A DNA stretch of 64,000 nt from Rhizobium viscosum. Lineage in GTDB: Bacteria > Pseudomonadota > Alphaproteobacteria > Rhizobiales > Rhizobiaceae. A program made the translations under genes and the position numbers. The stretch's first letter is position 1. Every line of letters starts with the position of its first letter. The notes beneath the pieces are model-generated. The model had not been told where the DNA came from. It made no database searches and saw only the letters and a list, made by a program, of their open reading frames with translations. Where the stretch lies: contig NZ_JADBEC010000001.1 in NCBI RefSeq assembly GCF_014873945.1, forward strand, positions 124,001 through 188,000, in the 5' to 3' direction. This document shows positions 1 to 64,000 of this stretch, in pieces.

Positions 1-177
1 TTCCTGCGTTTCGAAGGTCAGCTTGACCTGCTGGCGCATGTCGCCTGACGAGGTGTAGCCCATGATCGGATCGATCTTGCGCGGCTGCTCCTGATCGAAT
101 TCCAGCACCCAGAGATGGGTCTTAGCCTTGCCGGACTGCATTGCGGTCTTGGCCGGACGATAGATCTTAGCAGACAT
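1..177 (-). CDS. ETC complex I subunit, NDUFS4-like (partial)
   Basis: Only the first 59 codons are in the window; the rest lies beyond position 1. The protein begins MSAKIYRPAKTAMQSGKAKT and continues with HLWVLEFDQEQPRKIDPIMG, which is the pattern of the 'ETC complex I subunit conserved region' family. That family contains mitochondrial NDUFS4 (18 kDa/AQDQ), an accessory subunit of NADH:ubiquinone oxidoreductase on the matrix-side arm. Alphaproteobacteria carry it as a lone gene outside the nuo operon, as here. It is expected in the cytoplasm, bound to the peripheral arm of complex I. An NDUFA12-like partner subunit lies about 23 kb away in the same window. Confidence 0.85.
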   Translation of the reverse strand, partial: MSAKIYRPAKTAMQSGKAKTHLWVLEFDQEQPRKIDPIMGYTSSGDMRQQVKLTFETQE

Positions 178-539
178 GCTGCAGTGCCTCCGATATGCGG
201 GCGGCGCCCGCCTTTCATAAATCAACCCTGATCAGGCTCGCTGGCGTATCCCAATATCGCAGCAAGAAGTGAATTTTGATTATCCGCGAATCCTCGTTTT
301 TTCAAGGGAAAAGCGCCGTTATCACAGCATGGACAGGTGAGCGAAACCGATTGCCGGATCGTGCGTTTCTTATAAGGAGCACCAGGCGTAACCCTCGCAG
401 CCGGGCGTGGATAAGCGGGCAATCCTGCCACATAATCCGAAATGTTTCGGATTGTTGCATGTTTTGATCGCTTTCTAATTGTTAGAGCCGGCATAGGCGA
501 CTAGGGTGCCTACCAACCGTTGTGACACGGGTGAGAGCT
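178..539. other. Intergenic region upstream of the NDUFS4-like gene
   Basis: No convincing coding sequence is seen in about 360 bases. It holds the 5' region of the NDUFS4-like gene and a perfect 20-bp palindrome (listed separately). The two overlapping short ORFs here lack ribosome binding sites and family resemblance. Confidence 0.5.
434..453. promoter_or_regulatory. Perfect 20-bp palindrome
   Basis: AATCCGAAA, a TG spacer, then TTTCGGATT: nine-base arms with no mismatch. No T-run follows on either strand, so an operator or protein-binding site is more likely than a terminator. It lies about 85 bp upstream of the 36-codon ORF at 540 and about 260 bp upstream of the NDUFS4-like start. The binding protein is unknown. 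Confidence 0.45.
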
Positions 540-650
540 ATGAGAACCTCTGCAGAATTCCATGCCATCATGATTGGAGCCAGTATCACTGCGTTTTTTT
601 ACGCGGCGATCAGCTATGCCCAATATGTCGGCCTGCTTGCTCAAGGCTGA
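540..650 (+). CDS. Possible 36-residue membrane peptide
   Basis: An ATG preceded by GTGAGAGCT (weak Shine-Dalgarno) opens a 36-codon ORF ending in TGA. The peptide has a short polar N-terminus ([11 protein letters not shown]) and a mostly hydrophobic, aromatic core ([21 protein letters not shown]) long enough for one membrane helix. I do not recognise a family. It lies alone between the NDUFS4-like gene and tRNA-Pro. Support is limited to ORF integrity, a plausible start and the hydrophobic profile, so it may be chance. Confidence 0.35.
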
Positions 651-790
651 ATCACGGCACGCTTAGGCAGGCGTGCTTTGCGATGTGAATGATATTGTCG
701 TGTGTCCCCGATACCAAAGGCCTGCTTGAGACGGCAAGGGCACAACCTGTGGTGCCGATCTCAAATCACTGGGGGACATAGGGAAAAACA

Positions 791-867
<77 letters not shown>

Positions 868-950
868 AGCCGTTGTTGGCAGCGGGAATACACGCTTCCC
901 CCCGCCCTAGCAACCCCATAAATCCACCTAGGCCGGCAGATTTCACAGGC

Positions 951-1439
951 TTACTTCGCCTTTTTCGTTATCGTGGCGCTGACCAGGCGATCACCGGGGC
1001 GGATATTGAGCTTACGGGCGACACCGGCATTCACCTCGACTACATAGCGCACTTCGCCCATCGAATCGATGATGTCGCGGGAATAGGGTGTCGCGTCTTC
1101 CTTGATATGGGTGATCACGCCCCTGTTGTCCGCAAAGAGCATATCGAGAGGCAGGACGGTATTTTCCATCCACATGGTGACACGCCGCGATACGCCGAAA
1201 TCAAAGATCATGCCGGCGTCTTCAGCCATTGCCTTGCGGAACATCAGACCGTAGGCGCGCTGGTCGCCGGTCGCAGCGATCTCTACGGTGAAGTGCAGCA
1301 TTTTGCCGGCAGCTGTCTGGATGATCAGCGGCTCTCTATCGAAGTGCATTTCCTGCTGCGCGAATGCCGGCAGGGCGGCCATGAAAAAAAGCGCCATGAA
1401 GGCGCTTCTCAACATCTCAATAGAAAACAGGCTGCGCAT
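951..1439 (-). CDS. DUF192 family exported protein
   Basis: 162 residues. The N-terminus is a signal peptide (hydrophobic stretch up to LPAFAQ, about residue 27), so the protein is probably periplasmic. The body matches DUF192: RAYGLMFRK, then the signature MWMENT, then PLDMLFAD, and RPGD near the end. The biochemical function of DUF192 is not established. The ATG overlaps the stop of the upstream cold-shock gene in the arrangement TGATG, which suggests translational coupling; a TTG one codon earlier is the alternative start. The two genes form a two-gene operon. Confidence 0.85.
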   Translation of the reverse strand: MRSLFSIEMLRSAFMALFFMAALPAFAQQEMHFDREPLIIQTAAGKMLHFTVEIAATGDQRAYGLMFRKAMAEDAGMIFDFGVSRRVTMWMENTVLPLDMLFADNRGVITHIKEDATPYSRDIIDSMGEVRYVVEVNAGVARKLNIRPGDRLVSATITKKAK

Positions 1440-2017
1440 CAATGAGACCGGCCAACCGGGCTCGGAACGTCAGGATGGATCTCGGCAGCCATCAGGCCCT
1501 TCTCGCCGTCGCCGAAGCGCACCAGCACCACCTGCCCGGGGCGCAGTTCCGTGAGGCCGAAGCGGCGGAGCGTTTCCATATGCACGAAGATATCTTCCGT
1601 GCCCTCACCGCGTGTCAGGAAGCCGAAGCCCTTGGTGCGGTTGAACCACTTCACCAGGGCACGCTCGAGGCCGCTGGTTGCGGTGACCTGCACATGGGTG
1701 CGAACCGGTGGCATCTGCGAGGGATGGATCGCAGTCGACTGATCCATGGAGAGGATCTTGAAGGCCTGGAAACCACGCTCGCGGCGCTGGATGAGAGCGA
1801 CGATGCGGGTGCCCTCGAGGATGGTTTGGTAGCCGTCGCGGCGGAGGCAGGTGACGTGCAGCAGCACATCCTGCATGCCATTGTCGGGAACGATGAAGCC
1901 AAAACCCTTGGCCACGTCGAACCATTTCACCACGCCGGTGATTTCAACGAGGTCAACCGGTTCCGCCGACATCTCTTCGAGGTCGGTAAAGCCATTCGGT
2001 GAAATCCTGTCAGCCAT
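1439..2017 (-). CDS. Two-domain cold-shock protein
   Basis: 192 residues containing two cold-shock domains instead of the usual one. The first (about residues 25-90) has [15 protein letters not shown] and a DVLLHV version of RNP2. The second (about 118-182) has [15 protein letters not shown] and DIFVH. Tandem-CSD proteins of this length are common in alphaproteobacteria and bind single-stranded nucleic acid, acting as RNA chaperones or antitermination factors. An acidic N-terminal extension of about 24 residues precedes the first domain. It is the first gene of a pair with the DUF192 gene. Confidence 0.9.
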
Positions 2018-2211
2018 GTCGCCAGCCCCTCAATACGCGTCACACTGTTACGGTTAACTGATTCTTGAAATCAAGATTAACATCTTGGTAACGGATAAGC
2101 GCAAGTCCTAGTTTTCGGTTATTCCCAACTGTACATTTTATCGAGATGACTTGCCCGAAACTGGCGTCTGTTACTCCAGATGGGCTAGCCTAAATAGAGA
2201 GAGGAAACACA

Positions 2212-2652
2212 ATGCGTTATCTCCACACCATGGTTCGCGTCAAAGACCTCGACGCTTCCCTCCATTTTTACACCACACTCTTCGGACTCGAGGAAATCCG
2301 ACGCCATGAGAACGAGAAGGGCCGCTTCACGCTCGTTTTCCTGGCCGCTCGCGATGATCTCGACCGCGCCCGCAGCGAAAAAGCTCCGTGCCTGGAGCTC
2401 ACTTATAACTGGGACACTGAAGATTATACCGGAGGACGCAATTTCGGTCACCTCGCCTATGAGGTGGATGACATCTACGCGATCTGCCAGAAGTTGATGG
2501 ACAATGGTATTACGATTAACCGCCCCCCGCGTGACGGTAACATGGCCTTCGTACGCTCGCCTGACGGCATCTCGATAGAGATCCTGCAGAAGGGCGAAAA
2601 ACTGGCTCCGGCCGAACCCTGGCTGTCCATGGGCAATACCGGCGCCTGGTAA
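2212..2652 (+). CDS. gloA: Lactoylglutathione lyase (glyoxalase I)
   Basis: 146 residues, the usual length. It converts the methylglyoxal-glutathione hemithioacetal to S-lactoylglutathione in the cytoplasm. The metal ligands of the family are visible: His5 ([10 protein letters not shown]), Glu62 (CLELTYNW), His80 (NFGHLAYEV) and Glu123 (SIEILQ). The ATG follows GAGAGAGGAAACACA, a good Shine-Dalgarno. It is transcribed away from the cold-shock gene across a 194-bp spacer that must hold both promoters. Confidence 0.93.
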
Positions 2653-2748
2653 GCCAAGCTGCAGGCAAGCTTCACGAGGCATTCTCCGGTTCTATCGTAA
2701 CGGAAGTGCGCTTTCGGGCGCCTTCCGCTTTCACCGGAGATTTCTCGG

Positions 2749-3840
2749 TTGACCAGAAACAACAAGCGGATTGCCCCTTCGAGCCGGCAGGCTGTCGGGG
2801 CTTTGCTGATCGCCAGCTCTATCCTGGCGCTTTCCGGCTGCGTCTCCAACAAGAAGGCGCTTGATTCGGCCGCCCTTGCCACACCGGCCGTGGAGGGGCA
2901 GCCCGCGCCGCGGCTTGCAGCCGCAATGCCTGCATCGTCGGCCACATCGAAACAGCCCTATCGCGATCCGATGCTGACCAACGTCTCCGGTGTCGATGCG
3001 CAGGCAGCAGTGCAAGATCCGAATGCGGCAATGGCCGCTCCGCCCGTCGATCCGGCCATGCAACCGCAGCAGCCAGCCAATATCGGCGGTCTCGTCATGC
3101 AGTCGACGCGAATCAATGCGCAGGCGATGAGCATCTTTTCCGATCATCAGCCGCTGCCGCAGAACAATTCGACCTCGACGGTCATCCAGCCGCAGGGCGT
3201 AAAGGCCTACGCACCTGAGAACGCCGGCCCAAGATCGAGCGTATTCAGCGCGCCGCCCGAGCCACAACAAGGCGAGATTCTGCCGCAGCAATCATCACAG
3301 AATACCAGCACGAAGCTTGCGCCTCAGACAGCCTCGCTTGCCGGCGGAAGCATTCCTGGATCGACAATGAACGCGCTCTACAGCGCGCCGAAGCAGAACC
3401 TGCTCAGCAGCCTTTCCGGGCTGCTGCAGAAGGCATCGCTGCCCGGCATGACGCGTGTCGCACCAAACGGCCTGCATGTGCAGAACGACAGCGTCCAGGT
3501 CGGCTGCTTCAAGCCCGATCTCATGCGGGTCATCGAGACGGTCGAGACTCATTTCGGCAAGCCAGTTGTCGTCACGTCAGGTTACCGCGATCCGCAGCAT
3601 AACCGTGAAGTCGGCGGCGCCGAGGAATCGATGCACAAGAGCTGCGAAGCCGCCGATATCCAGATCAACGGCGTCAGCAAATGGGATATCGCCGAATATA
3701 TCCGGTCGCTCCCGAACCGCGGCGGCGTCGGTACCTATTGCCACACGGATTCGGTCCATCTGGACACGGGTAATGCCCGCGACTGGAACTGGGGCTGCGG
3801 CCGCAAGAGCGCGCCAATCGCTACAGCAAGGGCGATCTGA
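2749..3840 (+). CDS. M15-family peptidase lipoprotein (YcbK/D,D-carboxypeptidase-like)
   Basis: 363 residues starting at a TTG preceded by CCGGAGA at good spacing. Residues 17-31 form a lipoprotein signal ending in the lipobox LSGC (Cys31). Residues 35-230 are a low-complexity Pro/Ala/Gln linker, and the C-terminal 120 residues are a peptidase M15A domain. The zinc site is intact: His296 and Asp303 in MHKSCEAAD, and His337 in VHLD. It is expected to act on periplasmic peptidoglycan stem peptides from a membrane anchor. The long linker suggests reach from the outer membrane into the cell wall. Confidence 0.85.
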   Translation: MTRNNKRIAPSSRQAVGALLIASSILALSGCVSNKKALDSAALATPAVEGQPAPRLAAAMPASSATSKQPYRDPMLTNVSGVDAQAAVQDPNAAMAAPPVDPAMQPQQPANIGGLVMQSTRINAQAMSIFSDHQPLPQNNSTSTVIQPQGVKAYAPENAGPRSSVFSAPPEPQQGEILPQQSSQNTSTKLAPQTASLAGGSIPGSTMNALYSAPKQNLLSSLSGLLQKASLPGMTRVAPNGLHVQNDSVQVGCFKPDLMRVIETVETHFGKPVVVTSGYRDPQHNREVGGAEESMHKSCEAADIQINGVSKWDIAEYIRSLPNRGGVGTYCHTDSVHLDTGNARDWNWGCGRKSAPIATARAI

Positions 3841-3873
3841 CCTTTCAACTTTTGAAAGCGTCACGTAGGGGAA

Positions 3874-3902
3874 GCGGCCGCCACCGGATTTCCGGCGGCC
3901 GC
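3874..3902. repeat. GC-rich inverted repeat downstream of the M15 gene
   Basis: GCGGCCGCC and GGCGGCCGC separated by 11 bases can form a strong hairpin 33 bp after the M15 stop codon. No T-run follows, so it may be a transcript-end stabiliser or a weak terminator. Confidence 0.4.
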
Positions 3903-3989
3903 TGCAGCTCTTTGATTCGGCTGCAATAATCTTCGTTTTCCACAAGCGGAAACGGCCTGTCATTTTTTTGAAAAATTTCGAATTTGCCG

Positions 3990-4018
3990 CTTGCGGGATC
4001 GGAAGTGCCTGACTATAA
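3990..4018 (+). promoter_or_regulatory. Promoter of tRNA-Glu copy 1
   Basis: CTTGCG, 17 bases, CTATAA. This fits the rhizobial housekeeping sigma consensus (CTTGAC-N17-CTATAT). The -10 ends 17 bp before the tRNA. The same boxes recur before the other two tRNA-Glu genes. Confidence 0.7.
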
Positions 4019-4035
4019 GGGCGCCACCACAGCAC

Positions 4036-4110
4036 GCGCCCTTCGTCTATCGGTTAGGACGACAGATTTTCATTCTGTAAAGAGGGGTTCGACTCCCCTA
4101 GGGCGTGCCA
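4036..4110 (+). tRNA. tRNA-Glu (anticodon TTC), copy 1
   Basis: 75 nt with CCA encoded. Acceptor GCGCCCT pairs with AGGGCGT, the anticodon loop is TTTTCAT, and the T-arm is GGGGTTCGACTCCCC. It is identical in sequence to copy 3. Confidence 0.95.
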
Positions 4111-4143
4111 CTTTCTTCTTCCGATTCGACATTATACTTACCG

Positions 4144-4172
4144 CTTGCGGAACGCGTTGCGCTTTCCTATTT
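4144..4172 (+). promoter_or_regulatory. Promoter of tRNA-Glu copy 2
   Basis: CTTGCG, 17 bases, CTATTT. The -35 box and spacing match those of copies 1 and 3, but the sequence between the -10 and the tRNA differs. Confidence 0.6.
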
Positions 4173-4185
4173 GTGCTGAAAGCCT

Positions 4186-4260
4186 GCGCCCTTCGTCTAT
4201 CGGTTAGGACGACAGATTCTCATTCTGTAAAGAGGGGTTCGACTCCCCTAGGGCGTACCA
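4186..4260 (+). tRNA. tRNA-Glu (anticodon CTC), copy 2
   Basis: 75 nt with CCA encoded. It matches copies 1 and 3 except at two positions: T to C at the first anticodon base (loop TTCTCAT), and the discriminator base, A here and G in the others. It thus reads GAG instead of GAA and looks like a duplicated and recoded copy. Confidence 0.95.
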
Positions 4261-4673
4261 CGAGCGATCAACCATTTCGGCAAGATCCGAACCGGAAGAT
4301 CAATCCGGAGCTTGTTCGACACGCTTGGAGCCAGCTGCGATTGCTCAGCCCCTAGAAACCGAATGTATCTTTCCAGTGGGTCATCCATTGGGCCACCTCA
4401 TCGATGGCGTTGCCCAAACCGTTATTTGTCAGGCCTGCAGACGCCTTCAGCACTGTGAATGCAATGCTGGTTTTTACCACTTAACAAAAGATCAACTTAA
4501 GCGCGAAATCTCGGATGCCCATCCCCATTGATTACCGGGGGGATAGAGCTACAATGAGCCAAGCATGCTGCCCGCAATCGGGCTTAGAGATAGCACTTGC
4601 GCCTGAAGACTCTGGCTTTTCCACAAGCCCAACAAAAATCTGCATAATCCGGCGAAAAATTCTCGTTTTGCCG
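4261..4673. other. Spacer between tRNA-Glu copies 2 and 3
   Basis: About 410 bases with no supported gene. The short plus-strand ORFs here have no ribosome binding site or recognisable domain. Its last 60 bases resemble the region upstream of tRNA-Glu copy 1 (TTTTCCACAAGC, then AAAAATT and TTTGCCGCTTGCGG). Confidence 0.5.
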
Positions 4674-4702
4674 CTTGCGGTGCAGAAAGGTGCTGACTAT
4701 AA
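4674..4702 (+). promoter_or_regulatory. Promoter of tRNA-Glu copy 3
   Basis: CTTGCG, 17 bases, CTATAA. The stretch TGACTATAAGGGCGCCACCA after the spacer is identical to copy 1, so promoter and leader were duplicated together with the tRNA. Confidence 0.7.
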
Positions 4703-4721
4703 GGGCGCCACCACAGAGCAC

Positions 4722-4796
4722 GCGCCCTTCGTCTATCGGTTAGGACGACAGATTTTCATTCTGTAAAGAGGGGTTCGACTCCCCTAGGGCGTGCCA
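4722..4796 (+). tRNA. tRNA-Glu (anticodon TTC), copy 3
   Basis: 75 nt, CCA encoded, identical to copy 1 including the discriminator base. Only the leader differs slightly (CACAGAGCAC instead of CACAGCAC). Confidence 0.95.
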
Positions 4797-4971
4797 CTCT
4801 CCTTCAACATCCCCCTGTCTTTTCATAGAGTTCCGTTCGCGGATCCCGCTGTGCCTGCTTGCGAATTGATAGGGCAGACGCAGTGACATCACGCATCATA
4901 CGCTACCGGCGGCAGCGCGAATCTCGGCTCGTGCCGCTGATCCTTTTCCGAAACGATAGCCCTTCAGCCGG

Positions 4972-6774
4972 TTACTTGGCCGGCGCGCCGTCGCTGATGC
5001 GCAGCTGGATTCTGCGCGAGCCCTGATAATGTTCGGCACCGAGAGAGCCTGCGACATGCAGGTTGGCGCCGCGGGAGTTGAGAAGCAGGTTGCCGAGCGG
5101 CGTTTCCGCAGCCCTGAAGGCGATGCCGTCGAGGCGCGCGCCATCCATGGCTTCCAGCGTCACTTTCACATGCCGCTCGCCGACCAGACGGGAATCACGC
5201 ACACGATGCGCCGGTACGGCAAAGACCGGCTGCGAATGCCCCGAGCCATAGGGTCCAGCCGTTTCCAGACGGTCGATAAGCTCGATCGTTGCCCCGCTTG
5301 CAGCGATGGCGCCATCGATCTTCAGCGTTTCATTGGCGACAAGGGCCGACACCGTCTTCTGTGCCTTCTCGGTGAAGAAGGCTCGCAGCAGGCCAAGCTT
5401 GCCGCGCTCGACGGTCAGACCGGCCGCCATGGCATGACCACCGCCTTTCACAAGCAGTCCTTCATCGACCGCCCCACGCACCATCCTGCCCATGTCGAAG
5501 CCATTGATCGATCGCCCCGAGCCAGTGCCCCTGCCTGATGGGTCGAAGGCGATGGCGAAGGCAGGTCGCTTGAACCTCTCCTTGAGGCGCGCGGCAATGA
5601 GGCCAACAATGCCGGGGTGCCATTTCTCATGCGCGGTGACGATGACGGAGGCCCCCTCGCCGTCTCCATACTCGGCCAGCGCTTCGGCCTCGGCCTCCTG
5701 CAGCATGACCGCTTCCATGGCTTGCCGTTCGCGGTTGAGCTCGTCCAGCCGCTGAGCGATAGCTTCCGCCTCAACGGCATCATCCAGCGTCAGCAGGCGG
5801 CTTCCAAGGGCTGCATCACCGATTCGCCCGCCGGCATTGATGCGCGGGCCGATCAGGAAGCCGAAATGATAGGGTGTCACCGGCCCTGCCAGGCCCGCTT
5901 TGCGGAATAGCGCGGCAAGGCCGGCATTGCTCTGGTGGCGCGCGGCGACCAATCCCTTGACCACGTAGGCGCGGTTGAGGCCCTTGAGGGGCACGACATC
6001 GCAGACGGTCGCGAGTGCCACGATATCCAGCCACTGCAGGAGATCGATCGCGAGAATGCGCTTGTCTCCGGCCTCGCGCAGCAGGCGCAGCGTTGCCACA
6101 AGCACCATGAAAACGACGCCCGCCGCACAAAGATGCCCAAGCCCGGAAAGATCGTCTTCGCGGTTTGGATTGACGAGGGAATGGCAGGGCGGCAACTCGT
6201 GTGTCACCTGGTGGTGATCGATAACGACGACATCGATGTTACGGTTCGCGGCAGCCGCCAGCGCCTCGTGACTGGTGGAGCCGCAATCGACCGTGACGAT
6301 CAGGCTCGCACCATTGTCGATCAACTGATTGATGGCGGTCGGGTTGGGGCCGTAGCCTTCGAAGATGCGATCGGGAATATAGATATGCGCCTTGACGCCG
6401 AAATGGGTCAGGAAGCGATACATGAGCGCGGAGGATGCTGCGCCATCGACATCGTAGTCGCCGAAGATCGCGACGGGCTCGCCATCACGGATCGCAGCGG
6501 CAAGACGCCTAGCGGCCTTCTCGCAATCCGTCAGCTTGTAGGGGTCGGGCATGAGGCTGCGGATGGTGGGATCCAGGAATTCGACGGCCTCGTCCACCGT
6601 CACGCCGCGCCCGGCTAGCACACGTGCGATCAGATCCGGCAGGCCATGCATCTGCGACATGGCGAGCGCGCGATTCTGCCCCGCCTGATCGAGGCGTGAA
6701 ACCCAGCGATTGTCGAGAACCGATTTTTCGACGCCCAGGAAGGCGCGTGGTACCGGATCGACCTGATCTGCCAT
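4972..6774 (-). CDS. recJ: Single-stranded-DNA-specific exonuclease RecJ
   Basis: 600 residues from the chosen start. RecJ degrades single-stranded DNA 5' to 3' in RecF-pathway recombination and mismatch repair. DHH-family motifs are present: FGDYDVDGAASSAL (metal-binding aspartates), TVDCGSTS and VVVIDHHQVTH. The DHHA1 part follows, with GGRIGDAALGSRLL, and GGHAMAAGLT lies before the C-terminal OB-like region. I chose the ATG giving MADQVDPVPRAF because GCGGAG precedes it by 8 bases; an in-frame ATG seven codons upstream (6795) is possible. Downstream, on the same strand, are only tRNA genes on the opposite strand. Confidence 0.94.
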   Translation of the reverse strand: MADQVDPVPRAFLGVEKSVLDNRWVSRLDQAGQNRALAMSQMHGLPDLIARVLAGRGVTVDEAVEFLDPTIRSLMPDPYKLTDCEKAARRLAAAIRDGEPVAIFGDYDVDGAASSALMYRFLTHFGVKAHIYIPDRIFEGYGPNPTAINQLIDNGASLIVTVDCGSTSHEALAAAANRNIDVVVIDHHQVTHELPPCHSLVNPNREDDLSGLGHLCAAGVVFMVLVATLRLLREAGDKRILAIDLLQWLDIVALATVCDVVPLKGLNRAYVVKGLVAARHQSNAGLAALFRKAGLAGPVTPYHFGFLIGPRINAGGRIGDAALGSRLLTLDDAVEAEAIAQRLDELNRERQAMEAVMLQEAEAEALAEYGDGEGASVIVTAHEKWHPGIVGLIAARLKERFKRPAFAIAFDPSGRGTGSGRSINGFDMGRMVRGAVDEGLLVKGGGHAMAAGLTVERGKLGLLRAFFTEKAQKTVSALVANETLKIDGAIAASGATIELIDRLETAGPYGSGHSQPVFAVPAHRVRDSRLVGERHVKVTLEAMDGARLDGIAFRAAETPLGNLLLNSRGANLHVAGSLGAEHYQGSRRIQLRISDGAPAK

Positions 6775-6853
6775 GCCAAACTCCGCTTTCATCATCTGCC
6801 CTTTTTACAGATGCAGAACGGATAGCAAAGCGGTTGATTTCAGGCCCTGTGGA

Positions 6854-7066
6854 TTACCAGAAAATTGCCCAGATAACCAAGCCGATAACAAGCAGCTGGA
6901 CGAAGAGAACCGAAAGCAGGATCAGGAGCGTGGCCCAATTTCGTCCTCTCGGCACTTCGCGCTCGAAGGCTGCTCCAAGCGCCGTCGGGGCAGATTTCAG
7001 CAAGCCCGCCTGAGGGTTTTCGATCTCCGTCCGAACATGATCATGCGTATGCTCGATATTCCTCAA
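6854..7066 (-). CDS. Small single-pass membrane protein
   Basis: 70 residues from a TTG start with GGAG seven bases upstream. The first 40 residues are polar (MRNIEHTHDHVRTEIENPQ), and the last 28 form one hydrophobic helix ending at the C-terminus (LLILLSVLFVQLLVIGLVIW). The protein would be a tail-anchored inner-membrane protein with its N-terminus in the cytoplasm. I do not recognise a family. It lies between hom and recJ on the same strand and may be co-transcribed with recJ. Confidence 0.6.
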   Translation of the reverse strand: MRNIEHTHDHVRTEIENPQAGLLKSAPTALGAAFEREVPRGRNWATLLILLSVLFVQLLVIGLVIWAIFW

Positions 7067-7155
7067 CCCGCGACTCCAACGGCTCCCAGGTTCATTATAT
7101 CTATATCTACATATCTGTTAATATAAATTCGGCGAAATGCTTTGATTAATAACAG

Positions 7156-7182
7156 AAAACCCGTCCGAGTGATCCCGGACGG
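7156..7182 (-). terminator. Rho-independent terminator of hom
   Basis: On the minus strand CCGTCCG, an 8-base loop and CGGACGG are followed by GTTTTC. The hairpin lies just downstream of the hom stop codon. Confidence 0.75.
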
Positions 7183-7210
7183 ACTGATCTGTTCCAATCT
7201 GGAATAAATG

Positions 7211-8536
7211 TCAGGATTCTTCCTTGGGACGCTCGATGCGGATCACCTGCGGCTCCCCGACGAGGTAGCCCTCTTCCTTGATCGCGGCAACTGCCTTGCG
7301 CACTGAGTCTTCCATCGTCGCGTGGGTGACGAGGATGATCGTTTGGTGGTGTGAGGGCGCCAGATGCTGCTTGGAACGCTGGACGATCGATTCCAGGGAA
7401 ATCTGGTTTTCCGCCATGCGGGTCGCGACGCTCGCAAAAACACCGGTGCGGTCGAGAACAGTCAGGCGGATGAAATAGCCGCCCTCATGGCTCTGGATCT
7501 GCGCCTTACGATAGGTCTCGAGCGACTTGGCGGGATGGCCGAGAACGGGAACGCGCTGGGCGCCCGGCTGGCTTTTGGCGATGTCGGCAATATCGCCGAG
7601 CACCGAAGAGGCTGTAGCATTGCCGCCGGCACCGGGGCCGACCATCAAGAGTTCTCCGAGGATATCGGATTCGATTGCGACCGCATTGGTGACGCCGTCG
7701 ACCTGGGCAATGACGGAATCGACCGGCACCATGGTTGGATGCACGCGCTGTTCAATGCCGGTATCCGTGCGCTGGGCGACGCCGAGCAGCTTGATACGGT
7801 AGCCGAGCTCGGCAGCAGCCCTGATATCCTCGATCGAAATATTCGTGATGCCTTCGAGATAGATATCGTCGGCAGCGATCTTGTTGCCGAAAGCAAGCGT
7901 CGTCAGGATCGATAGCTTGTGGGCGGTGTCATTGCCTTCGATGTCGAAGGCCGGATCGGCTTCGGCATAACCGAGACGCTGGGCTTCCTTCAGGCAATCG
8001 GCAAAGGACAGGCCTTCCTTCTCCATCTTGGTGAGGATGTAGTTGCAGGTGCCGTTCATGATGCCGTAGACGCGCGAGATCGTGTTGCCCGTCAGCGATT
8101 CACGCAGCGCCTTGATGACGGGGATGCCCCCGGCAACGGCCGCTTCGAAGTTCAGGAGCGAGCCCTTCTCCTCCGCAATCGTCGCAAGCTCGACGCCGTG
8201 ATAGGCAAGCAGCGCCTTGTTGGCAGTCACCACATGAAGACCACGGGAAAGAGCGGTGCGAACGGCCACGTTTGCAGCCCCTTCGGCACCGCCGATCAGC
8301 TCGACGAACACGTCGATATCGGCCTTTTCAGCCAGTTCTTCCGGGCGCTCGTACCAGGTGATGCCGGTCAGGTCGATGCCGCGGTCCTTCGAGCGGTCAC
8401 GGGCCGAAACTGCCGTAATCGTAATCGGGCGGCCGCAGGTGACTGCAAGTTCGTTGCTCTTCTGCTTGATGATGCGAACAAGCGAGGCACCAACGGTGCC
8501 CAAGCCCGCAATGCCGATTTTGAGGGCATCTGCCAT
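7211..8536 (-). CDS. hom: Homoserine dehydrogenase
   Basis: 441 residues. It reduces aspartate semialdehyde to homoserine, the branch point to threonine, methionine and isoleucine. The N-terminal Rossmann motif is GIAGLGTVGASLV. The catalytic domain follows, with GIMNGTCNYILTKM and the lysine-containing AEADPAFDIEGNDTAHKL. The C-terminal ACT domain (about residues 350-430, including GVFASVATRMAENQISLES) is where threonine feedback normally acts. It lies 66 bp downstream of an aminotransferase gene on the same strand; a hairpin between them may modulate read-through. Confidence 0.95.
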   Translation of the reverse strand: MADALKIGIAGLGTVGASLVRIIKQKSNELAVTCGRPITITAVSARDRSKDRGIDLTGITWYERPEELAEKADIDVFVELIGGAEGAANVAVRTALSRGLHVVTANKALLAYHGVELATIAEEKGSLLNFEAAVAGGIPVIKALRESLTGNTISRVYGIMNGTCNYILTKMEKEGLSFADCLKEAQRLGYAEADPAFDIEGNDTAHKLSILTTLAFGNKIAADDIYLEGITNISIEDIRAAAELGYRIKLLGVAQRTDTGIEQRVHPTMVPVDSVIAQVDGVTNAVAIESDILGELLMVGPGAGGNATASSVLGDIADIAKSQPGAQRVPVLGHPAKSLETYRKAQIQSHEGGYFIRLTVLDRTGVFASVATRMAENQISLESIVQRSKQHLAPSHHQTIILVTHATMEDSVRKAVAAIKEEGYLVGEPQVIRIERPKEES

Positions 8537-8565
8537 GGATCGATCCTGAAATGTCTCTGGTGAGA

Positions 8566-8589
8566 GACAGCCGCAGATGAGCGGCTGTC
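8566..8589 (-). other. Hairpin between the aminotransferase gene and hom
   Basis: GACAGCCGC and GCGGCTGTC form a 9-bp stem with a 6-base loop. It lacks a T-run on the minus strand, so it may be a weak terminator or a transcript stabiliser within the operon. Confidence 0.45.
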
Positions 8590-8602
8590 TTCAAAGTTGG
8601 AA

Positions 8603-9820
8603 TTAACGGTGGGCGTTGAGCGAGATGACGTTGTGCATCGTCTCGTCTGCCGTCGACATGAACTTCTTGATGTTGCGCGCAGCCTGGCGGATGCGGTGTT
8701 CGTTCTCGACAAGCGCCAGACGCACATAGTCGTCACCCTGTTCGCCGAAGCCGATGCCCGGGGCAACGGCAACGTCGGCCTTCTCGACCAGCAGCTTGGA
8801 AAACTCCAGCGAGCCGAGATGACGGAACTTTTCCGGGATCTTCGCCCAGGCGAACATGGTAGCGGCCGGCGGCGGCACTTCGAAGCCGGCTTTGCCGAAG
8901 CTTTCGACCATGACGTCGCGGCGGCGCTTGTAGACGTTGCGGACTTCCGCAATGTCGGAACCGTCACCATTCAGGGCATGGGTTGCGGCAACCTGGATCG
9001 GCGTGAAGGCGCCGTAATCGAGGTAGGACTTCACACGCGTCAGCGCCGCGATCAGCCGCTCGTTGCCGACCGCAAAGCCCATGCGCCAGCCGGGCATGGA
9101 GAAGGTTTTGGACATCGAAGTGAATTCGACAGTCACATCCATCGCGCCCGGGACCTGCAGAACCGACGGTGGCGGCTCACCATCGAAGTAGATTTCCGAA
9201 TAGGCAAGGTCCGAAAGGACGATGATGTCGTGCTTCTTGGCGAAAGCAACGACGTCCTTGTAGAAGTCGAGCGTCGCCACGAAAGCCGTCGGGTTCGACG
9301 GATAGTTCAGGATCAGTGCCAGCGGCTTCGGGATCGAATGGCGAACGGCACGCTCGAGCGGCGGAAAGAAGCTTTCATCCGGCTCGACCGACATGGAACG
9401 GATCACACCGCCGGCCATCAGGAAGCCGAAGGCATGGATCGGGTAGGTCGGGTTCGGGCAGAGGATGACGTCCCCCGGTGCGGTGATCGCCTGCGCCATG
9501 TTGGCGAAGCCTTCCTTGGAGCCAAGAGTGGCGACGACCTGCGTATCGGGATTCAGTTTCACGCCGAATCGGCGGGCGTAATAGGCAGCCTGCGCACGGC
9601 GCAGACCGGGAATACCCTTGGAGGACGAATAGCGGTGCGTGCGTGGGTCCTGGACGACTTCGCACAGCTTGTCGACGATCGCCTGAGGGGTAGGAAGGTC
9701 AGGGTTTCCCATGCCGAGATCGATGATATCGGCCCCGCCCGCTCGCGCGCTCGCTTTCAAACGGTTGACCTGTTCGAAAACGTAAGGCGGCAAACGCCGG
9801 ACTTTGTGAAACTCTTCCAT
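8603..9820 (-). CDS. AlaC/DapL-type PLP aminotransferase
   Basis: 405 residues, fold type I class I/II aminotransferase. PLP features seen are the Schiff-base lysine in TSMSKTFSMPGWRMGF, LNYPSNPTAFVA, and LSDLAYSEIYFDG. The family includes glutamate-pyruvate transaminase AlaC and proteins often annotated as LL-diaminopimelate aminotransferase; sequence alone does not decide the substrate. The ATG giving MEEFHKVRRLPPYVF follows GGGGAAAGAG and is preferred to a start 21 codons upstream. Its position directly upstream of hom suggests a role in amino-acid metabolism. Confidence 0.88.
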   Translation of the reverse strand: MEEFHKVRRLPPYVFEQVNRLKASARAGGADIIDLGMGNPDLPTPQAIVDKLCEVVQDPRTHRYSSSKGIPGLRRAQAAYYARRFGVKLNPDTQVVATLGSKEGFANMAQAITAPGDVILCPNPTYPIHAFGFLMAGGVIRSMSVEPDESFFPPLERAVRHSIPKPLALILNYPSNPTAFVATLDFYKDVVAFAKKHDIIVLSDLAYSEIYFDGEPPPSVLQVPGAMDVTVEFTSMSKTFSMPGWRMGFAVGNERLIAALTRVKSYLDYGAFTPIQVAATHALNGDGSDIAEVRNVYKRRRDVMVESFGKAGFEVPPPAATMFAWAKIPEKFRHLGSLEFSKLLVEKADVAVAPGIGFGEQGDDYVRLALVENEHRIRQAARNIKKFMSTADETMHNVISLNAHR

Positions 9821-10044
9821 CTCTTTCCCCATGGAAATGCGGCCAACCTGACCGCTGTCGAAGCTCGTTCCGTCTCCCGGCATCTGCGATACGAGCTTCA
9901 GACTCGCAGCGCCGTATTCCTCTTCAACTTAACTGCGCGGCAAATCTTTGACGGAGAAGCCGCGCACGAGGCACATTATCGGGAAAATTGCACCTTCCGA
10001 TCCATCCGGAAGGCTTTGCGTCCAAATCGCCCTAAAGGCAAGGC

Positions 10045-10467
10045 TTATTTGGTGATTTCGGAGAGCGTTTCGGCCCCGTGTTGGGCCGCTAGTTCCCGCA
10101 TTTCAGCTACGCGGCGCTGATACTCCGCCTCCGAGATGGTGCCCGCCTGGCGCTTGACGCCAAGGGCGGTCAGCTGATGCTGCAGCTCGGCCGCCTGTTC
10201 GTCGTTCATCTGAACGTTGGCGGCCGTCAGCGGCGCACCGAACGACGGGTAGCCGTCCGGGCTTTTGGTAAGGCCCCCTTCAACGGGTTCGCCCTTGGAG
10301 GCCGGCATCACGACTGCCGTCGGCGCTGCCATGCGTTGGGCAAAAGCCTTCTTCTCCTCGGCGGTCTTGTTGCATCCGGCAAGCGCAAAGGCCATGGCCG
10401 CGGCCGCCGCGCAGATTGCTGCGGTGCGGGTGAAGGTCGCGATATGCCCAATGCCTGTCGTCGTCAT
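10045..10467 (-). CDS. Small lipoprotein with SHOCT-like C-terminus
   Basis: 140 residues from the ATG at 10467. A hydrophobic signal ends in the lipobox LAGC (about residue 32), so the protein is likely lipid-anchored. The C-terminal 40 residues (LGVKRQAGTISEAEYQRRVAEM) resemble the short SHOCT-type helix pair seen at the ends of many bacterial proteins. The middle is Pro/Gly-rich and low in structure. Function is unknown. It is divergent from phaC. Confidence 0.65.
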   Translation of the reverse strand: MTTTGIGHIATFTRTAAICAAAAAMAFALAGCNKTAEEKKAFAQRMAAPTAVVMPASKGEPVEGGLTKSPDGYPSFGAPLTAANVQMNDEQAAELQHQLTALGVKRQAGTISEAEYQRRVAEMRELAAQHGAETLSEITK

Positions 10468-10614
10468 GCCTGATGATCCAATCCTGCCTGCTTCGACTGT
10501 TAAATTCGTCGCAGCGACAAAGCAATAGCATGAGAGCGGACGAGCGGAACTTGTTTTCTTCAACACAGCAGATGTACAACGAACAAATATGGATGCTGCC
10601 GCCGGAGGAAGTGC

Positions 10615-12447
10615 GTGACCGACAGCAAGCGGGAGAATGGTGCCAGGGTGGATTTCGACGCCAAGGATCTCGATCCCTATCTCCTGAAGGATCCCGAGGC
10701 CATGGCGATGAACTTCGCCCGTGCGCTCGAAAACCTCGGCAAGGCAGCTTCGGCATGGCTCGGCCCGCGGGAGCGCGGCGAAATCTCGGACACGGTCGTC
10801 GAACCCGTCACCGACATGGTGAAGACGCTTTCCAAGGTGACGGAATACTGGATTTCCGATCCGCGACGAACCTTCGAGGCGCAGACGCAGCTGATGAGCT
10901 CGTTCTTCGGCATATGGATGAACTCCATGCAGAAGATGCAGGGCAGCCCGCTAGCAGCGGAACCGATAGACCGCGCGGATAAGCGCTTCGCCGACGAAGA
11001 CTGGCAGAAGAATCCCTTCTTCGAATTTTTAAAGCAGGTCTATTTCGTGACCGCCGACTGGGCCGAAAAGCTGGTTACTGAAACCGAAGGGCTCGACGAA
11101 CACACCAAGCACAAGGCCGGCTTCTATGTGAAGCAGATCACAGCAGCGCTTTCGCCCACCAATTTCGTGGTCACTAATCCGCAAGTCTACCGGGAGACGA
11201 TCGCAACGAGCGGCGAAAACCTCGTGCGCGGCATGAAGATGCTGACCGAGGATATCATTGCCGGTCGCGGCGAACTGCGCCTGCGCCAGACCGACATGAC
11301 CAAATTCGCCGTCGGCCGCGACATGGCGCTGACGCCGGGCAAGGTGATCGCCCAGAACGAGATCTGCCAGATCATCCAATACGAGCCATCGACGGAAACC
11401 GTGCTCAAGCGGCCGCTACTGATTTGCCCGCCGTGGATCAACAAATTCTACATTCTGGATCTCAACCCGCAGAAATCCTTCATCAAATGGTGCGTGGACC
11501 AGGGGCATACCGTCTTCGTCATCTCCTGGGTCAATCCGGATAGCCGCCATGCGCTGAAAGACTGGACGGCTTACGCGAGGGAAGGCGTCGATTTCGCGCT
11601 GGAAACGGTCGAGAAGGCGACCGGCGAGAAGGAAGTCAACGCCGTCGGCTATTGCGTCGGCGGCACGCTGCTTGCTGCAACCCTTGCCCTGCACGCCAAG
11701 GAGAAGAACAAGCGCATCAAGAGTGCGACGCTCTTCACCACCCAGGTCGATTTCACCCATGCGGGCGACCTGAAGGTCTTTGTCGACGAGGAGCAGCTTC
11801 AGGCGCTGGAAACGCATATGCAGGAACTCGGCTATCTCGACGGCTCGCGCATGTCGACGGCGTTCAACATGCTCAGGGCGAGCGAACTCATCTGGCCCTA
11901 TTTCGTCAACAACTACCTGAAAGGCCAGGAGCCCCTGCCCTTCGACCTGTTGTTTTGGAATGCCGATTCGACCCGTATGGCTGCAGCCAACCATGCCTTC
12001 TACCTGCGCAACTGCTATCTCAGGAATGCGCTGACCAAGGATGAGATGATCCTCGACGGCAAGACCTTGTCGCTGAAGGACATCAAGATCCCGATCTATA
12101 ATCTCGCGACCCGCGAGGATCACATCGCGCCGGCAAATTCCGTCTTCCTCGGCAGCCAGTTCTTCGGCGGCAAGGTGCAGTTCGTCGTCGCTGGTTCCGG
12201 CCATATTGCCGGCGTCGTCAATCCGCCGGACAAGCACAAGTATCAGTTCTGGACCGGCGGTCCGGCCAAGGGCGACTATGAGGCATGGCTTGCCAAGGCA
12301 AAGGAGACGAGGGGTTCCTGGTGGCCGCACTGGCATGCGTGGATCGAGTCGCAAACCAGCGGGCGGGTGGCCGCCCGCAAGGTGGGCGGAGCGGCGCTTA
12401 ATGCGATCGAGGAAGCCCCCGGCAGCTATGTGATGGCGCGCAGCTGA
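10615..12447 (+). CDS. phaC: Class I poly(3-hydroxyalkanoate) synthase
   Basis: 610 residues starting at GTG, with GGAGGA five bases upstream. It polymerises (R)-3-hydroxyacyl-CoA to PHA storage granules. The lipase-like box is GYCVGG with the nucleophile Cys347. Asp502 (TREDHIAPANS) and His530 (GSGHIAGVV) complete the triad. The N-terminal 200 residues are the class I PhaC domain. phaAB and phasin genes are not adjacent, which is usual in rhizobia. It stands alone, divergent from a small lipoprotein gene. Confidence 0.95.
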   Translation: MTDSKRENGARVDFDAKDLDPYLLKDPEAMAMNFARALENLGKAASAWLGPRERGEISDTVVEPVTDMVKTLSKVTEYWISDPRRTFEAQTQLMSSFFGIWMNSMQKMQGSPLAAEPIDRADKRFADEDWQKNPFFEFLKQVYFVTADWAEKLVTETEGLDEHTKHKAGFYVKQITAALSPTNFVVTNPQVYRETIATSGENLVRGMKMLTEDIIAGRGELRLRQTDMTKFAVGRDMALTPGKVIAQNEICQIIQYEPSTETVLKRPLLICPPWINKFYILDLNPQKSFIKWCVDQGHTVFVISWVNPDSRHALKDWTAYAREGVDFALETVEKATGEKEVNAVGYCVGGTLLAATLALHAKEKNKRIKSATLFTTQVDFTHAGDLKVFVDEEQLQALETHMQELGYLDGSRMSTAFNMLRASELIWPYFVNNYLKGQEPLPFDLLFWNADSTRMAAANHAFYLRNCYLRNALTKDEMILDGKTLSLKDIKIPIYNLATREDHIAPANSVFLGSQFFGGKVQFVVAGSGHIAGVVNPPDKHKYQFWTGGPAKGDYEAWLAKAKETRGSWWPHWHAWIESQTSGRVAARKVGGAALNAIEEAPGSYVMARS

Positions 12448-12637
12448 AAGCGGAAAAATTTACGCCGGGCTACCCTTCACTGGGCAGTGACATGCCCGGT
12501 CGCGGCAAGCCTTTGAAAAATAGCTTTTTCTAAAATATTGCGTCTCTTTTCGCGACAATCGAAGCAGAGCGCTTCACCTGTAAACCAATTGGAAACCATA
12601 GTTCGTCATCCTTAAGGAACGGTCGCATGTCGCGAAC

Positions 12638-12659
12638 AGGCCAAAATTCGGCCTTTTTG
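12638..12659 (+). terminator. Possible terminator upstream of the DUF2778 gene
   Basis: AGGCC, a 7-base loop, GGCCT and a TTTT run. The stem is short. It lies 190 bp after phaC in a stretch of about 290 bases with no gene, and could end the phaC transcript or a small RNA. Confidence 0.4.
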
Positions 12660-12737
12660 GGCAGTTAGCGGCTCCGGCAAAGATCAGTAAGTCAGTGCTG
12701 CCGGCCTGCGTAGCGCGTTTTGGAAGACGAGTAGAGT

Positions 12738-14075
12738 ATGGCGTTTGCGGTAGGGACGTTCAATAACGTCGCCCCTTTTGGCGGATCCGCTGTTCGTTCA
12801 GGCAGATCCCGTGGTTTACTTACCGGCATCGCAATCGCCGGACTTTTGACCTCCACGTGGCTTATCGGCACTGTTGCAACAATGCAATCCGTGTCGATGC
12901 CGTTCTCCCCACAAAAGGAGATTGCTCGAGTCTCGGCAGCGCCGAGGGCAACACCTGCTGCCGTTGCGCATGAGCGCCTCATTCACGTGAACAAGGCTTC
13001 ACGCCTTGCGGCATTCGATGCCAAGCCGGTCGTGCCTTTGACGGCACAATTGATCCAATCGCATGCCGAGAAGACATCAGCTGCCTCGAATGCAGCCCTG
13101 GCGCTCGCAAAGAAGACCAACCGCCTTCCCGTCGCCGTCGCGCAACTTCAGCCCGTTGCCGTCTCCGACAATCCGCGCTTCAACAAGGAAGATGCGCTCG
13201 AGGCGCCGGCAACCGTCGTCGAAACCGCTGCTGCCGCGTCTGGCGACGATGACGCCGACCGGATCATCATTCCGTCGAAGGAAGCTGTCGCGGCCGCCGA
13301 AATGCCGGCCATGCTCGCCCTTGCGGAAGCGGGGCCTCGCGTCGTGCCTGCTCCCGTCGAGCCTACGCGAGTCAATAGTGCTGTCGACAAACCAGCAGAG
13401 GTGGAGGTTGCCGAGGCGGACAGTGGCCAGCAGCCCTTCGACCTAGTTCTCGCGCCCGATGAGAATTCCGTACCGCTGCCGATGGCGCGGCCCGATGGCC
13501 TCGTCGGCAAACCGGTGCCTGCCTCCAAGGGGTCGCAGCGGACTGCCGAGCCTGTGCTTGCTTACGCCAAGCCGAACTCGCCGATCGAGGATGACGAAGA
13601 CGATGCGGTTCCGCGCTACGACAAGCCGGTCTTTACGCCGCGTCTGCGGGCCGGTGTCGCGATATACGACATCGAAAACGCGACAGTCTACCTGCCGAAC
13701 GGCGAGCGGCTGGAGGCCCATTCCGGTCTCGGAAAGATGCGCGACAACCCGCGCTACATTGATCAGAAGATGCGCGGACCGACGCCGCCGCACACCTATA
13801 ACCTGACGATGCGCGAAGCCCTGTTCCATGGCGTGGCGGCCATTCGCCTGACGCCGGTGCAGGGATCGGACGCGATCTTCAACCGTGTCGGTCTGCTGGC
13901 GCACACCTATATGCTCGGCAGAAACGGCGATTCCAACGGCTGCGTTTCCTTCAAGGACTACAAGCGTTTCCTGGCCGCCTACAGGCGCGGTGACATCAGG
14001 CAGCTCGTCGTCGTGCCACGGATGAACAATAAGCCAGCTTCGACGCTCGCTTCGCTCTTCTCCTCCCGGACCTAA
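12738..14075 (+). CDS. DUF2778 (Tlde1-like L,D-transpeptidase fold) membrane protein
   Basis: 445 residues. One membrane helix lies near residues 33-55 (LLTGIAIAGLLTSTWLIG), a long Ala/Pro/Val-rich linker follows to about residue 300, and the C-terminal 130 residues form a DUF2778 domain. The His...Cys motif of that domain is present in HTYMLGRNGDSNGCVSF. DUF2778 is related to L,D-transpeptidases, and one branch (Tlde1) comprises type VI effectors. Here the protein is membrane-anchored and there is no secretion cluster nearby, so housekeeping peptidoglycan processing in the periplasm is more likely. It converges on the LysR gene, whose stop codon overlaps. Confidence 0.75.
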   Translation: MAFAVGTFNNVAPFGGSAVRSGRSRGLLTGIAIAGLLTSTWLIGTVATMQSVSMPFSPQKEIARVSAAPRATPAAVAHERLIHVNKASRLAAFDAKPVVPLTAQLIQSHAEKTSAASNAALALAKKTNRLPVAVAQLQPVAVSDNPRFNKEDALEAPATVVETAAAASGDDDADRIIIPSKEAVAAAEMPAMLALAEAGPRVVPAPVEPTRVNSAVDKPAEVEVAEADSGQQPFDLVLAPDENSVPLPMARPDGLVGKPVPASKGSQRTAEPVLAYAKPNSPIEDDEDDAVPRYDKPVFTPRLRAGVAIYDIENATVYLPNGERLEAHSGLGKMRDNPRYIDQKMRGPTPPHTYNLTMREALFHGVAAIRLTPVQGSDAIFNRVGLLAHTYMLGRNGDSNGCVSFKDYKRFLAAYRRGDIRQLVVVPRMNNKPASTLASLFSSRT

Positions 14076-14923
14076 AGCTCAGCAGCGAGGAAATCGGCCA
14101 AGGAACGGCTCTCCATCGACAAGCGGAGCCGTCCTTTGACCAGTGCGAGTTCGGACGCCGGCTGCGGATCGAAACCATCCGCGGCTCCAAGCTGACGATG
14201 CTCCGGCAGGACCGCATCCGAAGGCAGCAGGCTAATGCCGAGGCCGGAAGCCACCGCAGCCTGCACACCCATCAACCCCTGGCTCGTGTAGGCGATACGC
14301 CAGCGCCGTCCGCTGCGCTCCATGAAGCGGATCGCCCGTTCACGGTAGATGCAGCCGACAGGAAAGACAGCAAGCGGCACTGTCTCGTCCCGCACCGGCC
14401 GATGCATGCTTTCAACCCAAACCAATTCCTCCGCCCAGCTGGCCAGAGCGGCACCATCGCCCGGTTCACGCTTGATGAGCGCAAGATCGATTTCACCTGC
14501 TTCCAGAAGACGGCGAAGCTCGACGCTCCAGCCGCTCACCGTATCGAGCCTTATATGCGGAGAGGCGGCGGAAAAACCGGAGAGAAGATCGATGAGCTTG
14601 CGGCCGGCAAAGTCCTCTGGGACGCCGAGCCTGACGGTCCTGGGCGCAGCGGGCTTGCGCATGACGTCCATTGCCTCTTCTGCCGTCGCCAGCAAGCGTC
14701 GGGCATAACTCAAGAGAATCTCACCCTCCTCCGTCGTCTGGACGCCACCCGTCGACTTGTCGCGCAGAAGCAGGGTGTGGCCGATATTGGCCTCGAGCTT
14801 CTTGATCTGCTGGCTGACGGTGGACTGGGTAAGGTGAACACGCTCAGCCGCCCGCGTGAAGCCGTCGGCATCGACGACCGCCGTGAAGGTTCGGAGAAGA
14901 TCGAGGTCGAAGGCGAAGCTCAT
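14072..14923 (-). CDS. LysR-family transcriptional regulator
   Basis: 283 residues. The N-terminal winged helix-turn-helix (residues 5-64) reads FTAVVDADGFTRAAERVHLT then QSTVSQQIKKLE, and the substrate-binding domain runs from about residue 90 to the end. The ATG giving MSFAFDLDLLRTF is preferred; a GTG six codons upstream is possible. It is divergent from a HAD hydrolase/class II aldolase pair across an 87-bp spacer, the normal arrangement for a LysR regulator controlling its neighbour. The ligand is unknown. Confidence 0.92.
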   Translation of the reverse strand: MSFAFDLDLLRTFTAVVDADGFTRAAERVHLTQSTVSQQIKKLEANIGHTLLLRDKSTGGVQTTEEGEILLSYARRLLATAEEAMDVMRKPAAPRTVRLGVPEDFAGRKLIDLLSGFSAASPHIRLDTVSGWSVELRRLLEAGEIDLALIKREPGDGAALASWAEELVWVESMHRPVRDETVPLAVFPVGCIYRERAIRFMERSGRRWRIAYTSQGLMGVQAAVASGLGISLLPSDAVLPEHRQLGAADGFDPQPASELALVKGRLRLSMESRSLADFLAAEL

Positions 14924-15010
14924 TCGATTTTCCACTATCACTAATTACTTCATTTAATTTCTCAATGATGCTGTTCTTTGTCAATATGAGCCAAATCATG
15001 GAGATGAGAG

Positions 15011-15712
15011 ATGCCACTTCCCGGAAACCGACCAACCTGGCTGACCTTCGATTGCTACGGCACGCTGATCCAATGGGACGAAGGCCTGCTTGCCGCCATG
15101 GAGGCGATATTGTCAGCCAAAGGCAGCGATATCGACCAAGCCGCCTTCATTGCTGTCTATGACCGCTACGAGCACGAACTTGAACAACAAAAGCCGCATC
15201 GATCCTTCAGCCGAATTACGGCTCTCGCACTGGAGTTGGCCATGAAGGAATTCGGCCTGCCATTCCACACTGCAGATGCCGGTCTGCTGACATCCTCGAT
15301 CGGCCGGATGCCACCCTTCCCCGAAGTCGTCGAAACGCTCGGCAGGCTGAAAGCAGCTGGATTCCGGCTCGCCATTATTTCCAATACGGACGACGCGATC
15401 ATTGCCGGCAATGTCGCGCAGCTCGGCGGCTTCGTCGATCGCGTGATCACGGCGGAGCAGGCGGAAGCCTATAAGCCCTCGCCGCAAATCTTCCGGCATG
15501 CCTGGAAAACGCTCGGCATCGGCATGAATGATCTCGTGCATATCTGCGCCAGCCCGCATCTTGATCTTACCGCCGCGCGCGAACTCGGTTTTCGTGCGAT
15601 CTGGGTTGATCGTGACACGGGACGGAAACCACTCAGCGACTATCGCCCCAACGAGGCCGTGCCGACGCTCGACAAGGTAGCCGGTCTTTTTGTCGCAAAC
15701 GGCTGGATGTAA
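15011..15712 (+). CDS. HAD hydrolase, haloacid dehalogenase type II-like
   Basis: 233 residues. The HAD motif I is FDCYGTLIQWD, with Asp14 as the nucleophile. SNTD is motif II, the lysine in AEAYKPSPQIFRHA is motif III, and SPHLDLTAAREL supplies the C-terminal acidic residues. These features match the (S)-2-haloacid dehalogenase branch, but many rhizobial members are general phosphatases or act on other small molecules. It is the first gene of a pair with a class II aldolase/adducin gene 22 bp downstream and is divergent from the LysR gene. Confidence 0.85.
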   Translation: MPLPGNRPTWLTFDCYGTLIQWDEGLLAAMEAILSAKGSDIDQAAFIAVYDRYEHELEQQKPHRSFSRITALALELAMKEFGLPFHTADAGLLTSSIGRMPPFPEVVETLGRLKAAGFRLAIISNTDDAIIAGNVAQLGGFVDRVITAEQAEAYKPSPQIFRHAWKTLGIGMNDLVHICASPHLDLTAARELGFRAIWVDRDTGRKPLSDYRPNEAVPTLDKVAGLFVANGWM

Positions 15713-15734
15713 TTGACGCGATTGGAGGCAAGAC

Positions 15735-16526
15735 ATGGCTCATGAACTAAACTTGGCGAAGGGGCATCCGGCGATATTGCGTAATCTGCCACTCGATACC
15801 GACGAGATCTGGCAGGCGCGCGTCGATCTCGCTGCATGCCTTCGAATGGCGGCACGGCTCGGACTTGAGGAAGGCATCTGCAACCATTTCTCGGCAGTCG
15901 TGCCCGGCCATCCCGATCTCTTTCTTGTCAACAGGCTCGGCTGGGCCTTTCAGGAGGCGACTGCTTCATCGCTGCTGATCTGCGATTTTGAAGGCAACGT
16001 CATTGCCGGTGATGGCGTGCCTGAGGCAACCGCCTTCTTCATCCATGCCCGCCTGCACAAGATGTCGCCCCGCGTCGGTGCGGCTTTCCATACGCATATG
16101 CCGAATGCTACGGCTCTCAGCATGATCGAGGGCGATCCCTTCATCTGGGCCGGGCAAACGTCGCTGAAATTCTACGGCCGCGTCGCCGTCGACGAGAGCT
16201 ATAACGGACTGGCGCTCGATGAACGTGAGGGCGACAGGATCGCCGCCGTGCTCGGCGACAAGGACATCCTCTTCATGAGGAACCATGGAGTCATGGTCTG
16301 TGCGCCAAACATCGCCGAAGCCTGGGACGATCTCTACTATCTGGAACGTGCGGCAGAGGTTCAGCTCAAGGCGATGAGCACCGGGCGTTCGCTGATCCCG
16401 GTTCCCTCAGATATCGCTGAACAGGCGGCAAGGCAGATGCGCGAAGGTGATCCGGAAAGCGCGCGGCTGCATCTCGAGAGCGTCAGGCGCGTTCTCGACC
16501 GGCAGGCGCTGGAATATCGGAACTAA
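15735..16526 (+). CDS. Class II aldolase/adducin family protein
   Basis: 263 residues. Metal-binding histidines are visible in AAFHTHMPNATAL and MRNHGVMV, and the N-terminal part has CNHFSAVVP. The family includes fuculose- and ribulose-phosphate aldolases and decarboxylating enzymes. Some members lack aldolase activity, and the substrate cannot be read from sequence. It follows the HAD gene by 22 bp and is probably co-transcribed under LysR control, suggesting a small catabolic module. Confidence 0.85.
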   Translation: MAHELNLAKGHPAILRNLPLDTDEIWQARVDLAACLRMAARLGLEEGICNHFSAVVPGHPDLFLVNRLGWAFQEATASSLLICDFEGNVIAGDGVPEATAFFIHARLHKMSPRVGAAFHTHMPNATALSMIEGDPFIWAGQTSLKFYGRVAVDESYNGLALDEREGDRIAAVLGDKDILFMRNHGVMVCAPNIAEAWDDLYYLERAAEVQLKAMSTGRSLIPVPSDIAEQAARQMREGDPESARLHLESVRRVLDRQALEYRN

Positions 16527-16532
16527 GTTCGC

Positions 16533-17690
16533 CTATTTCAGCCAGTCGCCGATGCGCTCCACAGCTTCGGCGATTTCGGCCCGCGAACCAGCATAGGACA
16601 TACGCAGCGTGCGCGGCCCTTCCACGGGGTCGAAATCAAGGCCAGGCGTAGCAGCGACATTGATTTCCGCCAGCATGCGCCGCGCGAAATCCATGCTGTC
16701 ATTGGTGAAGCGCGAAACATCGACATAGGCGTAGAAGGCGCCATCCATCGGTGACGCCGGCGCAAGACCGATCTTCGGCAGCCGGTCGAGCAGCAGGTCA
16801 CGATTGGTGGCATAGCTTGCCTTGACGCGATCCAGCTCTTCGCTGGCGCCGAGCGCTGCGGTGGCGGCGATCTGCGAAAGCTCCGGCGGCGAAATATAGA
16901 GGCTCTGGGCGACGCGCTCGATCGGGCGCACCAGCCGCTCAGGCAGCACCATCCAGCCGATGCGCCAGCCGGTCATGCAATAATATTTGGAGAAGGAGTT
17001 GATGACGATTGCCTCGTCCGTCAGTTCCAGCGCGCTCGTCTCTTCGCCTGCAAAAGTCAGGCCGTGATAGATCTCGTCGGAGATGAAGGCGATGTCATTG
17101 GCATCGCAATAGGCGGCGAGCGCCTTCAGGCCTTCGCGGCCGGTCACTGTGCCGGTTGGATTTGCAGGGCTTGCAAGCAGCACACCCTTCAGCTTCACAC
17201 CCTTTTCCTTCTGGATCGCTTCCAGGCTTTCGGGCGTCAACGTGAAATGCGTTTCTGATGTGACAGGCACTTCGACCACATCGAGGCCGAGGGCACCGAG
17301 GATGTTGCGATAGGCAGGATAGCCCGGCCGGGCGATGGCAACCGCATCGCCGGCATCAAAAAGCGACAGGAAGGCGAGATTGAAGGCCGCCGACGAGCCG
17401 GTTGTGATGGCGATGCGGACGGGATCGATCTCAAGGCCGTGGCGATCGCGATAGTGCCAGGCGAGCGCATGTTTCAGCCGCGCCGTGCCGAGCGCATCCG
17501 TATAGCCAATGCGCCCTTCGGCAAGCGCTGTGCGGGCGGCTTCAAGGGCTGCATGGGGTGCGGGATGCGAGGGCTGGCCAACAGCCATGGAAATAACGGG
17601 GTGACCGCCTGCACGTCTCTTCGTCGCTTCGGCCAGAACATCCATGGCGTGGAATGGTTCGACTTCGCTGCGTTTCGATATGGAAAACAC
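16533..17690 (-). CDS. Class I/II PLP-dependent aminotransferase
   Basis: 385 residues from the preferred GTG start (MFSISKRSEVEPFHAMDVL), which has AGGA seven bases upstream. The long in-frame extension to 17840 has no family character. PLP motifs are SPANPTGTV, FISDEIYHGL and the Schiff-base lysine in NSFSKYYCMTGWRIGW. It belongs to the aspartate-aminotransferase-like superfamily; the substrate is uncertain. It converges on the class II aldolase gene, with 6 bp between stop codons. Confidence 0.88.
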   Translation of the reverse strand: MFSISKRSEVEPFHAMDVLAEATKRRAGGHPVISMAVGQPSHPAPHAALEAARTALAEGRIGYTDALGTARLKHALAWHYRDRHGLEIDPVRIAITTGSSAAFNLAFLSLFDAGDAVAIARPGYPAYRNILGALGLDVVEVPVTSETHFTLTPESLEAIQKEKGVKLKGVLLASPANPTGTVTGREGLKALAAYCDANDIAFISDEIYHGLTFAGEETSALELTDEAIVINSFSKYYCMTGWRIGWMVLPERLVRPIERVAQSLYISPPELSQIAATAALGASEELDRVKASYATNRDLLLDRLPKIGLAPASPMDGAFYAYVDVSRFTNDSMDFARRMLAEINVAATPGLDFDPVEGPRTLRMSYAGSRAEIAEAVERIGDWLK

Positions 17691-17897
17691 GATCACTTCC
17701 TGCCTGGCTTCCGATAAAGGCCAGACAATTGCCGCAATAATCGGCTCATCACAATCCCGCGAGGGCTTGGATCGGAGGAAAATTCCTGTTTGATGGCGGC
17801 CCGACGCGCCGTAATTTGATGCGGACGCATCCAAGCCCATTAACCCGGCGATGATATTTTTCGCTTCGAAAATCCATCAGCCGACGACGAGGATACC

Positions 17898-18656
17898 ATG
17901 GCCTTCTTCTCCAAAACGCTTACTACGCTGGCGCTTGCAGCCTCTATCGCCCTTCCGGCTCAGGCATTTGCATTCGATGACCAGCAGAAGAAGGAACTGG
18001 GTGAATTCATCAAGCAGTATCTGATCGAAAATCCGGAGATCATGCTCGACGTGCAGGAAGCGCTGCAGAAAAAGCAGCAGATGGCCCAGCAGGTGAAGGC
18101 CACCATGGCTATTGAGAACAATACGGACAGGATCTTCGATTCAAAAAATGACGTGACGCTCGGCAATCCCAAAGGCGATGTGACCGTCGTCGAATTCTTC
18201 GACTATAACTGCACCTATTGCCGTCACGCCCTGCCCGATATGCAAGCGCTCCTGAAGAAGGACAAGAATGTCCGCTTCGTGCTGAAGGAATTCCCGATCC
18301 TCGGCCCGGATTCGGTTGCCGCACACCGCGTGGCGGATGCCTTCCGCCGGCTTGCGCCGGAAAAGTACAGCGATTTCCATGTCGCGCTGCTTAGCAGCGA
18401 CGGCCGCGCCTCCGAGGACACTGCAATCCAGGTCGCCTCTTCCCTTGGCGTCAGCGAAGACAAAATCCGCGCGGAGATGAAAAAGAGCCCGAACGATGAC
18501 ATCGTGCAGGCGACCTATCAGCTCGCCGCCAATCTCGGGATCAGCGGCACGCCGTCCTACGTGATCGGCAATGAAATGGTGCCCGGCGCCGTCGGCATCG
18601 ACGATCTTGAGGCCAAGGTGAAGAACATGCGGGCCTGCGGCAAGACGAGCTGCTGA
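17898..18656 (+). CDS. DsbA-family thiol:disulfide oxidoreductase
   Basis: 252 residues with a signal peptide (cleavage near AFAFDD, about residue 26), so periplasmic. The thioredoxin-fold active site is CTYC (Cys105, Cys108) after FFDYN, and the cis-proline loop is SGTPSYVIG. An N-terminal helical region (residues 28-78) precedes the fold, as in the Com1/DsbG-like subgroup. Two extra cysteines near the C-terminus (ACGKTSC) are unusual and could form a second disulfide. It likely introduces or isomerises disulfides in exported proteins. Confidence 0.9.
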   Translation: MAFFSKTLTTLALAASIALPAQAFAFDDQQKKELGEFIKQYLIENPEIMLDVQEALQKKQQMAQQVKATMAIENNTDRIFDSKNDVTLGNPKGDVTVVEFFDYNCTYCRHALPDMQALLKKDKNVRFVLKEFPILGPDSVAAHRVADAFRRLAPEKYSDFHVALLSSDGRASEDTAIQVASSLGVSEDKIRAEMKKSPNDDIVQATYQLAANLGISGTPSYVIGNEMVPGAVGIDDLEAKVKNMRACGKTSC

Positions 18657-18900
18657 ACCCGACACTCATCAAATCGCCTAAATCGAAGCGCTTCAGCCAT
18701 GTGGACAAACATGGCGCGGCGTCCCCTGCCGATTCTGTAAGGGCTTTCAATAAGTCCGCGTGGAGTCTATAGGTGGCGCTCGCGCATTCCCGTGCCTTTG
18801 TCGCCGAGGGGCTGGCATCGGACGCGATGAATACATTGAACCGCGTAACGGTTGCTTGATCCACAGAGGTCCACAGCCGGTGCGCCAAACGGAACATTCG

Positions 18901-19338
18901 ATGACGAAAACGATTTTTGTCCTGAACGGGCCCAACCTGAATATGCTGGGCAAGCGAGAACCTGGCATCTATGGCGGCAAGACGCTCAAGGACATCGAGG
19001 CGGACTGCAAGGCTGCGGGCCGCGAACTTGGGTTCGACATCGACTTCCGTCAAAGCAATCACGAAGGCACGCTGGTGGACTGGTTCCACGAGGCGGATGA
19101 AAAGGCCGTCGGCGTTGCCATCAATGCGGGCGCCTATACGCATACGTCGGTCGCGCTGCATGATGCGATCCGTGCCATTTCCATTCCCGTCATCGAACTC
19201 CACATATCCAACGTGCATGCACGGGAAGAATTCCGCCACAAGTCGATGATCGCGCCGGCATGCAAAGGCGTGATCTGCGGCTTCGGGCCTCACAGCTACA
19301 TCCTGGCGCTCCATGCGCTGAAGAACATCACGGCATAA
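18901..19338 (+). CDS. aroQ: Type II 3-dehydroquinate dehydratase
   Basis: 145 residues, the standard length. It catalyses the third step of the shikimate pathway as a dodecamer. The signature FVLNGPNLNMLGKREPGIYG contains catalytic Tyr24, and HISNVHAREEFRHKS supplies the histidine and arginine. The ATG giving MTKTIF is the family start, although the frame is open further upstream. The gene is 21 bp upstream of accB, an arrangement common in proteobacteria. Confidence 0.96.
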   Translation: MTKTIFVLNGPNLNMLGKREPGIYGGKTLKDIEADCKAAGRELGFDIDFRQSNHEGTLVDWFHEADEKAVGVAINAGAYTHTSVALHDAIRAISIPVIELHISNVHAREEFRHKSMIAPACKGVICGFGPHSYILALHALKNITA

Positions 19339-19359
19339 GAAGAAGACAGGGCTACACTC

Positions 19360-19836
19360 ATGGCTGAAAAGAAATCCGGTATCGATCAGGCGCTGATCCG
19401 CGATCTCGCCAACATCCTCAAGGATACCGATCTGACCGAGATCGAAGTCGAGCAGGAGGATCTGCGTATCCGCGTTTCGCGCGCAGGCACGCCCCAGTAC
19501 ATCCAGGCGCCGATCGCGGCCCCCGCCTATGCGGCGGCGGCACCGGTTGCAGCAGCCCCGGTGGCAGTCGCTGCCGCACCGGCCGCGGCAACCCGCAACC
19601 CGGCCAACACCGTCAGCGCACCGATGGTCGGTACGGTCTACATGGCTCCGGCTCCGGGCGCGCGCGCCTTCATCGAGCTCGGCGCGACGGTCAAAGAAGG
19701 CCAGACGCTCCTCATCATCGAAGCGATGAAGACGATGAACCAGATTCCTTCGCCGAAGTCCGGCAAGGTCACTGAAATCCTCGTCGAAGACGGCTCGCCC
19801 GTCGAATACGGCCAGCCGCTCGTCGTCATCGAATAA
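19360..19836 (+). CDS. accB: Acetyl-CoA carboxylase biotin carboxyl carrier protein
   Basis: 158 residues. The N-terminal 40 residues are the family's dimerising region, residues 45-82 are an Ala/Pro-rich linker, and the C-terminal lipoyl/biotinyl domain carries EAMKTMN with the biotinylated Lys124. It carries carboxybiotin between AccC and the carboxyltransferase in the first step of fatty acid synthesis. It is co-transcribed with aroQ upstream and accC 10 bp downstream. Confidence 0.97.
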
Positions 19837-19846
19837 GGCTTTGCCA

Positions 19847-21199
19847 ATGATTTCGAAGATCCTCATAGCCAATCGCGGCGAGATCGCCCTTCGTGTGCTG
19901 CGCGCCTGCAAGGAGCTCGGCATCGCAAGTGTGGCCGTACATTCGACGGCTGATGCCGACGCCATGCATGTGCGTCTTGCCGACGAAAGTGTGTGCATCG
20001 GCCCGCCGCCATCGCGCGAGAGCTATCTGAACATCCACCAGATCGTCGCGGCCTGCGAGATCACCGGCGCTGACGCCGTGCATCCGGGCTATGGCTTCCT
20101 GTCGGAAAACGCCAAATTCGCCGACATCCTCGAAGCGCACGGCATCACCTTCATCGGCCCGACGGCCGAGCATATCCGCATCATGGGCGACAAGATCACC
20201 GCCAAGACGACTGCGCAGGAACTGGGTATTCCCGTCGTTCCCGGCTCTGACGGCGAAGTGAAGACCGAAGAGGATGCGCTGAAGACGGCTGCCTATATCG
20301 GCTATCCGGTGCTAATCAAGGCAACGGCCGGCGGCGGCGGACGCGGCATGAAGGTCGCCAAGACCGAAGCCGATCTGATCGAAGCCTGGTCGACGGCTCG
20401 CACTGAAGCGGCCGCCGCCTTCGGCAACGACGCCGTCTACATGGAAAAATACCTCGGCAAGCCACGCCACATCGAAATCCAGGTATTTGGCGATGGCGAG
20501 GGCAATGCGGTCCATCTCGGCGAACGCGACTGCTCGCTGCAGCGTCGCCACCAGAAGGTCTGGGAAGAAGCCAATTCTCCGGCGCTCAACGTCGAACAGC
20601 GCATGAAGATCGGCCAGATCTGCGCCGATGCCATGAAGAAGCTGAAATATCGCGGTGCCGGCACGATCGAGTTCCTCTACGAAAATGGCGAGTTCTATTT
20701 CATCGAAATGAACACCCGCCTGCAGGTGGAGCATCCGGTCACGGAAGCCATCACCGGCATCGACCTCGTGCATGAGCAGATCCGCGTCGCCTCCGGTGGC
20801 GGTCTGTCGGTCACGCAGGACGAGGTGCACTTCCAGGGCCACGCCATCGAATGCCGCATCAATGCTGAGGACGCGCGCACCTTCGTGCCCTCGCCTGGCA
20901 CGATCACGCATTTCCATGCACCGGGCGGTCTTGGCGTACGCATCGATTCCGGCGCCTATCAGGGTTACAAGATCCCGCCTTATTACGACAGCCTCATCGG
21001 CAAGCTGATTGTCCATGGCCGTACACGCGTCGAATGCATGATGCGCCTGCGCCGTGCGCTCGATGAATTTGTCGTTGACGGCATCAAGACAACACTGCCA
21101 CTGTTCCAGGATCTCGTTTCCAACCAGGATATCGCCAACGGCGACTATGATATTCATTGGCTGGAAAAGTATCTCGCCAACAGCAAGCCGGCAGCATAG
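19847..21199 (+). CDS. accC: Acetyl-CoA carboxylase, biotin carboxylase subunit
   Basis: 450 residues beginning [20 protein letters not shown]. The ATG is preferred over an in-frame TTG two codons earlier. The ATP-grasp glycine loop is GGGGRGMK, and the catalytic region [14 protein letters not shown] is intact. It carboxylates the biotin on AccB using ATP and bicarbonate. The accB-accC coupling is standard; the downstream aat gene follows by 6 bp. Confidence 0.97.
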
Positions 21200-21205
21200 G
21201 ACAGA

Positions 21206-21823
21206 ATGGCAGGAGCGCGCAGGAAATCGCCAGGTATTACCCCGGAGATCCTCCTGCGCGCCTATTCGATCGGCCTCTTCCCCATGGCCGAATCTGCCGA
21301 CGATCCGGAAATCTTCTGGGTCGAACCTGATGTCCGCGGCGTCCTGCCGCTGGACGATCGTTTCCACGTTTCCAAAAGTCTTCGAAAGACGATCCGGCAA
21401 AAGCCCTTCGATATCCGCTTCAACAGCGCCTTCGATGCCGTCATGACCGCTTGCGCACAAGAGACGGCCGATCGTCCGAGTACCTGGATCAACGAGACGA
21501 TCCGAACGCTCTACTCCGCCCTGCACCGTATGGGCCATGCCCATTCTGTCGAGGCCTGGGATGGCGATGAACTCGTCGGCGGCCTCTATGGTGTTTCTCT
21601 CGGCTCCGCCTTCTTTGGGGAAAGCATGTTCTCGCGGCGCACCGACGCTTCGAAAGCCTGTCTCGTCCATCTCGTCGAGCATCTGAAGCGGCAGCACTTC
21701 ACCCTGCTCGACACGCAATTCACGACAGAGCATCTGAAAACATTCGGGGCACTCGACGTGCCGAAAACGGACTACGCGCTGATGCTCGCCGCGGCGATGG
21801 AATCGCCGCACCTAAAGTTTTAA
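21206..21823 (+). CDS. aat: Leucyl/phenylalanyl-tRNA-protein transferase
   Basis: 205 residues. It adds Leu or Phe to proteins with N-terminal Arg or Lys, marking them for ClpAP degradation by the N-end rule. Family motifs are [26 protein letters not shown], and [16 protein letters not shown]. It begins 6 bp after accC on the same strand and is likely the last gene of the aroQ-accBC-aat operon. Confidence 0.95.
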
Positions 21824-21897
21824 GGTTGAATTTTTCATCCTAGCGTTGATTTTCCGGCTGCTCCGATTAAGGTTGGAACGCAACGGAGGGTGAAATC

Positions 21898-22827
21898 TTG
21901 AAGCAATATTTTGCGGCAGCGATCCTGCTCGCCATGGCTGCCGGGACAGCCGATGCCCGCCCCTATCAGGAAATGTTTCCGAAAAGAACGGATTTCTCCG
22001 ATGAAGAGAAGCCGGTTTTGCAGAAGCTCGACTTCCAACAGGGGGCGATCAGGCTGCCGGCTGCGAAGGCGACGCTGAACGTACCGGATGGGTTCTATTA
22101 TCTCAGCCCTGAAGATACGAAGACCGTGCTCGTCGATATCTGGGGCAACCCTCCGGGCGCGGCGGCTGATGCGTTGGGCATGTTATTTCCTGCACAATAT
22201 TCCCCGACTGATGTCGGGTCATGGGGTTCGGTCATCGAATTCAGCGCGGATGGCTATGTATCGGATGCCGACGCAGCGACGATCGACTACGATGAACTGC
22301 TGCAGAACATCAAGGACTCCATTTCGGAGAGCAATACCGAGCGACAGAAGCAGGGCTTTCCCACGGTGACACTCGTCGGCTGGGCCTCTGCCCCGCATTA
22401 CGACCAATCCGCACACGCCCTGCACTGGGCGCGCGATCTGCTGTTCAACGAGAATGGAAATACGCAGCATACACTGAACTATTCCGTGCGCACGCTGGGC
22501 CGTGAGGGCGTCTTTCAATTCGACTTCGTTGCCGGTCTCGAACAGCTGAAGGAAATCGAGACTGCCGTCCCGACCGTGACCAAGCTCGTACAATTCGACA
22601 AGGGAATGGCCTACAGCGATCACGTGGATGGCGACAAGATCGCTGCCTACGGGATGGCGGGCATGATCGCTGCAGGCGCTGGCGCTAAGGTTGCCGCGAA
22701 GATCGGGCTGCTGGCCATCGCCGCTGCCTTCCTGAAGAAGGCCTGGATCCTTGTCTTTGTGGTATTTGGCGGGGCAGTCAGCTTTGTGAGGAAGCTCTTT
22801 ACCGGCAACAAGACGCCCAACGCATAG
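21898..22827 (+). CDS. DUF2167 membrane protein
   Basis: 309 residues starting at TTG with GGAGGG seven bases upstream. A signal peptide (AAAILLAMAAGTADA) is followed by a DUF2167 periplasmic domain: LDFQQGAIRLP, GFYYLSPEDT, then VTLVGWASAPHYD and HALHWARDL. At the C-terminus are two closely spaced hydrophobic helices (about residues 255-295). DUF2167 proteins are widespread but of unknown function. It stands alone, about 75 bp after aat. Confidence 0.8.
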   Translation: MKQYFAAAILLAMAAGTADARPYQEMFPKRTDFSDEEKPVLQKLDFQQGAIRLPAAKATLNVPDGFYYLSPEDTKTVLVDIWGNPPGAAADALGMLFPAQYSPTDVGSWGSVIEFSADGYVSDADAATIDYDELLQNIKDSISESNTERQKQGFPTVTLVGWASAPHYDQSAHALHWARDLLFNENGNTQHTLNYSVRTLGREGVFQFDFVAGLEQLKEIETAVPTVTKLVQFDKGMAYSDHVDGDKIAAYGMAGMIAAGAGAKVAAKIGLLAIAAAFLKKAWILVFVVFGGAVSFVRKLFTGNKTPNA

Positions 22828-22946
22828 CGGCCAGCATCAGCAGGCCTGTCGCATCGAACGATCTTATGCGACGCACCCGGCGCCACTATCATCTTGCTGT
22901 AGATAGTTATTTGCAGCTAAAAGCCCGGTCGATCAGGCGCGCGTCC

Positions 22947-23387
22947 TTACTTGGCGCCGGCGCTGTCCGGCGGCGGGACGTCGGAGTTCTGCTTGCAGTC
23001 CTTCAGCCAGACGTCATAGATCGGATGCTCGACGGCATTGAGGCCGGGGCTGTCGGCAAACATCCAGCCGGTGAAGATGCGGCGGATCTTGCGGTCCAGC
23101 GTGATCTCATCGACTTCAACAAAACCATCGATCTTCTGGGCTTCCGACTGGTCGCGCGAATAACAGGCCTTCGGCGTCACCTGCAAGGCGCCGAACTGTA
23201 CGGTCTCGTTGACATAGACGTCAAACGTCGTGATGCGACCGGTGATTTTGTCGAGGCCGGAGAAGACGGCGACCGGATTGTCGATGCGGGCAGCCTGTGC
23301 CTGATTGGAAAGAAGCCCGGCGGACAGCGCCAACAGCGATACAGCTCCCGCAGCCGGCAGGACCGTGTTTCGCAGGGAAAGCTTCAT
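22947..23387 (-). CDS. DUF2155 exported protein
   Basis: 146 residues with a signal peptide ending near NQAQAA. The body is the DUF2155 domain: VFSGLDKITGRITTFDVYV, FGALQVTPKACYSRD, and RIFTGWMFADSPGLNAVEHP. Two conserved cysteines (in KACYS and LKDCK) may form a disulfide. The family is alphaproteobacterial and uncharacterised. It is the downstream neighbour of the NDUFA12-like gene on the same strand, 117 bp apart, an association I recall as common in rhizobia. Confidence 0.85.
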   Translation of the reverse strand: MKLSLRNTVLPAAGAVSLLALSAGLLSNQAQAARIDNPVAVFSGLDKITGRITTFDVYVNETVQFGALQVTPKACYSRDQSEAQKIDGFVEVDEITLDRKIRRIFTGWMFADSPGLNAVEHPIYDVWLKDCKQNSDVPPPDSAGAK

Positions 23388-23504
23388 ATCTACCCGTCTC
23401 CAGCACATATCAGGTTCATGGCCGCAGCGATTGCGGCCAACCTGCGGGTAAAGGTCAATTGTGGCCAAAGCGCGGGGCAGGACCCGCCATCGGATGCCTT
23501 GATC

Positions 23505-23900
23505 TCAGTTACCGGGCGTCCAGGCGTCGTAGTCACCCGTCACGCGCGGACGTTCGCCCGCAACGGACAGCGAGCCTGGCGGACGATAGGCCTGCGGCGA
23601 ACCTGTGGGATTGGGGCGATGCGGCTTCTGCCATTCCTTGGCAACGTAGGTTTCCTTGGACGGAGGAACGTCAGTGCGGTGATGCATCCAGCCGTGCCAG
23701 CCCGGAGGAATGGCGGAAGCTTCGGCGTAACCTTTGTAGATCACCCAACGCTTCGGCAGGCCGTAAGAGGAAAGACCGCCTTCGTAATAGACATTGCCCA
23801 ACTCGTCTTCACCAACACGCTTGAAGCCGCGAAGGGCGAACAGCGTGCCGAAAGTGTAATTGTTCCACCAGGTGAAGGTGTGCAGCAGGAACTTGATCAT
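23505..23900 (-). CDS. NADH:ubiquinone oxidoreductase subunit, NDUFA12-like
   Basis: 131 residues matching the NDUFA12/B17.2 family: WWNNYTFGTLFALRGFKRVG, then DELGNVYYE and RWVIYKG. Next comes the signature IPPGWHGWMHHRTDVPP. Mitochondrial NDUFA12 is an accessory subunit of complex I, and alphaproteobacteria carry a homologue outside the nuo operon. It should bind the peripheral arm on the cytoplasmic side. With the NDUFS4-like gene at the window start, this is one of two supernumerary-type subunits here. Confidence 0.93.
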   Translation of the reverse strand: MIKFLLHTFTWWNNYTFGTLFALRGFKRVGEDELGNVYYEGGLSSYGLPKRWVIYKGYAEASAIPPGWHGWMHHRTDVPPSKETYVAKEWQKPHRPNPTGSPQAYRPPGSLSVAGERPRVTGDYDAWTPGN

Positions 23901-24002
23901 GTCTTTTCCTCGTGGCCGCAGGACGCGGACGAAAGCAGATAGGCTTTTTCGCTTATGCCGCCGCCAAGCCGAATTGTCCAGTGATTCCCGCCGAAACTGC
24001 GG

Positions 24003-24470
24003 TCATTTGAGAGCCATCTTGAAACCGAGATGCGACGGCTTGAAACCCAGTCTTTCGTAGAAACGATGGGCATCCGTGCGTATTGCATTCGATGTCAGTT
24101 GGACGAGCCGTACGCCGCGACCTTTCGCCTCGGCAATGGCAAATTCGATCATCCGCGCACCAATCCCCTGCCCACGCAGATCGGCGCGCGTCTGCACCGC
24201 CTCGATGATCATGGCGGATGAGCCGCGTGCATTGAGCGAGGTGGTAATCATCGTCTGAAAGGTGCCGACGACATCACCTTCCCGCTCGGCCACAAAAAGC
24301 GTCTGGTTGGAAGACGCCTCTATCGTCGCAAAGGCAAGGGCATAGTCTGCATAGGCCTCGGGATCGCTCGTGTCACCATGGCCGCCAAGCGGATCGGCGG
24401 CAAACATGGCGATCAAAGCCGGCAGATCAGCCTCGCGCGCCTTGCGGATGATGATGTCGGCTGCGGCCAT
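24003..24470 (-). CDS. GNAT-family N-acetyltransferase
   Basis: 155 residues. The acetyl-CoA binding motif A is visible as RADLRGQGIGARMIEFAI, and motif B ends in FYERLGFKPSHLGF. Substrate is unknown. The ATG lies one base after the stop codon of the upstream GNAT gene, so the two are translationally coupled and probably act or are regulated together. The Shine-Dalgarno (GAGG) is inside the upstream gene. Confidence 0.85.
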   Translation of the reverse strand: MAAADIIIRKAREADLPALIAMFAADPLGGHGDTSDPEAYADYALAFATIEASSNQTLFVAEREGDVVGTFQTMITTSLNARGSSAMIIEAVQTRADLRGQGIGARMIEFAIAEAKGRGVRLVQLTSNAIRTDAHRFYERLGFKPSHLGFKMALK

Positions 24471-24471
24471 T

Positions 24472-24978
24472 TCAATGCGCCTCAAGGGCCTTTTCGAAGA
24501 TCAGCGTCGGAATGCCAGACTGGCCGGAACCGCTGTTTTCGTTGCGGCTGGCCTCGACGAAACCGAGCCTTGAGTAGAAGTGGGCAGCTTCGTGGTTCTG
24601 AACCTCGACCTCCAGCCGCATGATCTCGGCATCCGGAAAGCAAGTTTCGAGTTCGGCGAAGATATCGCGACCGATGCCCTGGCGCTGCAGATCAGGCTTC
24701 ACGTAAAGAAGGTGCAGCATGACGGTTTTCGTCATCTCCGATGACATGGCCGCATAACCCATGCCGCCGATGTCTCGGCCGTCATCGGCAACGAGGAATT
24801 CGGCATTCTTCTTTGTCAGCCGCGCCTTCAGCGCAGCCGGCGAAAAGAGATTGGCGATCAGCTCATCGACCTTTGCCACGCCGTGGCTAGCGTCATAGGC
24901 GGTATGAAAGCTCTCGACCAATAGGGCGCGGACCTTCTTCAGGTCGCGCTCACTGGCCGTACGAACGAAATAAACCAA
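24472..24978 (-). CDS. GNAT-family N-acetyltransferase
   Basis: 168 residues. The acetyl-CoA loop is LQRQGIGRDIFAELE, and the C-terminal part carries HFYSRLGFVEASRNE. Substrate is unknown. It is the upstream member of a coupled GNAT pair, immediately downstream of gatB (65 bp) on the same strand. Confidence 0.85.
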   Translation of the reverse strand: MVYFVRTASERDLKKVRALLVESFHTAYDASHGVAKVDELIANLFSPAALKARLTKKNAEFLVADDGRDIGGMGYAAMSSEMTKTVMLHLLYVKPDLQRQGIGRDIFAELETCFPDAEIMRLEVEVQNHEAAHFYSRLGFVEASRNENSGSGQSGIPTLIFEKALEAH

Positions 24979-25043
24979 GACCTTCTCCTTGCGGCATCGG
25001 CCTTCCGAAAACCGCTTCTGACCGTTCGGCCAAAGCCGTTGGC

Positions 25044-26549
25044 TTATTCTTCCTCGATGCCGAGCTTGGCCTTGACAAGAGCCTGAACGGCCTGCGGATT
25101 GGCCTTGCCGCCGGTCGCCTTCATGACCTGGCCGACGAACCAGCCGGCAAGCGTCGGCTTCGCCTTGACCTTGGCGACCTGATCGGGGTTGGCGGCGATG
25201 ATCTCATCGACGGCCTTCTCGATCGCGCCGGTATCCGTCACCTGCTTCAGGCCGCGGCTTTCGACGATCTCGGCGGGGTCGCCGCCTTCGTTGAGGATGA
25301 TTTCAAAAACATCCTTGGCGATCTTGCCGGAGATGGTCTCCGCCTTGATGAGGTCGATGATGGCGCCGAGCTGAGCCGGAGAAACAGGCGTTTCCTCGAT
25401 ATCCTTGCCGGTGCGGTTCAGCGCACCGAGCAGGTCGTTGATGACCCAGTTGGCGGCAGCCTTGCCGTCACGGCCTTCGGCAACGGCTTCGAAGTAGTCG
25501 GCGATCGCCTTTTCCGAGACGAGCACCGAAGCGTCGTAGATCGAGAGACCGAGCTCACGAACGAAACGCTCTTTTTTGTCGTCGGGCAGCTCCGGCAGAT
25601 GCTGAGCCAGATCACGGACAAAAGCATCGTCGAATTCGAGCGGCAGTAGGTCCGGATCGGGGAAATAGCGATAGTCATGCGCATCTTCCTTGGTGCGCAT
25701 GGACCGCGTCTCGCCCTTGTTCGGATCGAACAGACGGGTTTCCTGATCGATCGAACCGCCGTCCTCCAGAATGCCGATCTGGCGGCGGGCTTCGTATTCG
25801 ATGGCTTGGCCGATGAAGCGGATGGAGTTGACATTCTTGATTTCGCAGCGCGTGCCGAAGGGCTCGCCCGGGCGGCGCACGGAGACGTTGACGTCGGCGC
25901 GCATGGAGCCTTCATCCATGTTGCCGTCGCAGGTGCCAAGGTAGCGCACGATCGAGCGCAGCTTCGTCATGTAGGCCTTGGCCTCATCCGACGTGCGCAT
26001 ATCCGGCTTGGAGACGATTTCCATCAACGCAACGCCGGAACGGTTGAGGTCCACATAGGACATAGTCGGATGCTGGTCGTGCATCGACTTACCGGCGTCC
26101 TGTTCCAGGTGCAGGCGCTCGATGCCGATCTCGATATCCTCGAACTGGCCCTGGCGGTCCGGGCCGAGGGAGATGACAATCTTGCCCTCGCCGACGATCG
26201 GGTCCTTGTACTGCGAGATCTGATAGCCCTGCGGCAGGTCCGGATAGAAATAGTTCTTGCGGTCGAAGACCGAACGCTTGTTGATCGCGGCCTTCAGGCC
26301 GAGGCCGGTGCGCACCGCCTGCTTGACACATTCCTCGTTGATGACGGGCAGCATGCCGGGCATGGCCGCATCGACGAGCGAGACGTTCGAATTCTGCGGC
26401 TTGCCGAATTCCGTCGAGGCGCCGGAGAAAAGCTTGGAATTGGAAAGCACCTGGGCATGGACTTCCAAGCCGATGATGACTTCCCAATCGCCGGTGGCGC
26501 CGGGGATATAACGTTTCGGATCAGGCGTGCGAACGTCGACAATGGTCAT
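25044..26549 (-). CDS. gatB: Asp-tRNA(Asn)/Glu-tRNA(Gln) amidotransferase subunit B
   Basis: 501 residues from the ATG at 26549. GatB is the kinase/tRNA-binding subunit of GatCAB, which converts misacylated Glu-tRNA(Gln) or Asp-tRNA(Asn). Visible motifs are [38 protein letters not shown], and [16 protein letters not shown]; the C-terminal YqeY-like tail runs to LGIEEE. A TTG ten codons upstream has no Shine-Dalgarno. gatB is separated from gatCA by about 4 kb, as in other rhizobia. Confidence 0.97.
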
Positions 26550-26626
26550 GAGATGCTCTTCGAAGGCTGTTCTTTTCAACAGGTGAGGTAAAGGAAATGG
26601 CCTGCCGGTGCAAGGCTTTCGGCAGC

Positions 26627-27136
26627 CTAGAAACCCGGGCCGTAGCCTTCCGGCTCTTGCGGGCCAAGATGCTTGCTGAGACCGACTGATGGCACGTCGC
26701 GGTCTAGCTTCGGATTATAGGCGACCGAAAGCCAGTGGATCGCGTAGCCGTGCTTCTGGAAAAAGGAGATCGCCTCTGTATTTCCAGAATGGGTCTGCAT
26801 CGCAGCCTGCTCAAAACCCTGCTCAAAGATATCGGCCTCGATACGCTCCAGCAGTGCAGTACCAAGCCCCTGACGGTTGAAACTCGGATCGATCCAGAAG
26901 TCGGAAATGGTCTCGTCCAGCCCTTCGCGCGCGGCCCAGCCGGCGACCTGCCCGTTCTGTTCAACGACAGTGATGGTGAGCCAGTTGCTGTCCACGAACG
27001 TTCGGAAGGCAGTACGGGCTCCATCCGTCATGGCGTCCGATTCGCCGATCAATGCCATCGCTCTTTGCCAGGCTCGCAAGCCGATTTCGCTCAAGAGTTG
27101 CGTGTCGCCTTCGCGGGCATTGCGAATGTGGATCAA
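26627..27136 (-). CDS. GNAT-family N-acetyltransferase
   Basis: 169 residues from a TTG ([11 protein letters not shown]) with GGAGG five bases upstream; the open frame extends 21 codons further but without family character. Motif A is [15 protein letters not shown], and [11 protein letters not shown] closes the fold. It lies 77 bp upstream of gatB on the same strand and is divergent from the YjhX-family gene. In E. coli the GNAT protein YjhQ is paired with YjhX, but there the genes are adjacent and co-directional. Confidence 0.8.
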
Positions 27137-27457
27137 TGGCACCTCCGCGTTACTACAGAGAGTAGACCATTGAGTCGGGGAGTTTTCCAGCCCCTGCAAT
27201 GAGATGAAGAAGCGAAAGCAATATTATGGGCGGCTTTTTTGTTCCGCTGCGCCTGCTTGACCGGATTGTGGTTGCTGATAAAAAGCCCGTCAGAGGTGTT
27301 TTATGTCTAACCTGCCTGAGACCCGGTAAAGGCCCTGCCCGCAAGCACAGCTTCGCGCGCATGGGCCCGAAAAACGAAGCCGCGGCGTATCGGCTAAGCC
27401 CGATCGCCAAATCGTTTTCGTGCGCCTTCATGAAGGCGCGTTTCCGGATCAACAGCA

Positions 27458-27715
27458 ATGGACATCTCGCGCGCAGAACAGCGCATCCTGCACCTTATGG
27501 CCCAGGGCGGCCGTATCGAAATTACCCGCGATGACAATAAAAAGATCGAAACGGTGAGTTGTTTCACCCGCGACGGCTGGGTCTATCCCGGCTTCGGCAT
27601 GGAGCTTTTCCGCAAGCTGAAACGGCTGAAGGCAATCAAATCTTCCGCCGGTCAGCCCTATCGGATCACCGAAAGAGGACTGCAGCTCGTCAGGTCGCAG
27701 CTCGATAATAGATAG
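27458..27715 (+). CDS. YjhX family protein (UPF0386; possible toxin)
   Basis: 85 residues matching UPF0386/YjhX: MDISRAEQRILHLMAQGGRI at the N-terminus and PYRITERGLQLVRSQLDNR at the C-terminus, a winged-helix-like profile. E. coli YjhX has been described as the toxin of a YjhX/YjhQ pair, but most rhizobial members stand alone and their activity is untested. No antitoxin is co-directional here; the nearest acetyltransferase is divergent, 321 bp away. The gene is preceded by a 258-bp spacer. Confidence 0.8.
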   Translation: MDISRAEQRILHLMAQGGRIEITRDDNKKIETVSCFTRDGWVYPGFGMELFRKLKRLKAIKSSAGQPYRITERGLQLVRSQLDNR

Positions 27716-27767
27716 GTCTGACAAGCGCCTGGCCGTGCGGCGACGTCGTCGTGCGGCCAGGAACGTT

Positions 27768-28043
27768 TCAGAGCTTTTCAGAAAGCTCTGTGCGCATCGC
27801 CGTCCACTCCTCGGCAATCGTGCCTGCTCCGATCGTCTTGCCGGCGCGGCGATACCAGTAGCCGGCGTTCCAGTCGTCGCCTTCAACGCGATGGCAAAGG
27901 GCATGGCCCCAGTCGAAAACCTGTTCACCCTCGTGGTTCTGGCAGATTTCGTGAACCGCCTCCCACTCTGCGCCTAATTTAAAGCCGTTGGCAGCGAGGC
28001 GATCAAAGGCCCCGATCAACCGCGCAAGATCTTGTTTCGGCAT
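27768..28043 (-). CDS. Conserved hypothetical protein, 91 residues
   Basis: A soluble acidic protein of 91 residues with a helical N-terminus (MPKQDLARLIGAFDRLAANG) and a Trp/His-rich middle (VFDWGHALCHRVEGDDWNAG), then YWYRRAGKT. The aromatic-rich pattern and good start (GAGGAGG upstream on the minus strand) make it a real gene. I do not recognise a named domain. It is convergent with the YjhX gene and lies 72 bp downstream of the slipin gene on the same strand. Confidence 0.7.
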   Translation of the reverse strand: MPKQDLARLIGAFDRLAANGFKLGAEWEAVHEICQNHEGEQVFDWGHALCHRVEGDDWNAGYWYRRAGKTIGAGTIAEEWTAMRTELSEKL

Positions 28044-28076
28044 GAGGCCCTCCTCGCAAAGACCTCCTTCTATAAC

Positions 28077-28107
28077 AGGCGCCGCCTCGAAATCCGAGAC
28101 GGCGCCT
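28077..28107 (-). terminator. Hairpin downstream of the slipin gene
   Basis: AGGCGCCG and CGGCGCCT enclose a second stem CTCG/CGAG. It lies 8 bp after the slipin stop on the minus strand. The T-run is poor (TGTTATAG), so termination may be partial. Confidence 0.45.
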
Positions 28108-28115
28108 GCCTTTCT

Positions 28116-29258
28116 TCAATCGCGGAGATTGATGATGTCATTCATCAATCCGCCGGTGCCGTTGTGGATGGTCAGGTGACCAACCTTGCCAGCAATGGTT
28201 TCAAGGGCCTCAAGCTCCTTCAGACGCAGCATGACCGGGTTTTCGGCCATGACCTTCGCCGTGTTGAGGAGCGAACGCGTGGCGTTCGTTTCCTCACGGC
28301 GACGAATGACATTCGCTTCGGCCTGCTTCTCAGCAGCAACGACCTGGTTGAGGATCTCACGCATCTCACCCGGCAGGATCACGTCCTTGAGTTCGATACC
28401 GGAAACCTCGATGCCAACAGCCGCCATGTCCTCACGGACCTTTTCGGCGGCTTCGGCATTGATCGTCACCTTACGCTCGAGAATCTGGTCGAGGGTCAGG
28501 CTGCCAAGCGTGCGGCGGAAGACAAACTGAAGCGCGCGGTAGAGCCCATCCGAGAAGTCCTTCACCACAGTCACCGCCTTGACCGGGTCTACGACACGGT
28601 ATTCGGCAGAGATGTTGATACGGATCGTCACGCGGTCACGGGTCAGGAGTTCCTGGCCAGCAACATCGAGCGTCTGCCACTTCAGGTCGATCACCTTCAC
28701 CTGGAAAGCCTTGCCGACATTCCAGAAAGAGTGGATGCCTGCGGACAGCATTCCGGACTGCACGCCGTCAATGAAAAGCAGGCCGACCTGTCCCTCATTG
28801 ACCAGATGCACGCTCACCGCCTCGGCCTTTCGGGCCTGCACGATGCGGCGCATCAGCGCCGGGTCGACGGTCAGCTTCTCCGAAACGTCGATCCGCTTTT
28901 CCGCCCAGGGTCCAGCGTCCTTCCAGACGATCAGCTTCTGGTTCGGCAGCATTACTGCAAAGATTGCGCCATCCCGCTCGATCACCGCCACCTCCGCGGC
29001 AGCGGTGCGGAAAACGGCCAGGCTCTGCTCGGCGACATCAGGGAACTTGTCGAACAGAGCCTTCTCGTAAGCCGAAACGAATACCGGGTTGTTCAGGTCG
29101 TGGCGGGCGATCTCAAGACTATTGCGTGTGTTCGGCAGCCAGTGCAGGCCCGATCCGTACACACCTATAGTCTGGCCCTTGTTCAGGGCGATCACACGTT
29201 CATTTTCCTTCACAAGGACGCGCCTGCGTCCCAAAATCATCGAGAGAAGTTCTATCAT
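28116..29258 (-). CDS. Slipin-like SPFH/band 7 protein
   Basis: 380 residues. The SPFH domain covers about residues 150-330: INISAEYRVVDPVKAVTVVK, LDQILERKVTINAEAAEKV, and GIEVSGIELKDVILPGEMR. A charged coiled-coil tail follows (AAEKQAEANVIRRREETNAT). A preceding region of about 150 residues has VLVKENERVIALNKGQTIG. These proteins organise membrane microdomains at the inner face of the membrane. No NfeD-type protease partner is adjacent, so this is the eoslipin/orphan arrangement. Confidence 0.85.
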   Translation of the reverse strand: MIELLSMILGRRRVLVKENERVIALNKGQTIGVYGSGLHWLPNTRNSLEIARHDLNNPVFVSAYEKALFDKFPDVAEQSLAVFRTAAAEVAVIERDGAIFAVMLPNQKLIVWKDAGPWAEKRIDVSEKLTVDPALMRRIVQARKAEAVSVHLVNEGQVGLLFIDGVQSGMLSAGIHSFWNVGKAFQVKVIDLKWQTLDVAGQELLTRDRVTIRINISAEYRVVDPVKAVTVVKDFSDGLYRALQFVFRRTLGSLTLDQILERKVTINAEAAEKVREDMAAVGIEVSGIELKDVILPGEMREILNQVVAAEKQAEANVIRRREETNATRSLLNTAKVMAENPVMLRLKELEALETIAGKVGHLTIHNGTGGLMNDIINLRD

Positions 29259-29586
29259 GTTCGTTGCTCCTTCGGTTCGCTAAGTCATCGACCGATTTTT
29301 CCTTGCGTTTGTGTTTCACTCGTTCAGTTCAGGCATTCATACCCGGCATTGATCCGGGAACCGGTGGCAGGCGGCGTCTGCGGAACAATAGGAGAGGACG
29401 CTGCGGCAGGCAGGCGGGCCTTGGAGCGTGCTCCTCGGCAGACCGGTCTGCGGCTTGATCGTCACTATCGTTCTGGCTTGCGCCCCTGGTTCTGGAATGG
29501 GCCGAGACCTTTCAGCCTCTTTCCGCTCCTCGACATTCCGGTCCCCGAACCGTCAATTTCAGCTTTTCTGGTACCGCAAACCAGCG
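29259..29586. other. Intergenic region upstream of the slipin gene
   Basis: About 330 bases without a supported ORF. It lies between the slipin start and the divergent tRNA pair. I find no clear promoter or repeat. Confidence 0.4.
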
Positions 29587-29657
29587 CTTGGAGAAGGATT
29601 CGAACCTTCGACATTCAGATTACAAGTCTGACGCTCTACCCACTGAGCCATCCAATG
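29587..29657 (-). tRNA. Divergent tRNA-Thr-like gene (anticodon TGT)
   Basis: The D-arm (GCTC, AGTGGGTA, GAGC), anticodon arm (TCAGA, CTTGTAA, TCTGA) and T-arm (GAAGG, TTCGAAT, CCTTC) are all perfect. The acceptor stem pairs only at five positions (TTGGA/TCCAA), the first two pairs are mismatched, and no CCA is encoded. Its 5' end overlaps the CCA of the next tRNA by two bases. It may be a tRNA gene in decay or one matured by processing from a shared precursor. Confidence 0.6.
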
Positions 29658-29730
29658 GTGCAAATAGTAGGACTCGAACCCACGACCTCCGGATGCCAAA
29701 TCCGGCGCTCTTCCTCTGAGCTATATCCGC
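29656..29730 (-). tRNA. Divergent tRNA gene (anticodon TGG, Pro by codon)
   Basis: 75 nt with CCA encoded. The acceptor GCGGATA pairs with TATTTGC (two G:T pairs), the D-arm is GCTC/GAGC, the anticodon stem CCGGA/TCCGG encloses TTTGGCA, and the T-arm is GTGGG/CCTAC. Position 37 is C where tRNA-Pro has G, and the first pair is G1:C72, which is not the bacterial proline identity pair. The body resembles tRNA-Gly more than the canonical tRNA-Pro at 791-867. Its decoding role is uncertain. Confidence 0.65.
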
Positions 29731-29935
29731 TTCCGACCTCCGATGCGGCATCCGTATACAGGGCGGCAAAGCCGGCTGCACGAGAGGAGGTTTTGAACTC
29801 CATCCGTTGATGTCCACACCGGCTGACGACCGGGAGGCTGCGTTTAAGGTATTTCGCGGTGTTATGGCAATGGGAAAATTGAAACGCTAAGTTGCGAACC
29901 TCCGTTCGTTGCACAAATGCAACAGGCTTGCCGCG

Positions 29936-30436
29936 CTAGTCCTCGGCTAATTGCTTCTGCAAATGCACCTTTTCGAGTGGGACGCCCATGCTCTTCGCAA
30001 ACTCGATACCATGCCAGATGATCTTGAAACCGCAGCGCTCGTAAAGGCGGATTGCACCGCTGTTCTTCGCATGCGTGTCGAGCCGCGCCGTTTCCAGGCC
30101 TTCGCCTTTCATCAGCTCGCAGAGATGAAACAGCAGCGCTTTGCCGATGCCTTTGCCCTGATGATCGGGATGCACCCAAAGGTCGGAAATATAGTTTGGC
30201 ACATTCTCCCGTGCGCTCCAGCCGACGATTCCTCCGTCAAGTTCAGCGACGAAGATCTCACCCATCGTCTCATCCGGAAAAATCGCGAATTCCTGCTTCA
30301 CCCGGTCGATGACAGCGGGATCTCGATAGCTGTCTTCAAAGGCGTTGCTTGCTGCCCATGCGGCAAAACCAACAACGCCGACCATTTTGTGGTCGGCGTC
30401 TGCAATCTTTCGTATCGTTGGAGCGGTTACCACCAC
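29936..30436 (-). CDS. GNAT-family N-acetyltransferase
   Basis: 166 residues starting at GTG and overlapping the 3' end of gatA by 10 bases, so it is coupled to gatCA. Motif A is [16 protein letters not shown], and [13 protein letters not shown] closes the fold. [18 protein letters not shown] is close to the corresponding segment of the GNAT upstream of gatB ([18 protein letters not shown]), so the two are probably paralogues. Substrate is unknown. Confidence 0.85.
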
Positions 30437-31908
30437 TTGGCAGGCGTAAACTTGCCGGCGGCCTGTTCGATAACATGGGCGGTCTTGAAGAGGGTTTCCT
30501 CGTCGAAGGCCTTGCCGATGAGCTGCAGGCCGAGCGGCAGACCCTTGTGGTCGAGGCCCGCGGGAACGGCGATGCCTGGCAGGCCTGCCATGTTCACCGT
30601 GACCGTGAAGATGTCGTTCAGGTACATCTTCACCGGATCGGCGGCGAGGTTCTCGTCTGCAACGCCAAAGGCGGACGAAGGGGTGGCCGGCGTCAGGATG
30701 GCGTCGACGCCGGCATCGAAGGCGAGTTCGAAGTCGCGCTTGATCAGCGTGCGGACCTTCTGGGCGCGCAGGTAATAGGCGTCGTAGTAACCGGCCGACA
30801 GAACATAGGTGCCGATCATGATGCGGCGCTTAACTTCCTGGCCGAAGCCGGCGGCGCGCGTCTTCTCGTACATGTCGACGATATCCTTGCCGTCGACGCG
30901 CAGGCCGTAGCGCACGCCATCGTAACGGGCGAGGTTCGACGAGGCTTCGGCGGGCGCCACGATGTAGTAGGCCGGAAGGGCGTATTTCGTGTGGGGCAGC
31001 GAGATGTTGACGATCTCGGCACCGGCATCCTTCAGCCAGGCGATGCCCTGCTGCCAGATGGCCTCGATCTCATCGGGCATGCCATCGACGCGATATTCGT
31101 TCGGAATGCCGATCTTCATGCCCTTCAGCGACTGGCCGATGGCGGCTTCGTAATCCGGAACCGGCAGATCGACGGAAGTCGTGTCCTTGGCATCGACGCT
31201 TGCCATCGACTTCAGGAGGATTGCGGCATCGCGCACGTCGCGGGCGATCGGGCCGGCCTGATCGAGCGAGGAAGCGAAGGCAACCGTGCCCCAGCGCGAG
31301 CAGCGGCCATATGTCGGCTTGATGCCGACTGTACCGGTGAAGGCAGCCGGCTGGCGGATCGAGCCGCCTGTGTCTGTTGCAGTAGCACCTGCGCAGAGAT
31401 GGGCGGCAACGGCTGCAGCCGAACCACCGGAAGAGCCGCCCGGAACGAGCTGCTGGTTAGAGCCGGCGGCGCGCCAAGGGTTGATGACAGCGCCATAGTG
31501 CGAGGTTTCGTTGGAAGAGCCCATCGCGAACTCGTCCATGTTCAGCTTGCCGAGCATGACGGCACCGTCATCCCAGAGGTTCTGGGTCACGGTCGATTCA
31601 TAACGCGGCTCGAAACCGTCGAGAATATGGCTGCAGGCCTGGGTGTGCACGCCGACGGTGGCGAACAGATCCTTGATGCCGAGCGGGATGCCTTCGAGAT
31701 CGCCGGCCTTGCCGGCGGCAATGCGTTCGTCGGAGTTCTTTGCCATGAGGTGGGCGAGATCCGGCGTGACCTTGATATAAGCGTTAAGATGGCCATTGGC
31801 CGCATCGATCGCCGAGATATAGGCCTCGGTCAGTTCGGTCGCGGTGATTTCCTTGGCGCGCAGCTTCTGGCGGGCTTCGGCAATGGTCAGGTTGGTGAGT
31901 TCGCTCAT
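30427..31908 (-). CDS. gatA: Asp-tRNA(Asn)/Glu-tRNA(Gln) amidotransferase subunit A
   Basis: 493 residues. GatA hydrolyses glutamine and channels ammonia to GatB. The Ser-cisSer-Lys triad of the amidase signature family is present: lysine in [10 protein letters not shown], cis-Ser in [13 protein letters not shown], and the nucleophilic Ser in [11 protein letters not shown]. It is 58 bp downstream of gatC on the same strand and overlaps the following GNAT gene. Confidence 0.97.
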
Positions 31909-31966
31909 CGTGTTTTCGCTTCAGGTCTGAAAATGGCAACAGGGTCGGAAAGAGGCGGACAAAGCC

Positions 31967-32254
31967 TTATTCGACGACTTTCGGCACCAGGAAGAAATTG
32001 TGGTCGGTGATCGGCGCATTGGCAACGACGTCGGCGGCCTTGTTGCCGTCATTGACGATATCGGTGCGCTTCTTCATGTCCATCGGAGTCACTGAGGTCA
32101 TGGCTTCGACGCCCTCGACGTCAACTTCGGAGAGCTGCTCGACGAAGCCGAGGATGCCGTTCAATTCACCAACCATACGATTTGCCTCTTCTTCCGAGAC
32201 GGCAATACGGGCAAGGCGCGCAACGCGCTTAACGGTGGCGAGATCGACGGACAT
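31967..32254 (-). CDS. gatC: Asp-tRNA(Asn)/Glu-tRNA(Gln) amidotransferase subunit C
   Basis: 95 residues, the usual length. It begins [20 protein letters not shown] and contains [16 protein letters not shown] and the belt segment [15 protein letters not shown]. GatC wraps the GatA-GatB interface. First gene of the gatCA-GNAT operon, with the hydrolase gene next upstream on the same strand. Confidence 0.96.
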
Positions 32255-32379
32255 GGCATTCTCCGGATAGCAATTTTCCTATCGCTATAAAGACCATGTC
32301 CGTCCTGTGCAACGGGTTTGCCTTTTCGGCAATGCAGAATTCCTGCCCTCAAACTCACCGGGATTTGAGGGCTTATGCA

Positions 32380-33084
32380 TCAGAACGACAGGCTTTCGCC
32401 GGGCTTCGGCGCCTTCACTTGCGTCTTCGACGCTTCCATGCCGGCAATGAATTTTTCCGGCGTCTGGTCGATGATCGGGAAGGTGCCGTAGTGGCAGGGA
32501 ATGGCCGTCTTGAAGTTGAAGTAGCGCTGGCAGGCAAGAGCCGCCACCGCGCCGCCCATGGTGAAGCGGTCGCCGATCGGCACGATACCGATATCGGGCT
32601 GATGCAGTTCGTTGATCAGCGCCATATCCGAAAAGATATCCGTGTCGCCCATGTGGAAGAGGCTCGGCTCGTCGTCGAAATGCAGCATGAGGCCGTTCGC
32701 GCTGCCGAGCGAATGCGAAACACCGTCTTCCGTCGTCTGGGCGGAAGAATGCAGCGCATTGGTGAAGGTGGCGGTGAAGCCACCAAGCGAGACCGTGCCG
32801 CCGGTATTACCCATTTCCAGCTTTTCAACACCCTTCGTACCAAGCCAGGAGGCAAGATCGGCATTGGCGAGAACGACGGCACCGGTCTCCCTGGCGATGG
32901 CTACGGTATCGCCGACATGGTCACCGTGGCCGTGGGTCAGCAGGATATGGGTGATGCCCTTGGTCACATCCTTTATGTCCTGGCCGGCAAAGGACGAGTT
33001 ATAGGTCAGGAAAGGGTCGATCAGGATTTTGGCCGCTTTCGTCTCGATACGGAAAGCAGAATGGCCGAGCCAGGTGATCTTCAT
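32380..33084 (-). CDS. UPF0173 metal-dependent hydrolase
   Basis: 234 residues with a metallo-beta-lactamase fold. The metal motif is THGHGDH, further ligands are likely in [17 protein letters not shown] and CHYGTFP. The N-terminus [14 protein letters not shown] is typical of the UPF0173 group. The substrate is unknown. It sits between ruvX (divergent, 178 bp) and gatC (125 bp) and may share transcription with gatCA. Confidence 0.9.
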
Positions 33085-33262
33085 GAAAAGTCTCCTTTAT
33101 TACGTGATGCAAAAGGCGATTTCGGAGGCCAGAAAGGCTTGGGACAATTCTGGCCGGAAAACCGTTTCGCACTTTTCCTGGAATTGCACTAAGGACATAG
33201 CCGATATGGCCGCAAAGAAAAGCGGCGGGAACTTCAATTTCTTTTGACAGGATAACATAGCA

Positions 33263-33754
33263 ATGACGGTGCTTACGATCGAGGAACTGGCCGGAATACT
33301 CGACCCTGGACAGGCGATCGCAGGCCTCGATCTCGGCACCAAGACGATCGGCCTTGCCATGTCCGATCTCGGACGCCGCTTTGCGACGCCGCGCCCGGTC
33401 CTCAAGCGTGAGAAATTCAGCATCGATGCTGAGACGCTGCTGAGTTTTGCCGCGAAGGAGAAAGTTGCGGCGTTCGTTATCGGCCTGCCGATGAATATGG
33501 ACGGGTCGACAGGACCGCGCGTGCAGGCGACGCGGGCTTTCGTGCGCAATATGGAGCAGAAGACCGCCCTTCCCTTCATCTATTGGGATGAGCGGCTATC
33601 GACGGTGGCGGCCGAACGGGCCCTGCTGGAAATGGATGTTTCGCGGGCAAAACGCGCCGAACGCATCGATTCGGCCGCAGCGAGCTTCATCCTTCAGGGA
33701 GCGCTCGACAGGCTTTCCTTGCTGGGGAGATCGGCAGACGACACGGAGGCGTGA
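33263..33754 (+). CDS. ruvX: RuvX/YqgF-type nuclease (Holliday junction resolvase-like)
   Basis: 163 residues of RNase H fold. The first acidic motif is [32 protein letters not shown] and [16 protein letters not shown] carry the others. Members act on 16S rRNA 5' maturation and possibly on recombination intermediates. Its last 61 bases overlap the 3' end of a convergent membrane-protein gene. Confidence 0.93.
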
Positions 33755-34023
33755 CGCGCCTTCCACCAGCCGGCGATCTGGCGGCGCTTGCGGAAGCCCA
33801 TGATGGCAAAGACGACGAGGCTGTCGACGGCGATCGCTCGGGCGACGAGCGGAGGGATTTCCTGCGGCGGCAGGCCGAGCGCCTTGCCGTAAATCTGGAA
33901 GGTCAGGTCATGGACCTGCCGCGTCAGCATGAAGATGCCGAAGTTCAGATCGTAGTAAGAAAGCCAGTACCATCCCGCCAGGAAGACGATCGGACCGGCC
34001 CAGAAGATCAGAAACCACTTCAT
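33694..34023 (-). CDS. Small membrane protein, probably DUF6105
   Basis: 109 residues with two likely membrane segments: [20 protein letters not shown] near the N-terminus and [18 protein letters not shown] near residue 70. It has the look of the rhizobial DUF6105 family, whose function is unknown. The 3' end overlaps ruvX by 61 bases in antisense. The start codon overlaps the stop of the upstream small membrane gene (ATGA), so the two are coupled. Confidence 0.7.
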
Positions 34024-34193
34024 GCGGCCTCTCCTTCGTGCTTGCGCAGGACCGGCATATCAAGGGAAACGAGCCAGACCGACGATGCCATAATGCAGAG
34101 TACGAGCGTGGGCACGGCAATATCCAGCGCCAGCACGGCGAAAAACATCATCGCCGCGACAAGCAACGCGGTTCTGGCTGCTCTGGTTCCCAT
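34020..34193 (-). CDS. Small membrane protein
   Basis: 57 residues from the ATG (MGTRAARTALLVAAMMFFAV), mainly two hydrophobic segments. The frame is open to a GTG at 34238 (72 residues), and neither start has a strong Shine-Dalgarno. No family recognised. The ATGA overlap with the following membrane-protein gene argues that it is translated. Confidence 0.55.
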   Translation of the reverse strand: MGTRAARTALLVAAMMFFAVLALDIAVPTLVLCIMASSVWLVSLDMPVLRKHEGEAA

Positions 34194-34313
34194 GACTGAA
34201 CTCGGGTCCACATTCGTTACATTTCTAATGTGGACCACACTGGCGGGTTAACCAGCACCACGCAACGTAAACCAATTGTTAAGGTTAACGGTCGGGCGGA
34301 GGCTGTGGATTGT

Positions 34314-34973
34314 TCAGCCGTAGACGCCGCGCACCAGCCGCTTCAACGCACCGGCTGCCTTCTCCCAGTCCTTGCCGTTCTTCAACACCAGCCCCGCGCA
34401 CTGGCCGCCGGCAGCCGCCGAAAGCACGAGATGCTGGATGGAAGCAAAGATCAGAGCATTGACGGCCGCGGTATCGACGCCCTTAGGCGGCGTCAGCGAT
34501 CCGCGCATGCGGTCGAGCCAGAGCCCCAGCGCTTTCGAGCGCGCTTCGGAAAGGCGCCTCACCTGCTCGGTATTTTCCGATATCTCCCAGGCGACGATGC
34601 GGCGCATCAAGGGATCGTCGCGCAGCGCTTCCAGGAAAAGCAGCGACAGCCGCTCCATCAGGTCGCCATAGGTCAGGAGGAACATGCCGCCGGTATCTTC
34701 GGGGATGCGATCCTTGACCCAATTGCCGAGATCGGCGCCGATCGCCTCGACAAGGCCATCGAGGCCGCCATAATAGCGGTAGATGAGTTGCTTGTCGCAG
34801 CCGGCGCGGCGGGCGACGGCATTGATGCCGAAATTCTGGAAGCCTTCTTCCGCCAGCAGGTTCTTGGCGGCTTTCAGGATGGCGCGCTCAGTCGCGCTTC
34901 TGTCGCGGATGCGCCTTTCAGGTTCAGCAGCACCCGTCTGTTCGAGCACGGCCACGGCACTTTCATTCAGCAT
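34314..34973 (-). CDS. TetR-family transcriptional regulator
   Basis: 219 residues. The N-terminal DNA-binding domain (about residues 25-72) reads ATERAILKAAKNLLAEEGFQ then NFGINAVARRAGCDKQLIYR and YYGGLDGL. The rest is an all-helical ligand-binding domain with no recognised specificity. A near-perfect palindrome lies about 20 bp upstream of the start, which fits autoregulation. The gene is divergent from map. Confidence 0.92.
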   Translation of the reverse strand: MLNESAVAVLEQTGAAEPERRIRDRSATERAILKAAKNLLAEEGFQNFGINAVARRAGCDKQLIYRYYGGLDGLVEAIGADLGNWVKDRIPEDTGGMFLLTYGDLMERLSLLFLEALRDDPLMRRIVAWEISENTEQVRRLSEARSKALGLWLDRMRGSLTPPKGVDTAAVNALIFASIQHLVLSAAAGGQCAGLVLKNGKDWEKAAGALKRLVRGVYG

Positions 34974-34991
34974 TCGGTCAACCCCGGTCTG

Positions 34992-35005
34992 TCACCAATC
35001 GGTGA
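34992..35005. promoter_or_regulatory. Probable TetR operator
   Basis: TCACC AATC GGTGA, a 14-bp palindrome with a two-base central mismatch, 19 bp upstream of the TetR ATG, with GTAAC beyond its right arm. It lies between TetR and map and could serve either. Confidence 0.55.
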
Positions 35006-35220
35006 GTAACAGTGGAATTTTCCATCTACAATCCTATCTAATTGAGAAGACTGTGGATATTGATTGTCCGCGGCTCTGCTGACGCTGGTGGGCGGCCCGG
35101 CGGCATTTTTCATCCCACATAGCGCGCCCGAGAAATCTTGCCCTTGCGGTTGATCGCGATGGACGAACCCGGCATAGCTGCATTATGAAAAGAGACGACA
35201 ATTTCTGCTAAGGCCTTGCA

Positions 35221-36057
35221 ATGGTGAATTATATCGAAGCCGCAACCGCGCCGCCGAAGAATACCGGCGCCATCAGGCTTTATGGCCCTGAAGCATTTGA
35301 GGGAATGCGCAACGCGTGCCAGCTGACCGCGCGCTGCCTCGATGCGCTTGCCGATATCGTCAAGCCGGGCCTCGCAACCAATGAAATCGACCGTTTCGTT
35401 TTCGAATTCGGCATGGATAACGGCGCCTATCCGGCGACGCTGAACTATCGCGGCTATACGAAGTCCACCTGTACTTCGATCAATCATGTGGTCTGCCACG
35501 GCATTCCTGATGACAAGCCGCTGCGCGAGGGTGATATCGTCAATATAGACGTGACCTTCGTCGTCGATGGCTGGCATGGCGATTCGAGCCGCATGTATCC
35601 GGTCGGCCAGGTCAAGCGCGCTGCTGAACGCCTGCTGGAAGTGACCTATGAGTCGCTGATGCGCGGTATCGCCGCCGTTCATCCCGGCGCACGCACCGGC
35701 GCGATCGGCGAAGCGATCCAGACCTATGCAGAAGCCGAGCGCTGCTCCGTCGTGCGCGATTTCTGCGGCCATGGTGTCGGCCGTCTCTTCCACGATTCGC
35801 CAAACATCCTGCATTACGGCCGCGCCAATGAAGGGCCGGAACTGCGCGAGGGCATGATCTTCACCATCGAGCCGATGATCAATCTCGGACGCCCGCATGT
35901 GAAAGTGCTGGCGGACGGCTGGACTGCCGTGACGCGCGATCGCTCGCTGTCAGCGCAGTACGAACATACGGTCGGCGTAACCGCCAATGGCTGCGAGATC
36001 TTCACGCTTTCGCCCGCCGGCCTCGATCGGCCGGGCCTGCCACCGCTGAACGGGTGA
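35221..36057 (+). CDS. map: Type I methionyl aminopeptidase
   Basis: 278 residues. It removes the initiator methionine. Metal ligands are visible in [19 protein letters not shown] (two Asp), [11 protein letters not shown] (His), FTIEPM (Glu) and QYEHTVGV (Glu). The N-terminus is about 25 residues longer than in E. coli, which is common in alphaproteobacteria. radC starts 8 bp downstream, so the two are likely co-transcribed. Confidence 0.95.
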
Positions 36058-36065
36058 TATCATCC

Positions 36066-36881
36066 ATGGCGAAAGGCCCCGTTCCGCAGGCTAGCGATGA
36101 CGAATTGCCTTTCGACATGGACGAGGATATCGCCGTGGACGAACGGGCGTTTTTCGGACAGCCGGCAAAGGCCGCGATTCCTGCAAAAAAATCCGCCTTG
36201 CCCGCCAGGGAAGAGCATTATCACGGCCATCGCGAAAGGCTGCGCAACCGCTTCCGTGAGAATGGCGATACAGCGCTCGCCGACTATGAAATCCTCGAAC
36301 TCCTGCTTTTCCGGCTGATCCCACGCCGCGACACGAAACCGATCGCCAAGGCATTGATCGACCGCTTCGGTTCGCTTGCCGCCGTCTTCGGCGCACCGGC
36401 AGCACTGCTGCAGGAGGTCAAAGGCGTCGGAGAGGCGGTGGCGCTGGATCTGAAGCTGATATCGTCCATTAGCCATCGCGCGCTGAAGAGCGAGCTCAAG
36501 GGCAAGCAAGTGCTTTCCTCCTGGTCGTCGGTCATCCAATATTGTCATGCGGCGATGGCGCATGAGACGCGCGAGCAGTTCCGTATTCTCTTCCTCGACA
36601 AGCGCAATGCGCTGATCGCCGACGAGGTGCAGGGGCGCGGAACGGTGGACCACACACCCGTCTATCCGCGTGAGGTGGTAAGGCGGGCGCTCGAGCTTTC
36701 GGCAACGGCGCTTATTCTCGTCCACAATCATCCCTCGGGCGACCCGACGCCATCGCGCGCCGATATCGAGATGACGAAGATGATCATCGATGCTGCGAAG
36801 CCGCTTGGTATTGCCATCCACGATCACATCATCATTGGCAAAGACGGACAGGCGAGCCTCAAAGGCCTGCGCTTGATATAA
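36066..36881 (+). CDS. radC: RadC family protein (JAB domain)
   Basis: 271 residues. A helix-hairpin-helix-like region ([18 protein letters not shown]) is followed by the MPN/JAB domain with the JAMM zinc motif [14 protein letters not shown]. Despite the name, RadC-type proteins have no proven repair role. The ATG is preferred over an in-frame GTG four codons earlier that would overlap the map stop. An acidic N-terminal tail of about 40 residues precedes the domain. Confidence 0.92.
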
Positions 36882-36929
36882 GACCCCGGCTAAGGCATGA
36901 AAAAGCCATCTTGGCGTTCTCCAAGCTGA

Positions 36930-37544
36930 ATGACTGACAACAGGATGGGAATTATGGGCATTTCTCCTGGTCGCCTGTACGCGCCGCCAAGCCTTCGATC
37001 GCTGATACGACTGACACTTCTGCTGCTTGTGGTAACCGGTCTCTATCTCGGCTACCTGCAGCTTTCGACCAATGTACATGCGGTCGTCGATGGCCAGGTG
37101 TATCGCTCCGCTCAGCCCTCCCCCGCAAAGCTTGGCGAACTGGTCAAGGAATACGGCATCAAGTCCGTACTGAACCTGCGCGGCGACAGCAGCGGCGAAG
37201 CCTGGTACGACAACGAGATCGCCGCAGCAAAGGGACTTAATGTCCAGCATATCGATTTCCATATGTCGGCGACGAAGGAACTCTCCGTCGAGGAAGGGCG
37301 CCAGCTGATGGCGATCATGGCCGCCGCGCCTAAGCCGATGCTCATCCACTGCAAGGCCGGCGCCGACCGTACAGGGCTGGCTTCGGCCATCTATGTCGCC
37401 GGTGTTGCCAAGGAAGGAGAGATGGCTGCGGAGTCGCAGATCTCGCTGACATACGGCCATCTGTCGCTTTTCTTCATCGGCGCCTATGCGATGGACCGCA
37501 CATTCGAGCGGCTTGAGCCAATGTTCGGCTTTTTGAACTCCTAA
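36930..37544 (+). CDS. Membrane-anchored dual-specificity phosphatase-like protein
   Basis: 204 residues. One helix (about residues 27-45, LTLLLLVVTGLYLGYL) anchors the protein, and a tyrosine/dual-specificity phosphatase domain follows. The P-loop is HCKAGADRTG (Cys-x5-Arg). VYRSAQPSPAKL and SVLNLRGDSSGE are typical of the bacterial branch, where the general-acid region is poorly conserved. The phosphatase domain is probably periplasmic. Its start may be one of three nearby ATGs (36930, 36945, 36954). Substrate unknown. Confidence 0.8.
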   Translation: MTDNRMGIMGISPGRLYAPPSLRSLIRLTLLLLVVTGLYLGYLQLSTNVHAVVDGQVYRSAQPSPAKLGELVKEYGIKSVLNLRGDSSGEAWYDNEIAAAKGLNVQHIDFHMSATKELSVEEGRQLMAIMAAAPKPMLIHCKAGADRTGLASAIYVAGVAKEGEMAAESQISLTYGHLSLFFIGAYAMDRTFERLEPMFGFLNS

Positions 37545-37641
37545 ACTGCACCGGGATACAAACTGTAACATTGACCGGCTACCGATGAACGCGCGACATT
37601 TCGCGTCGCAATATGATTCCAATTCCAGTTCGGGGCTAAAG

Positions 37642-39048
37642 ATGTTCCAGTACGATCTCGTGGTAGTCGGCAGCGGTCCGGCAGGGCGCCGCGGCGCAAT
37701 CCAGGCTGCAAAACTCGGCAAGAAAGTGCTGGTCATCGAGCAGGGAAAACGTGTCGGCGGCGTGTCCGTCCATACAGGCACGATCCCTTCCAAGACGCTG
37801 CGCGAAACCGCACTCAATCTTTCCGGCTGGCGTGAGCGCGGCTTTTACGGCCGCAGCTACCGCGTCAAGCAGGAGATCAGTGCTGAAGACCTGCGCCGTC
37901 GCCTGCTGATCACGCTGGATCATGAAGTGGAAGTGCTCGAACATCAGTTCGCCCGCAACCGCGTCCAGCACATCCGCGGCAAGGCAAGCTTCGTCGATAC
38001 CAATACCCTGCAGATCATCAAGGACGACGGCGACACGATGACGGTGACCGGCGCCAGCATCCTGCTCGCCGTCGGTACCAAACCGTTTCGGCCCGATTAC
38101 ATGCCCTTCGACAGCAAGACCGTGCTCGACAGCGACGAACTGCTCGATATCGAGGAATTGCCGCGCAGCATGGTCGTCATCGGCGCCGGCGTCATCGGTA
38201 TTGAATATGCCACGATCTTTTCGGCACTGGATACGGCCGTGACCGTCATTGATCCAAAGTCGACCATGCTCGACTTTATTGACAAGGAAATCATCGAGGA
38301 TTTCACCTATCAGCTGCGCGACCGCAATATGAAGCTGCTGCTCGGCACAAAGGCCGAGAAGGTCGAGCGGCTTGAGACAGGCAAAGTGCAGCTGACACTC
38401 GACAGCGGCCGGCATCTCGTGACCGACATGGTGCTTTTCGCCGCCGGGCGCATGGGCGCCACCGACACACTCAACCTGGAGGCCATCGGTCTCGAGGCGG
38501 ACAGCCGCGGGCGCCTGAAGGTCAATCCCGAGACGTTCCAGACGTCCGTGCCTAATATCTATGCCGCCGGCGACGTTGTCGGCTTTCCGAGCCTTGCCTC
38601 AACCTCGATGGAACAGGGCCGCATTGCTGCGCGCGTCGCAATCGGCGCCGTTGCCAAGGAGCCGCAGAAATATTTCCCCTACGGCATCTATGCCGTGCCT
38701 GAAATTTCCACCTGCGGCCTGACCGAAGAGGAAATGAAGGAGCGTGGCATTCCCTATGAGTGCGGTATTGCCCGTTTCCGGGAGACATCGCGCGGCCACA
38801 TCATGGGTCTCGATACGGGTCTTCTGAAGCTCATCTTCTCGTTAAAGACGCGCCGCCTGCTCGGCGTACACATCGTCGGCGAAGGTGCTACCGAGCTCGT
38901 GCATATCGGCCAGGCAGTGCTCAACCTGAAGGGCACTGTCGAATATTTCGTCGAAAATACCTTCAACTACCCGACGCTTGCCGAAGCCTATAAAATCGCC
39001 GGCCTCGATGCGTGGAACCGCATGGGCGATATAAAGTCCGAACTTTAA
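37642..39048 (+). CDS. sthA: Soluble pyridine nucleotide transhydrogenase
   Basis: 468 residues from the ATG with GGGG six bases upstream; the open frame begins 19 codons earlier. FAD-binding GSGPAGRRGA and NAD(P)-binding VIGAGVIGIEYATIF are present. Where dihydrolipoamide dehydrogenases have the redox CxxxxC pair, this has HTGTIPSKTLR with no cysteine, the hallmark of Si-specific transhydrogenase. It balances NADPH and NAD+ in the cytoplasm. Gene is preceded by 97 bp after the phosphatase. Confidence 0.95.
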   Translation: MFQYDLVVVGSGPAGRRGAIQAAKLGKKVLVIEQGKRVGGVSVHTGTIPSKTLRETALNLSGWRERGFYGRSYRVKQEISAEDLRRRLLITLDHEVEVLEHQFARNRVQHIRGKASFVDTNTLQIIKDDGDTMTVTGASILLAVGTKPFRPDYMPFDSKTVLDSDELLDIEELPRSMVVIGAGVIGIEYATIFSALDTAVTVIDPKSTMLDFIDKEIIEDFTYQLRDRNMKLLLGTKAEKVERLETGKVQLTLDSGRHLVTDMVLFAAGRMGATDTLNLEAIGLEADSRGRLKVNPETFQTSVPNIYAAGDVVGFPSLASTSMEQGRIAARVAIGAVAKEPQKYFPYGIYAVPEISTCGLTEEEMKERGIPYECGIARFRETSRGHIMGLDTGLLKLIFSLKTRRLLGVHIVGEGATELVHIGQAVLNLKGTVEYFVENTFNYPTLAEAYKIAGLDAWNRMGDIKSEL

Positions 39049-39052
39049 GGAA

Positions 39053-39077
39053 GCGAGGGGAACGCCCTCGCCTTTCC
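39053..39077 (+). terminator. Hairpin after sthA
   Basis: GCGAGGG, a 5-base loop, CCCTCGC and CTTTCC: a stem of 7 bp with a weak T-tract just after the stop codon. Confidence 0.5.
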
Positions 39078-39360
39078 AGGCAACAGAATGTAAATCGCTG
39101 ATACTTAAGTTTTATTTTTCAGCAGGGTGTCTCGTTGCACGCTACTGGCGATTGCCTGTGCCCTGCGCCAACTACCTATATCCTATGTCAAAAGATATTG
39201 GTAAGGTCAGCATGTTCGCGCTTTGCATCGTTCTGTTGCGTTTTGCTTACTGTCTCCCCAAGTATGGGGTGCGCCTTTCAACAGCCTGAAATCCATGTCT
39301 TAGATCGGCCTGCGGTACCAGTAAGTCCAGCAATGCAGACTACAACGAAAGATAGATATT
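39078..39360. other. Intergenic region upstream of the radical SAM gene
   Basis: About 280 bases with lower GC content than the surroundings and no supported ORF. It should contain the promoter of the radical SAM gene. Confidence 0.4.
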
Positions 39361-41142
39361 TTGCCCGATATTTCAGAGGCTGCTCGCAGACGGTTTCAGC
39401 TGGTCCTGATAAAGCCGTCGCACTACGACGATGACGGCTACGTGATCCGATGGTGGCGGGCAATGATCCCCTCCAACTCGCTGGCGGCGATCTATGGGAT
39501 TGCCGCCGAGTGTGCGGAGCGGCAAGTGCTTGGGACCGACACAGCCATCGACATCACCGTCATCGATGAGACGAATACGCGCATCGATTTTGCAGCGCTG
39601 CTCTCCCAGTTCAAACGCAATGACAATTTCGGGATGATCGCGCTTATCGGCGTCCAGTCCAACCAGTATCCGCGTGCGCTCGATATTGCCCGTCCCTTCC
39701 GCGATGCGGGACTGCCGGTTTCGATGGGTGGCTTCCATATCTCGGGATGCCTGTCGATGCTTGACGGCGACGCGATCGGGCTCGACGAATGCCGCAAGAT
39801 GGGTGTTTCCATGTTTGCCGGCGAAGCCGAAGGACGGCTTGAGATGGTACTGCGAGATGCAGCAGCCGGTGAGCTGAAGCCACTCTACAATTTCATGAAC
39901 GACCTTCCCGGCATCGGCGGCACGCCGGTCCCTTTCCTGCCGAAGAATAATATCCAGCGCACGCTTGGCCTCAGCACCAGTTTCGATGCGGGCCGCGGCT
40001 GCCCCTACCAATGCTCCTTCTGCACGATCATTAACGTGCAGGGCCGTAAATCCCGTTTCCGCTCGGCCGACGATGTCGAGAAGCTGGTGCGCATGAACTG
40101 GGCGCAGGGCATCCATAAATTCTTTATCACCGACGACAATTTCGCCCGCAACAAGGACTGGGAAGCGATCTTCGACCGGCTGATCGAGCTCAGGGAAAAG
40201 GACGGCATTCCGCTCGGCCTGATGATCCAGGTGGACACGCTCTGCCACAAGATCCCGAACTTCATCGAAAAATCGAAGCGCGCCGGCGTCACGCGTGTCT
40301 TTATCGGCCTCGAAAACGTCAATCCGGACAATCTGACAGCAGCCAAGAAGAACCAGAACAAAATCACCGAATACCGCAAGATGCTGCTTGCCTGGAAGGC
40401 ACAGGGCATCATGACGCTTGCCGGCTACATTCTGGGTTTCCCGGCAGACACGCCGGAATCGATCCGGCGCGATATCAAGATCATTCAGGAAGAGCTGCCG
40501 CTCGACGTCATCGAATTCTTCGTTCTGACACCACTGCCCGGTTCCGAGGACCATCAGGTTCTCTGGAAGAAAGGCGTCGAGATGGATGCCGATCTCAATA
40601 TCTACGACGTCGAGCATGTCTGCACGGCGCATCCCAAGATGAGCAAGCAGGAGTGGGAGAGCATCTACCAGGAGGCCTGGTCGCTCTATTACTCGCCTGA
40701 CCACATGAAGACCCTGCTACGCCGCGGCGCGGCAACCGGCATCAAGCTCAGCAGTCTCGTCAAGGTCCTGGTCTCGTTTGCGACCACCGTGCCGCTGGAG
40801 AACGTCCATCCGCTGCAGAGCGGCCTTCTGCGCCTGAAGCATCCTTCAGAGCGGCGCCCCGGCCTGAAGCGCGAGCATCCGCTGCTGTTCTGGCCACGTT
40901 TTACCTTCGACACGATCCGCAAGCATCTTTCGCTCGCCGGCACGATCATCAAACTCAGCGTCTCGGCGTTCCTGATTGCCCGCAAGGCCGATGCCAAAAC
41001 CTACATGGACAAGGCCCTGACGCCGGTTGCTGACGATGATGAGGACGTTCTCGACCTTTTCACAAAGACCGCCGGCGGCACGGCCGCCGTCAGCCACATC
41101 AAGAAGGTTGCCGAACTGACCCACACTCGAAAGGCCGTTTAG
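39361..41142 (+). CDS. Cobalamin-binding-domain-type radical SAM protein
   Basis: 593 residues from a TTG start; the frame is open only to 39325. The N-terminal 160 residues are a B12-binding-like alpha/beta domain without a DxHxxG cobalamin motif. The radical SAM cluster motif is CPYQCSFC (Cys214, Cys218, Cys221), followed by FFITDDNFARN and RVFIGLENVNPDNL. A C-terminal extension of about 150 residues contains TPLPGSEDHQ and a possible amphipathic or membrane-associated helix (AGTIIKLSVSAFLIARK). Members of this class modify lipids or cofactors, but the substrate is unknown. It is not in an operon. Confidence 0.85.
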   Translation: MPDISEAARRRFQLVLIKPSHYDDDGYVIRWWRAMIPSNSLAAIYGIAAECAERQVLGTDTAIDITVIDETNTRIDFAALLSQFKRNDNFGMIALIGVQSNQYPRALDIARPFRDAGLPVSMGGFHISGCLSMLDGDAIGLDECRKMGVSMFAGEAEGRLEMVLRDAAAGELKPLYNFMNDLPGIGGTPVPFLPKNNIQRTLGLSTSFDAGRGCPYQCSFCTIINVQGRKSRFRSADDVEKLVRMNWAQGIHKFFITDDNFARNKDWEAIFDRLIELREKDGIPLGLMIQVDTLCHKIPNFIEKSKRAGVTRVFIGLENVNPDNLTAAKKNQNKITEYRKMLLAWKAQGIMTLAGYILGFPADTPESIRRDIKIIQEELPLDVIEFFVLTPLPGSEDHQVLWKKGVEMDADLNIYDVEHVCTAHPKMSKQEWESIYQEAWSLYYSPDHMKTLLRRGAATGIKLSSLVKVLVSFATTVPLENVHPLQSGLLRLKHPSERRPGLKREHPLLFWPRFTFDTIRKHLSLAGTIIKLSVSAFLIARKADAKTYMDKALTPVADDDEDVLDLFTKTAGGTAAVSHIKKVAELTHTRKAV

Positions 41143-41556
41143 AGCGTAGCGCGTCCATCTGGACGCACTAGCGGCGCTTTAACTCTTTGAATCATCCTAT
41201 CCAGCTTTCCGAAAATCAATTCCGATTTTCGGGCCGATGCTGCAAGCGCCACGATTGAGCAATTGAGAGAGAACGGCCACGTGATCTCGTGGCAGCGACG
41301 TGACGTCAATCTGCCGCCCGACCCCATTCTTAAGTTAATGGCGGTCGCGTCCTGCCTCAGCCTCTATATCATCCAATCGGTAAAGCAAAGCAGGGCGATC
41401 CATCGTCCCCTTCTCTCGTCGCTCCGGCGAGCAGCATGAACTGCTCCGGAGCGTGTACGCTTGATCGGGCGGGCATCCGCAGGCGTGACTTCGGTCTCTG
41501 CCATGGGAGGCACGTCGACCGGTGCATAGTTCAGTCTGATTTCAATGCTTCAATGA
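41143..41556. repeat. Intergenic region with RIME-like palindromes
   Basis: The first 90 bases carry two inverted repeats: GCGTCC/GGACGC (41151-41166) and CCGAAAATC/GATTTTCGG (41209-41232). The latter is a motif I associate with rhizobial intergenic mosaic (RIME-type) palindromes. The rest contains no supported gene. Confidence 0.5.
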
Positions 41557-41586
41557 AAAAGCCCTGCCGCAAGCGGCAGGGCTTTT
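41557..41586 (-). terminator. Rho-independent terminator of tig
   Basis: AAAAGCCCTGCCG, CAAG loop, CGGCAGGGCTTTT: a 13-bp stem that gives a T-run on both strands. It lies just after the tig stop codon. Confidence 0.85.
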
Positions 41587-41609
41587 GAATTTCAGCCTGG
41601 AAGAACCGA

Positions 41610-43103
41610 TTACTCGGCGCTGTCTTCGGAAGCCTTCTTCTTCGGGGCGGCCTTCTTCTTCGGCGCAGCTTCTTCGCCTTCAGCAGCGTCTGCAGAAGCC
41701 TCAGCCTTGGCTGCAGCCTTCTTCTTCGGAGCAGCCTTCTTGGTGTCGGCCTTTTCAGAGCTTTCGCCTTCTTCGTCGGCGAGCAGCTCTTCCTTCGTTA
41801 CCTTCTTGTCGGTGACGGCGATTTCGGTCAGCAGGTGATCGATGACCTTTTCTTCGAAGATCGGAGCGCGGATCGAAGCGGCGGCACCCGGCTGGCTGCG
41901 GAAGAACTCGAGGATCTGCTTTTCCTGGCCCGGATACTGGCGCAGCTGTTCGTAGATCGCGCGCTGCATTTCGTCTTCGCTGACTTCGACGCCGGCCTTT
42001 TCGCCGATTTCGGAGAGAACGAGGCCGAGGCGGACGCGGCGCTCGGCGAGCTTCTGGTATTCTTCGCGCGCCTGTTCTTCGGTGGTGTCCTCATCCTCGA
42101 AGGTCTTGCCGGACTGGGCGAGGTCATTGCTGACCTGGTTCCAGATGCCGTTATATTCGGCTTCGACGAGTTTGGACGGGGTTTCGAACTTGTACAGTTC
42201 GTCGAGCTGGTCGAGGATCTGGCGCTTCAGCTTCTGGCGCGTCAGCGAGCCGTACTGGGATTCGATCTGGCCGCGGACGATTTCCTTGAGGCGATCGGCG
42301 GATTCGAGGCCGAGCTTCTTGGCGAGTTCGTCGTTGATCTCGACATCAGCCGGAGCAGCAACTTCCTTGACGGTGACGTCGAAGGTGGCTTCCGCACCAG
42401 CAAGGTTCTTTGCCGGATAGTCGGCCGGGAAGGTCACGGTGATGGTCTTCTCATCGCCAGCCTTGAGGCCGACGAGCTGCTCTTCGAAGCCGGGGATGAA
42501 ACGGCCGGAGCCGAGAACCAGTTCAGCGTCCTGATCGGTGCCGCCGTCGAAGGCAACGCCATCGACCTTGCCGAGATAGTCCATCTTGACGCGGTCGCCG
42601 TTGGCTGCCTTGCCCTTCTTTTCGGCGTAGTCGCGGGCGCTTTCAGCGACCTTGAGAACCTGCTCATTGACTTCGTCGTCGGAGATGTCAACGACTTCGC
42701 GCGTGACCTTGATGCCCGCGTTGGACTTCAGCTCGATCGGCGGGAGAACTTCATAAGACAGGGTGAATTCGAAATCCTGCTCGGCGGCAAGGATCTTGTC
42801 TGCCTCGTCCTTGTCTTCCGTCATGTTGATTTCCGGCTGGGTAGCCGACTTCTCGCCACGGCTGGACAGGATCTGGGTCGGCTGGTCGCGAACGATCTCG
42901 TTGACGAGATCGGCCATGATGGACTTGCCGTAAAGCTTCTTGACGTGGGCGGTCGGAACCTTGCCAGGACGGAAACCGTTGATGCGAACCTTGTCCTTTA
43001 CGTCGGCAAGACGTTCGTTCAGCTTGTTTTCCATGTCCTTGGCCGGGATAACGACCTTGATTTCGCGCTTCAGCCCTTCAGCGAGCGTTTCGATAACCTG
43101 CAT
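41610..43103 (-). CDS. tig: Trigger factor
   Basis: 497 residues. The ribosome-binding N-domain (1-110) contains the signature GFRPGKVP. The FKBP-type PPIase domain (about 160-245) includes [20 protein letters not shown] and [13 protein letters not shown], and the C-terminal chaperone arms run to about residue 445. A Lys/Ala/Pro-rich tail of about 50 residues follows, with AAPKKKA repeated three times, making it longer than E. coli trigger factor (432). It folds nascent chains at the ribosome exit. tRNA-Leu lies immediately upstream on the same strand. Confidence 0.96.
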
Positions 43104-43290
43104 GTCTTCCTACCTTCATTTCAGTGGCGGCCGTGCCCAGACGCCGTTCGTTTCGGTGAGCACGACGCCGGCCAACTGCCGCGCGTGGCTTTTTCTCAAT
43201 TCCTGTTCGTTCCGTCCGAAGCGGAACAGCACTCGCTTTCCGGGTATCCGGGACAACTAAGTTCCAGTCCTCCCGCCCTGCAAGGCAGCT

Positions 43291-43375
<85 letters not shown>

Positions 43376-43529
43376 GTTCGCAAAACCGCATGCATATGCC
43401 TGCACATGAGGCCTTCCGGAGCGCGGCGTCTCTATATCACCCGATTTAGAACAGGCAAAGGAAAAATGAACGGCAAATGACAGGGATTTGCGGGCAAAAG
43501 CGCACCGTTCCCGTCAGCCGCCTCAGTTC

Positions 43530-44120
43530 TCAATAGAGAGGCTCCTCATAGGCCGGCTTGCCGTCCACAACGAGGCTGCGGATCTGCGCGGCACCGGAGG
43601 AGGAAACGCTGGCAGCAATCGAAACGACGCCCTCGTTACGAGCCTCCTCCAGCGGCTTGCCCTCGCCTTCCGGTACATAATAGCGCTCTATCCCGTATTC
43701 GACCCGGATGGTTTCGCCATTATTAGGACCATAGCTATAGAAAGGCATGCTGCGCAGTACGACCGTATCTGATGTTGCCGGCAATTCCTTGAATGACGAT
43801 TCGACAATGCCCCAGAAACCATCCTGTTGGCGCTTGAGGCGTACCCACAGTGTCTGCTCGCCGGCTTCTGCCGGAATGCCACCGGTGACTGTCGAGACCG
43901 GGACCGACGATATATCGTAGTTCAGCACCACGTAGTCGCCACGCAGGAAATCGCGCGGATCAACCGGGGCCGTCTTCAGCAACACTTCGGTGCCGCTTGC
44001 CAAGATGGAAGCACGGCTCTGGATGATGTAACCGAGGATCAGCGTCTGCAAGCCGGCGACCAGGATCGCGGCAACAATATAGAAGCGGCCGGCCGGCGGT
44101 TTTGCAAAGGCAAAGCTCAT
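43530..44120 (-). CDS. GDYxxLxY-motif membrane protein
   Basis: 196 residues. One N-terminal helix (FYIVAAILVAGLQTLILGYI) and a periplasmic domain containing FLRGDYVVLNY, the family signature. The gene overlaps the upstream DUF2157 gene (ATGA), and this pairing is recurrent in bacteria. Its function is unknown, though the pair has been linked to envelope or membrane homeostasis only by context. Confidence 0.85.
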   Translation of the reverse strand: MSFAFAKPPAGRFYIVAAILVAGLQTLILGYIIQSRASILASGTEVLLKTAPVDPRDFLRGDYVVLNYDISSVPVSTVTGGIPAEAGEQTLWVRLKRQQDGFWGIVESSFKELPATSDTVVLRSMPFYSYGPNNGETIRVEYGIERYYVPEGEGKPLEEARNEGVVSIAASVSSSGAAQIRSLVVDGKPAYEEPLY

Positions 44121-45235
44121 GCGCGTTCCTCCCCTGCCTCGACTGATCCCGGTCCGGCCGCGAAACGTCTTTCGAGGCGGATGACAACCCAGGCGACGGC
44201 TGCGACCACCAGGCCCGAGAACAGGAAGAGGCTCGACGTGCCCAAGATCGTGCCGACCGTCACCGAGGCCAGATAGAGCATCTCGGCGGCGAAGGCGCCA
44301 TAGGCCAGATAGCGTACCGCGCCATTGTCCCGGCCATGCAGCACGATCGCCACGACGGCGGCAGCAAGAGTCAGCAGGCCAATGACGACCATACGCCCGC
44401 CTTCGTCCATTTCGATGTGAAGCAGGAACAATCCCATGACGGCGACGAGGAAACTATAGAATGCCGGGGCGGCACCCGCGGTCCTGACGAGCGTGGAAAT
44501 CGGCCGGACAGGCAAGGCGGTCAACAAGAAAGCCACCATGCCGAGGACGGCGAAAGTGATCGCCACGGAGATCTCTTCCGTCAGCGCATAGAGCCAAGCG
44601 AGCCAGCCGACGACCAGCAGATAGGCGAGATGGCGCGCCCGGTCGGCGCCGGTAAATCGCACGAGCCCGATGACGACAGCCGCCATGACAAGCGGCGCAT
44701 AGGGGCCAGATCCGACCCAGCGCGTATCGAAATTCTCAAGGTAGACTGCAAACGAAGCCCAGGAGAGGAAGCCTGCGACAACGGTCACTGCAGCCGAGCG
44801 GAAAAGGACCGCTGAAACGGTCGCCACGGCGAACCAGAGATACATGACCATCTGCTCATCGCCCGAGAGGTGATACATCTGGCCAATGAGCGAGATGGCG
44901 CCGCCGAAGCTCAGAGTACCAATGATGAGCAGACCGCCGGCGGTGGCGAGCGCGCCGCGCATAAGAAGAAGTGCAGCGCCGATGTGAACGGCCCAGATGA
45001 GCGCCAGCATCAGGCCGACGCGGACGAGACGCGGGATATACTCCCAGTTCGAGGCGACGAGCAGCAGCAGGGCGGCCCCGAGCAGCACGGCCGCCAATCC
45101 CATCAGCACGCGGCCGAGGCTGAAACTTGCCGGGCGGGTGTCGTATTCGGCCAGTAGCGTCTTCGCCGTCTCTTCCTCAAGAAGTCCCTTCTCCACCCAG
45201 AGCGAGAGATCCCGCTCCAACCTGCCCCGATACAT
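44117..45235 (-). CDS. DUF2157 integral membrane protein
   Basis: 372 residues with about ten predicted helices after a short cytoplasmic N-terminus. The DUF2157 head is MYRGRLERDLSLWVEKGLL followed by EEETAKTLLAEYD, then VLLGAALLLLVASNWEYIPR. It is the first gene of the two-gene operon with the GDYxxLxY protein. Function is unknown. Confidence 0.85.
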   Translation of the reverse strand: MYRGRLERDLSLWVEKGLLEEETAKTLLAEYDTRPASFSLGRVLMGLAAVLLGAALLLLVASNWEYIPRLVRVGLMLALIWAVHIGAALLLMRGALATAGGLLIIGTLSFGGAISLIGQMYHLSGDEQMVMYLWFAVATVSAVLFRSAAVTVVAGFLSWASFAVYLENFDTRWVGSGPYAPLVMAAVVIGLVRFTGADRARHLAYLLVVGWLAWLYALTEEISVAITFAVLGMVAFLLTALPVRPISTLVRTAGAAPAFYSFLVAVMGLFLLHIEMDEGGRMVVIGLLTLAAAVVAIVLHGRDNGAVRYLAYGAFAAEMLYLASVTVGTILGTSSLFLFSGLVVAAVAWVVIRLERRFAAGPGSVEAGEERA

Positions 45236-45544
45236 GCCCTACCCCGCATTGATCTGCCATCTTCGGCTTCTGCATTTATAGCGCAGGATCTGCGCGCGGA
45301 AACGCCGGTATTTGAAATATGCAAATTCCTCACTGGTCTTAATTAGGTCAGCCGTTAACGAAACACTAACCGCATCATTGCTAATATATACTCGTTGCGA
45401 AGAGGCATGCATGAACCGCATAGCCCTCATGAATATATTGCACTGCAAAAGAATCAAAAGTCATACTATTTACCTCGTATCGAAGCACGGGGATGGCGCC
45501 CCGGCCCGGGTTTCCGGAAGCCTGCGGATGATATGTCCGTGACG

Positions 45545-45665
45545 AGATTCGCAGACGCGCACTCCTCCTCCCAGCGCCCTGCGATAGACTGGCAACACTC
45601 CTCCTCCCAGTTGCCAGTCACCATCATGACGCCCGCCGGATCCTCCTCCGGTGGGCGTTTTGCTT
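45545..45665 (+). ncRNA. NfeR1/cuckoo-type anti-Shine-Dalgarno small RNA
   Basis: Three consecutive hairpins. Hairpin 1 (45550-45583) and hairpin 2 (45588-45618; stem ACTGGCAAC/GTTGCCAGT) share an identical 13-base loop, ACTCCTCCTCCCA. Hairpin 3 (45629-45658) has the loop ATCCTCCT in an ACGCCCGCCGG/CCGGTGGGCGT stem followed by TTTT, a Rho-independent terminator. CCUCCUCCC loops in each hairpin are the hallmark of the alphaproteobacterial cuckoo RNA family, including rhizobial alpha-r14/NfeR1, which base-pair with Shine-Dalgarno sequences to repress mRNAs. The 5' end is estimated; I could not place its promoter. Confidence 0.78.
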
Positions 45666-46087
45666 AACAGGTGGTTAAACGATTAGCACGCTGCCTTTTC
45701 GGGCTTTCGCGTGAAGCAGGGTAAAACAATCGTTAAGCCGTCTGGGGCAGTCGGGAGAGCGCTTTAAGAGCGCGAGGCCTGTTGTTGTTCGCCAGGACGC
45801 ATCGAGAAAATGCACCTACGGGAAAGACCATTCGCGGACGCCCCCGGCACACCAAATATCCATCTGCGAAAATGGCAGGCTGAGAAAAAATCGTTCTGCC
45901 TATTCATTGACCAGAAAATGGCCAAAGCATGTAAATCACGGCTTGAGCTTTGCGAATCATGCATAGGTGGCTTGAAATCTTGGCTCTGTTAGTTCTTCGC
46001 GGCGCAACATATATTCTGGTCATCAAGTAGAGGTCAGCGCCGAAGACAGGCTGCTGGCAGGATCAAGCCCTAGGAAAGGGGATTAAC
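45666..46087. other. Gene-poor interval between the small RNA and DUF1127 gene 1
   Basis: About 420 bases with no supported ORF. It ends with the leader of the first DUF1127 gene, but I cannot assign a promoter with confidence. Confidence 0.4.
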
Positions 46088-46234
46088 ATGAACTTCTCTC
46101 GCTCTTTCAATAACTGGCGCAAGTATCGTCAGACCGTTACTGAACTCGGTCGCATGACCAACCGCGAATTGCATGACCTCGGCATCGACCGTTCGGACAT
46201 CCATCGCGTTGCTCGCGAAGCTTCCGCCCGCTAA
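46088..46234 (+). CDS. DUF1127 micro-protein 1
   Basis: 48 residues, a typical DUF1127 length. The ATG follows AAAGGGGATTAAC. The sequence is Arg-rich and matches the family pattern: NNWRKYRQTVTELGRMTNRE then LHDLGIDRSDIHRVAREA. DUF1127 proteins are small and basic; members in related alphaproteobacteria have been reported to bind RNA and affect RNA turnover, phosphate responses and stress. It has its own terminator, so it is a monocistronic unit next to the hairpin RNA. Confidence 0.85.
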   Translation: MNFSRSFNNWRKYRQTVTELGRMTNRELHDLGIDRSDIHRVAREASAR

Positions 46235-46278
46235 GTACAGGTAATCGCTGCTCCTCCCAAGCAGATTGCCTTCCCAAA

Positions 46279-46312
46279 ACGCCTGCTGCCTGCGCAGCGG
46301 GCGTTTTCTTTT
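46279..46312 (+). terminator. Terminator of DUF1127 gene 1
   Basis: ACGCCTGCTGC, CTGC loop, GCAGCGGGCGT, then TTTTCTTTTTT. Confidence 0.85.
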
Positions 46313-46529
46313 TTCCTGTCGGTCAGGCTGCCGCAAAAGTTGCGGAAGCGTTAATTCTTTATCCGCTCAAAAATCGTGCGCTGCATAATTTGCGAGCATC
46401 AGATTGCACAATTGCATAGCAGACGCCTTTTATTTGCACTGCACAATATCGGGGATCTCGATTATATAGATGTCAACCGCAGAGACGGCGATCCCCGCCG
46501 CCTGCACAAGACATCTGAGGAAAAAGACC

Positions 46530-46673
46530 ATGAACCCGATCCGCATTGCAAAGAGCTGGATTAGCTACCGCCGCACGCTCAACGAACTTGGCAACCTGTC
46601 CAACCAGACGCTCGCCGACATCGGCGTGAGCCGTTACGACATCCGCGGCATCGCATCCCGCTCGTTCCGCTAA
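46530..46673 (+). CDS. DUF1127 micro-protein 2
   Basis: 47 residues. The ATG follows GAGGAAAAAGACC. Family pattern: SWISYRRTLNELGNLSNQTL then ADIGVSRYDIRGIASRSFR. It is a paralogue of the first DUF1127 protein, about 35% identical by eye, and has its own leader and terminator, so the two may be regulated separately. Confidence 0.88.
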   Translation: MNPIRIAKSWISYRRTLNELGNLSNQTLADIGVSRYDIRGIASRSFR

Positions 46674-46696
46674 TAAAGCGAGCACCATTCTCCAAG

Positions 46697-46727
46697 ACGG
46701 CGTCATCAGGCGCCGTTTTCGTTTTTG
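46697..46727 (+). terminator. Terminator of DUF1127 gene 2
   Basis: ACGGCG, 8-base loop, CGCCGT, then TTTTCGTTTTT, 23 bp after the stop codon. Confidence 0.8.
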
Positions 46728-46796
46728 GGCTTTGCTCTTTCTTTGTCGGAACCCTACCGCCTTCCGTCAGTTCTCCTTCACGAAAGGAGACTACAA

Positions 46797-47036
46797 ATGG
46801 CAAACCGACTCAATGCCGGCTTTACCGGCCAGCCGGCGAATAAGCCCGAAGGCATTCGCAAGGCTGCTTCCGATACAGCCTCTGCAGTCAAGCGCGAAGT
46901 GCAGGCCGTTGCAACGGGTGCGGCGGATCATCCCCACACTGCCAGCTCCGTCGTTGTGGGTATCGGCGTTCTGGCTTTCAGCATCGGCTATCTGCTCGGC
47001 CGCCAATCCGTCGAGACAAGCCGCTTCTGGAGGTAA
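46797..47036 (+). CDS. Small C-tail-anchored protein, DUF883-like
   Basis: 79 residues from the ATG with AAAGGAG upstream. The N-terminal 45 residues are hydrophilic, and a Gly/Val-rich helix (SVVVGIGVLAFSIGYLLGRQ) lies near the C-terminus. Ending in LLGR it recalls ElaB/YqjD/DUF883 proteins, which anchor ribosomes to the membrane in E. coli, but the resemblance is only in the tail. It is followed after 4 bp by another small gene. Confidence 0.65.
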   Translation: MANRLNAGFTGQPANKPEGIRKAASDTASAVKREVQAVATGAADHPHTASSVVVGIGVLAFSIGYLLGRQSVETSRFWR

Positions 47037-47040
47037 TATC

Positions 47041-47355
47041 ATGGCCAGAACCATTCTCGAAAAAGCAACTGACGATGCGCGGGCAGAAGACAGCCCGGCT
47101 GCAGACGCGCGTCGGCGCGAAATTGCGGACGAAACCTCCCGGACACTAGATGCCCGTCGTAAGAATGACCCCTCACCAAAGGGTGAAATAGACGCCTTTA
47201 CCGCACATGCGGAAGAACCGACTCCCGACGATCTCCCTAACCTTGCTGCACAACGTGAAGCGGCGCGGGAACATGGCGACACATACGTTGTCGCTGCCGA
47301 CCTCGAAGATACCGACCAGCGCGAAGCATGGCCCGGAACGAGAGAGCAGAACTGA
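47041..47355 (+). CDS. Small charged hypothetical protein
   Basis: 104 residues, strongly hydrophilic and acidic (about one third Asp/Glu/Arg), with no membrane segment and likely disordered. The ATG lies 4 bp after the preceding stop, with AGGTAAT upstream. It forms an operon with the tail-anchored gene. I do not recognise a family. Confidence 0.6.
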   Translation: MARTILEKATDDARAEDSPAADARRREIADETSRTLDARRKNDPSPKGEIDAFTAHAEEPTPDDLPNLAAQREAAREHGDTYVVAADLEDTDQREAWPGTREQN

Positions 47356-47363
47356 TCACGTTG

Positions 47364-47387
47364 CGGCGCCGGCCCGGCGCCGTTTTT
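47364..47387 (+). terminator. Terminator of the small-protein operon
   Basis: CGGCGCC, GGCCC loop, GGCGCCG, then TTTTT. Confidence 0.85.
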
Positions 47388-47432
47388 GATTCTATTGTTG
47401 GATCGCATGTCCTGGCGTGATATCAGCCGCCA

Positions 47433-48866
47433 ATGAGCAACAATTCCTCCTACTCCCCTATCCATGTCATCGGCGGCGGACTGGCCGGCTCTGAAGCTGC
47501 ATGGCAGATCGCCAATGCCGGCGTTCCTGTGATCCTGCATGAAATGCGCGGCGTGCGTGGCACGGATGCGCACAAGACCGATGGACTTGCCGAGCTTGTC
47601 TGCTCCAACTCCTTCCGTTCGGACGATGCTACCAGCAACGCCGTTGGCGTTATCCATGCGGAAATGCGCATGGCCGGTTCGCTGATCATGGCGTCGGCTG
47701 ACAAACATCAGGTGCCGGCAGGCGGCGCACTGGCTGTCGATCGTGATGGCTTCTCTATTGCCGTGACCAAGGCAATCCACGAACATCCGCTGATCACGGT
47801 CGTACGCGAGGAAATCTCCGGCCTGCCGCCGAAGGAATGGGATCTGGCCGTTATCGCCACCGGTCCGCTGACGGCGCCGTCGCTTGCGAGTGCCATCCAG
47901 GCGGAAACGGGTGAGGATTCTCTTGCCTTCTTCGATGCCATTGCGCCGATCGTCTATCGCGACAGCATCGATATGGATATTTGCTGGTATCAGTCGCGTT
48001 ACGACAAGGTTGGACCCGGCGGTACCGGCAAGGACTATATCAACTGCCCGATGACCGAAGAGCAGTACAATGCCTTCGTCGATGCCCTCATTGCCGGCGA
48101 TACGGTCGGCTTCAAGGAGTGGGAGGGCACGCCCTATTTCGACGGCTGCCTGCCGATCGAGGTCATGGCCGAGCGCGGGCGTGAGACGCTCCGCCATGGG
48201 CCGATGAAGCCGATGGGCCTGACCAACGCACATAATCCGACCGTGAAAGCCTATGCCGTCGTGCAGCTTCGCCAGGATAATGCGCTCGGCACGCTCTACA
48301 ACATGGTCGGCTTCCAGACGAAGCTGAAATATGGTGCGCAGGCAGAGATTTTCCGCCTGATTCCGGGCCTGGAGAATGCCGACTTCGCCCGGCTCGGCGG
48401 CCTGCACCGCAACACCTACATCAACTCGCCCACCCTGCTCGATCCGTCGCTGACGCTGAAGTCGCGGCCGGGCCTGCGTTTTGCCGGTCAGATCACCGGC
48501 TGCGAAGGTTATGTGGAAAGCGCAAGCGTGGGTCTGCTGGCCGGCCGCTTTGCCGCTGCGGAACGCAAGGGAGAGCCCGTTTCGCCTCCTCCTGCAACAA
48601 CGGCGCTCGGCTCGCTGCTCGGCCATATCACCGGCGGTCATATCGTCACCGACGAGGAGCCGGGCAAGCGCTCATTCCAGCCGATGAACATCAATTTCGG
48701 TCTGTTTCCGGAGCTTCAGCCCGGCTCGATCGTCAAGCCCGAAGGTGTCAAGCGCTTCCGTGGCAAGGACAAGACGATCATGAAGCGGCAGTTGATTGCC
48801 AAGCGAGCGCTTGCAGATTGCGCCGCTTGGCTGGGTCAGGACGTCAAGCTCGCCGAAAGCGCCTGA
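47433..48866 (+). CDS. trmFO: TrmFO, FAD/folate-dependent tRNA m5U54 methyltransferase
   Basis: 477 residues. The N-terminal FAD-binding motif is [11 protein letters not shown]. The two catalytic cysteines of the family are in [11 protein letters not shown] and [14 protein letters not shown]. It methylates U54 in the T-loop of tRNAs with methylenetetrahydrofolate as carbon source, replacing SAM-dependent TrmA in this lineage. It stands alone behind a terminator; its short leader (about 45 bp) must contain its promoter. Confidence 0.95.
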
Positions 48867-48923
48867 GATAAGGCATTTCCGCTTTTCTTCGAAGCTCGGG
48901 AAAGCCCTGTATTTTTATTTTGA

Positions 48924-49391
48924 CTAGTGGCCGTTTGCGGCAGACGAATTCGGCGCAGGCAATTCCTTATCCGGCTCGGCAACATAGTTGCCGAGCAGCC
49001 AGAGCGACACTTCGGACGCTTCCTTCGCAGAGGCAAATTCGTAAGTGCCGTTGTGATGGGGCGCATTGATGAAATCGATGCTCAGTCCCCTGCCCGTTTC
49101 AGAGGCAAGAACCCGCACGGTCCCCGGCTCGATCAGATGGCAGGAAAAGTGGCGCGACATATTGCGCATGAAGCCAGCCTTGTTGTCATGCAGACGCACG
49201 AAAACGGCCTGACCGTCAACGGTCGCCTGAAGCTGGCGGATTGCTTCATTGGGGAAAGCACGGCCGAATTCGATGATGGCAAGGCCCGTATCGTGCAGGC
49301 CATCTTCCTTGTTCTGAGCAGCCATGCGCGTCGCCACGAAGGCAAAGAGGATGACGATGGCGAAAAGAACGCACCAGACGATAATGCCCAC
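48924..49391 (-). CDS. Conserved hypothetical membrane-anchored protein
   Basis: 155 residues with one N-terminal helix (MGIIVWCVLFAIVILFAFVA) and a soluble domain: AIRQLQATVDGQAVFVRLHD, then VRVLASETGRGLSIDFINAP. No family name recognised. It lies downstream of the NDUFAF6-like gene on the same strand, separated by 69 bp, and may belong to that locus. The domain is likely periplasmic. Confidence 0.65.
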   Translation of the reverse strand: MGIIVWCVLFAIVILFAFVATRMAAQNKEDGLHDTGLAIIEFGRAFPNEAIRQLQATVDGQAVFVRLHDNKAGFMRNMSRHFSCHLIEPGTVRVLASETGRGLSIDFINAPHHNGTYEFASAKEASEVSLWLLGNYVAEPDKELPAPNSSAANGH

Positions 49392-49460
49392 GCGGATTCT
49401 CCGTTTAGAATGGGGTTGTGCCTGACATAACGCGCGAGACTTGCGCGAATTTGACCGTTG

Positions 49461-50309
49461 TCAGATTTTCTTGCGCATGCCGGCAAATGCCATACGCATC
49501 TGACGGCGCCATTGCGGCTCCTGAAGCGATGCTTCCAGAACGGTTGCACCGCGCTTCTGCGCCTTCATCAGTACCGGTTCCGCAAGCACAACAGGCAGGA
49601 AGGCGGGCAGTACCGATGGCGGCAGAACAGACGCCCTCGCCTTGGCAAGGTGATCACGGCCGAGCCCGGCAAACGCTTCGATGGCCGCAGAGATCCGCGG
49701 CTTATCGGCACCAGCCAGGAAGGTCTCCCGGTCGAGACCCGTCGCCGAGAGAATTTCGAGCGGGATATACACTTGGCCGCGGCGTCGATGGAGCGGCATT
49801 AGCAGCAGCATGCCAGAAATCGCCTGGGCCACGCCGGCATGACCGGCGGCATCGGCGGATTTCATCGCCTCATCAGGGGAAAGGATGAGGCCAGCAAGCT
49901 GGATGAGGGCAGAGGCCGTTTCGCCCGCATAGCCTTCCAGCGCGGTGCGGCTTTCCATCGGGTCGTCGTAGAGATCGAATATCCGCGCCTCGATCATGTT
50001 CACGAGCGTCTGGCGTGGAAGCCTGTGCGCCTCGACGGCCGAAAGAAGGGCTGCCGCGAGCGGATTGGCCTCGGTCGAACCGTGTGCATTGCCTTCCAGA
50101 AGGTCGCGCCAATATTGCATGCGGATTTCGCCGGGCAGCGGTTCGTGCACGAGGTCGCGAATACGGGCGAGCTCGGCATTGAAGGCATAGAGAGCGGCGA
50201 GCGCGCCGCGCTTGTCATCAGGCGACAGCAGGCAAGCGAGGTACCGGTCGCGATCGGTGTCGCGCAGCATCGCCAGGCTGACATCCTGGTTCGTCTTTGG
50301 ATCGGTCAT
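49461..50309 (-). CDS. Squalene/phytoene synthase-fold protein, NDUFAF6-like
   Basis: 282 residues of the trans-isoprenyl synthase fold. The Asp-rich substrate motifs of true squalene/phytoene synthases are missing: the first reads YAFNAELARIRDLVHEP instead of DxxxD. The run EIRMQYWRDLLEG, LEGYAGETASALIQLAG and MPLHRRRGQVYIPLEIL is that of NDUFAF6, a complex I assembly factor in mitochondria. It follows the NDUFAF3-like gene by 2 bp, both downstream of secDF. The role in alphaproteobacteria is inferred by orthology. Confidence 0.85.
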   Translation of the reverse strand: MTDPKTNQDVSLAMLRDTDRDRYLACLLSPDDKRGALAALYAFNAELARIRDLVHEPLPGEIRMQYWRDLLEGNAHGSTEANPLAAALLSAVEAHRLPRQTLVNMIEARIFDLYDDPMESRTALEGYAGETASALIQLAGLILSPDEAMKSADAAGHAGVAQAISGMLLLMPLHRRRGQVYIPLEILSATGLDRETFLAGADKPRISAAIEAFAGLGRDHLAKARASVLPPSVLPAFLPVVLAEPVLMKAQKRGATVLEASLQEPQWRRQMRMAFAGMRKKI

Positions 50310-50311
50310 GT

Positions 50312-50698
50312 TCAGACCGCGATCAGGGCGGCGGCGGCGGCACGCTGTTCGGAGAGCATGATATTGAAGGTGCGCACGGCAGCACCCGTGCTCATCGGGT
50401 CGGAAGAGATACCCCGCGCCTTCAGCGCCGCGCGCAATTCCTGAGGCAAGCGACGCAGTTCCGTACCGGTGCCGACGAGGAGCACTTCGATATCGGCGGC
50501 CTCATCGATTACACGGCGAAAATTCTCCACCGATAGCGGCTTTGTCACGTCCATATCCCAGCCGTGAATGCCCGAGGGCAGGCAGAGGATGGAGCCACGA
50601 TGCGACATATCCGCAAAGCGGAAGCCGCCATTGCCGTAGGTGTCGATGGGAGCGCGACCCGGGAAATGGGCGTCGCGGATTTCAATGCCTTTTGCCAT
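50312..50698 (-). CDS. Mth938-domain protein, NDUFAF3-like
   Basis: 128 residues of the DUF498/Mth938 family: IDTYGNGGFRFADMSHRGSI, LPSGIHGWDMDV and VLLVGTGTELRRLPQELRAA. The human homologue NDUFAF3 works in complex I assembly. It starts 4 bp after the secDF stop, and the NDUFAF6-like gene follows 2 bp later. Conserved linkage of these two to the Sec locus in alphaproteobacteria has been used to link them to complex I. Confidence 0.9.
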   Translation of the reverse strand: MAKGIEIRDAHFPGRAPIDTYGNGGFRFADMSHRGSILCLPSGIHGWDMDVTKPLSVENFRRVIDEAADIEVLLVGTGTELRRLPQELRAALKARGISSDPMSTGAAVRTFNIMLSEQRAAAAALIAV

Positions 50699-50702
50699 GT
50701 AA

Positions 50703-53222
50703 CTATACCGCCGGCTTGCCGGATTTCATGCTGATATCGCCCTCGTCCTCGCCACCGCTCTCCCGGCGCAGCCGGAAGATGATGAGAACGGGCGCCGCTA
50801 TATAGATGGAGGAGAATGTCCCAAGCGCAACGCCGAAGAGCATGGTGAATGTGAAGGAGCGGATGACGGCGCCGCCGAAGATGTAGAGCGCAAGCAGCGC
50901 AAGCAGGGTCGTGGCGGCCGTCAGGATGGTGCGCGAGAGTGTCTGGTTGATTGCCGCATCGATCAGGATCGGCAGCGGCATCTTCCGGTAGCGCTTCAGG
51001 TTTTCGCGCATGCGGTCGTACACGACAACGGTATCGTTCAGCGAATAGCCGACGACGGTCAGAAGCGCTGCGACGCTCGTCAGATTGAACTCCATGCCAG
51101 TCAGTACGAAGAGGCCGAGCATGATGATGACATCGTGCAGCGTCGCAACGATTGCGCCGACCGCAAACTGCCATTCGAAGCGGATCCAGATATAGACGAG
51201 GATGGCGAATAGCGAGGCAAGAATGCCGATCGTCGCCAGCATCGTCAACTCGCCGGAGACGGCGGGGCCGACGACCTCGACGCGGCGGAAATCGTAGTCC
51301 TCAGCCAGTTCGCCGCGAATGAACGTTGCGACCGACTGTTCGGCATTTTCGCCGCCGTCCTGCGAGCCGACACGGATCAGCGCATTCGTCGCGTCGCCGA
51401 TGCGCTCAACACGCACCGGTCCAAGGTTCAATTCGTTGAGGCGGGCACGCAGATCGGCAATATCGGCATTACCCTGCTTCGCCTTGACCTCGATCAGCGA
51501 ACCGCCCGTAAAGTCGATGCCGAGCTGCAGACCGACCGTCGCGAAGGCCAGCATGGCGGCGATGCAAAGTGCCGCCGATGCCGTGAAGACGTAACGGCGG
51601 ATGCCCATGAAACGAATGTTGGCATGCTCGAACAGTCCGGTCAGCGCACTCTTCGGCAAATGGCGCGGATGACGTCTTGCAAGCCACGTGGCCACGAAGC
51701 TGCGCGTCAACGTGAAGGCCGTCAAAATGGTCGTCAGGATGCCGACGGCCAGCGTCACCGCAAAGCCACGGATGGATTCGCTGCCGACAAAAAACAGAAT
51801 GACGGCAGCGATGAAGATCGTAACGTTAGCGTCGACGATCGTAGCAAAGGCGCGCGAGAAGCCACGCTCGACCGCCTGGGCGAAGGCGGTATGCGGCACC
51901 CTCTCCTCTTCGCGGATACGCTCATAGATCAGCACGTTGGAATCCACGGCCATGCCGACGATCAACACGAGGCCGGCAATGCCCGGAAGCGTCAGTATCG
52001 CACCCGCAAGGCTCAGCACCGCGACGATCAACACCAGATTGAAGGCCAGCGACACGACGGCGATGATGCCGAGCATGCGGTAGAGTGCAATCATCAGCGT
52101 TGCCACGAGCACGACAGCGACAATGCCGGCGACAAGACCGGAAAAAACGGATTCGGAGCCGAAGACCGGGCTGACGGTGCGCTCTTCCACTGACGTCAAC
52201 GTCGCCGGCAGCGCGCCTGCCCTCAGCATGACGGCCAGGTCCTGAACGCCCTCTTCGGAGAAATTGGCTGATATCTCGCCGCTTCCATCTGAAATCGGCG
52301 TTTCGATGACCGGGTCGGCCATGACCTGATCGTCGAAGACGATGGCAAGGTGTTTTCCGACATTGGCGCTCGTTGCCTGAGCCAGACGTTTTGCCGCCTC
52401 GGCATTCAGCCTGTAGACAATCGCGCTGTCCTGGGTCTGCGGATCGGTCTTGGTATCGACTTCGGCAAAATCGGCACCTGTCGCTATCGCAGTGCGATCG
52501 ACGAGATAGGGAACCGGCGGATCATCGAGCGAATAAAGCACCTGCGATGTCGCGGGCCAGCGACCAGCGAGCGCCTGCTGGGCAGTCATGCTCTCATCAA
52601 TGAGGTGGAAGGAGAGTGCGGCAGGCTCGTTCAGCAGGTTCTTCAGCCGTTCGGCATCGACGGAGCCCAGAACCTGCACAGCGATACGATCGTTTCCGTC
52701 GGGACGAACAGTGAAATTCTCTTTGCCGAAACCGGCGATGCGGCGGGCGACAATATCGAGCGAGCGGGTCTGCGCAGCAACTGTGTCTGCATCGATAGCC
52801 TCGTCCGAGATCTGCAGCGTCAACTGACCATCATTGCCCTGCTGGAGCGAGACATTGGCTGAGGTCAGCGGCTTCAGGAGATCGGCGGCGGCCTGAAGCT
52901 GCGCCGTATCGGTGACCTTGACCGTCACCGTCTGTGCTGTTCCGGTAAGCCCCGTATAGCGGATACCGGCGCCGCGGAGCTTGTCACGAACGCTGGCAAC
53001 CGTTGCCTCGAGCCGGTCCCGGATAATATCGGAGCGTTCGAGGCGCAGTACGATACGGGAGCCGCCCTGCAGATCGAGACCGAGCGTGACGCGGTCCTGC
53101 CGGATCCAGCTTGGCAGGGAAGAGAGCTGCGCCTGGCTCAGGAGATTGGGCGCAGCAACGACAACAGCGGCAATCGCAACCAACCAGATCAGAAGTGTTT
53201 TCAAGCGGGAAAAATTGTGCAT
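50703..53222 (-). CDS. secDF: Protein translocase SecDF fusion
   Basis: 839 residues fusing SecD (about 1-515) and SecF (about 530-830). The SecD part begins with an anchor helix, then TLGLDLQGGSRIVL, a large periplasmic P1 domain, and transmembrane helices with VGMAVDSNVLIYERIREE. The SecF part has LGIDFTGGSLIEVK and VVGYSLNDTVVVYDRMREN. It uses the proton motive force to pull exported proteins through SecYEG. yajC precedes it by 43 bp. Confidence 0.95.
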   Translation of the reverse strand: MHNFSRLKTLLIWLVAIAAVVVAAPNLLSQAQLSSLPSWIRQDRVTLGLDLQGGSRIVLRLERSDIIRDRLEATVASVRDKLRGAGIRYTGLTGTAQTVTVKVTDTAQLQAAADLLKPLTSANVSLQQGNDGQLTLQISDEAIDADTVAAQTRSLDIVARRIAGFGKENFTVRPDGNDRIAVQVLGSVDAERLKNLLNEPAALSFHLIDESMTAQQALAGRWPATSQVLYSLDDPPVPYLVDRTAIATGADFAEVDTKTDPQTQDSAIVYRLNAEAAKRLAQATSANVGKHLAIVFDDQVMADPVIETPISDGSGEISANFSEEGVQDLAVMLRAGALPATLTSVEERTVSPVFGSESVFSGLVAGIVAVVLVATLMIALYRMLGIIAVVSLAFNLVLIVAVLSLAGAILTLPGIAGLVLIVGMAVDSNVLIYERIREEERVPHTAFAQAVERGFSRAFATIVDANVTIFIAAVILFFVGSESIRGFAVTLAVGILTTILTAFTLTRSFVATWLARRHPRHLPKSALTGLFEHANIRFMGIRRYVFTASAALCIAAMLAFATVGLQLGIDFTGGSLIEVKAKQGNADIADLRARLNELNLGPVRVERIGDATNALIRVGSQDGGENAEQSVATFIRGELAEDYDFRRVEVVGPAVSGELTMLATIGILASLFAILVYIWIRFEWQFAVGAIVATLHDVIIMLGLFVLTGMEFNLTSVAALLTVVGYSLNDTVVVYDRMRENLKRYRKMPLPILIDAAINQTLSRTILTAATTLLALLALYIFGGAVIRSFTFTMLFGVALGTFSSIYIAAPVLIIFRLRRESGGEDEGDISMKSGKPAV

Positions 53223-53265
53223 TCTCTCGACTATCTTCCGATCCGGCGGGTGTTGCTATCGCATG

Positions 53266-53613
53266 TTATGCAGCGTCGGCCTTGACCGGTTCGCCCTTGA
53301 CGCGGACCTCGGAAATGCCGGTGCGGACGATGCGCACACGCACGCCTTCGGCGATTTCGACTTCGACTTCCTTCTCGTCGACAACCTTCGTGACCTTGCC
53401 AACGAGGCCGCCGCCGGTGACGATCTGGTCGCCGCGACGGATCGCCTTCAAGGTCTCTTCACGCTTCTTGGCCTGCGCGCGTTGCGGGCGGATGAGCAGG
53501 AAATACCAGACCACCATCAGCGGTACGAATAGGATGATCATTTCGAGGCCTGAGCCGCCGAAAGCACTCGTGGCGTCAGTTGCGCTCTGGGCAAATGCCG
53601 GGGTGATAAACAT
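53266..53613 (-). CDS. yajC: Preprotein translocase subunit YajC
   Basis: 115 residues: one N-terminal membrane helix (LEMIILFVPLMVVWYFLLIR) followed by RPQRAQAKKREETLKAIRRG and GGLVGKVTKVVDEKEVEVE. It associates with SecDF. It is the first gene of the yajC-secDF-NDUFAF3-like-NDUFAF6-like operon. Confidence 0.96.
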   Translation of the reverse strand: MFITPAFAQSATDATSAFGGSGLEMIILFVPLMVVWYFLLIRPQRAQAKKREETLKAIRRGDQIVTGGGLVGKVTKVVDEKEVEVEIAEGVRVRIVRTGISEVRVKGEPVKADAA

Positions 53614-53822
53614 GCTAAGCTCCTCAGGCTATGGGCGGCGGAACCCCGCCTCTCTTTTCAAGTCGCCGGACTATAGTTGCAGCCCTTGTGAATGCAACAA
53701 AAACAGCCGGAAAGCGTACCGATTCCGCTGCCTCATAACCTTTCCGCTGTGGAAACGCCATGCTACCCCGCATCAAAAAAGCGAAAGCGGATGATCGCTG
53801 CAATCTATGAAGGAGGCACCCG

Positions 53823-54695
53823 ATGGCCGAAGAAATCAATAGCGTTCTGCTGCAGGAGCTGAAGAGGCTTGCAGATGCAGTCGAACGGCTGGCCGGCGCC
53901 CCACCTGCTGCCAATGATTGGAACGCCGCCGACTGTTTCGTCTGGTCCCCTGCCCGCCAGTATCTGCAGCCCGTCAAGCACCCCAATCGCGTGGCTCTGA
54001 AGCTCATCCGCGGCGTCGATCACGTGCGCGATATCCTGCACGAAAACACCGTGCGCTTTGCCGAGGGCTATGCAGCCAACAACGTGCTGCTCTGGGGCGC
54101 ACGTGGCATGGGTAAGTCTTCGCTGGTCAAGGCCGTGCATGAAGATGTGCGCCGCGAGAGCAGCGTATCACTGAAGCTCGTTGAAGTGCATCGCGAAGAT
54201 ATTGCCAGCCTGCCGACGCTCCTCGACCTCCTCAAGGATACGCCGCATCGCGTCATCGTCTTCTGCGACGACCTTTCCTTCGACCATGACGATACCGCTT
54301 ATAAGTCGCTCAAGGCGGCGCTCGATGGCGGCGTGGAAGGGCGTCCTGACAATGTGCTGTTTTATGCCACGTCCAACCGGCGCCACCTGCTGCCGCGTCA
54401 CATGATGGAAAACGAGCAGTCGACGGCAATCAATCCGTCCGAAGCTGTCGAGGAGAAAGTTTCACTCTCTGACCGTTTCGGCCTGTGGCTCGGTTTCCAC
54501 AAATGCAGCCAGGAAGATTATCTGACGATGATCGACGGCTATGCCGAACACTTCAAGCTCGGCCTTGAGCGCGAGAAGATGCATGCCGAGGCGCTGGAAT
54601 GGGCAACGACCCGCGGCGCCCGCTCCGGTCGTGTCGCCTGGCAATATATCCAGGACCTGGCCGGCCGCATGCGGATCCATCTCGACCGCGCTTAA
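53823..54695 (+). CDS. DUF815 AAA+ ATPase
   Basis: 290 residues. Walker A is WGARGMGKSS, Walker B FCDDLSFDHDD, a sensor segment FYATSNRRHLLP, and an arginine-rich lid TTRGARSGRVAWQYI. It belongs to DUF815, a widespread P-loop ATPase family with no established role. It is divergent from yajC by 209 bp and converges on the LytM lipoprotein gene, with a shared terminator between. Confidence 0.88.
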   Translation: MAEEINSVLLQELKRLADAVERLAGAPPAANDWNAADCFVWSPARQYLQPVKHPNRVALKLIRGVDHVRDILHENTVRFAEGYAANNVLLWGARGMGKSSLVKAVHEDVRRESSVSLKLVEVHREDIASLPTLLDLLKDTPHRVIVFCDDLSFDHDDTAYKSLKAALDGGVEGRPDNVLFYATSNRRHLLPRHMMENEQSTAINPSEAVEEKVSLSDRFGLWLGFHKCSQEDYLTMIDGYAEHFKLGLEREKMHAEALEWATTRGARSGRVAWQYIQDLAGRMRIHLDRA

Positions 54696-54779
54696 GCATT
54701 CCCTGGCGCGTATGGTCATCGCGAAACCGCTACGGGTTTGGGTGACACGCTTTAAAACGATAAAAGCCCGGAAAACGAC

Positions 54780-54805
54780 AAAAGCCCGGCTGCTGCCCGG
54801 CTTTT
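54780..54805. terminator. Bidirectional terminator
   Basis: AAAAGCC and GGCTTTT with an inner GG/CC pair, between the converging DUF815 and LytM genes. Confidence 0.7.
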
Positions 54806-54844
54806 GCACTTTCCTGAGACGCACTACCTACTCAGAAATGTCAC

Positions 54845-56458
54845 CTATTCAAGAAATGTCATGGGGTTGACCGGGGACGCATCCTTGCGAACCTCGAAGT
54901 GAACCTGCGGCTGCTTGACGTTGCCGCTCATGCCCGACACGGCGACCGTCTGGCCACGCTGGATCTTCTGGCCGCGGGTGACGCTCAGCGTATCGGCATT
55001 GCCGTAGACGGTGACGGTGCCGTCGTCGTGACGGACGAGAACCGTGTTGCCGAGTTCCTTCAGGCCGTTACCGGCATAGATGACCACGCCATTTTCAGCC
55101 GCCTTGATCGCAGTGCCCTGCGGAACCGAGATGTCGATGCCATCATTGCGGCTGCCGTTGACGTTGGCGCCATAGGCCGCGATCACCTGGCCACGGACCG
55201 GCCAGCGATATTTGCCGATGCCGGTGGCTTCCGGAGCAGCCGCGCTGACATCGGACTTCTTCTCGACATCATCGACCGTCTGTGTGGCGGCAGGAGCTTT
55301 ATAGGGCGCCGGCTGCGCGGAAGCTGTCTGGACCGGAGCGCTCGCCGGCTGGGCAGGCTTGACCTGCTCGACCTTCTGCGCCGGGATAGAGGCCGTCTTG
55401 ACCGTGTCGGCGGAAGCCCCGCCATTCGGGATCTTCAGTTCCTGACCGATGCGGATCGAGCTCGCCGACAGATTGTTGGCCGCCTTGATATCGTCGATGT
55501 TGGCGCCCGTCGCCTTGGCGATCTTGGCAAGCGAGTCACCCTGCTTGACCGTATAGGAGCCGGCACCACCGTTCGGATTCTTGCCGCCTGCCGGAGGAAC
55601 CTTGCCTGTCGGATCTGCGCTTGCGACAGTCTTGTCGCGAACCGAATTGGCGCCCGGAACGACTGCAACCTTCTGCTCCTGGCCCTTCGTCGGCTGCGGC
55701 AGGTTGCCGGGCTTGGAAAGATCGGCGGACTGGGCTGCGGCCTTGGCGGCATTGTTGCCACCGTTGAAGGTCGGGATGAGGATCGCCTGACCGGGTTGCG
55801 CCGCGGAAGCGGTCTTCAGATTGTTGACACGCAGGATTTCCTTTTCCGGAACGCCATAGCGGCGGGAAAGGATAGCGATGTTTTCACCCGGACGCAGCGT
55901 GACCGACGGCGCATTGGTCCCCGACCAGCCCGAAACCTTCGGCGTCGTGCCCGTCGTCAGCGTATCGGGAGCAACTCTCGGCGCATTCACGCCCGCCGGA
56001 GCGATGCGATCGGGTTTCGGAGCCGCCGGAAACGGCTGGGCAAGCGCAACGTCTCTTTCCCGCTGACGGGGAGAAACAGACGCTGCGCTCGGCGGCGCGA
56101 GTTCGGTGCGCTGAACGGAAACCGGTGCGGACGCCATCCGTGCGGGGGAGCTTGAGGTGGCGACTGGATTATAGCTCGGGCGGCCCGGATAGGGCTGGTT
56201 CATCGCATCATTCTGAGCGTAGGAGGGCTGCATGGCCGAACCACCGAGATCGGCGCGCGGCACCGGGTCGCCCTGCGGCCCGTTGAAACTCCTGCGCGGG
56301 ATCGAATTTGTCGTCATCTGATCCTGCCCGGAGGAGGAAAACAGACTGCCGAAACGTGTTACATCGGAGCTGCAGCCTGTTGCTGCACTCGCCAGCAAGG
56401 CGACGACCAGAAAATTGCCGGCCGATTTCCCGAACTTCGGCGAAAGACTGAAACGCAT
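54845..56458 (-). CDS. Degenerate LytM/M23 lipoprotein, NlpD-like
   Basis: 537 residues. The lipobox is in ASAATGCSS (about Cys29), then a long linker. Two LysM repeats follow: TLRPGENIAILSRRYGVPEK then EILRVNNL, and SYTVKQGDSLAKIAKATGAN then IDDIKAANNL. The C-terminal LytM domain has NDGIDISVPQGT where active M23 enzymes have HxGxD, and QVHFEVR in place of HxHFEVR, so two zinc ligands are missing. The protein should be a non-catalytic activator of amidases like NlpD. It is the last gene of the surE-pcm series, as nlpD is in other proteobacteria. Confidence 0.9.
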   Translation of the reverse strand: MRFSLSPKFGKSAGNFLVVALLASAATGCSSDVTRFGSLFSSSGQDQMTTNSIPRRSFNGPQGDPVPRADLGGSAMQPSYAQNDAMNQPYPGRPSYNPVATSSSPARMASAPVSVQRTELAPPSAASVSPRQRERDVALAQPFPAAPKPDRIAPAGVNAPRVAPDTLTTGTTPKVSGWSGTNAPSVTLRPGENIAILSRRYGVPEKEILRVNNLKTASAAQPGQAILIPTFNGGNNAAKAAAQSADLSKPGNLPQPTKGQEQKVAVVPGANSVRDKTVASADPTGKVPPAGGKNPNGGAGSYTVKQGDSLAKIAKATGANIDDIKAANNLSASSIRIGQELKIPNGGASADTVKTASIPAQKVEQVKPAQPASAPVQTASAQPAPYKAPAATQTVDDVEKKSDVSAAAPEATGIGKYRWPVRGQVIAAYGANVNGSRNDGIDISVPQGTAIKAAENGVVIYAGNGLKELGNTVLVRHDDGTVTVYGNADTLSVTRGQKIQRGQTVAVSGMSGNVKQPQVHFEVRKDASPVNPMTFLE

Positions 56459-56620
56459 GACTCGACCCACTTAGAACGCAACCATTTGTGAATCTATTAA
56501 AGCGCGTTAGTGTTACCATGCGGTTAAGGCGCTGGAATCAGTGCTATATTTTTGAGAACTTGATAACCATAAGTTTGCGGGCGAAAAATCATAGCCCGCC
56601 AGGCCTTGTAGGCTGCCGGT

Positions 56621-57274
56621 CTAAAGCTGCGAAGCAAGCCTTGGAACAATCGGCAGATAGGGAGCGTCGAAGAGCTCTTCCCGCTCGAAGCGGCTGCCGG
56701 TCTTTGTCAGCCGCACCATGCGACATTCATTCTCGGAGATCATCAGCGGCGCAATCATGGAACCGCCGGACACCAGCTGATCGGCATAAAAGCGCGGCAT
56801 GGAATTGAAGGCAGCCGTAACGAGGATGCGATCGAAAGTGCCCTCGCCCTGCATCCCGTTGCTGCCATCTGCCTGACGGATAATGACGCTGCGCAGGCTG
56901 AGCGTCTCCATGCGGCGCTGGGCCGAAAGCGTCAACGTCTTGTAGCGATCGACCGTCAATACGCGCTCTGCAATGCGACCGATGACCGCCGCGGTAAAGC
57001 CGCTGCCCGTGCCGATTTCGAGCACGCGCTGACCAGGGCGGATCTTCAGATGATGCAAAAGACGGACGGCGAAATCGACGCCCTCCAGAAAGGAGCCGCA
57101 CTCGATCGGGATAGTGCGGCTGGAATAGGCGTTCTCGGTGAATTGCGGCGGGACGAAAAGCGAGCGCGGCGTCTGCTCGACAGCCGTCAGCAAATCGATG
57201 TCGGAAATGCCTTCCGCACGCAATCTCAAGACCAGCGCTGCGAAGCCTTCCTTCTCGGCCAGTTTTGCCGTCAA
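56621..57274 (-). CDS. pcm: Protein-L-isoaspartate O-methyltransferase
   Basis: 217 residues from a TTG with GGAG seven bases upstream. The SAM-binding motif is [14 protein letters not shown], and the family signature RSLFVPPQF is upstream. It repairs isoaspartyl residues. Its start codon overlaps the surE stop (TTGA). The neighbours surE and the NlpD-like gene are the usual partners. Confidence 0.93.
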
Positions 57275-58044
57275 CCCTTTACTCCGTGTCCGAGGGCCCG
57301 CGCCACGCGGTCCGTCACGGAATAATCGGTCAGATCAAGTTTCAAAGGTGTTACCGAAATCTTATTATGCTTCAGAGCGTGAATATCGCTGCCCTCGGTA
57401 AAGGCGCCGGCGCGCTCGCCGAATTTCAGCCAATAATAGGGGAAGCCACGACCATCCGTGCGCGCATCGACCTGCAGGTTGAAGGCAAGCTTGCCTTGCG
57501 CGGTCACGTCAACGCCCTCGACTTCGTCCGGACGACAGTTCGGGAAATTAAGGTTCAGGAAGGTGCCCTCAGGAAGATCGACCGTCATCAGCTTTTCGAG
57601 CAGCGCCGGCGCGTGTGCCTCGCACACCTCCCAGGGCAGGATGCGGGCACCGTCATCATAGATATAGGCCTGACTGAGGGCGAAGGAGCGCACGCCCTGC
57701 ATCGTTCCTTCGATGGCTCCGGCGATGGTGCCGGAATAGGTCACGTCATCGGCGACGTTGGAGCCGGAATTAACACCGGACAGAACGAGGTCCGGCTTGA
57801 TATCCAGCACCTGCTTGACGCCCATGATGACGCAATCGGTCGGCGTGCCGCGCAGCGCATAGTGTTTGTCGGAAATCTTTCGGAGCCGCAACGGCTCCGA
57901 AAGGCTGAGCGAATGCGCAAGGCCGCTCTGGTCGGTTTCGGGGGCGACGATCCAGACATCGTCGGAAAGCGCCCTTGCGATCCTTTCCAGCGCACCCAAG
58001 CCTTCGGCATGGATACCGTCGTCATTCGTCAGCAGGATGCGCAT
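57271..58044 (-). CDS. surE: 5'-nucleotidase SurE
   Basis: 257 residues. The acidic metal-binding N-terminus [16 protein letters not shown] is typical. [20 protein letters not shown] carries the remaining conserved residues. It dephosphorylates nucleoside monophosphates, especially under stress. serS ends 4 bp upstream, and pcm overlaps downstream. Confidence 0.95.
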
Positions 58045-58048
58045 TGTC

Positions 58049-59332
58049 TCAAGCCGCCCGTTCGATCTTCGTCAGACCGCCCATATAGGGCAGCAAAGCG
58101 TCCGGAATCGTGACGGAACCATCCTCGTTCAGATAATTTTCCAAGACCGCGATCAGGCAGCGGCCGACAGCTGTGCCGGAACCGTTCAGCGTATGAACGA
58201 ACTTCGTCGCCTTGTCGTCCTTGCCGCGATAGCGGGCGTTCATGCGCCGTGCCTGGAAATCGCCGCAGACCGAGCAGGACGATATCTCGCGGAACGTATT
58301 CTGCCCCGGCAACCAGACCTCAAGGTCATAGGTCTTGCGCGAGCCGAAGCCCATATCGCCGGTGCAGAGCGTCATCGTGCGGAAATGCAGGCCGAGACGC
58401 TTCAGCACTTCCTCGGCGCAGGCGGTCATGCGTTCGTGCTCGGCAATCGAGCTTTCTGCATCGGTGATCGAGACCAGCTCGCACTTCCAGAACTGGTGCT
58501 GGCGCAGCATGCCACGCGTGTCGCGACCGGCAGAGCCTGCCTCCGAACGGAAGGACGGCGTGAGAGCGGTGAAACGCAGCGGCAGTTTCTCCTGATCGAG
58601 GATTTCCTCACGTACCAGGTTGGTCAGCGTCACTTCCGCCGTCGGGATGAGGTAACGACCATCGGTCGTCTTGAAGAGATCTTCCTCGAACTTCGGCAGG
58701 TTGCCAGTGCCGAACAGCGCTTCGTTGCGCACCATCAACGGCGAAGACACTTCGGTATAGCCGTGCTCGGTCGTGTGCAGGTCGATCATGAACTGGCCGA
58801 GCGCACGTTCGAGCTTGGCCAATTGGCTGGTCAGAACGGTGAAGCGCGAGCCCGAGAGTTTGGCTGCACGCTCGAAATCCATATAGCCTAGGGCTTCGCC
58901 GATTTCGAAATGCTCCTTCGGTGTATGGTTCCAGCGTGGCCTTTCGCCAACGATGCGGGTCACGACATTGTCGTGCTCGTCCTTGCCAACCGGCACATCG
59001 TCGAGCGGTACGTTCGGGATGCGCGAAAGCTGGTCGTTGAGTTCGGCGGAAAACGCACGCTCTTCCTCTTCAGCAGCCGGCAGCGTTTCCTTGATCTCGG
59101 CGACCTCGGCCTTCAGCTTGTCGGCAAGCTCGGCGTTCTTCTGCGCCATGGCAGCACCGATCTCCTTGGAGGCGGCGTTGCGGCGGGAGAGCAGGTCCTG
59201 CGCCTTCTGCACGGCGGAGCGGCGCTTTTCATCAAGGGCGATGAGAGATTGCGACAAGGGCTCCGCACCACGCTTTGCGAGGGCGGCATCGAGAGCCTCG
59301 GGATTCTCACGGATCCATTTGATATCGAGCAT
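58049..59332 (-). CDS. serS: Seryl-tRNA synthetase
   Basis: 427 residues from the ATG at 59332 ([18 protein letters not shown]). A coiled-coil N-terminal arm (about residues 25-100) and a class II catalytic core follow, with [20 protein letters not shown] (motif 2) and [19 protein letters not shown] (motif 3). It charges tRNA-Ser. tatC lies 91 bp upstream on the same strand. Confidence 0.96.
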
Positions 59333-59423
59333 CGTCGTTCCAGATCGTTTCAACAGACATGAACGGTCGGAGAAACCCCGACCGGATGGAAACAGCAGTA
59401 CTCAAGGAAATGTCAGGAACCGG

Positions 59424-60251
59424 TCAGACGCTGTCCGTCTTGGCGACGTCAGAGGATTTGCTGGCCTCTTCAAGCGCCTGTTTGGAACGCTGACGCTCCA
59501 CGAGTCGTGCCGCGTAGATGGAAATCTCGTAGAGAAGGATCGTCGGCAGCGCAAGACCGATCTGGGACATGGGATCGGGCGGCGTCAGCACCGCAGCCAC
59601 GACGAAGGCAAGCACGATCGCGAACTTGCGCTTTTCGGCGAGCCACTGCGATGTCAGAAGACCGACGCGGGCCAGAAGTGTGGTGATGACCGGCAGCTGG
59701 AAGACGAGGCCAAAGGAGAAGACGAGCGTCATGATGAGGCTCAGATATTCCGAGACCTTCGGCAGGAGCGAGATCGCAACTTCGTCATGGCCCGGCGCCT
59801 GCTGCATCGACAGGAAGAACCACATGACCATCGGCGTGAAGAAGAAATAGACCAGCGCGCCGCCCATAAGGAACAGGATCGGCGATGCGATCAAGAACGG
59901 CAGGAAAGCCTGGCGTTCGTTCTTGTAGAGGCCGGGAGCGACGAACTTGTAGATCTGCGCTGCGATGATCGGGAAGGCGATCACAAGACCGCCGAACATG
60001 GCGACCTTGACCTGCGTGAAGAAGAACTCCTGCGGTGCCGTATAGATCAGCTGCGCTTTCTCGACATCGAGATGGGCCCAGCTAACAGCAAGCTTGTAGG
60101 GATAGACGAGGTAATTGAAGATGTGCTTGGCGAAGATGAAGCACACGATGAAGGCGATGAAGAAGGCAGCGATCGACCAGATCAGCCGCGTGCGCAGCTC
60201 CATCAGGTGCTCGATCAACGGCTGCGGCTTGTCTTGTATATCACCGCTCAT
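59424..60251 (-). CDS. tatC: Sec-independent translocase TatC
   Basis: 275 residues with six membrane segments; the N-terminus has the TatC signature PLIEHLMELRTRLIWSI. TatC binds twin-arginine signals with TatB. The start overlaps the tatB stop (ATGA), so the two are coupled. Confidence 0.95.
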   Translation of the reverse strand: MSGDIQDKPQPLIEHLMELRTRLIWSIAAFFIAFIVCFIFAKHIFNYLVYPYKLAVSWAHLDVEKAQLIYTAPQEFFFTQVKVAMFGGLVIAFPIIAAQIYKFVAPGLYKNERQAFLPFLIASPILFLMGGALVYFFFTPMVMWFFLSMQQAPGHDEVAISLLPKVSEYLSLIMTLVFSFGLVFQLPVITTLLARVGLLTSQWLAEKRKFAIVLAFVVAAVLTPPDPMSQIGLALPTILLYEISIYAARLVERQRSKQALEEASKSSDVAKTDSV

Positions 60252-60874
60252 GCCTCATCCTTCTTCTTTTTGGCGGCAGGCTTTTTGACCTCTGTCGGCT
60301 TCTTTGCTGCGGCAACACGCTTCGGCTTCTCGACCGGCACGGCAACCACTGCAGCCGCATCAGCCTTATCTGCCACCTTAACACGCGGCTTGCGCACGGC
60401 CTTCGGTTTTTCAGCCAGCGCCACCGGCGCAACTGCTGCTGCGGCGACCGGCTGCGGCGCGGGGACGACCGGCGGCGTTTCCGGCAGGCTCAGAGACGGC
60501 GCCGGCGCCGTCACTTCCGCAGGCGGGACTTCCGTCTTGTTCTCCGTGTCCTGCTCTGCCGGCTTCTCGACCTTCGTCGAATTCTGCAGGTCGGCCTTGA
60601 TCTCGTTGCCCATCTGGCGCAGCGGATTCATCGCCTCGCGCAGGCTGTTGACCGGGTTGAGCTTCTGAGCGTCGCTGATCGTGCTACGCACGTCGTCAAG
60701 CTCGGCTTCGCGCAGCGCTTCGTCGAACTGGGCACGAAACTCGCCCGCGACCTTGCGGGCACGTGCCGTCATCTTGCCGAAAGCGCGCAGCATCGGCGGC
60801 AGATCCTTCGGACCGACAACCACGATCAGAACGACCGCGATAACCAAAAGTTCGGTCCAGCCAATATCGAACAT
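60248..60874 (-). CDS. tatB: Sec-independent translocase TatB
   Basis: 208 residues. The N-terminus MFDIGWTELLVIAVVLIVVV, GPKDLPPMLRAFGKM, has the TatB helix and hinge. An amphipathic segment follows to about residue 100, then a Pro/Ala/Val/Lys tail that ends KKPAAKKKKDEA. The low-complexity tail is long even for alphaproteobacterial TatB. It is between tatA (51 bp) and tatC. Confidence 0.93.
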   Translation of the reverse strand: MFDIGWTELLVIAVVLIVVVGPKDLPPMLRAFGKMTARARKVAGEFRAQFDEALREAELDDVRSTISDAQKLNPVNSLREAMNPLRQMGNEIKADLQNSTKVEKPAEQDTENKTEVPPAEVTAPAPSLSLPETPPVVPAPQPVAAAAVAPVALAEKPKAVRKPRVKVADKADAAAVVAVPVEKPKRVAAAKKPTEVKKPAAKKKKDEA

Positions 60875-60925
60875 GCAAGGCTCCTGAACGGGCGGCGCGG
60901 GGGCAGCGCCCTTTCCCGTACGTGA

Positions 60926-61117
60926 TTACTTCGTTTCGTCGGCCTTGTGATCGACGGTCTTTGCTGCTTCCGGCGCGTCTTCGTCCGTCATGCCCTTCTT
61001 GAAGCTCTTGATGCCCTTGGCAACGTCGCCCATCAGTTCCGGGATCTTGCCGCGACCGAACAACAAAAGCACGATGGCCAGAACGATAAGCCAGTGCCAC
61101 ATGCTAAAAGAACCCAT
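60926..61117 (-). CDS. tatA: Sec-independent translocase TatA
   Basis: 63 residues: a membrane helix [20 protein letters not shown], then an amphipathic helix [16 protein letters not shown] and a charged tail. TatA multimers form the pore. First gene of tatABC; 183 bp separate it from scpB upstream. Confidence 0.95.
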
Positions 61118-61300
61118 TACTCATACTCCCTGTTGCGATGTTCCCTCGATGTAAGAATTTCCGATACGGTTTCCAACATCAATCCTTCTGGATTGAGCTT
61201 AATGTCACGGTATCGGCCTTTGTGACAAGCCATTCGTCCATCGAAAAGTCGTGATTGACATTGTTTTGCGCGGGCGTGGCAAAAGCAAGACCAAGCTTCA

Positions 61301-62023
61301 TCATTCCTCGGAAGCGCCGCCCGGGGCGAGCAGCCCAAGCTCTTCAAGGTCCAGTTGTGTAATCGGATCCTCGTCCTCCGTCAGTTCATCGTTCATGAGG
61401 GGTGACGGAATGTTGAAATTGGCGGGGATGCGGCCGGAGAGAAGGCCGGCGCCCTTCAGCTCTTCGAGACCCGGCAGATCGCGCAATTCCTCGAGGCCGA
61501 AATGGTCGAGGAAATCCCGTGTCGTGCCAAGCGTCACCGGCCGGCCCGGCGTGCGGCGGCGGCCACGGAAACGCACCCAGCCCGCCTCCATCAGCACGTC
61601 GAGTGTGCCGCGCGAGGTCTGAACACCTCTGATATCCTCGATCTCGGCGCGCGTCACCGGCTGGTGATAGGCGATGATCGCCAGCACTTCGAGGGCTGCA
61701 CGGGAAAGCTTGCGGACCTCATTCTCATCGCGACGGATGAAGAAGGATAGATCGGCAGCGGTGCGGAAGGCCCAGGCATCATCGACCTGCACGAGGTTGA
61801 CACCACGCGGCGCATAGTAGTCCTTCAGGCGCAGCATGATCTCACGCGCCTTAAACCCCTTCGGCAGACGCTCGGTGATGAAACCTTCGGATACCGGCTG
61901 GGCGGAGGCGAAGACCAGCGCTTCGGCTATACGCTCCGCTTCGATCTCCGCCTGCAGATTGCGGGAAACGTCTTCGCCTTCCCCATCTTCACCTTCAAAG
62001 TCCTCGTCCTGCGCGCCGATCAA
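61301..62023 (-). CDS. scpB: Segregation and condensation protein B
   Basis: 240 residues starting at a TTG that overlaps the scpA stop (TTGA), with AGGAG eight bases upstream. Winged-helix motifs are ALVFASAQPVSEGFI and VLAIIAYHQPVTRAEIEDIR then GVQTSRGTLDVLMEAGWVR. It is the kleisin partner in the SMC-ScpAB complex for chromosome organisation. Its N-terminal 18 residues are strongly acidic. Confidence 0.94.
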   Translation of the reverse strand: MIGAQDEDFEGEDGEGEDVSRNLQAEIEAERIAEALVFASAQPVSEGFITERLPKGFKAREIMLRLKDYYAPRGVNLVQVDDAWAFRTAADLSFFIRRDENEVRKLSRAALEVLAIIAYHQPVTRAEIEDIRGVQTSRGTLDVLMEAGWVRFRGRRRTPGRPVTLGTTRDFLDHFGLEELRDLPGLEELKGAGLLSGRIPANFNIPSPLMNDELTEDEDPITQLDLEELGLLAPGGASEE

Positions 62024-62880
62024 TCCGACTGCTCCTGTTCGACCACCTGCAGGGTGGCATGTTTCGGGCCGCGACGCATATAGATCGGCTGGAAGGCGCC
62101 ATCCTGGCGGATCTCCAGCTTGCCCTCGCGCACCAGTTCCAGCGAGGCGGCAAAGGCGCTGGCAACGGCCGTGACGCGCTCGGCGGGGCTTGCAAGATAC
62201 CGCAGCAGATATTGCTCGAGCGCCGTCCAGTCGACGATATCGCCGATCATCTGGGTCAGCAGTTCGCGGGCGTCGGTGAGTGACCAGACGTTGCGCCGCT
62301 CGATCGTCACCTGGGTGATCGCATGACGCTGTCGCAAGGCTGCGTAGGCGCTCAGAAGATCGTAGAGATTGGCCTCATAGGCCGATTGCTGGCGATGCGG
62401 GATATGTTCGGGCGCGCCGCGAGTGAAGATATCGCGACCGAGCCGGTTGCGGTTGACGAGGCCATCGGCCACCTGGCGCATCGCTTCCAACCGCTTCAGC
62501 CGGAAGGCGAGCGTTGCGGCCATTTCCTCACCCGAGGGGCCATCATCCTTCACCTGCTGCGGGATCAGCAGTCGCGATTTCAGATAGGCGAGCCAGGCCG
62601 CCATGACGAGATAATCGGCAGCAAGCTCGATGCGGATACGCCGCGCGCTTTCGACGAACTGCAGATATTGCTCGGCAAGAGCCAGGACCGAAATGCGCGA
62701 CAGATCGACCTTCTGGTTGCGGGCGAGATAGAGCAAAAGGTCGAGCGGGCCTTCGAAGCCGGCGACATCGATCACCAGCGCCGGCTCATGAGTGGCGCGT
62801 TCGGCGCCATTCTCCTGCCACAGCTTGTCCATCGGCGTCGACGCCGCATGAGACCGCTCCGTGCCTTTGATCGTATTCAC
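62020..62880 (-). CDS. scpA: Segregation and condensation protein A (kleisin)
   Basis: 286 residues from the GTG (MNTIKGTERS); a TTG 13 codons upstream overlaps the nagZ stop and is less likely. The kleisin signature FEGPLDLLLYLARNQKVDLS is clear, and the C-terminal winged helix includes DIVDWTALEQYLLRYL. It bridges SMC heads with ScpB. nagZ lies 25 bp upstream on the same strand. Confidence 0.94.
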   Translation of the reverse strand: MNTIKGTERSHAASTPMDKLWQENGAERATHEPALVIDVAGFEGPLDLLLYLARNQKVDLSRISVLALAEQYLQFVESARRIRIELAADYLVMAAWLAYLKSRLLIPQQVKDDGPSGEEMAATLAFRLKRLEAMRQVADGLVNRNRLGRDIFTRGAPEHIPHRQQSAYEANLYDLLSAYAALRQRHAITQVTIERRNVWSLTDARELLTQMIGDIVDWTALEQYLLRYLASPAERVTAVASAFAASLELVREGKLEIRQDGAFQPIYMRRGPKHATLQVVEQEQSD

Positions 62881-62905
62881 CCTACCCTGCCTTTCCGGCC
62901 CCTGC

Positions 62906-63919
62906 TCAAGCTGTCGCAAACATCGCGTCGAATTCTGCTCTTATCGTTGCCTCGTCCGTAGCATCGGCCGTCGGGAAACCTTCCTCGACCAGTCGTGCCC
63001 GCTCGCGCGCAAGACCTGTCAGCGGCGGAACATTTGCCACGACCTCGCGCATCTCGTCCATATGGCCGTTGCAATGCAGCACAATATCGCAGCCGCCCGC
63101 AATGATATTCGCCGCACGTTCGCCGATCGTGCCGGAAAGCGCATTCATCGAGCTGTCGTCGGACAGGAGCAAGCCCTTGAAGCCGATCTCGGTGCGGATG
63201 ACCTCGTCGATCACCTTGCGGGAAGTGGTTGCCGGATTATGCGGGTCGATTGCCGTGAAGACGAGATGGCAGGTCATGGCCATCAACTCGTCCTTCATGG
63301 CGATGAAGGGCGGGAAGTCGTGGGCTTCCAGCTCTTCGCGCGATACCGTGACGACTGGCAGCTCCAGATGGGAATCCGCAAAACCGCGCCCATGCCCCGG
63401 CATGTGCTTCATGACCGGCAGCAGGCCGCCGGCTTTCAACCCCTTGGCGGCGGCCCGGCCCATTTCCGTGACGGTGACGGGATCGCCGCCATAGGCCCTG
63501 TTGCCGATGACATTGCTGCTGCCTTCGACCGGTACATCCAGCACCGGCAGGCAATCGACATTGATGCCTAACCTCTGGAGATCGAAGGCATGCAGGCGCG
63601 ACATCAGCCAGGCGGCGCGCAGGCCAAGCGCACGGTCGCGGCGATAGAGATCGCCAAGCGCCCGCCCCGGCGGATAGTGCTGCAGGATCGGCGGGCGGAT
63701 GCGTTGGACGCGACCGCCCTCCTGATCAATGAGCACGGGCGCGTGCCAGCCGACGCAATCGCGCAGCTCGGCAACGAGATCGCTGATTTGCTGGGCTTCG
63801 GAAATGTTTCGCCCGAAAAGGATGAAGCCCCACGGCCGCTCTGCCCTATAGAAGGCCTTCTCTTCGTCGGTCAGCTTGAGGCCGCTGCAGCCAAGGATCA
63901 TTGCTTTTGATTCGGTCAT
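62906..63919 (-). CDS. nagZ: Beta-N-acetylhexosaminidase NagZ
   Basis: 337 residues of glycoside hydrolase family 3. The family motif KHMPGHGRG is present with the catalytic His, and ILSDD-like LLLSDDSSMNALSG carries the nucleophile Asp. It cleaves GlcNAc from anhydromuropeptides during peptidoglycan recycling. First gene in the window of the nagZ-scpAB-tatABC-serS-surE-pcm series. The 81 bases upstream to the window end hold no gene that I can see. Confidence 0.94.
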   Translation of the reverse strand: MTESKAMILGCSGLKLTDEEKAFYRAERPWGFILFGRNISEAQQISDLVAELRDCVGWHAPVLIDQEGGRVQRIRPPILQHYPPGRALGDLYRRDRALGLRAAWLMSRLHAFDLQRLGINVDCLPVLDVPVEGSSNVIGNRAYGGDPVTVTEMGRAAAKGLKAGGLLPVMKHMPGHGRGFADSHLELPVVTVSREELEAHDFPPFIAMKDELMAMTCHLVFTAIDPHNPATTSRKVIDEVIRTEIGFKGLLLSDDSSMNALSGTIGERAANIIAGGCDIVLHCNGHMDEMREVVANVPPLTGLARERARLVEEGFPTADATDEATIRAEFDAMFATA

Positions 63920-64000
63920 ACCCGAATCATAAGGGTCGCTCAGCGAATTGCGAGCGAGGTCAAGCGCGATCCCACAAAAAAGAACGGCGGGACAAACCCG

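What the first reader, a model, noticed from the sequence alone, without database searches (positions are those of the whole stretch)
29587..29730. Tandem pair of divergent, overlapping tRNA genes
Two minus-strand tRNA genes overlap at the CCA of the first. One has anticodon TGG but C37 and a G1:C72 pair that do not fit bacterial tRNA-Pro, and its body resembles tRNA-Gly. The other has anticodon TGT with perfect arms but only five acceptor pairs and no CCA. A canonical tRNA-Pro(TGG) is already present at 791-867. This looks like a remnant of a mobile tRNA array, or tRNAs with another role. Nothing mobile remains around it.
Basis: partly seen in the sequence, partly recalled or inferred. Interest (0 to 1): 0.72.

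Follow-up and report, generated by a model that had tools for sequence, protein, structure and literature searches.

The report
Bait tRNAs with ever-changing anticodons
Two overlapping tRNA-shaped genes stand, behind a conserved folded RNA element, just before the gene of an SPFH scaffold protein, an arrangement that recurs in other bacteria with different anticodon loops and sometimes beside RNA-repair genes; the pair likely serves as bait for enzymes that cut tRNAs.

Summary
The pair is real (Rfam tRNA 63.6 and 62.6 bits) and is not a decayed tRNA array. Of 80 named slipin loci, 73 have ARAGORN tRNAs 200-650 nt upstream on the same strand; of 30 slipin genomes among 297 of the order, 25 do. 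In 8 of 9 loci from other classes RtcB lies beside the module. Five congeners lack the cassette at this site. Across species the second unit keeps its body and a decoding-type loop while its anticodon changes: in 23 Mesorhizobium-group loci, positions 34-35 changed 10 and 8 times (fourfold sites: mean 2.45). Its loops copy real tRNA loops beyond the triplet (22 of 40 distinct loops; shuffled mean 13.1). The first unit mostly has loops of 4-6 nt. Inference: bait or sensor RNAs for anticodon nucleases, linked to SPFH scaffolding and RNA repair. An SPFH-associated 'tRNA-like molecule' is in print (recalled abstract, Burroughs and Aravind 2016); the overlapping pair, loop mimicry and 5' element I did not find described.

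The parts
29842..29870 (-). Predicted sigma70-like promoter, -35 TTGCCA (29865-29870), 17 nt, -10 TTAAAC (29842-29847)
   Evidence: Read by eye; G019 has TTGCCA-N17-CTAGAC at the same place. Not tested for function.
29746..29816 (-). Core of the conserved structured 5' RNA element, four helices (model R1 match with flanks 29724-29832)
   Evidence: 42-sequence alignment A3: 19 of 21 pairs with double-sided compensatory changes, 91.6% of cells paired against 72.4% shuffled; 89.7 bits, the only hit in the 64-kb window (the window is one of the 42 training sequences). No Rfam family at the gathering score.
29656..29730 (-). tRNA-shaped unit 1: loop TTTGGCA (anticodon TGG, C37), 7 acceptor pairs (two G-U), encoded CCA
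   Evidence: ARAGORN, Rfam tRNA 63.6 bits.
29584..29657 (-). tRNA-shaped unit 2: loop CTTGTAA (anticodon TGT), 5 acceptor pairs, no CCA, overlaps the CCA of unit 1
   Evidence: ARAGORN, Rfam tRNA 62.6 bits at 29588-29655.
29259..29583 (-). Leader between the pair and the SPFH gene
   Evidence: Position only; a spacing of this order recurs in relatives.
28116..29258 (-). SPFH/Band-7 (slipin-family) gene, 380 aa
   Evidence: Pfam Band_7 E 1e-31; stomatin chains in the PDB by sequence; AlphaFold2 pLDDT 84.6, pTM 0.60, best fold matches stomatin, also major vault protein.
28055..29952 (-). Cassette (approximate edges) absent from five congeners at this site
   Evidence: blastn of the flanks against L242-L246, with no slipin hit and no ARAGORN tRNA there, no R1 hit; three junctions read.

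Best explanation
The two genes are tandem tRNA-shaped RNA units that, with a covarying structured RNA element before them and an SPFH/Band-7 (slipin-family) gene after them, form a module that in some relatives from other classes lies beside RtcB in RtcR-type RNA-repair loci, and unit 2 likely works as bait whose anticodon loop imitates a real tRNA so that anticodon-cutting nucleases would cut it instead of, or as an alarm for, the cell's own tRNAs. Shown by sequence: linkage to the SPFH gene, the conserved element, rtc context in relatives, fast-changing anticodon in unit 2, loop likeness to real tRNAs, presence or absence as one cassette. Inferred: the RNA is made and processed into tRNA-like units; nucleases that read the anticodon loop cut unit 2; unit 1, whose loop is usually 4-6 nt, cannot be cut or imitates a cut and trimmed product; the SPFH protein oligomerises and gathers the RNA with repair enzymes; cut bait with a 2',3'-cyclic phosphate could, where RtcR is present, also feed RtcR. 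In this genome no rtc gene is adjacent; the one substantial RtcB match is an RtcB-PrfH pair elsewhere on the chromosome, besides a short RtcB fragment on C2.
For: Linkage: 73 of 80 slipin loci have an ARAGORN tRNA at -650..-200 on the same strand (34 two or more, 39 one), against 15 tRNAs in the rest of 835 kb; 25 of 30 slipin genomes of the order, 29 of 30 by arm motifs; a blind search with the 5' element model hit 24 of 297 genomes, 20 of them directly upstream of a slipin gene. RNA repair: 8 of 9 loci from other classes have RtcB within the flank; RtcR confirmed in the five loci where I scanned for it (L180, L181, L182, L184, L188) and RtcA in three (L180, L181, L183); RtcB in 17 of 30 slipin genomes against 42 of 267 others. 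Variability: in 23 Mesorhizobium-group loci pi is 0.72 and 0.66 at positions 34 and 35 against a mean of 0.24 at 80 fourfold sites; 10 and 8 parsimony changes against a mean of 2.45. Mimicry: 22 of 40 distinct unit-2/single loops with U33 match positions 34-38 of a tRNA of the window's genome; 20,000 shuffles of positions 37-38 gave mean 13.1, maximum 21. In print: an rtc operon is activated by broken tRNAs and RtcR binds 5' tRNA fragments with cyclic phosphate ends (Hughes 2020, PMC7790460, abstract). A tRNA gene PA4581.1, whose number puts it by the P. aeruginosa rtc genes (PA4582-PA4584, PMC8619066, passage), was among the most up-regulated genes in a late isolate, meaning unknown (PMC8743555, passage).
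Against: No transcript, cleavage or binding was tested. The window's own locus has no rtc gene. Half of the loci parse with only one canonical unit (48 of 111; 8 none), so the pair is not the only form. The slipin tree used ignores recombination, 3 of 80 fourfold sites change 8 or more times, and two T-stem columns of unit 1 also changed 8 times. Position 36 is not faster than fourfold sites (pi 0.24). 18 of 40 distinct loops do not match a tRNA of this genome at 34-38, and four have A34 anticodons other than ACG, unusual in bacteria (recalled). Unit 1 shows no mimicry (of 9 distinct 7-nt loops 0 match exactly, 1 at 34-38). 13 of 30 slipin genomes lack RtcB. In nine rtc-type or related loci from other classes the 5' element model found a convincing match upstream of slipin in four only.
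Confidence: 0.5

Rival explanations
1. The RNA is a structural partner of the SPFH protein, as Y RNA is of Rsr: element and tRNA-shaped units tether processing or repair enzymes to an SPFH oligomer, and the anticodon loop varies because nothing reads it.
For: Tight linkage and conserved element; YrlA RNAs, which also carry tRNA-like arms, were hit by the same pattern, two loci above and one below Rfam's cut-off, with RtcB-family genes beside all three and Rsr-type genes beside two.
Against: Free drift does not predict loops that copy real tRNA loops at positions 37-38, U33 in 43 of 50 and purine 37 in 49 of 50 seven-nt unit-2 loops, or changes at 34-35 above the fourfold mean.
Confidence: 0.22
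2. The units are a cis-acting leader: tRNA processing enzymes or synthetases act on them to control expression of the SPFH gene.
For: The units lie in the presumed 5' leader of the SPFH gene, same strand, 200-650 nt upstream.
Against: The distance is long and variable; a synthetase-based switch would be expected to keep one anticodon, which is among the most variable parts.
Confidence: 0.13
3. The units are spare or nuclease-proof tRNAs that keep translation going after tRNA damage, as proposed for phage tRNAs.
For: Loops of unit 2 look decodable; phage tRNAs are proposed or shown to do this (PMC10264068 and PMC11555353, abstracts).
Against: Unit 2 here has 5 acceptor pairs and no CCA, in Mesorhizobium three clear pairs by eye; unit 1 mostly has 4-6 nt loops; one body with many anticodons ignores synthetase identity. 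But some other lineages keep a full acceptor and CCA (by eye).
Confidence: 0.08
4. A decayed tRNA array left by a mobile element.
For: Patchy occurrence and loss or gain as a cassette.
Against: Stems kept while sequence changes, same neighbour gene in several classes and in Bryobacterales, no slipin relative in viral contigs.
Confidence: 0.02

Closest known systems
SPFH/Band-7-associated 'novel tRNA-like molecule' of RNA-repair systems (Burroughs and Aravind 2016, NAR 44:8525; abstract recalled, text not held; the reference itself is cited in PMC7790460)
   Same: SPFH/Band-7 gene, tRNA-like RNA, RtcB/RtcA context in relatives.
   Different: Here an overlapping pair, no rtc neighbour, a fast-changing anticodon that copies real loops, and a 5' covarying element. 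Whether that paper describes any of these I could not read.
rsr-yrlBA-rtcBA operon, YrlA Y RNA (Hughes 2020, abstract and passages)
   Same: Noncoding RNA with a tRNA-like domain in an RtcR-controlled repair operon; the authors name competitive inhibition of the anticodon nuclease by YrlA as a possibility (passage).
   Different: YrlA is permuted (T-arm before D-arm) and goes with Rsr; here complete tRNA order and an SPFH protein.
Phage tRNAs against anticodon nucleases (PMC10264068, PMC11555353, abstracts)
   Same: Anticodon-loop sequence or tRNA supply shaped by tRNA-cutting enzymes.
   Different: Those are tRNAs of phages; these are host-encoded, linked to SPFH, with loops that match host tRNAs.
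Eukaryotic vault (MVP plus vault RNA)

Membership tests
SPFH-associated tRNA-like RNA of RNA-repair systems | tRNA-like RNA directly upstream of an SPFH/Band-7 gene | tested here: met
   recurrence.
SPFH-associated tRNA-like RNA of RNA-repair systems | RtcB/RtcA repair genes in the locus | tested here: inconclusive
   Not in this window's locus; RtcB beside the module in 8 of 9 loci from other classes, RtcR/RtcA in several; genome-level co-occurrence 17 of 30 against 42 of 267.
SPFH-associated tRNA-like RNA of RNA-repair systems | Same secondary structure as the published molecule | not testable with these tools
   The paper is not held.
Decoding tRNA | 7-nt anticodon loop with U33 and purine 37 | tested here: inconclusive
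   Unit 1 not met (C37), unit 2 met; family-wide 11 of 55 unit 1 and 50 of 55 unit 2 loops have 7 nt.
Decoding tRNA | 7-bp acceptor and CCA end | tested here: inconclusive
   Unit 1 met; unit 2 has 5 pairs and no encoded CCA, though CCA could be added.
Decoding tRNA | One anticodon kept with one body among relatives | tested here: not met
   12 anticodons among 43 unit-2 loops of 7 nt with U33; body near invariant in the Mesorhizobium group.
YrlA Y RNA | T-arm before D-arm around an acceptor-like hairpin, next to rsr | tested here: not met
   Rfam YrlA 19.1 bits against a cut-off of 69, across the unit junction; true YrlA loci score up to 92.5; no Rsr among the window ORFs scanned or slipin loci.
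Phage or integrative-element tRNA array | Mobile genes or phage relatives of the locus | tested here: not met
   No phage or plasmid record covers 80% of the query at blastn sensitivity; slipin not found in viral contigs; no mobile gene among the six ORFs scanned.
Major vault protein-like cage | MVP repeats, SPFH shoulder and cap helix in that order | tested here: inconclusive
   Three of ten MVP rows align from model residue 12-15 onward, the others from about 148.

The most novel reading that the evidence does not exclude
A host-encoded family of bait tRNAs in an arms race with anticodon nucleases: each lineage swaps the anticodon loop of the tRNA then under attack onto a fixed body, and a vault-like SPFH ribonucleoprotein holds the baits and hands cut ones to repair or alarm.
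Probability: 0.25. Interest if true: 0.9.

Novelty: new variant of a known kind. Interest (0 to 1): 0.74.

Why it matters
Why some rtc RNA-repair loci carry SPFH proteins, and what they repair or sense in nature, is open. A linked RNA whose anticodon loop records which tRNA is under attack would make this testable and would give a readout of anticodon-nuclease pressure across bacteria. It also warns that genes annotated as tRNAs just before such SPFH genes may not be decoding tRNAs.

Tried and rejected
Mobile array: rejected (see rivals). Decoding tRNAs: disfavoured. Phage or plasmid origin: the matches listed are partial and mostly on annotated tRNAs or unannotated stretches; none covers 80% of the query. 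RtcR/sigma54 control at the window: a strict pattern found a site in 5 of 120 upstream regions (1.28 expected in shuffles), four of them RtcR-type or RtcB-linked loci; the fifth, in the window, lies inside the upstream acetyltransferase gene, because my script took a chance T-arm motif as the first unit. MFE of the 252-nt window RNA is not more stable than shuffles (z -1.14; 25 of 200 shuffles fold at least as well). Three blind R1 hits outside slipin genomes (G049, G181, G208): no slipin or ARAGORN tRNA nearby, taken as chance; the G044 hit is on another contig than its slipin. R1 on nine loci from other classes: clear or fair matches upstream of slipin in L186, L187, L183 and L180; one weak (E 0.46) in L181, whose better hit is elsewhere; none in L182, L184, L185, L188. 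A fixed partner protein beside slipin: in the 80 loci no cluster recurs beyond lineage synteny as far as I could see from the listed clusters. Of the 80 loci 7 have no ARAGORN tRNA in the slot; most of those read by eye hold degenerate units. Print searches for slipin/SPFH with tRNA-like, RtcB or anticodon (listings seen): no title or abstract start describes the pair, within that open-access library only. The N-terminal part of the protein was not folded alone.

Full report
What is there. The window's minus strand holds two tRNA-shaped genes that overlap by two bases at the CCA of the first: 29656-29730, anticodon TGG, and 29584-29657, anticodon TGT, 63.6 and 62.6 bits with the Rfam tRNA model.

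The neighbour that matters. The next gene on the same strand (28116-29258) encodes a 380-residue SPFH/Band-7 protein of the slipin family. The first homologues of the pair, in G019 of the same genus (89%) and G045 of another family (77%), lie before the same gene, yet with other anticodon loops. A pattern for tRNAs set this close hit 10 of 397 genomes of the order, the window's included; 6 of the 10 have a slipin gene just downstream. Three others are YrlA RNAs (Rfam above cut-off in L031 and L037, below it in L040) beside RtcB-family genes, two of them beside Rsr-type genes; the tenth (L039) I did not resolve.

Linkage seen from the protein. Of the 80 loci, 73 have at least one ARAGORN tRNA 200-650 nt upstream on the same strand: 34 two or more, 39 one, 7 none; all the rest of 835 kb holds 15. 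Loci include Rhizobium, Mesorhizobium, Labrys, Roseibium, Rhodobacteraceae, sphingomonads, Caulobacterales, Bryobacterales (one unit) and Gammaproteobacteria. Among 297 genomes of the order 30 have the slipin; 25 of the 30 have ARAGORN tRNAs upstream, 29 of 30 the arm motifs. Among 299 genomes of the phylum 16 have it; of the 12 new loci 10 have ARAGORN tRNAs and 12 the motifs. The named and unnamed sets may share some genomes.

A conserved 5' element. Some 30-55 nt before the first unit's D-arm lies a structured element. On 42 sequences RNAalifold gives 21 pairs, 19 with changes on both sides; 91.6% of cells pair against 72.4% in shuffles, with 187 double changes against 57, 0 of 500 shuffles reaching either. 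The structure was derived from these same sequences, and shuffles ignore relatedness, so these numbers lean towards it. The model found 32 of 40 slipin loci given to it, at least four of which repeat training loci, one place in the 64-kb window, and, blind to the protein, 24 of 297 genomes: 20 hits directly upstream of the slipin, one on another contig of a slipin genome, three judged chance. In loci from other classes it fades: four of nine. Rfam has no family for it at the gathering score in the window or 11 loci.

RNA repair. In 8 of 9 slipin loci from other classes RtcB lies within the flank. L180 shows the whole order: divergent RtcR, a sigma54-like TGGCACATCACTTGA, a weak match to the element (20.8 bits), three tandem units, SPFH, RtcB, RtcA. 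RtcR was confirmed by Pfam in the five loci scanned for it (L180, L181, L182, L184, L188), RtcA in L180, L181 and L183; Lysobacter niastensis has the pair, SPFH and RtcB in a row. In the order, RtcB occurs in 17 of 30 slipin genomes and 42 of 267 others (Fisher p 2.3e-6; by genus 15 of 19 against 27 of 103, p 2.1e-5; one of the 59 RtcB genomes is below Pfam's cut-off, and related genomes are not independent). The window's own genome has an RtcB gene overlapping a peptide chain release factor H gene, far from the pair, and an RtcB fragment on C2. In print: PaFlo8, an SPFH protein of P. aeruginosa, lies in the rtc locus (PMC13086221, passage); an Anabaena slipin is listed with rtcB among genes of the TrcR repressor, which also silences a tRNA operon (PMC10272220, passages).

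Anticodons. By motif parsing, 55 of 111 loci have two units with canonical D-arms, 48 one, 8 none. Unit 1 loops: 30 of 55 have 6 nt, 7 have 5, 5 have 4, 11 have 7, two are longer. Unit 2 loops: 50 of 55 have 7 nt; of these 43 have U33 and 49 a purine at 37; the 43 show 12 anticodons. In 23 Mesorhizobium-group loci with shared neighbours (one record is named only as a bacterium) the unit-2 body hardly changes while positions 34 and 35 reach pi 0.72 and 0.66 (position 36: 0.24) against a mean of 0.24 at 80 fourfold sites of the adjacent gene; parsimony counts 10 and 8 changes against a mean of 2.45, 3 of 80 fourfold sites having 8 or more; two unit-1 T-stem columns also have 8.

Mimicry. Against 39 loops of tRNAs (38 distinct 34-38 pentamers) of the window's genome, used as a stand-in for all genomes, 22 of 40 distinct U33 loops from unit 2 and single units match at 34-38; shuffling positions 37-38 among them gives mean 13.1 and at most 21 in 20,000. 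By occurrence 42 of 54 seven-nt unit-2 loops match; unit 1 gives 1 of 11. tRNA-Ile(GAT) was not among the 40 tRNAs fetched. The window's unit 2 has CTTGTAA, the cell's tRNA-Thr(TGT) TTTGTAA.

Cassette. In five congeners the flanks of the module are there but slipin, tRNAs and element are not. In four of them 26-52 nt separate the aligned acetyltransferase side from the small ORF downstream; in L244 the alignment leaves 213 nt. Rhizobium terrae, R. hainanense and Rhizobium sp. P38BS-XIX carry the module between the same outer flanks, with differences in between.

Verdict. That the pair is the RNA part of an SPFH-linked module seems near certain; the bait mechanism is an inference at about even odds.

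Noticed in passing
L031, L037, L040 (wider: L047, L048, L049): YrlA Y RNAs found by the same pattern, several copies per locus, with RtcB-family genes; L047 and L048 also carry Rsr-type genes.
   Followed up: partly
L090, L092, L094, L098, L104, L110: Rhodobacterales and some others have a degenerate first unit, one full tRNA unit and then a mini unit of anticodon-like hairpin plus T-arm (read by eye).
   Followed up: partly
L116, L119, L120, L121: Bryobacterales/Solibacter loci show a single tRNA-shaped unit, some with full acceptor and CCA.
   Followed up: partly
L034 1409-1492: Unit 2 carries a long insertion in the anticodon region (read by eye).
   Followed up: no
L126 and L128: Slipin loci near ordinary-looking tRNA clusters in Gammaproteobacteria.
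   Followed up: no
window 29908-29923: Palindrome GTTGCATTTGTGCAAC (minus strand) near the upstream edge of the cassette; a similar one in G019.
   Followed up: no
window 27458-27715: YjhX-family protein (Pfam: putative toxin of a toxin-antitoxin pair) on the plus strand between the cassette and gatB.
   Followed up: no
window 45544-45663: Alphaproteobacterial sRNA ar14, 99.9 bits.
   Followed up: no
L161 5871-7695: RtcB gene overlapping a release factor H gene in the window's genome, elsewhere on C1.
   Followed up: partly
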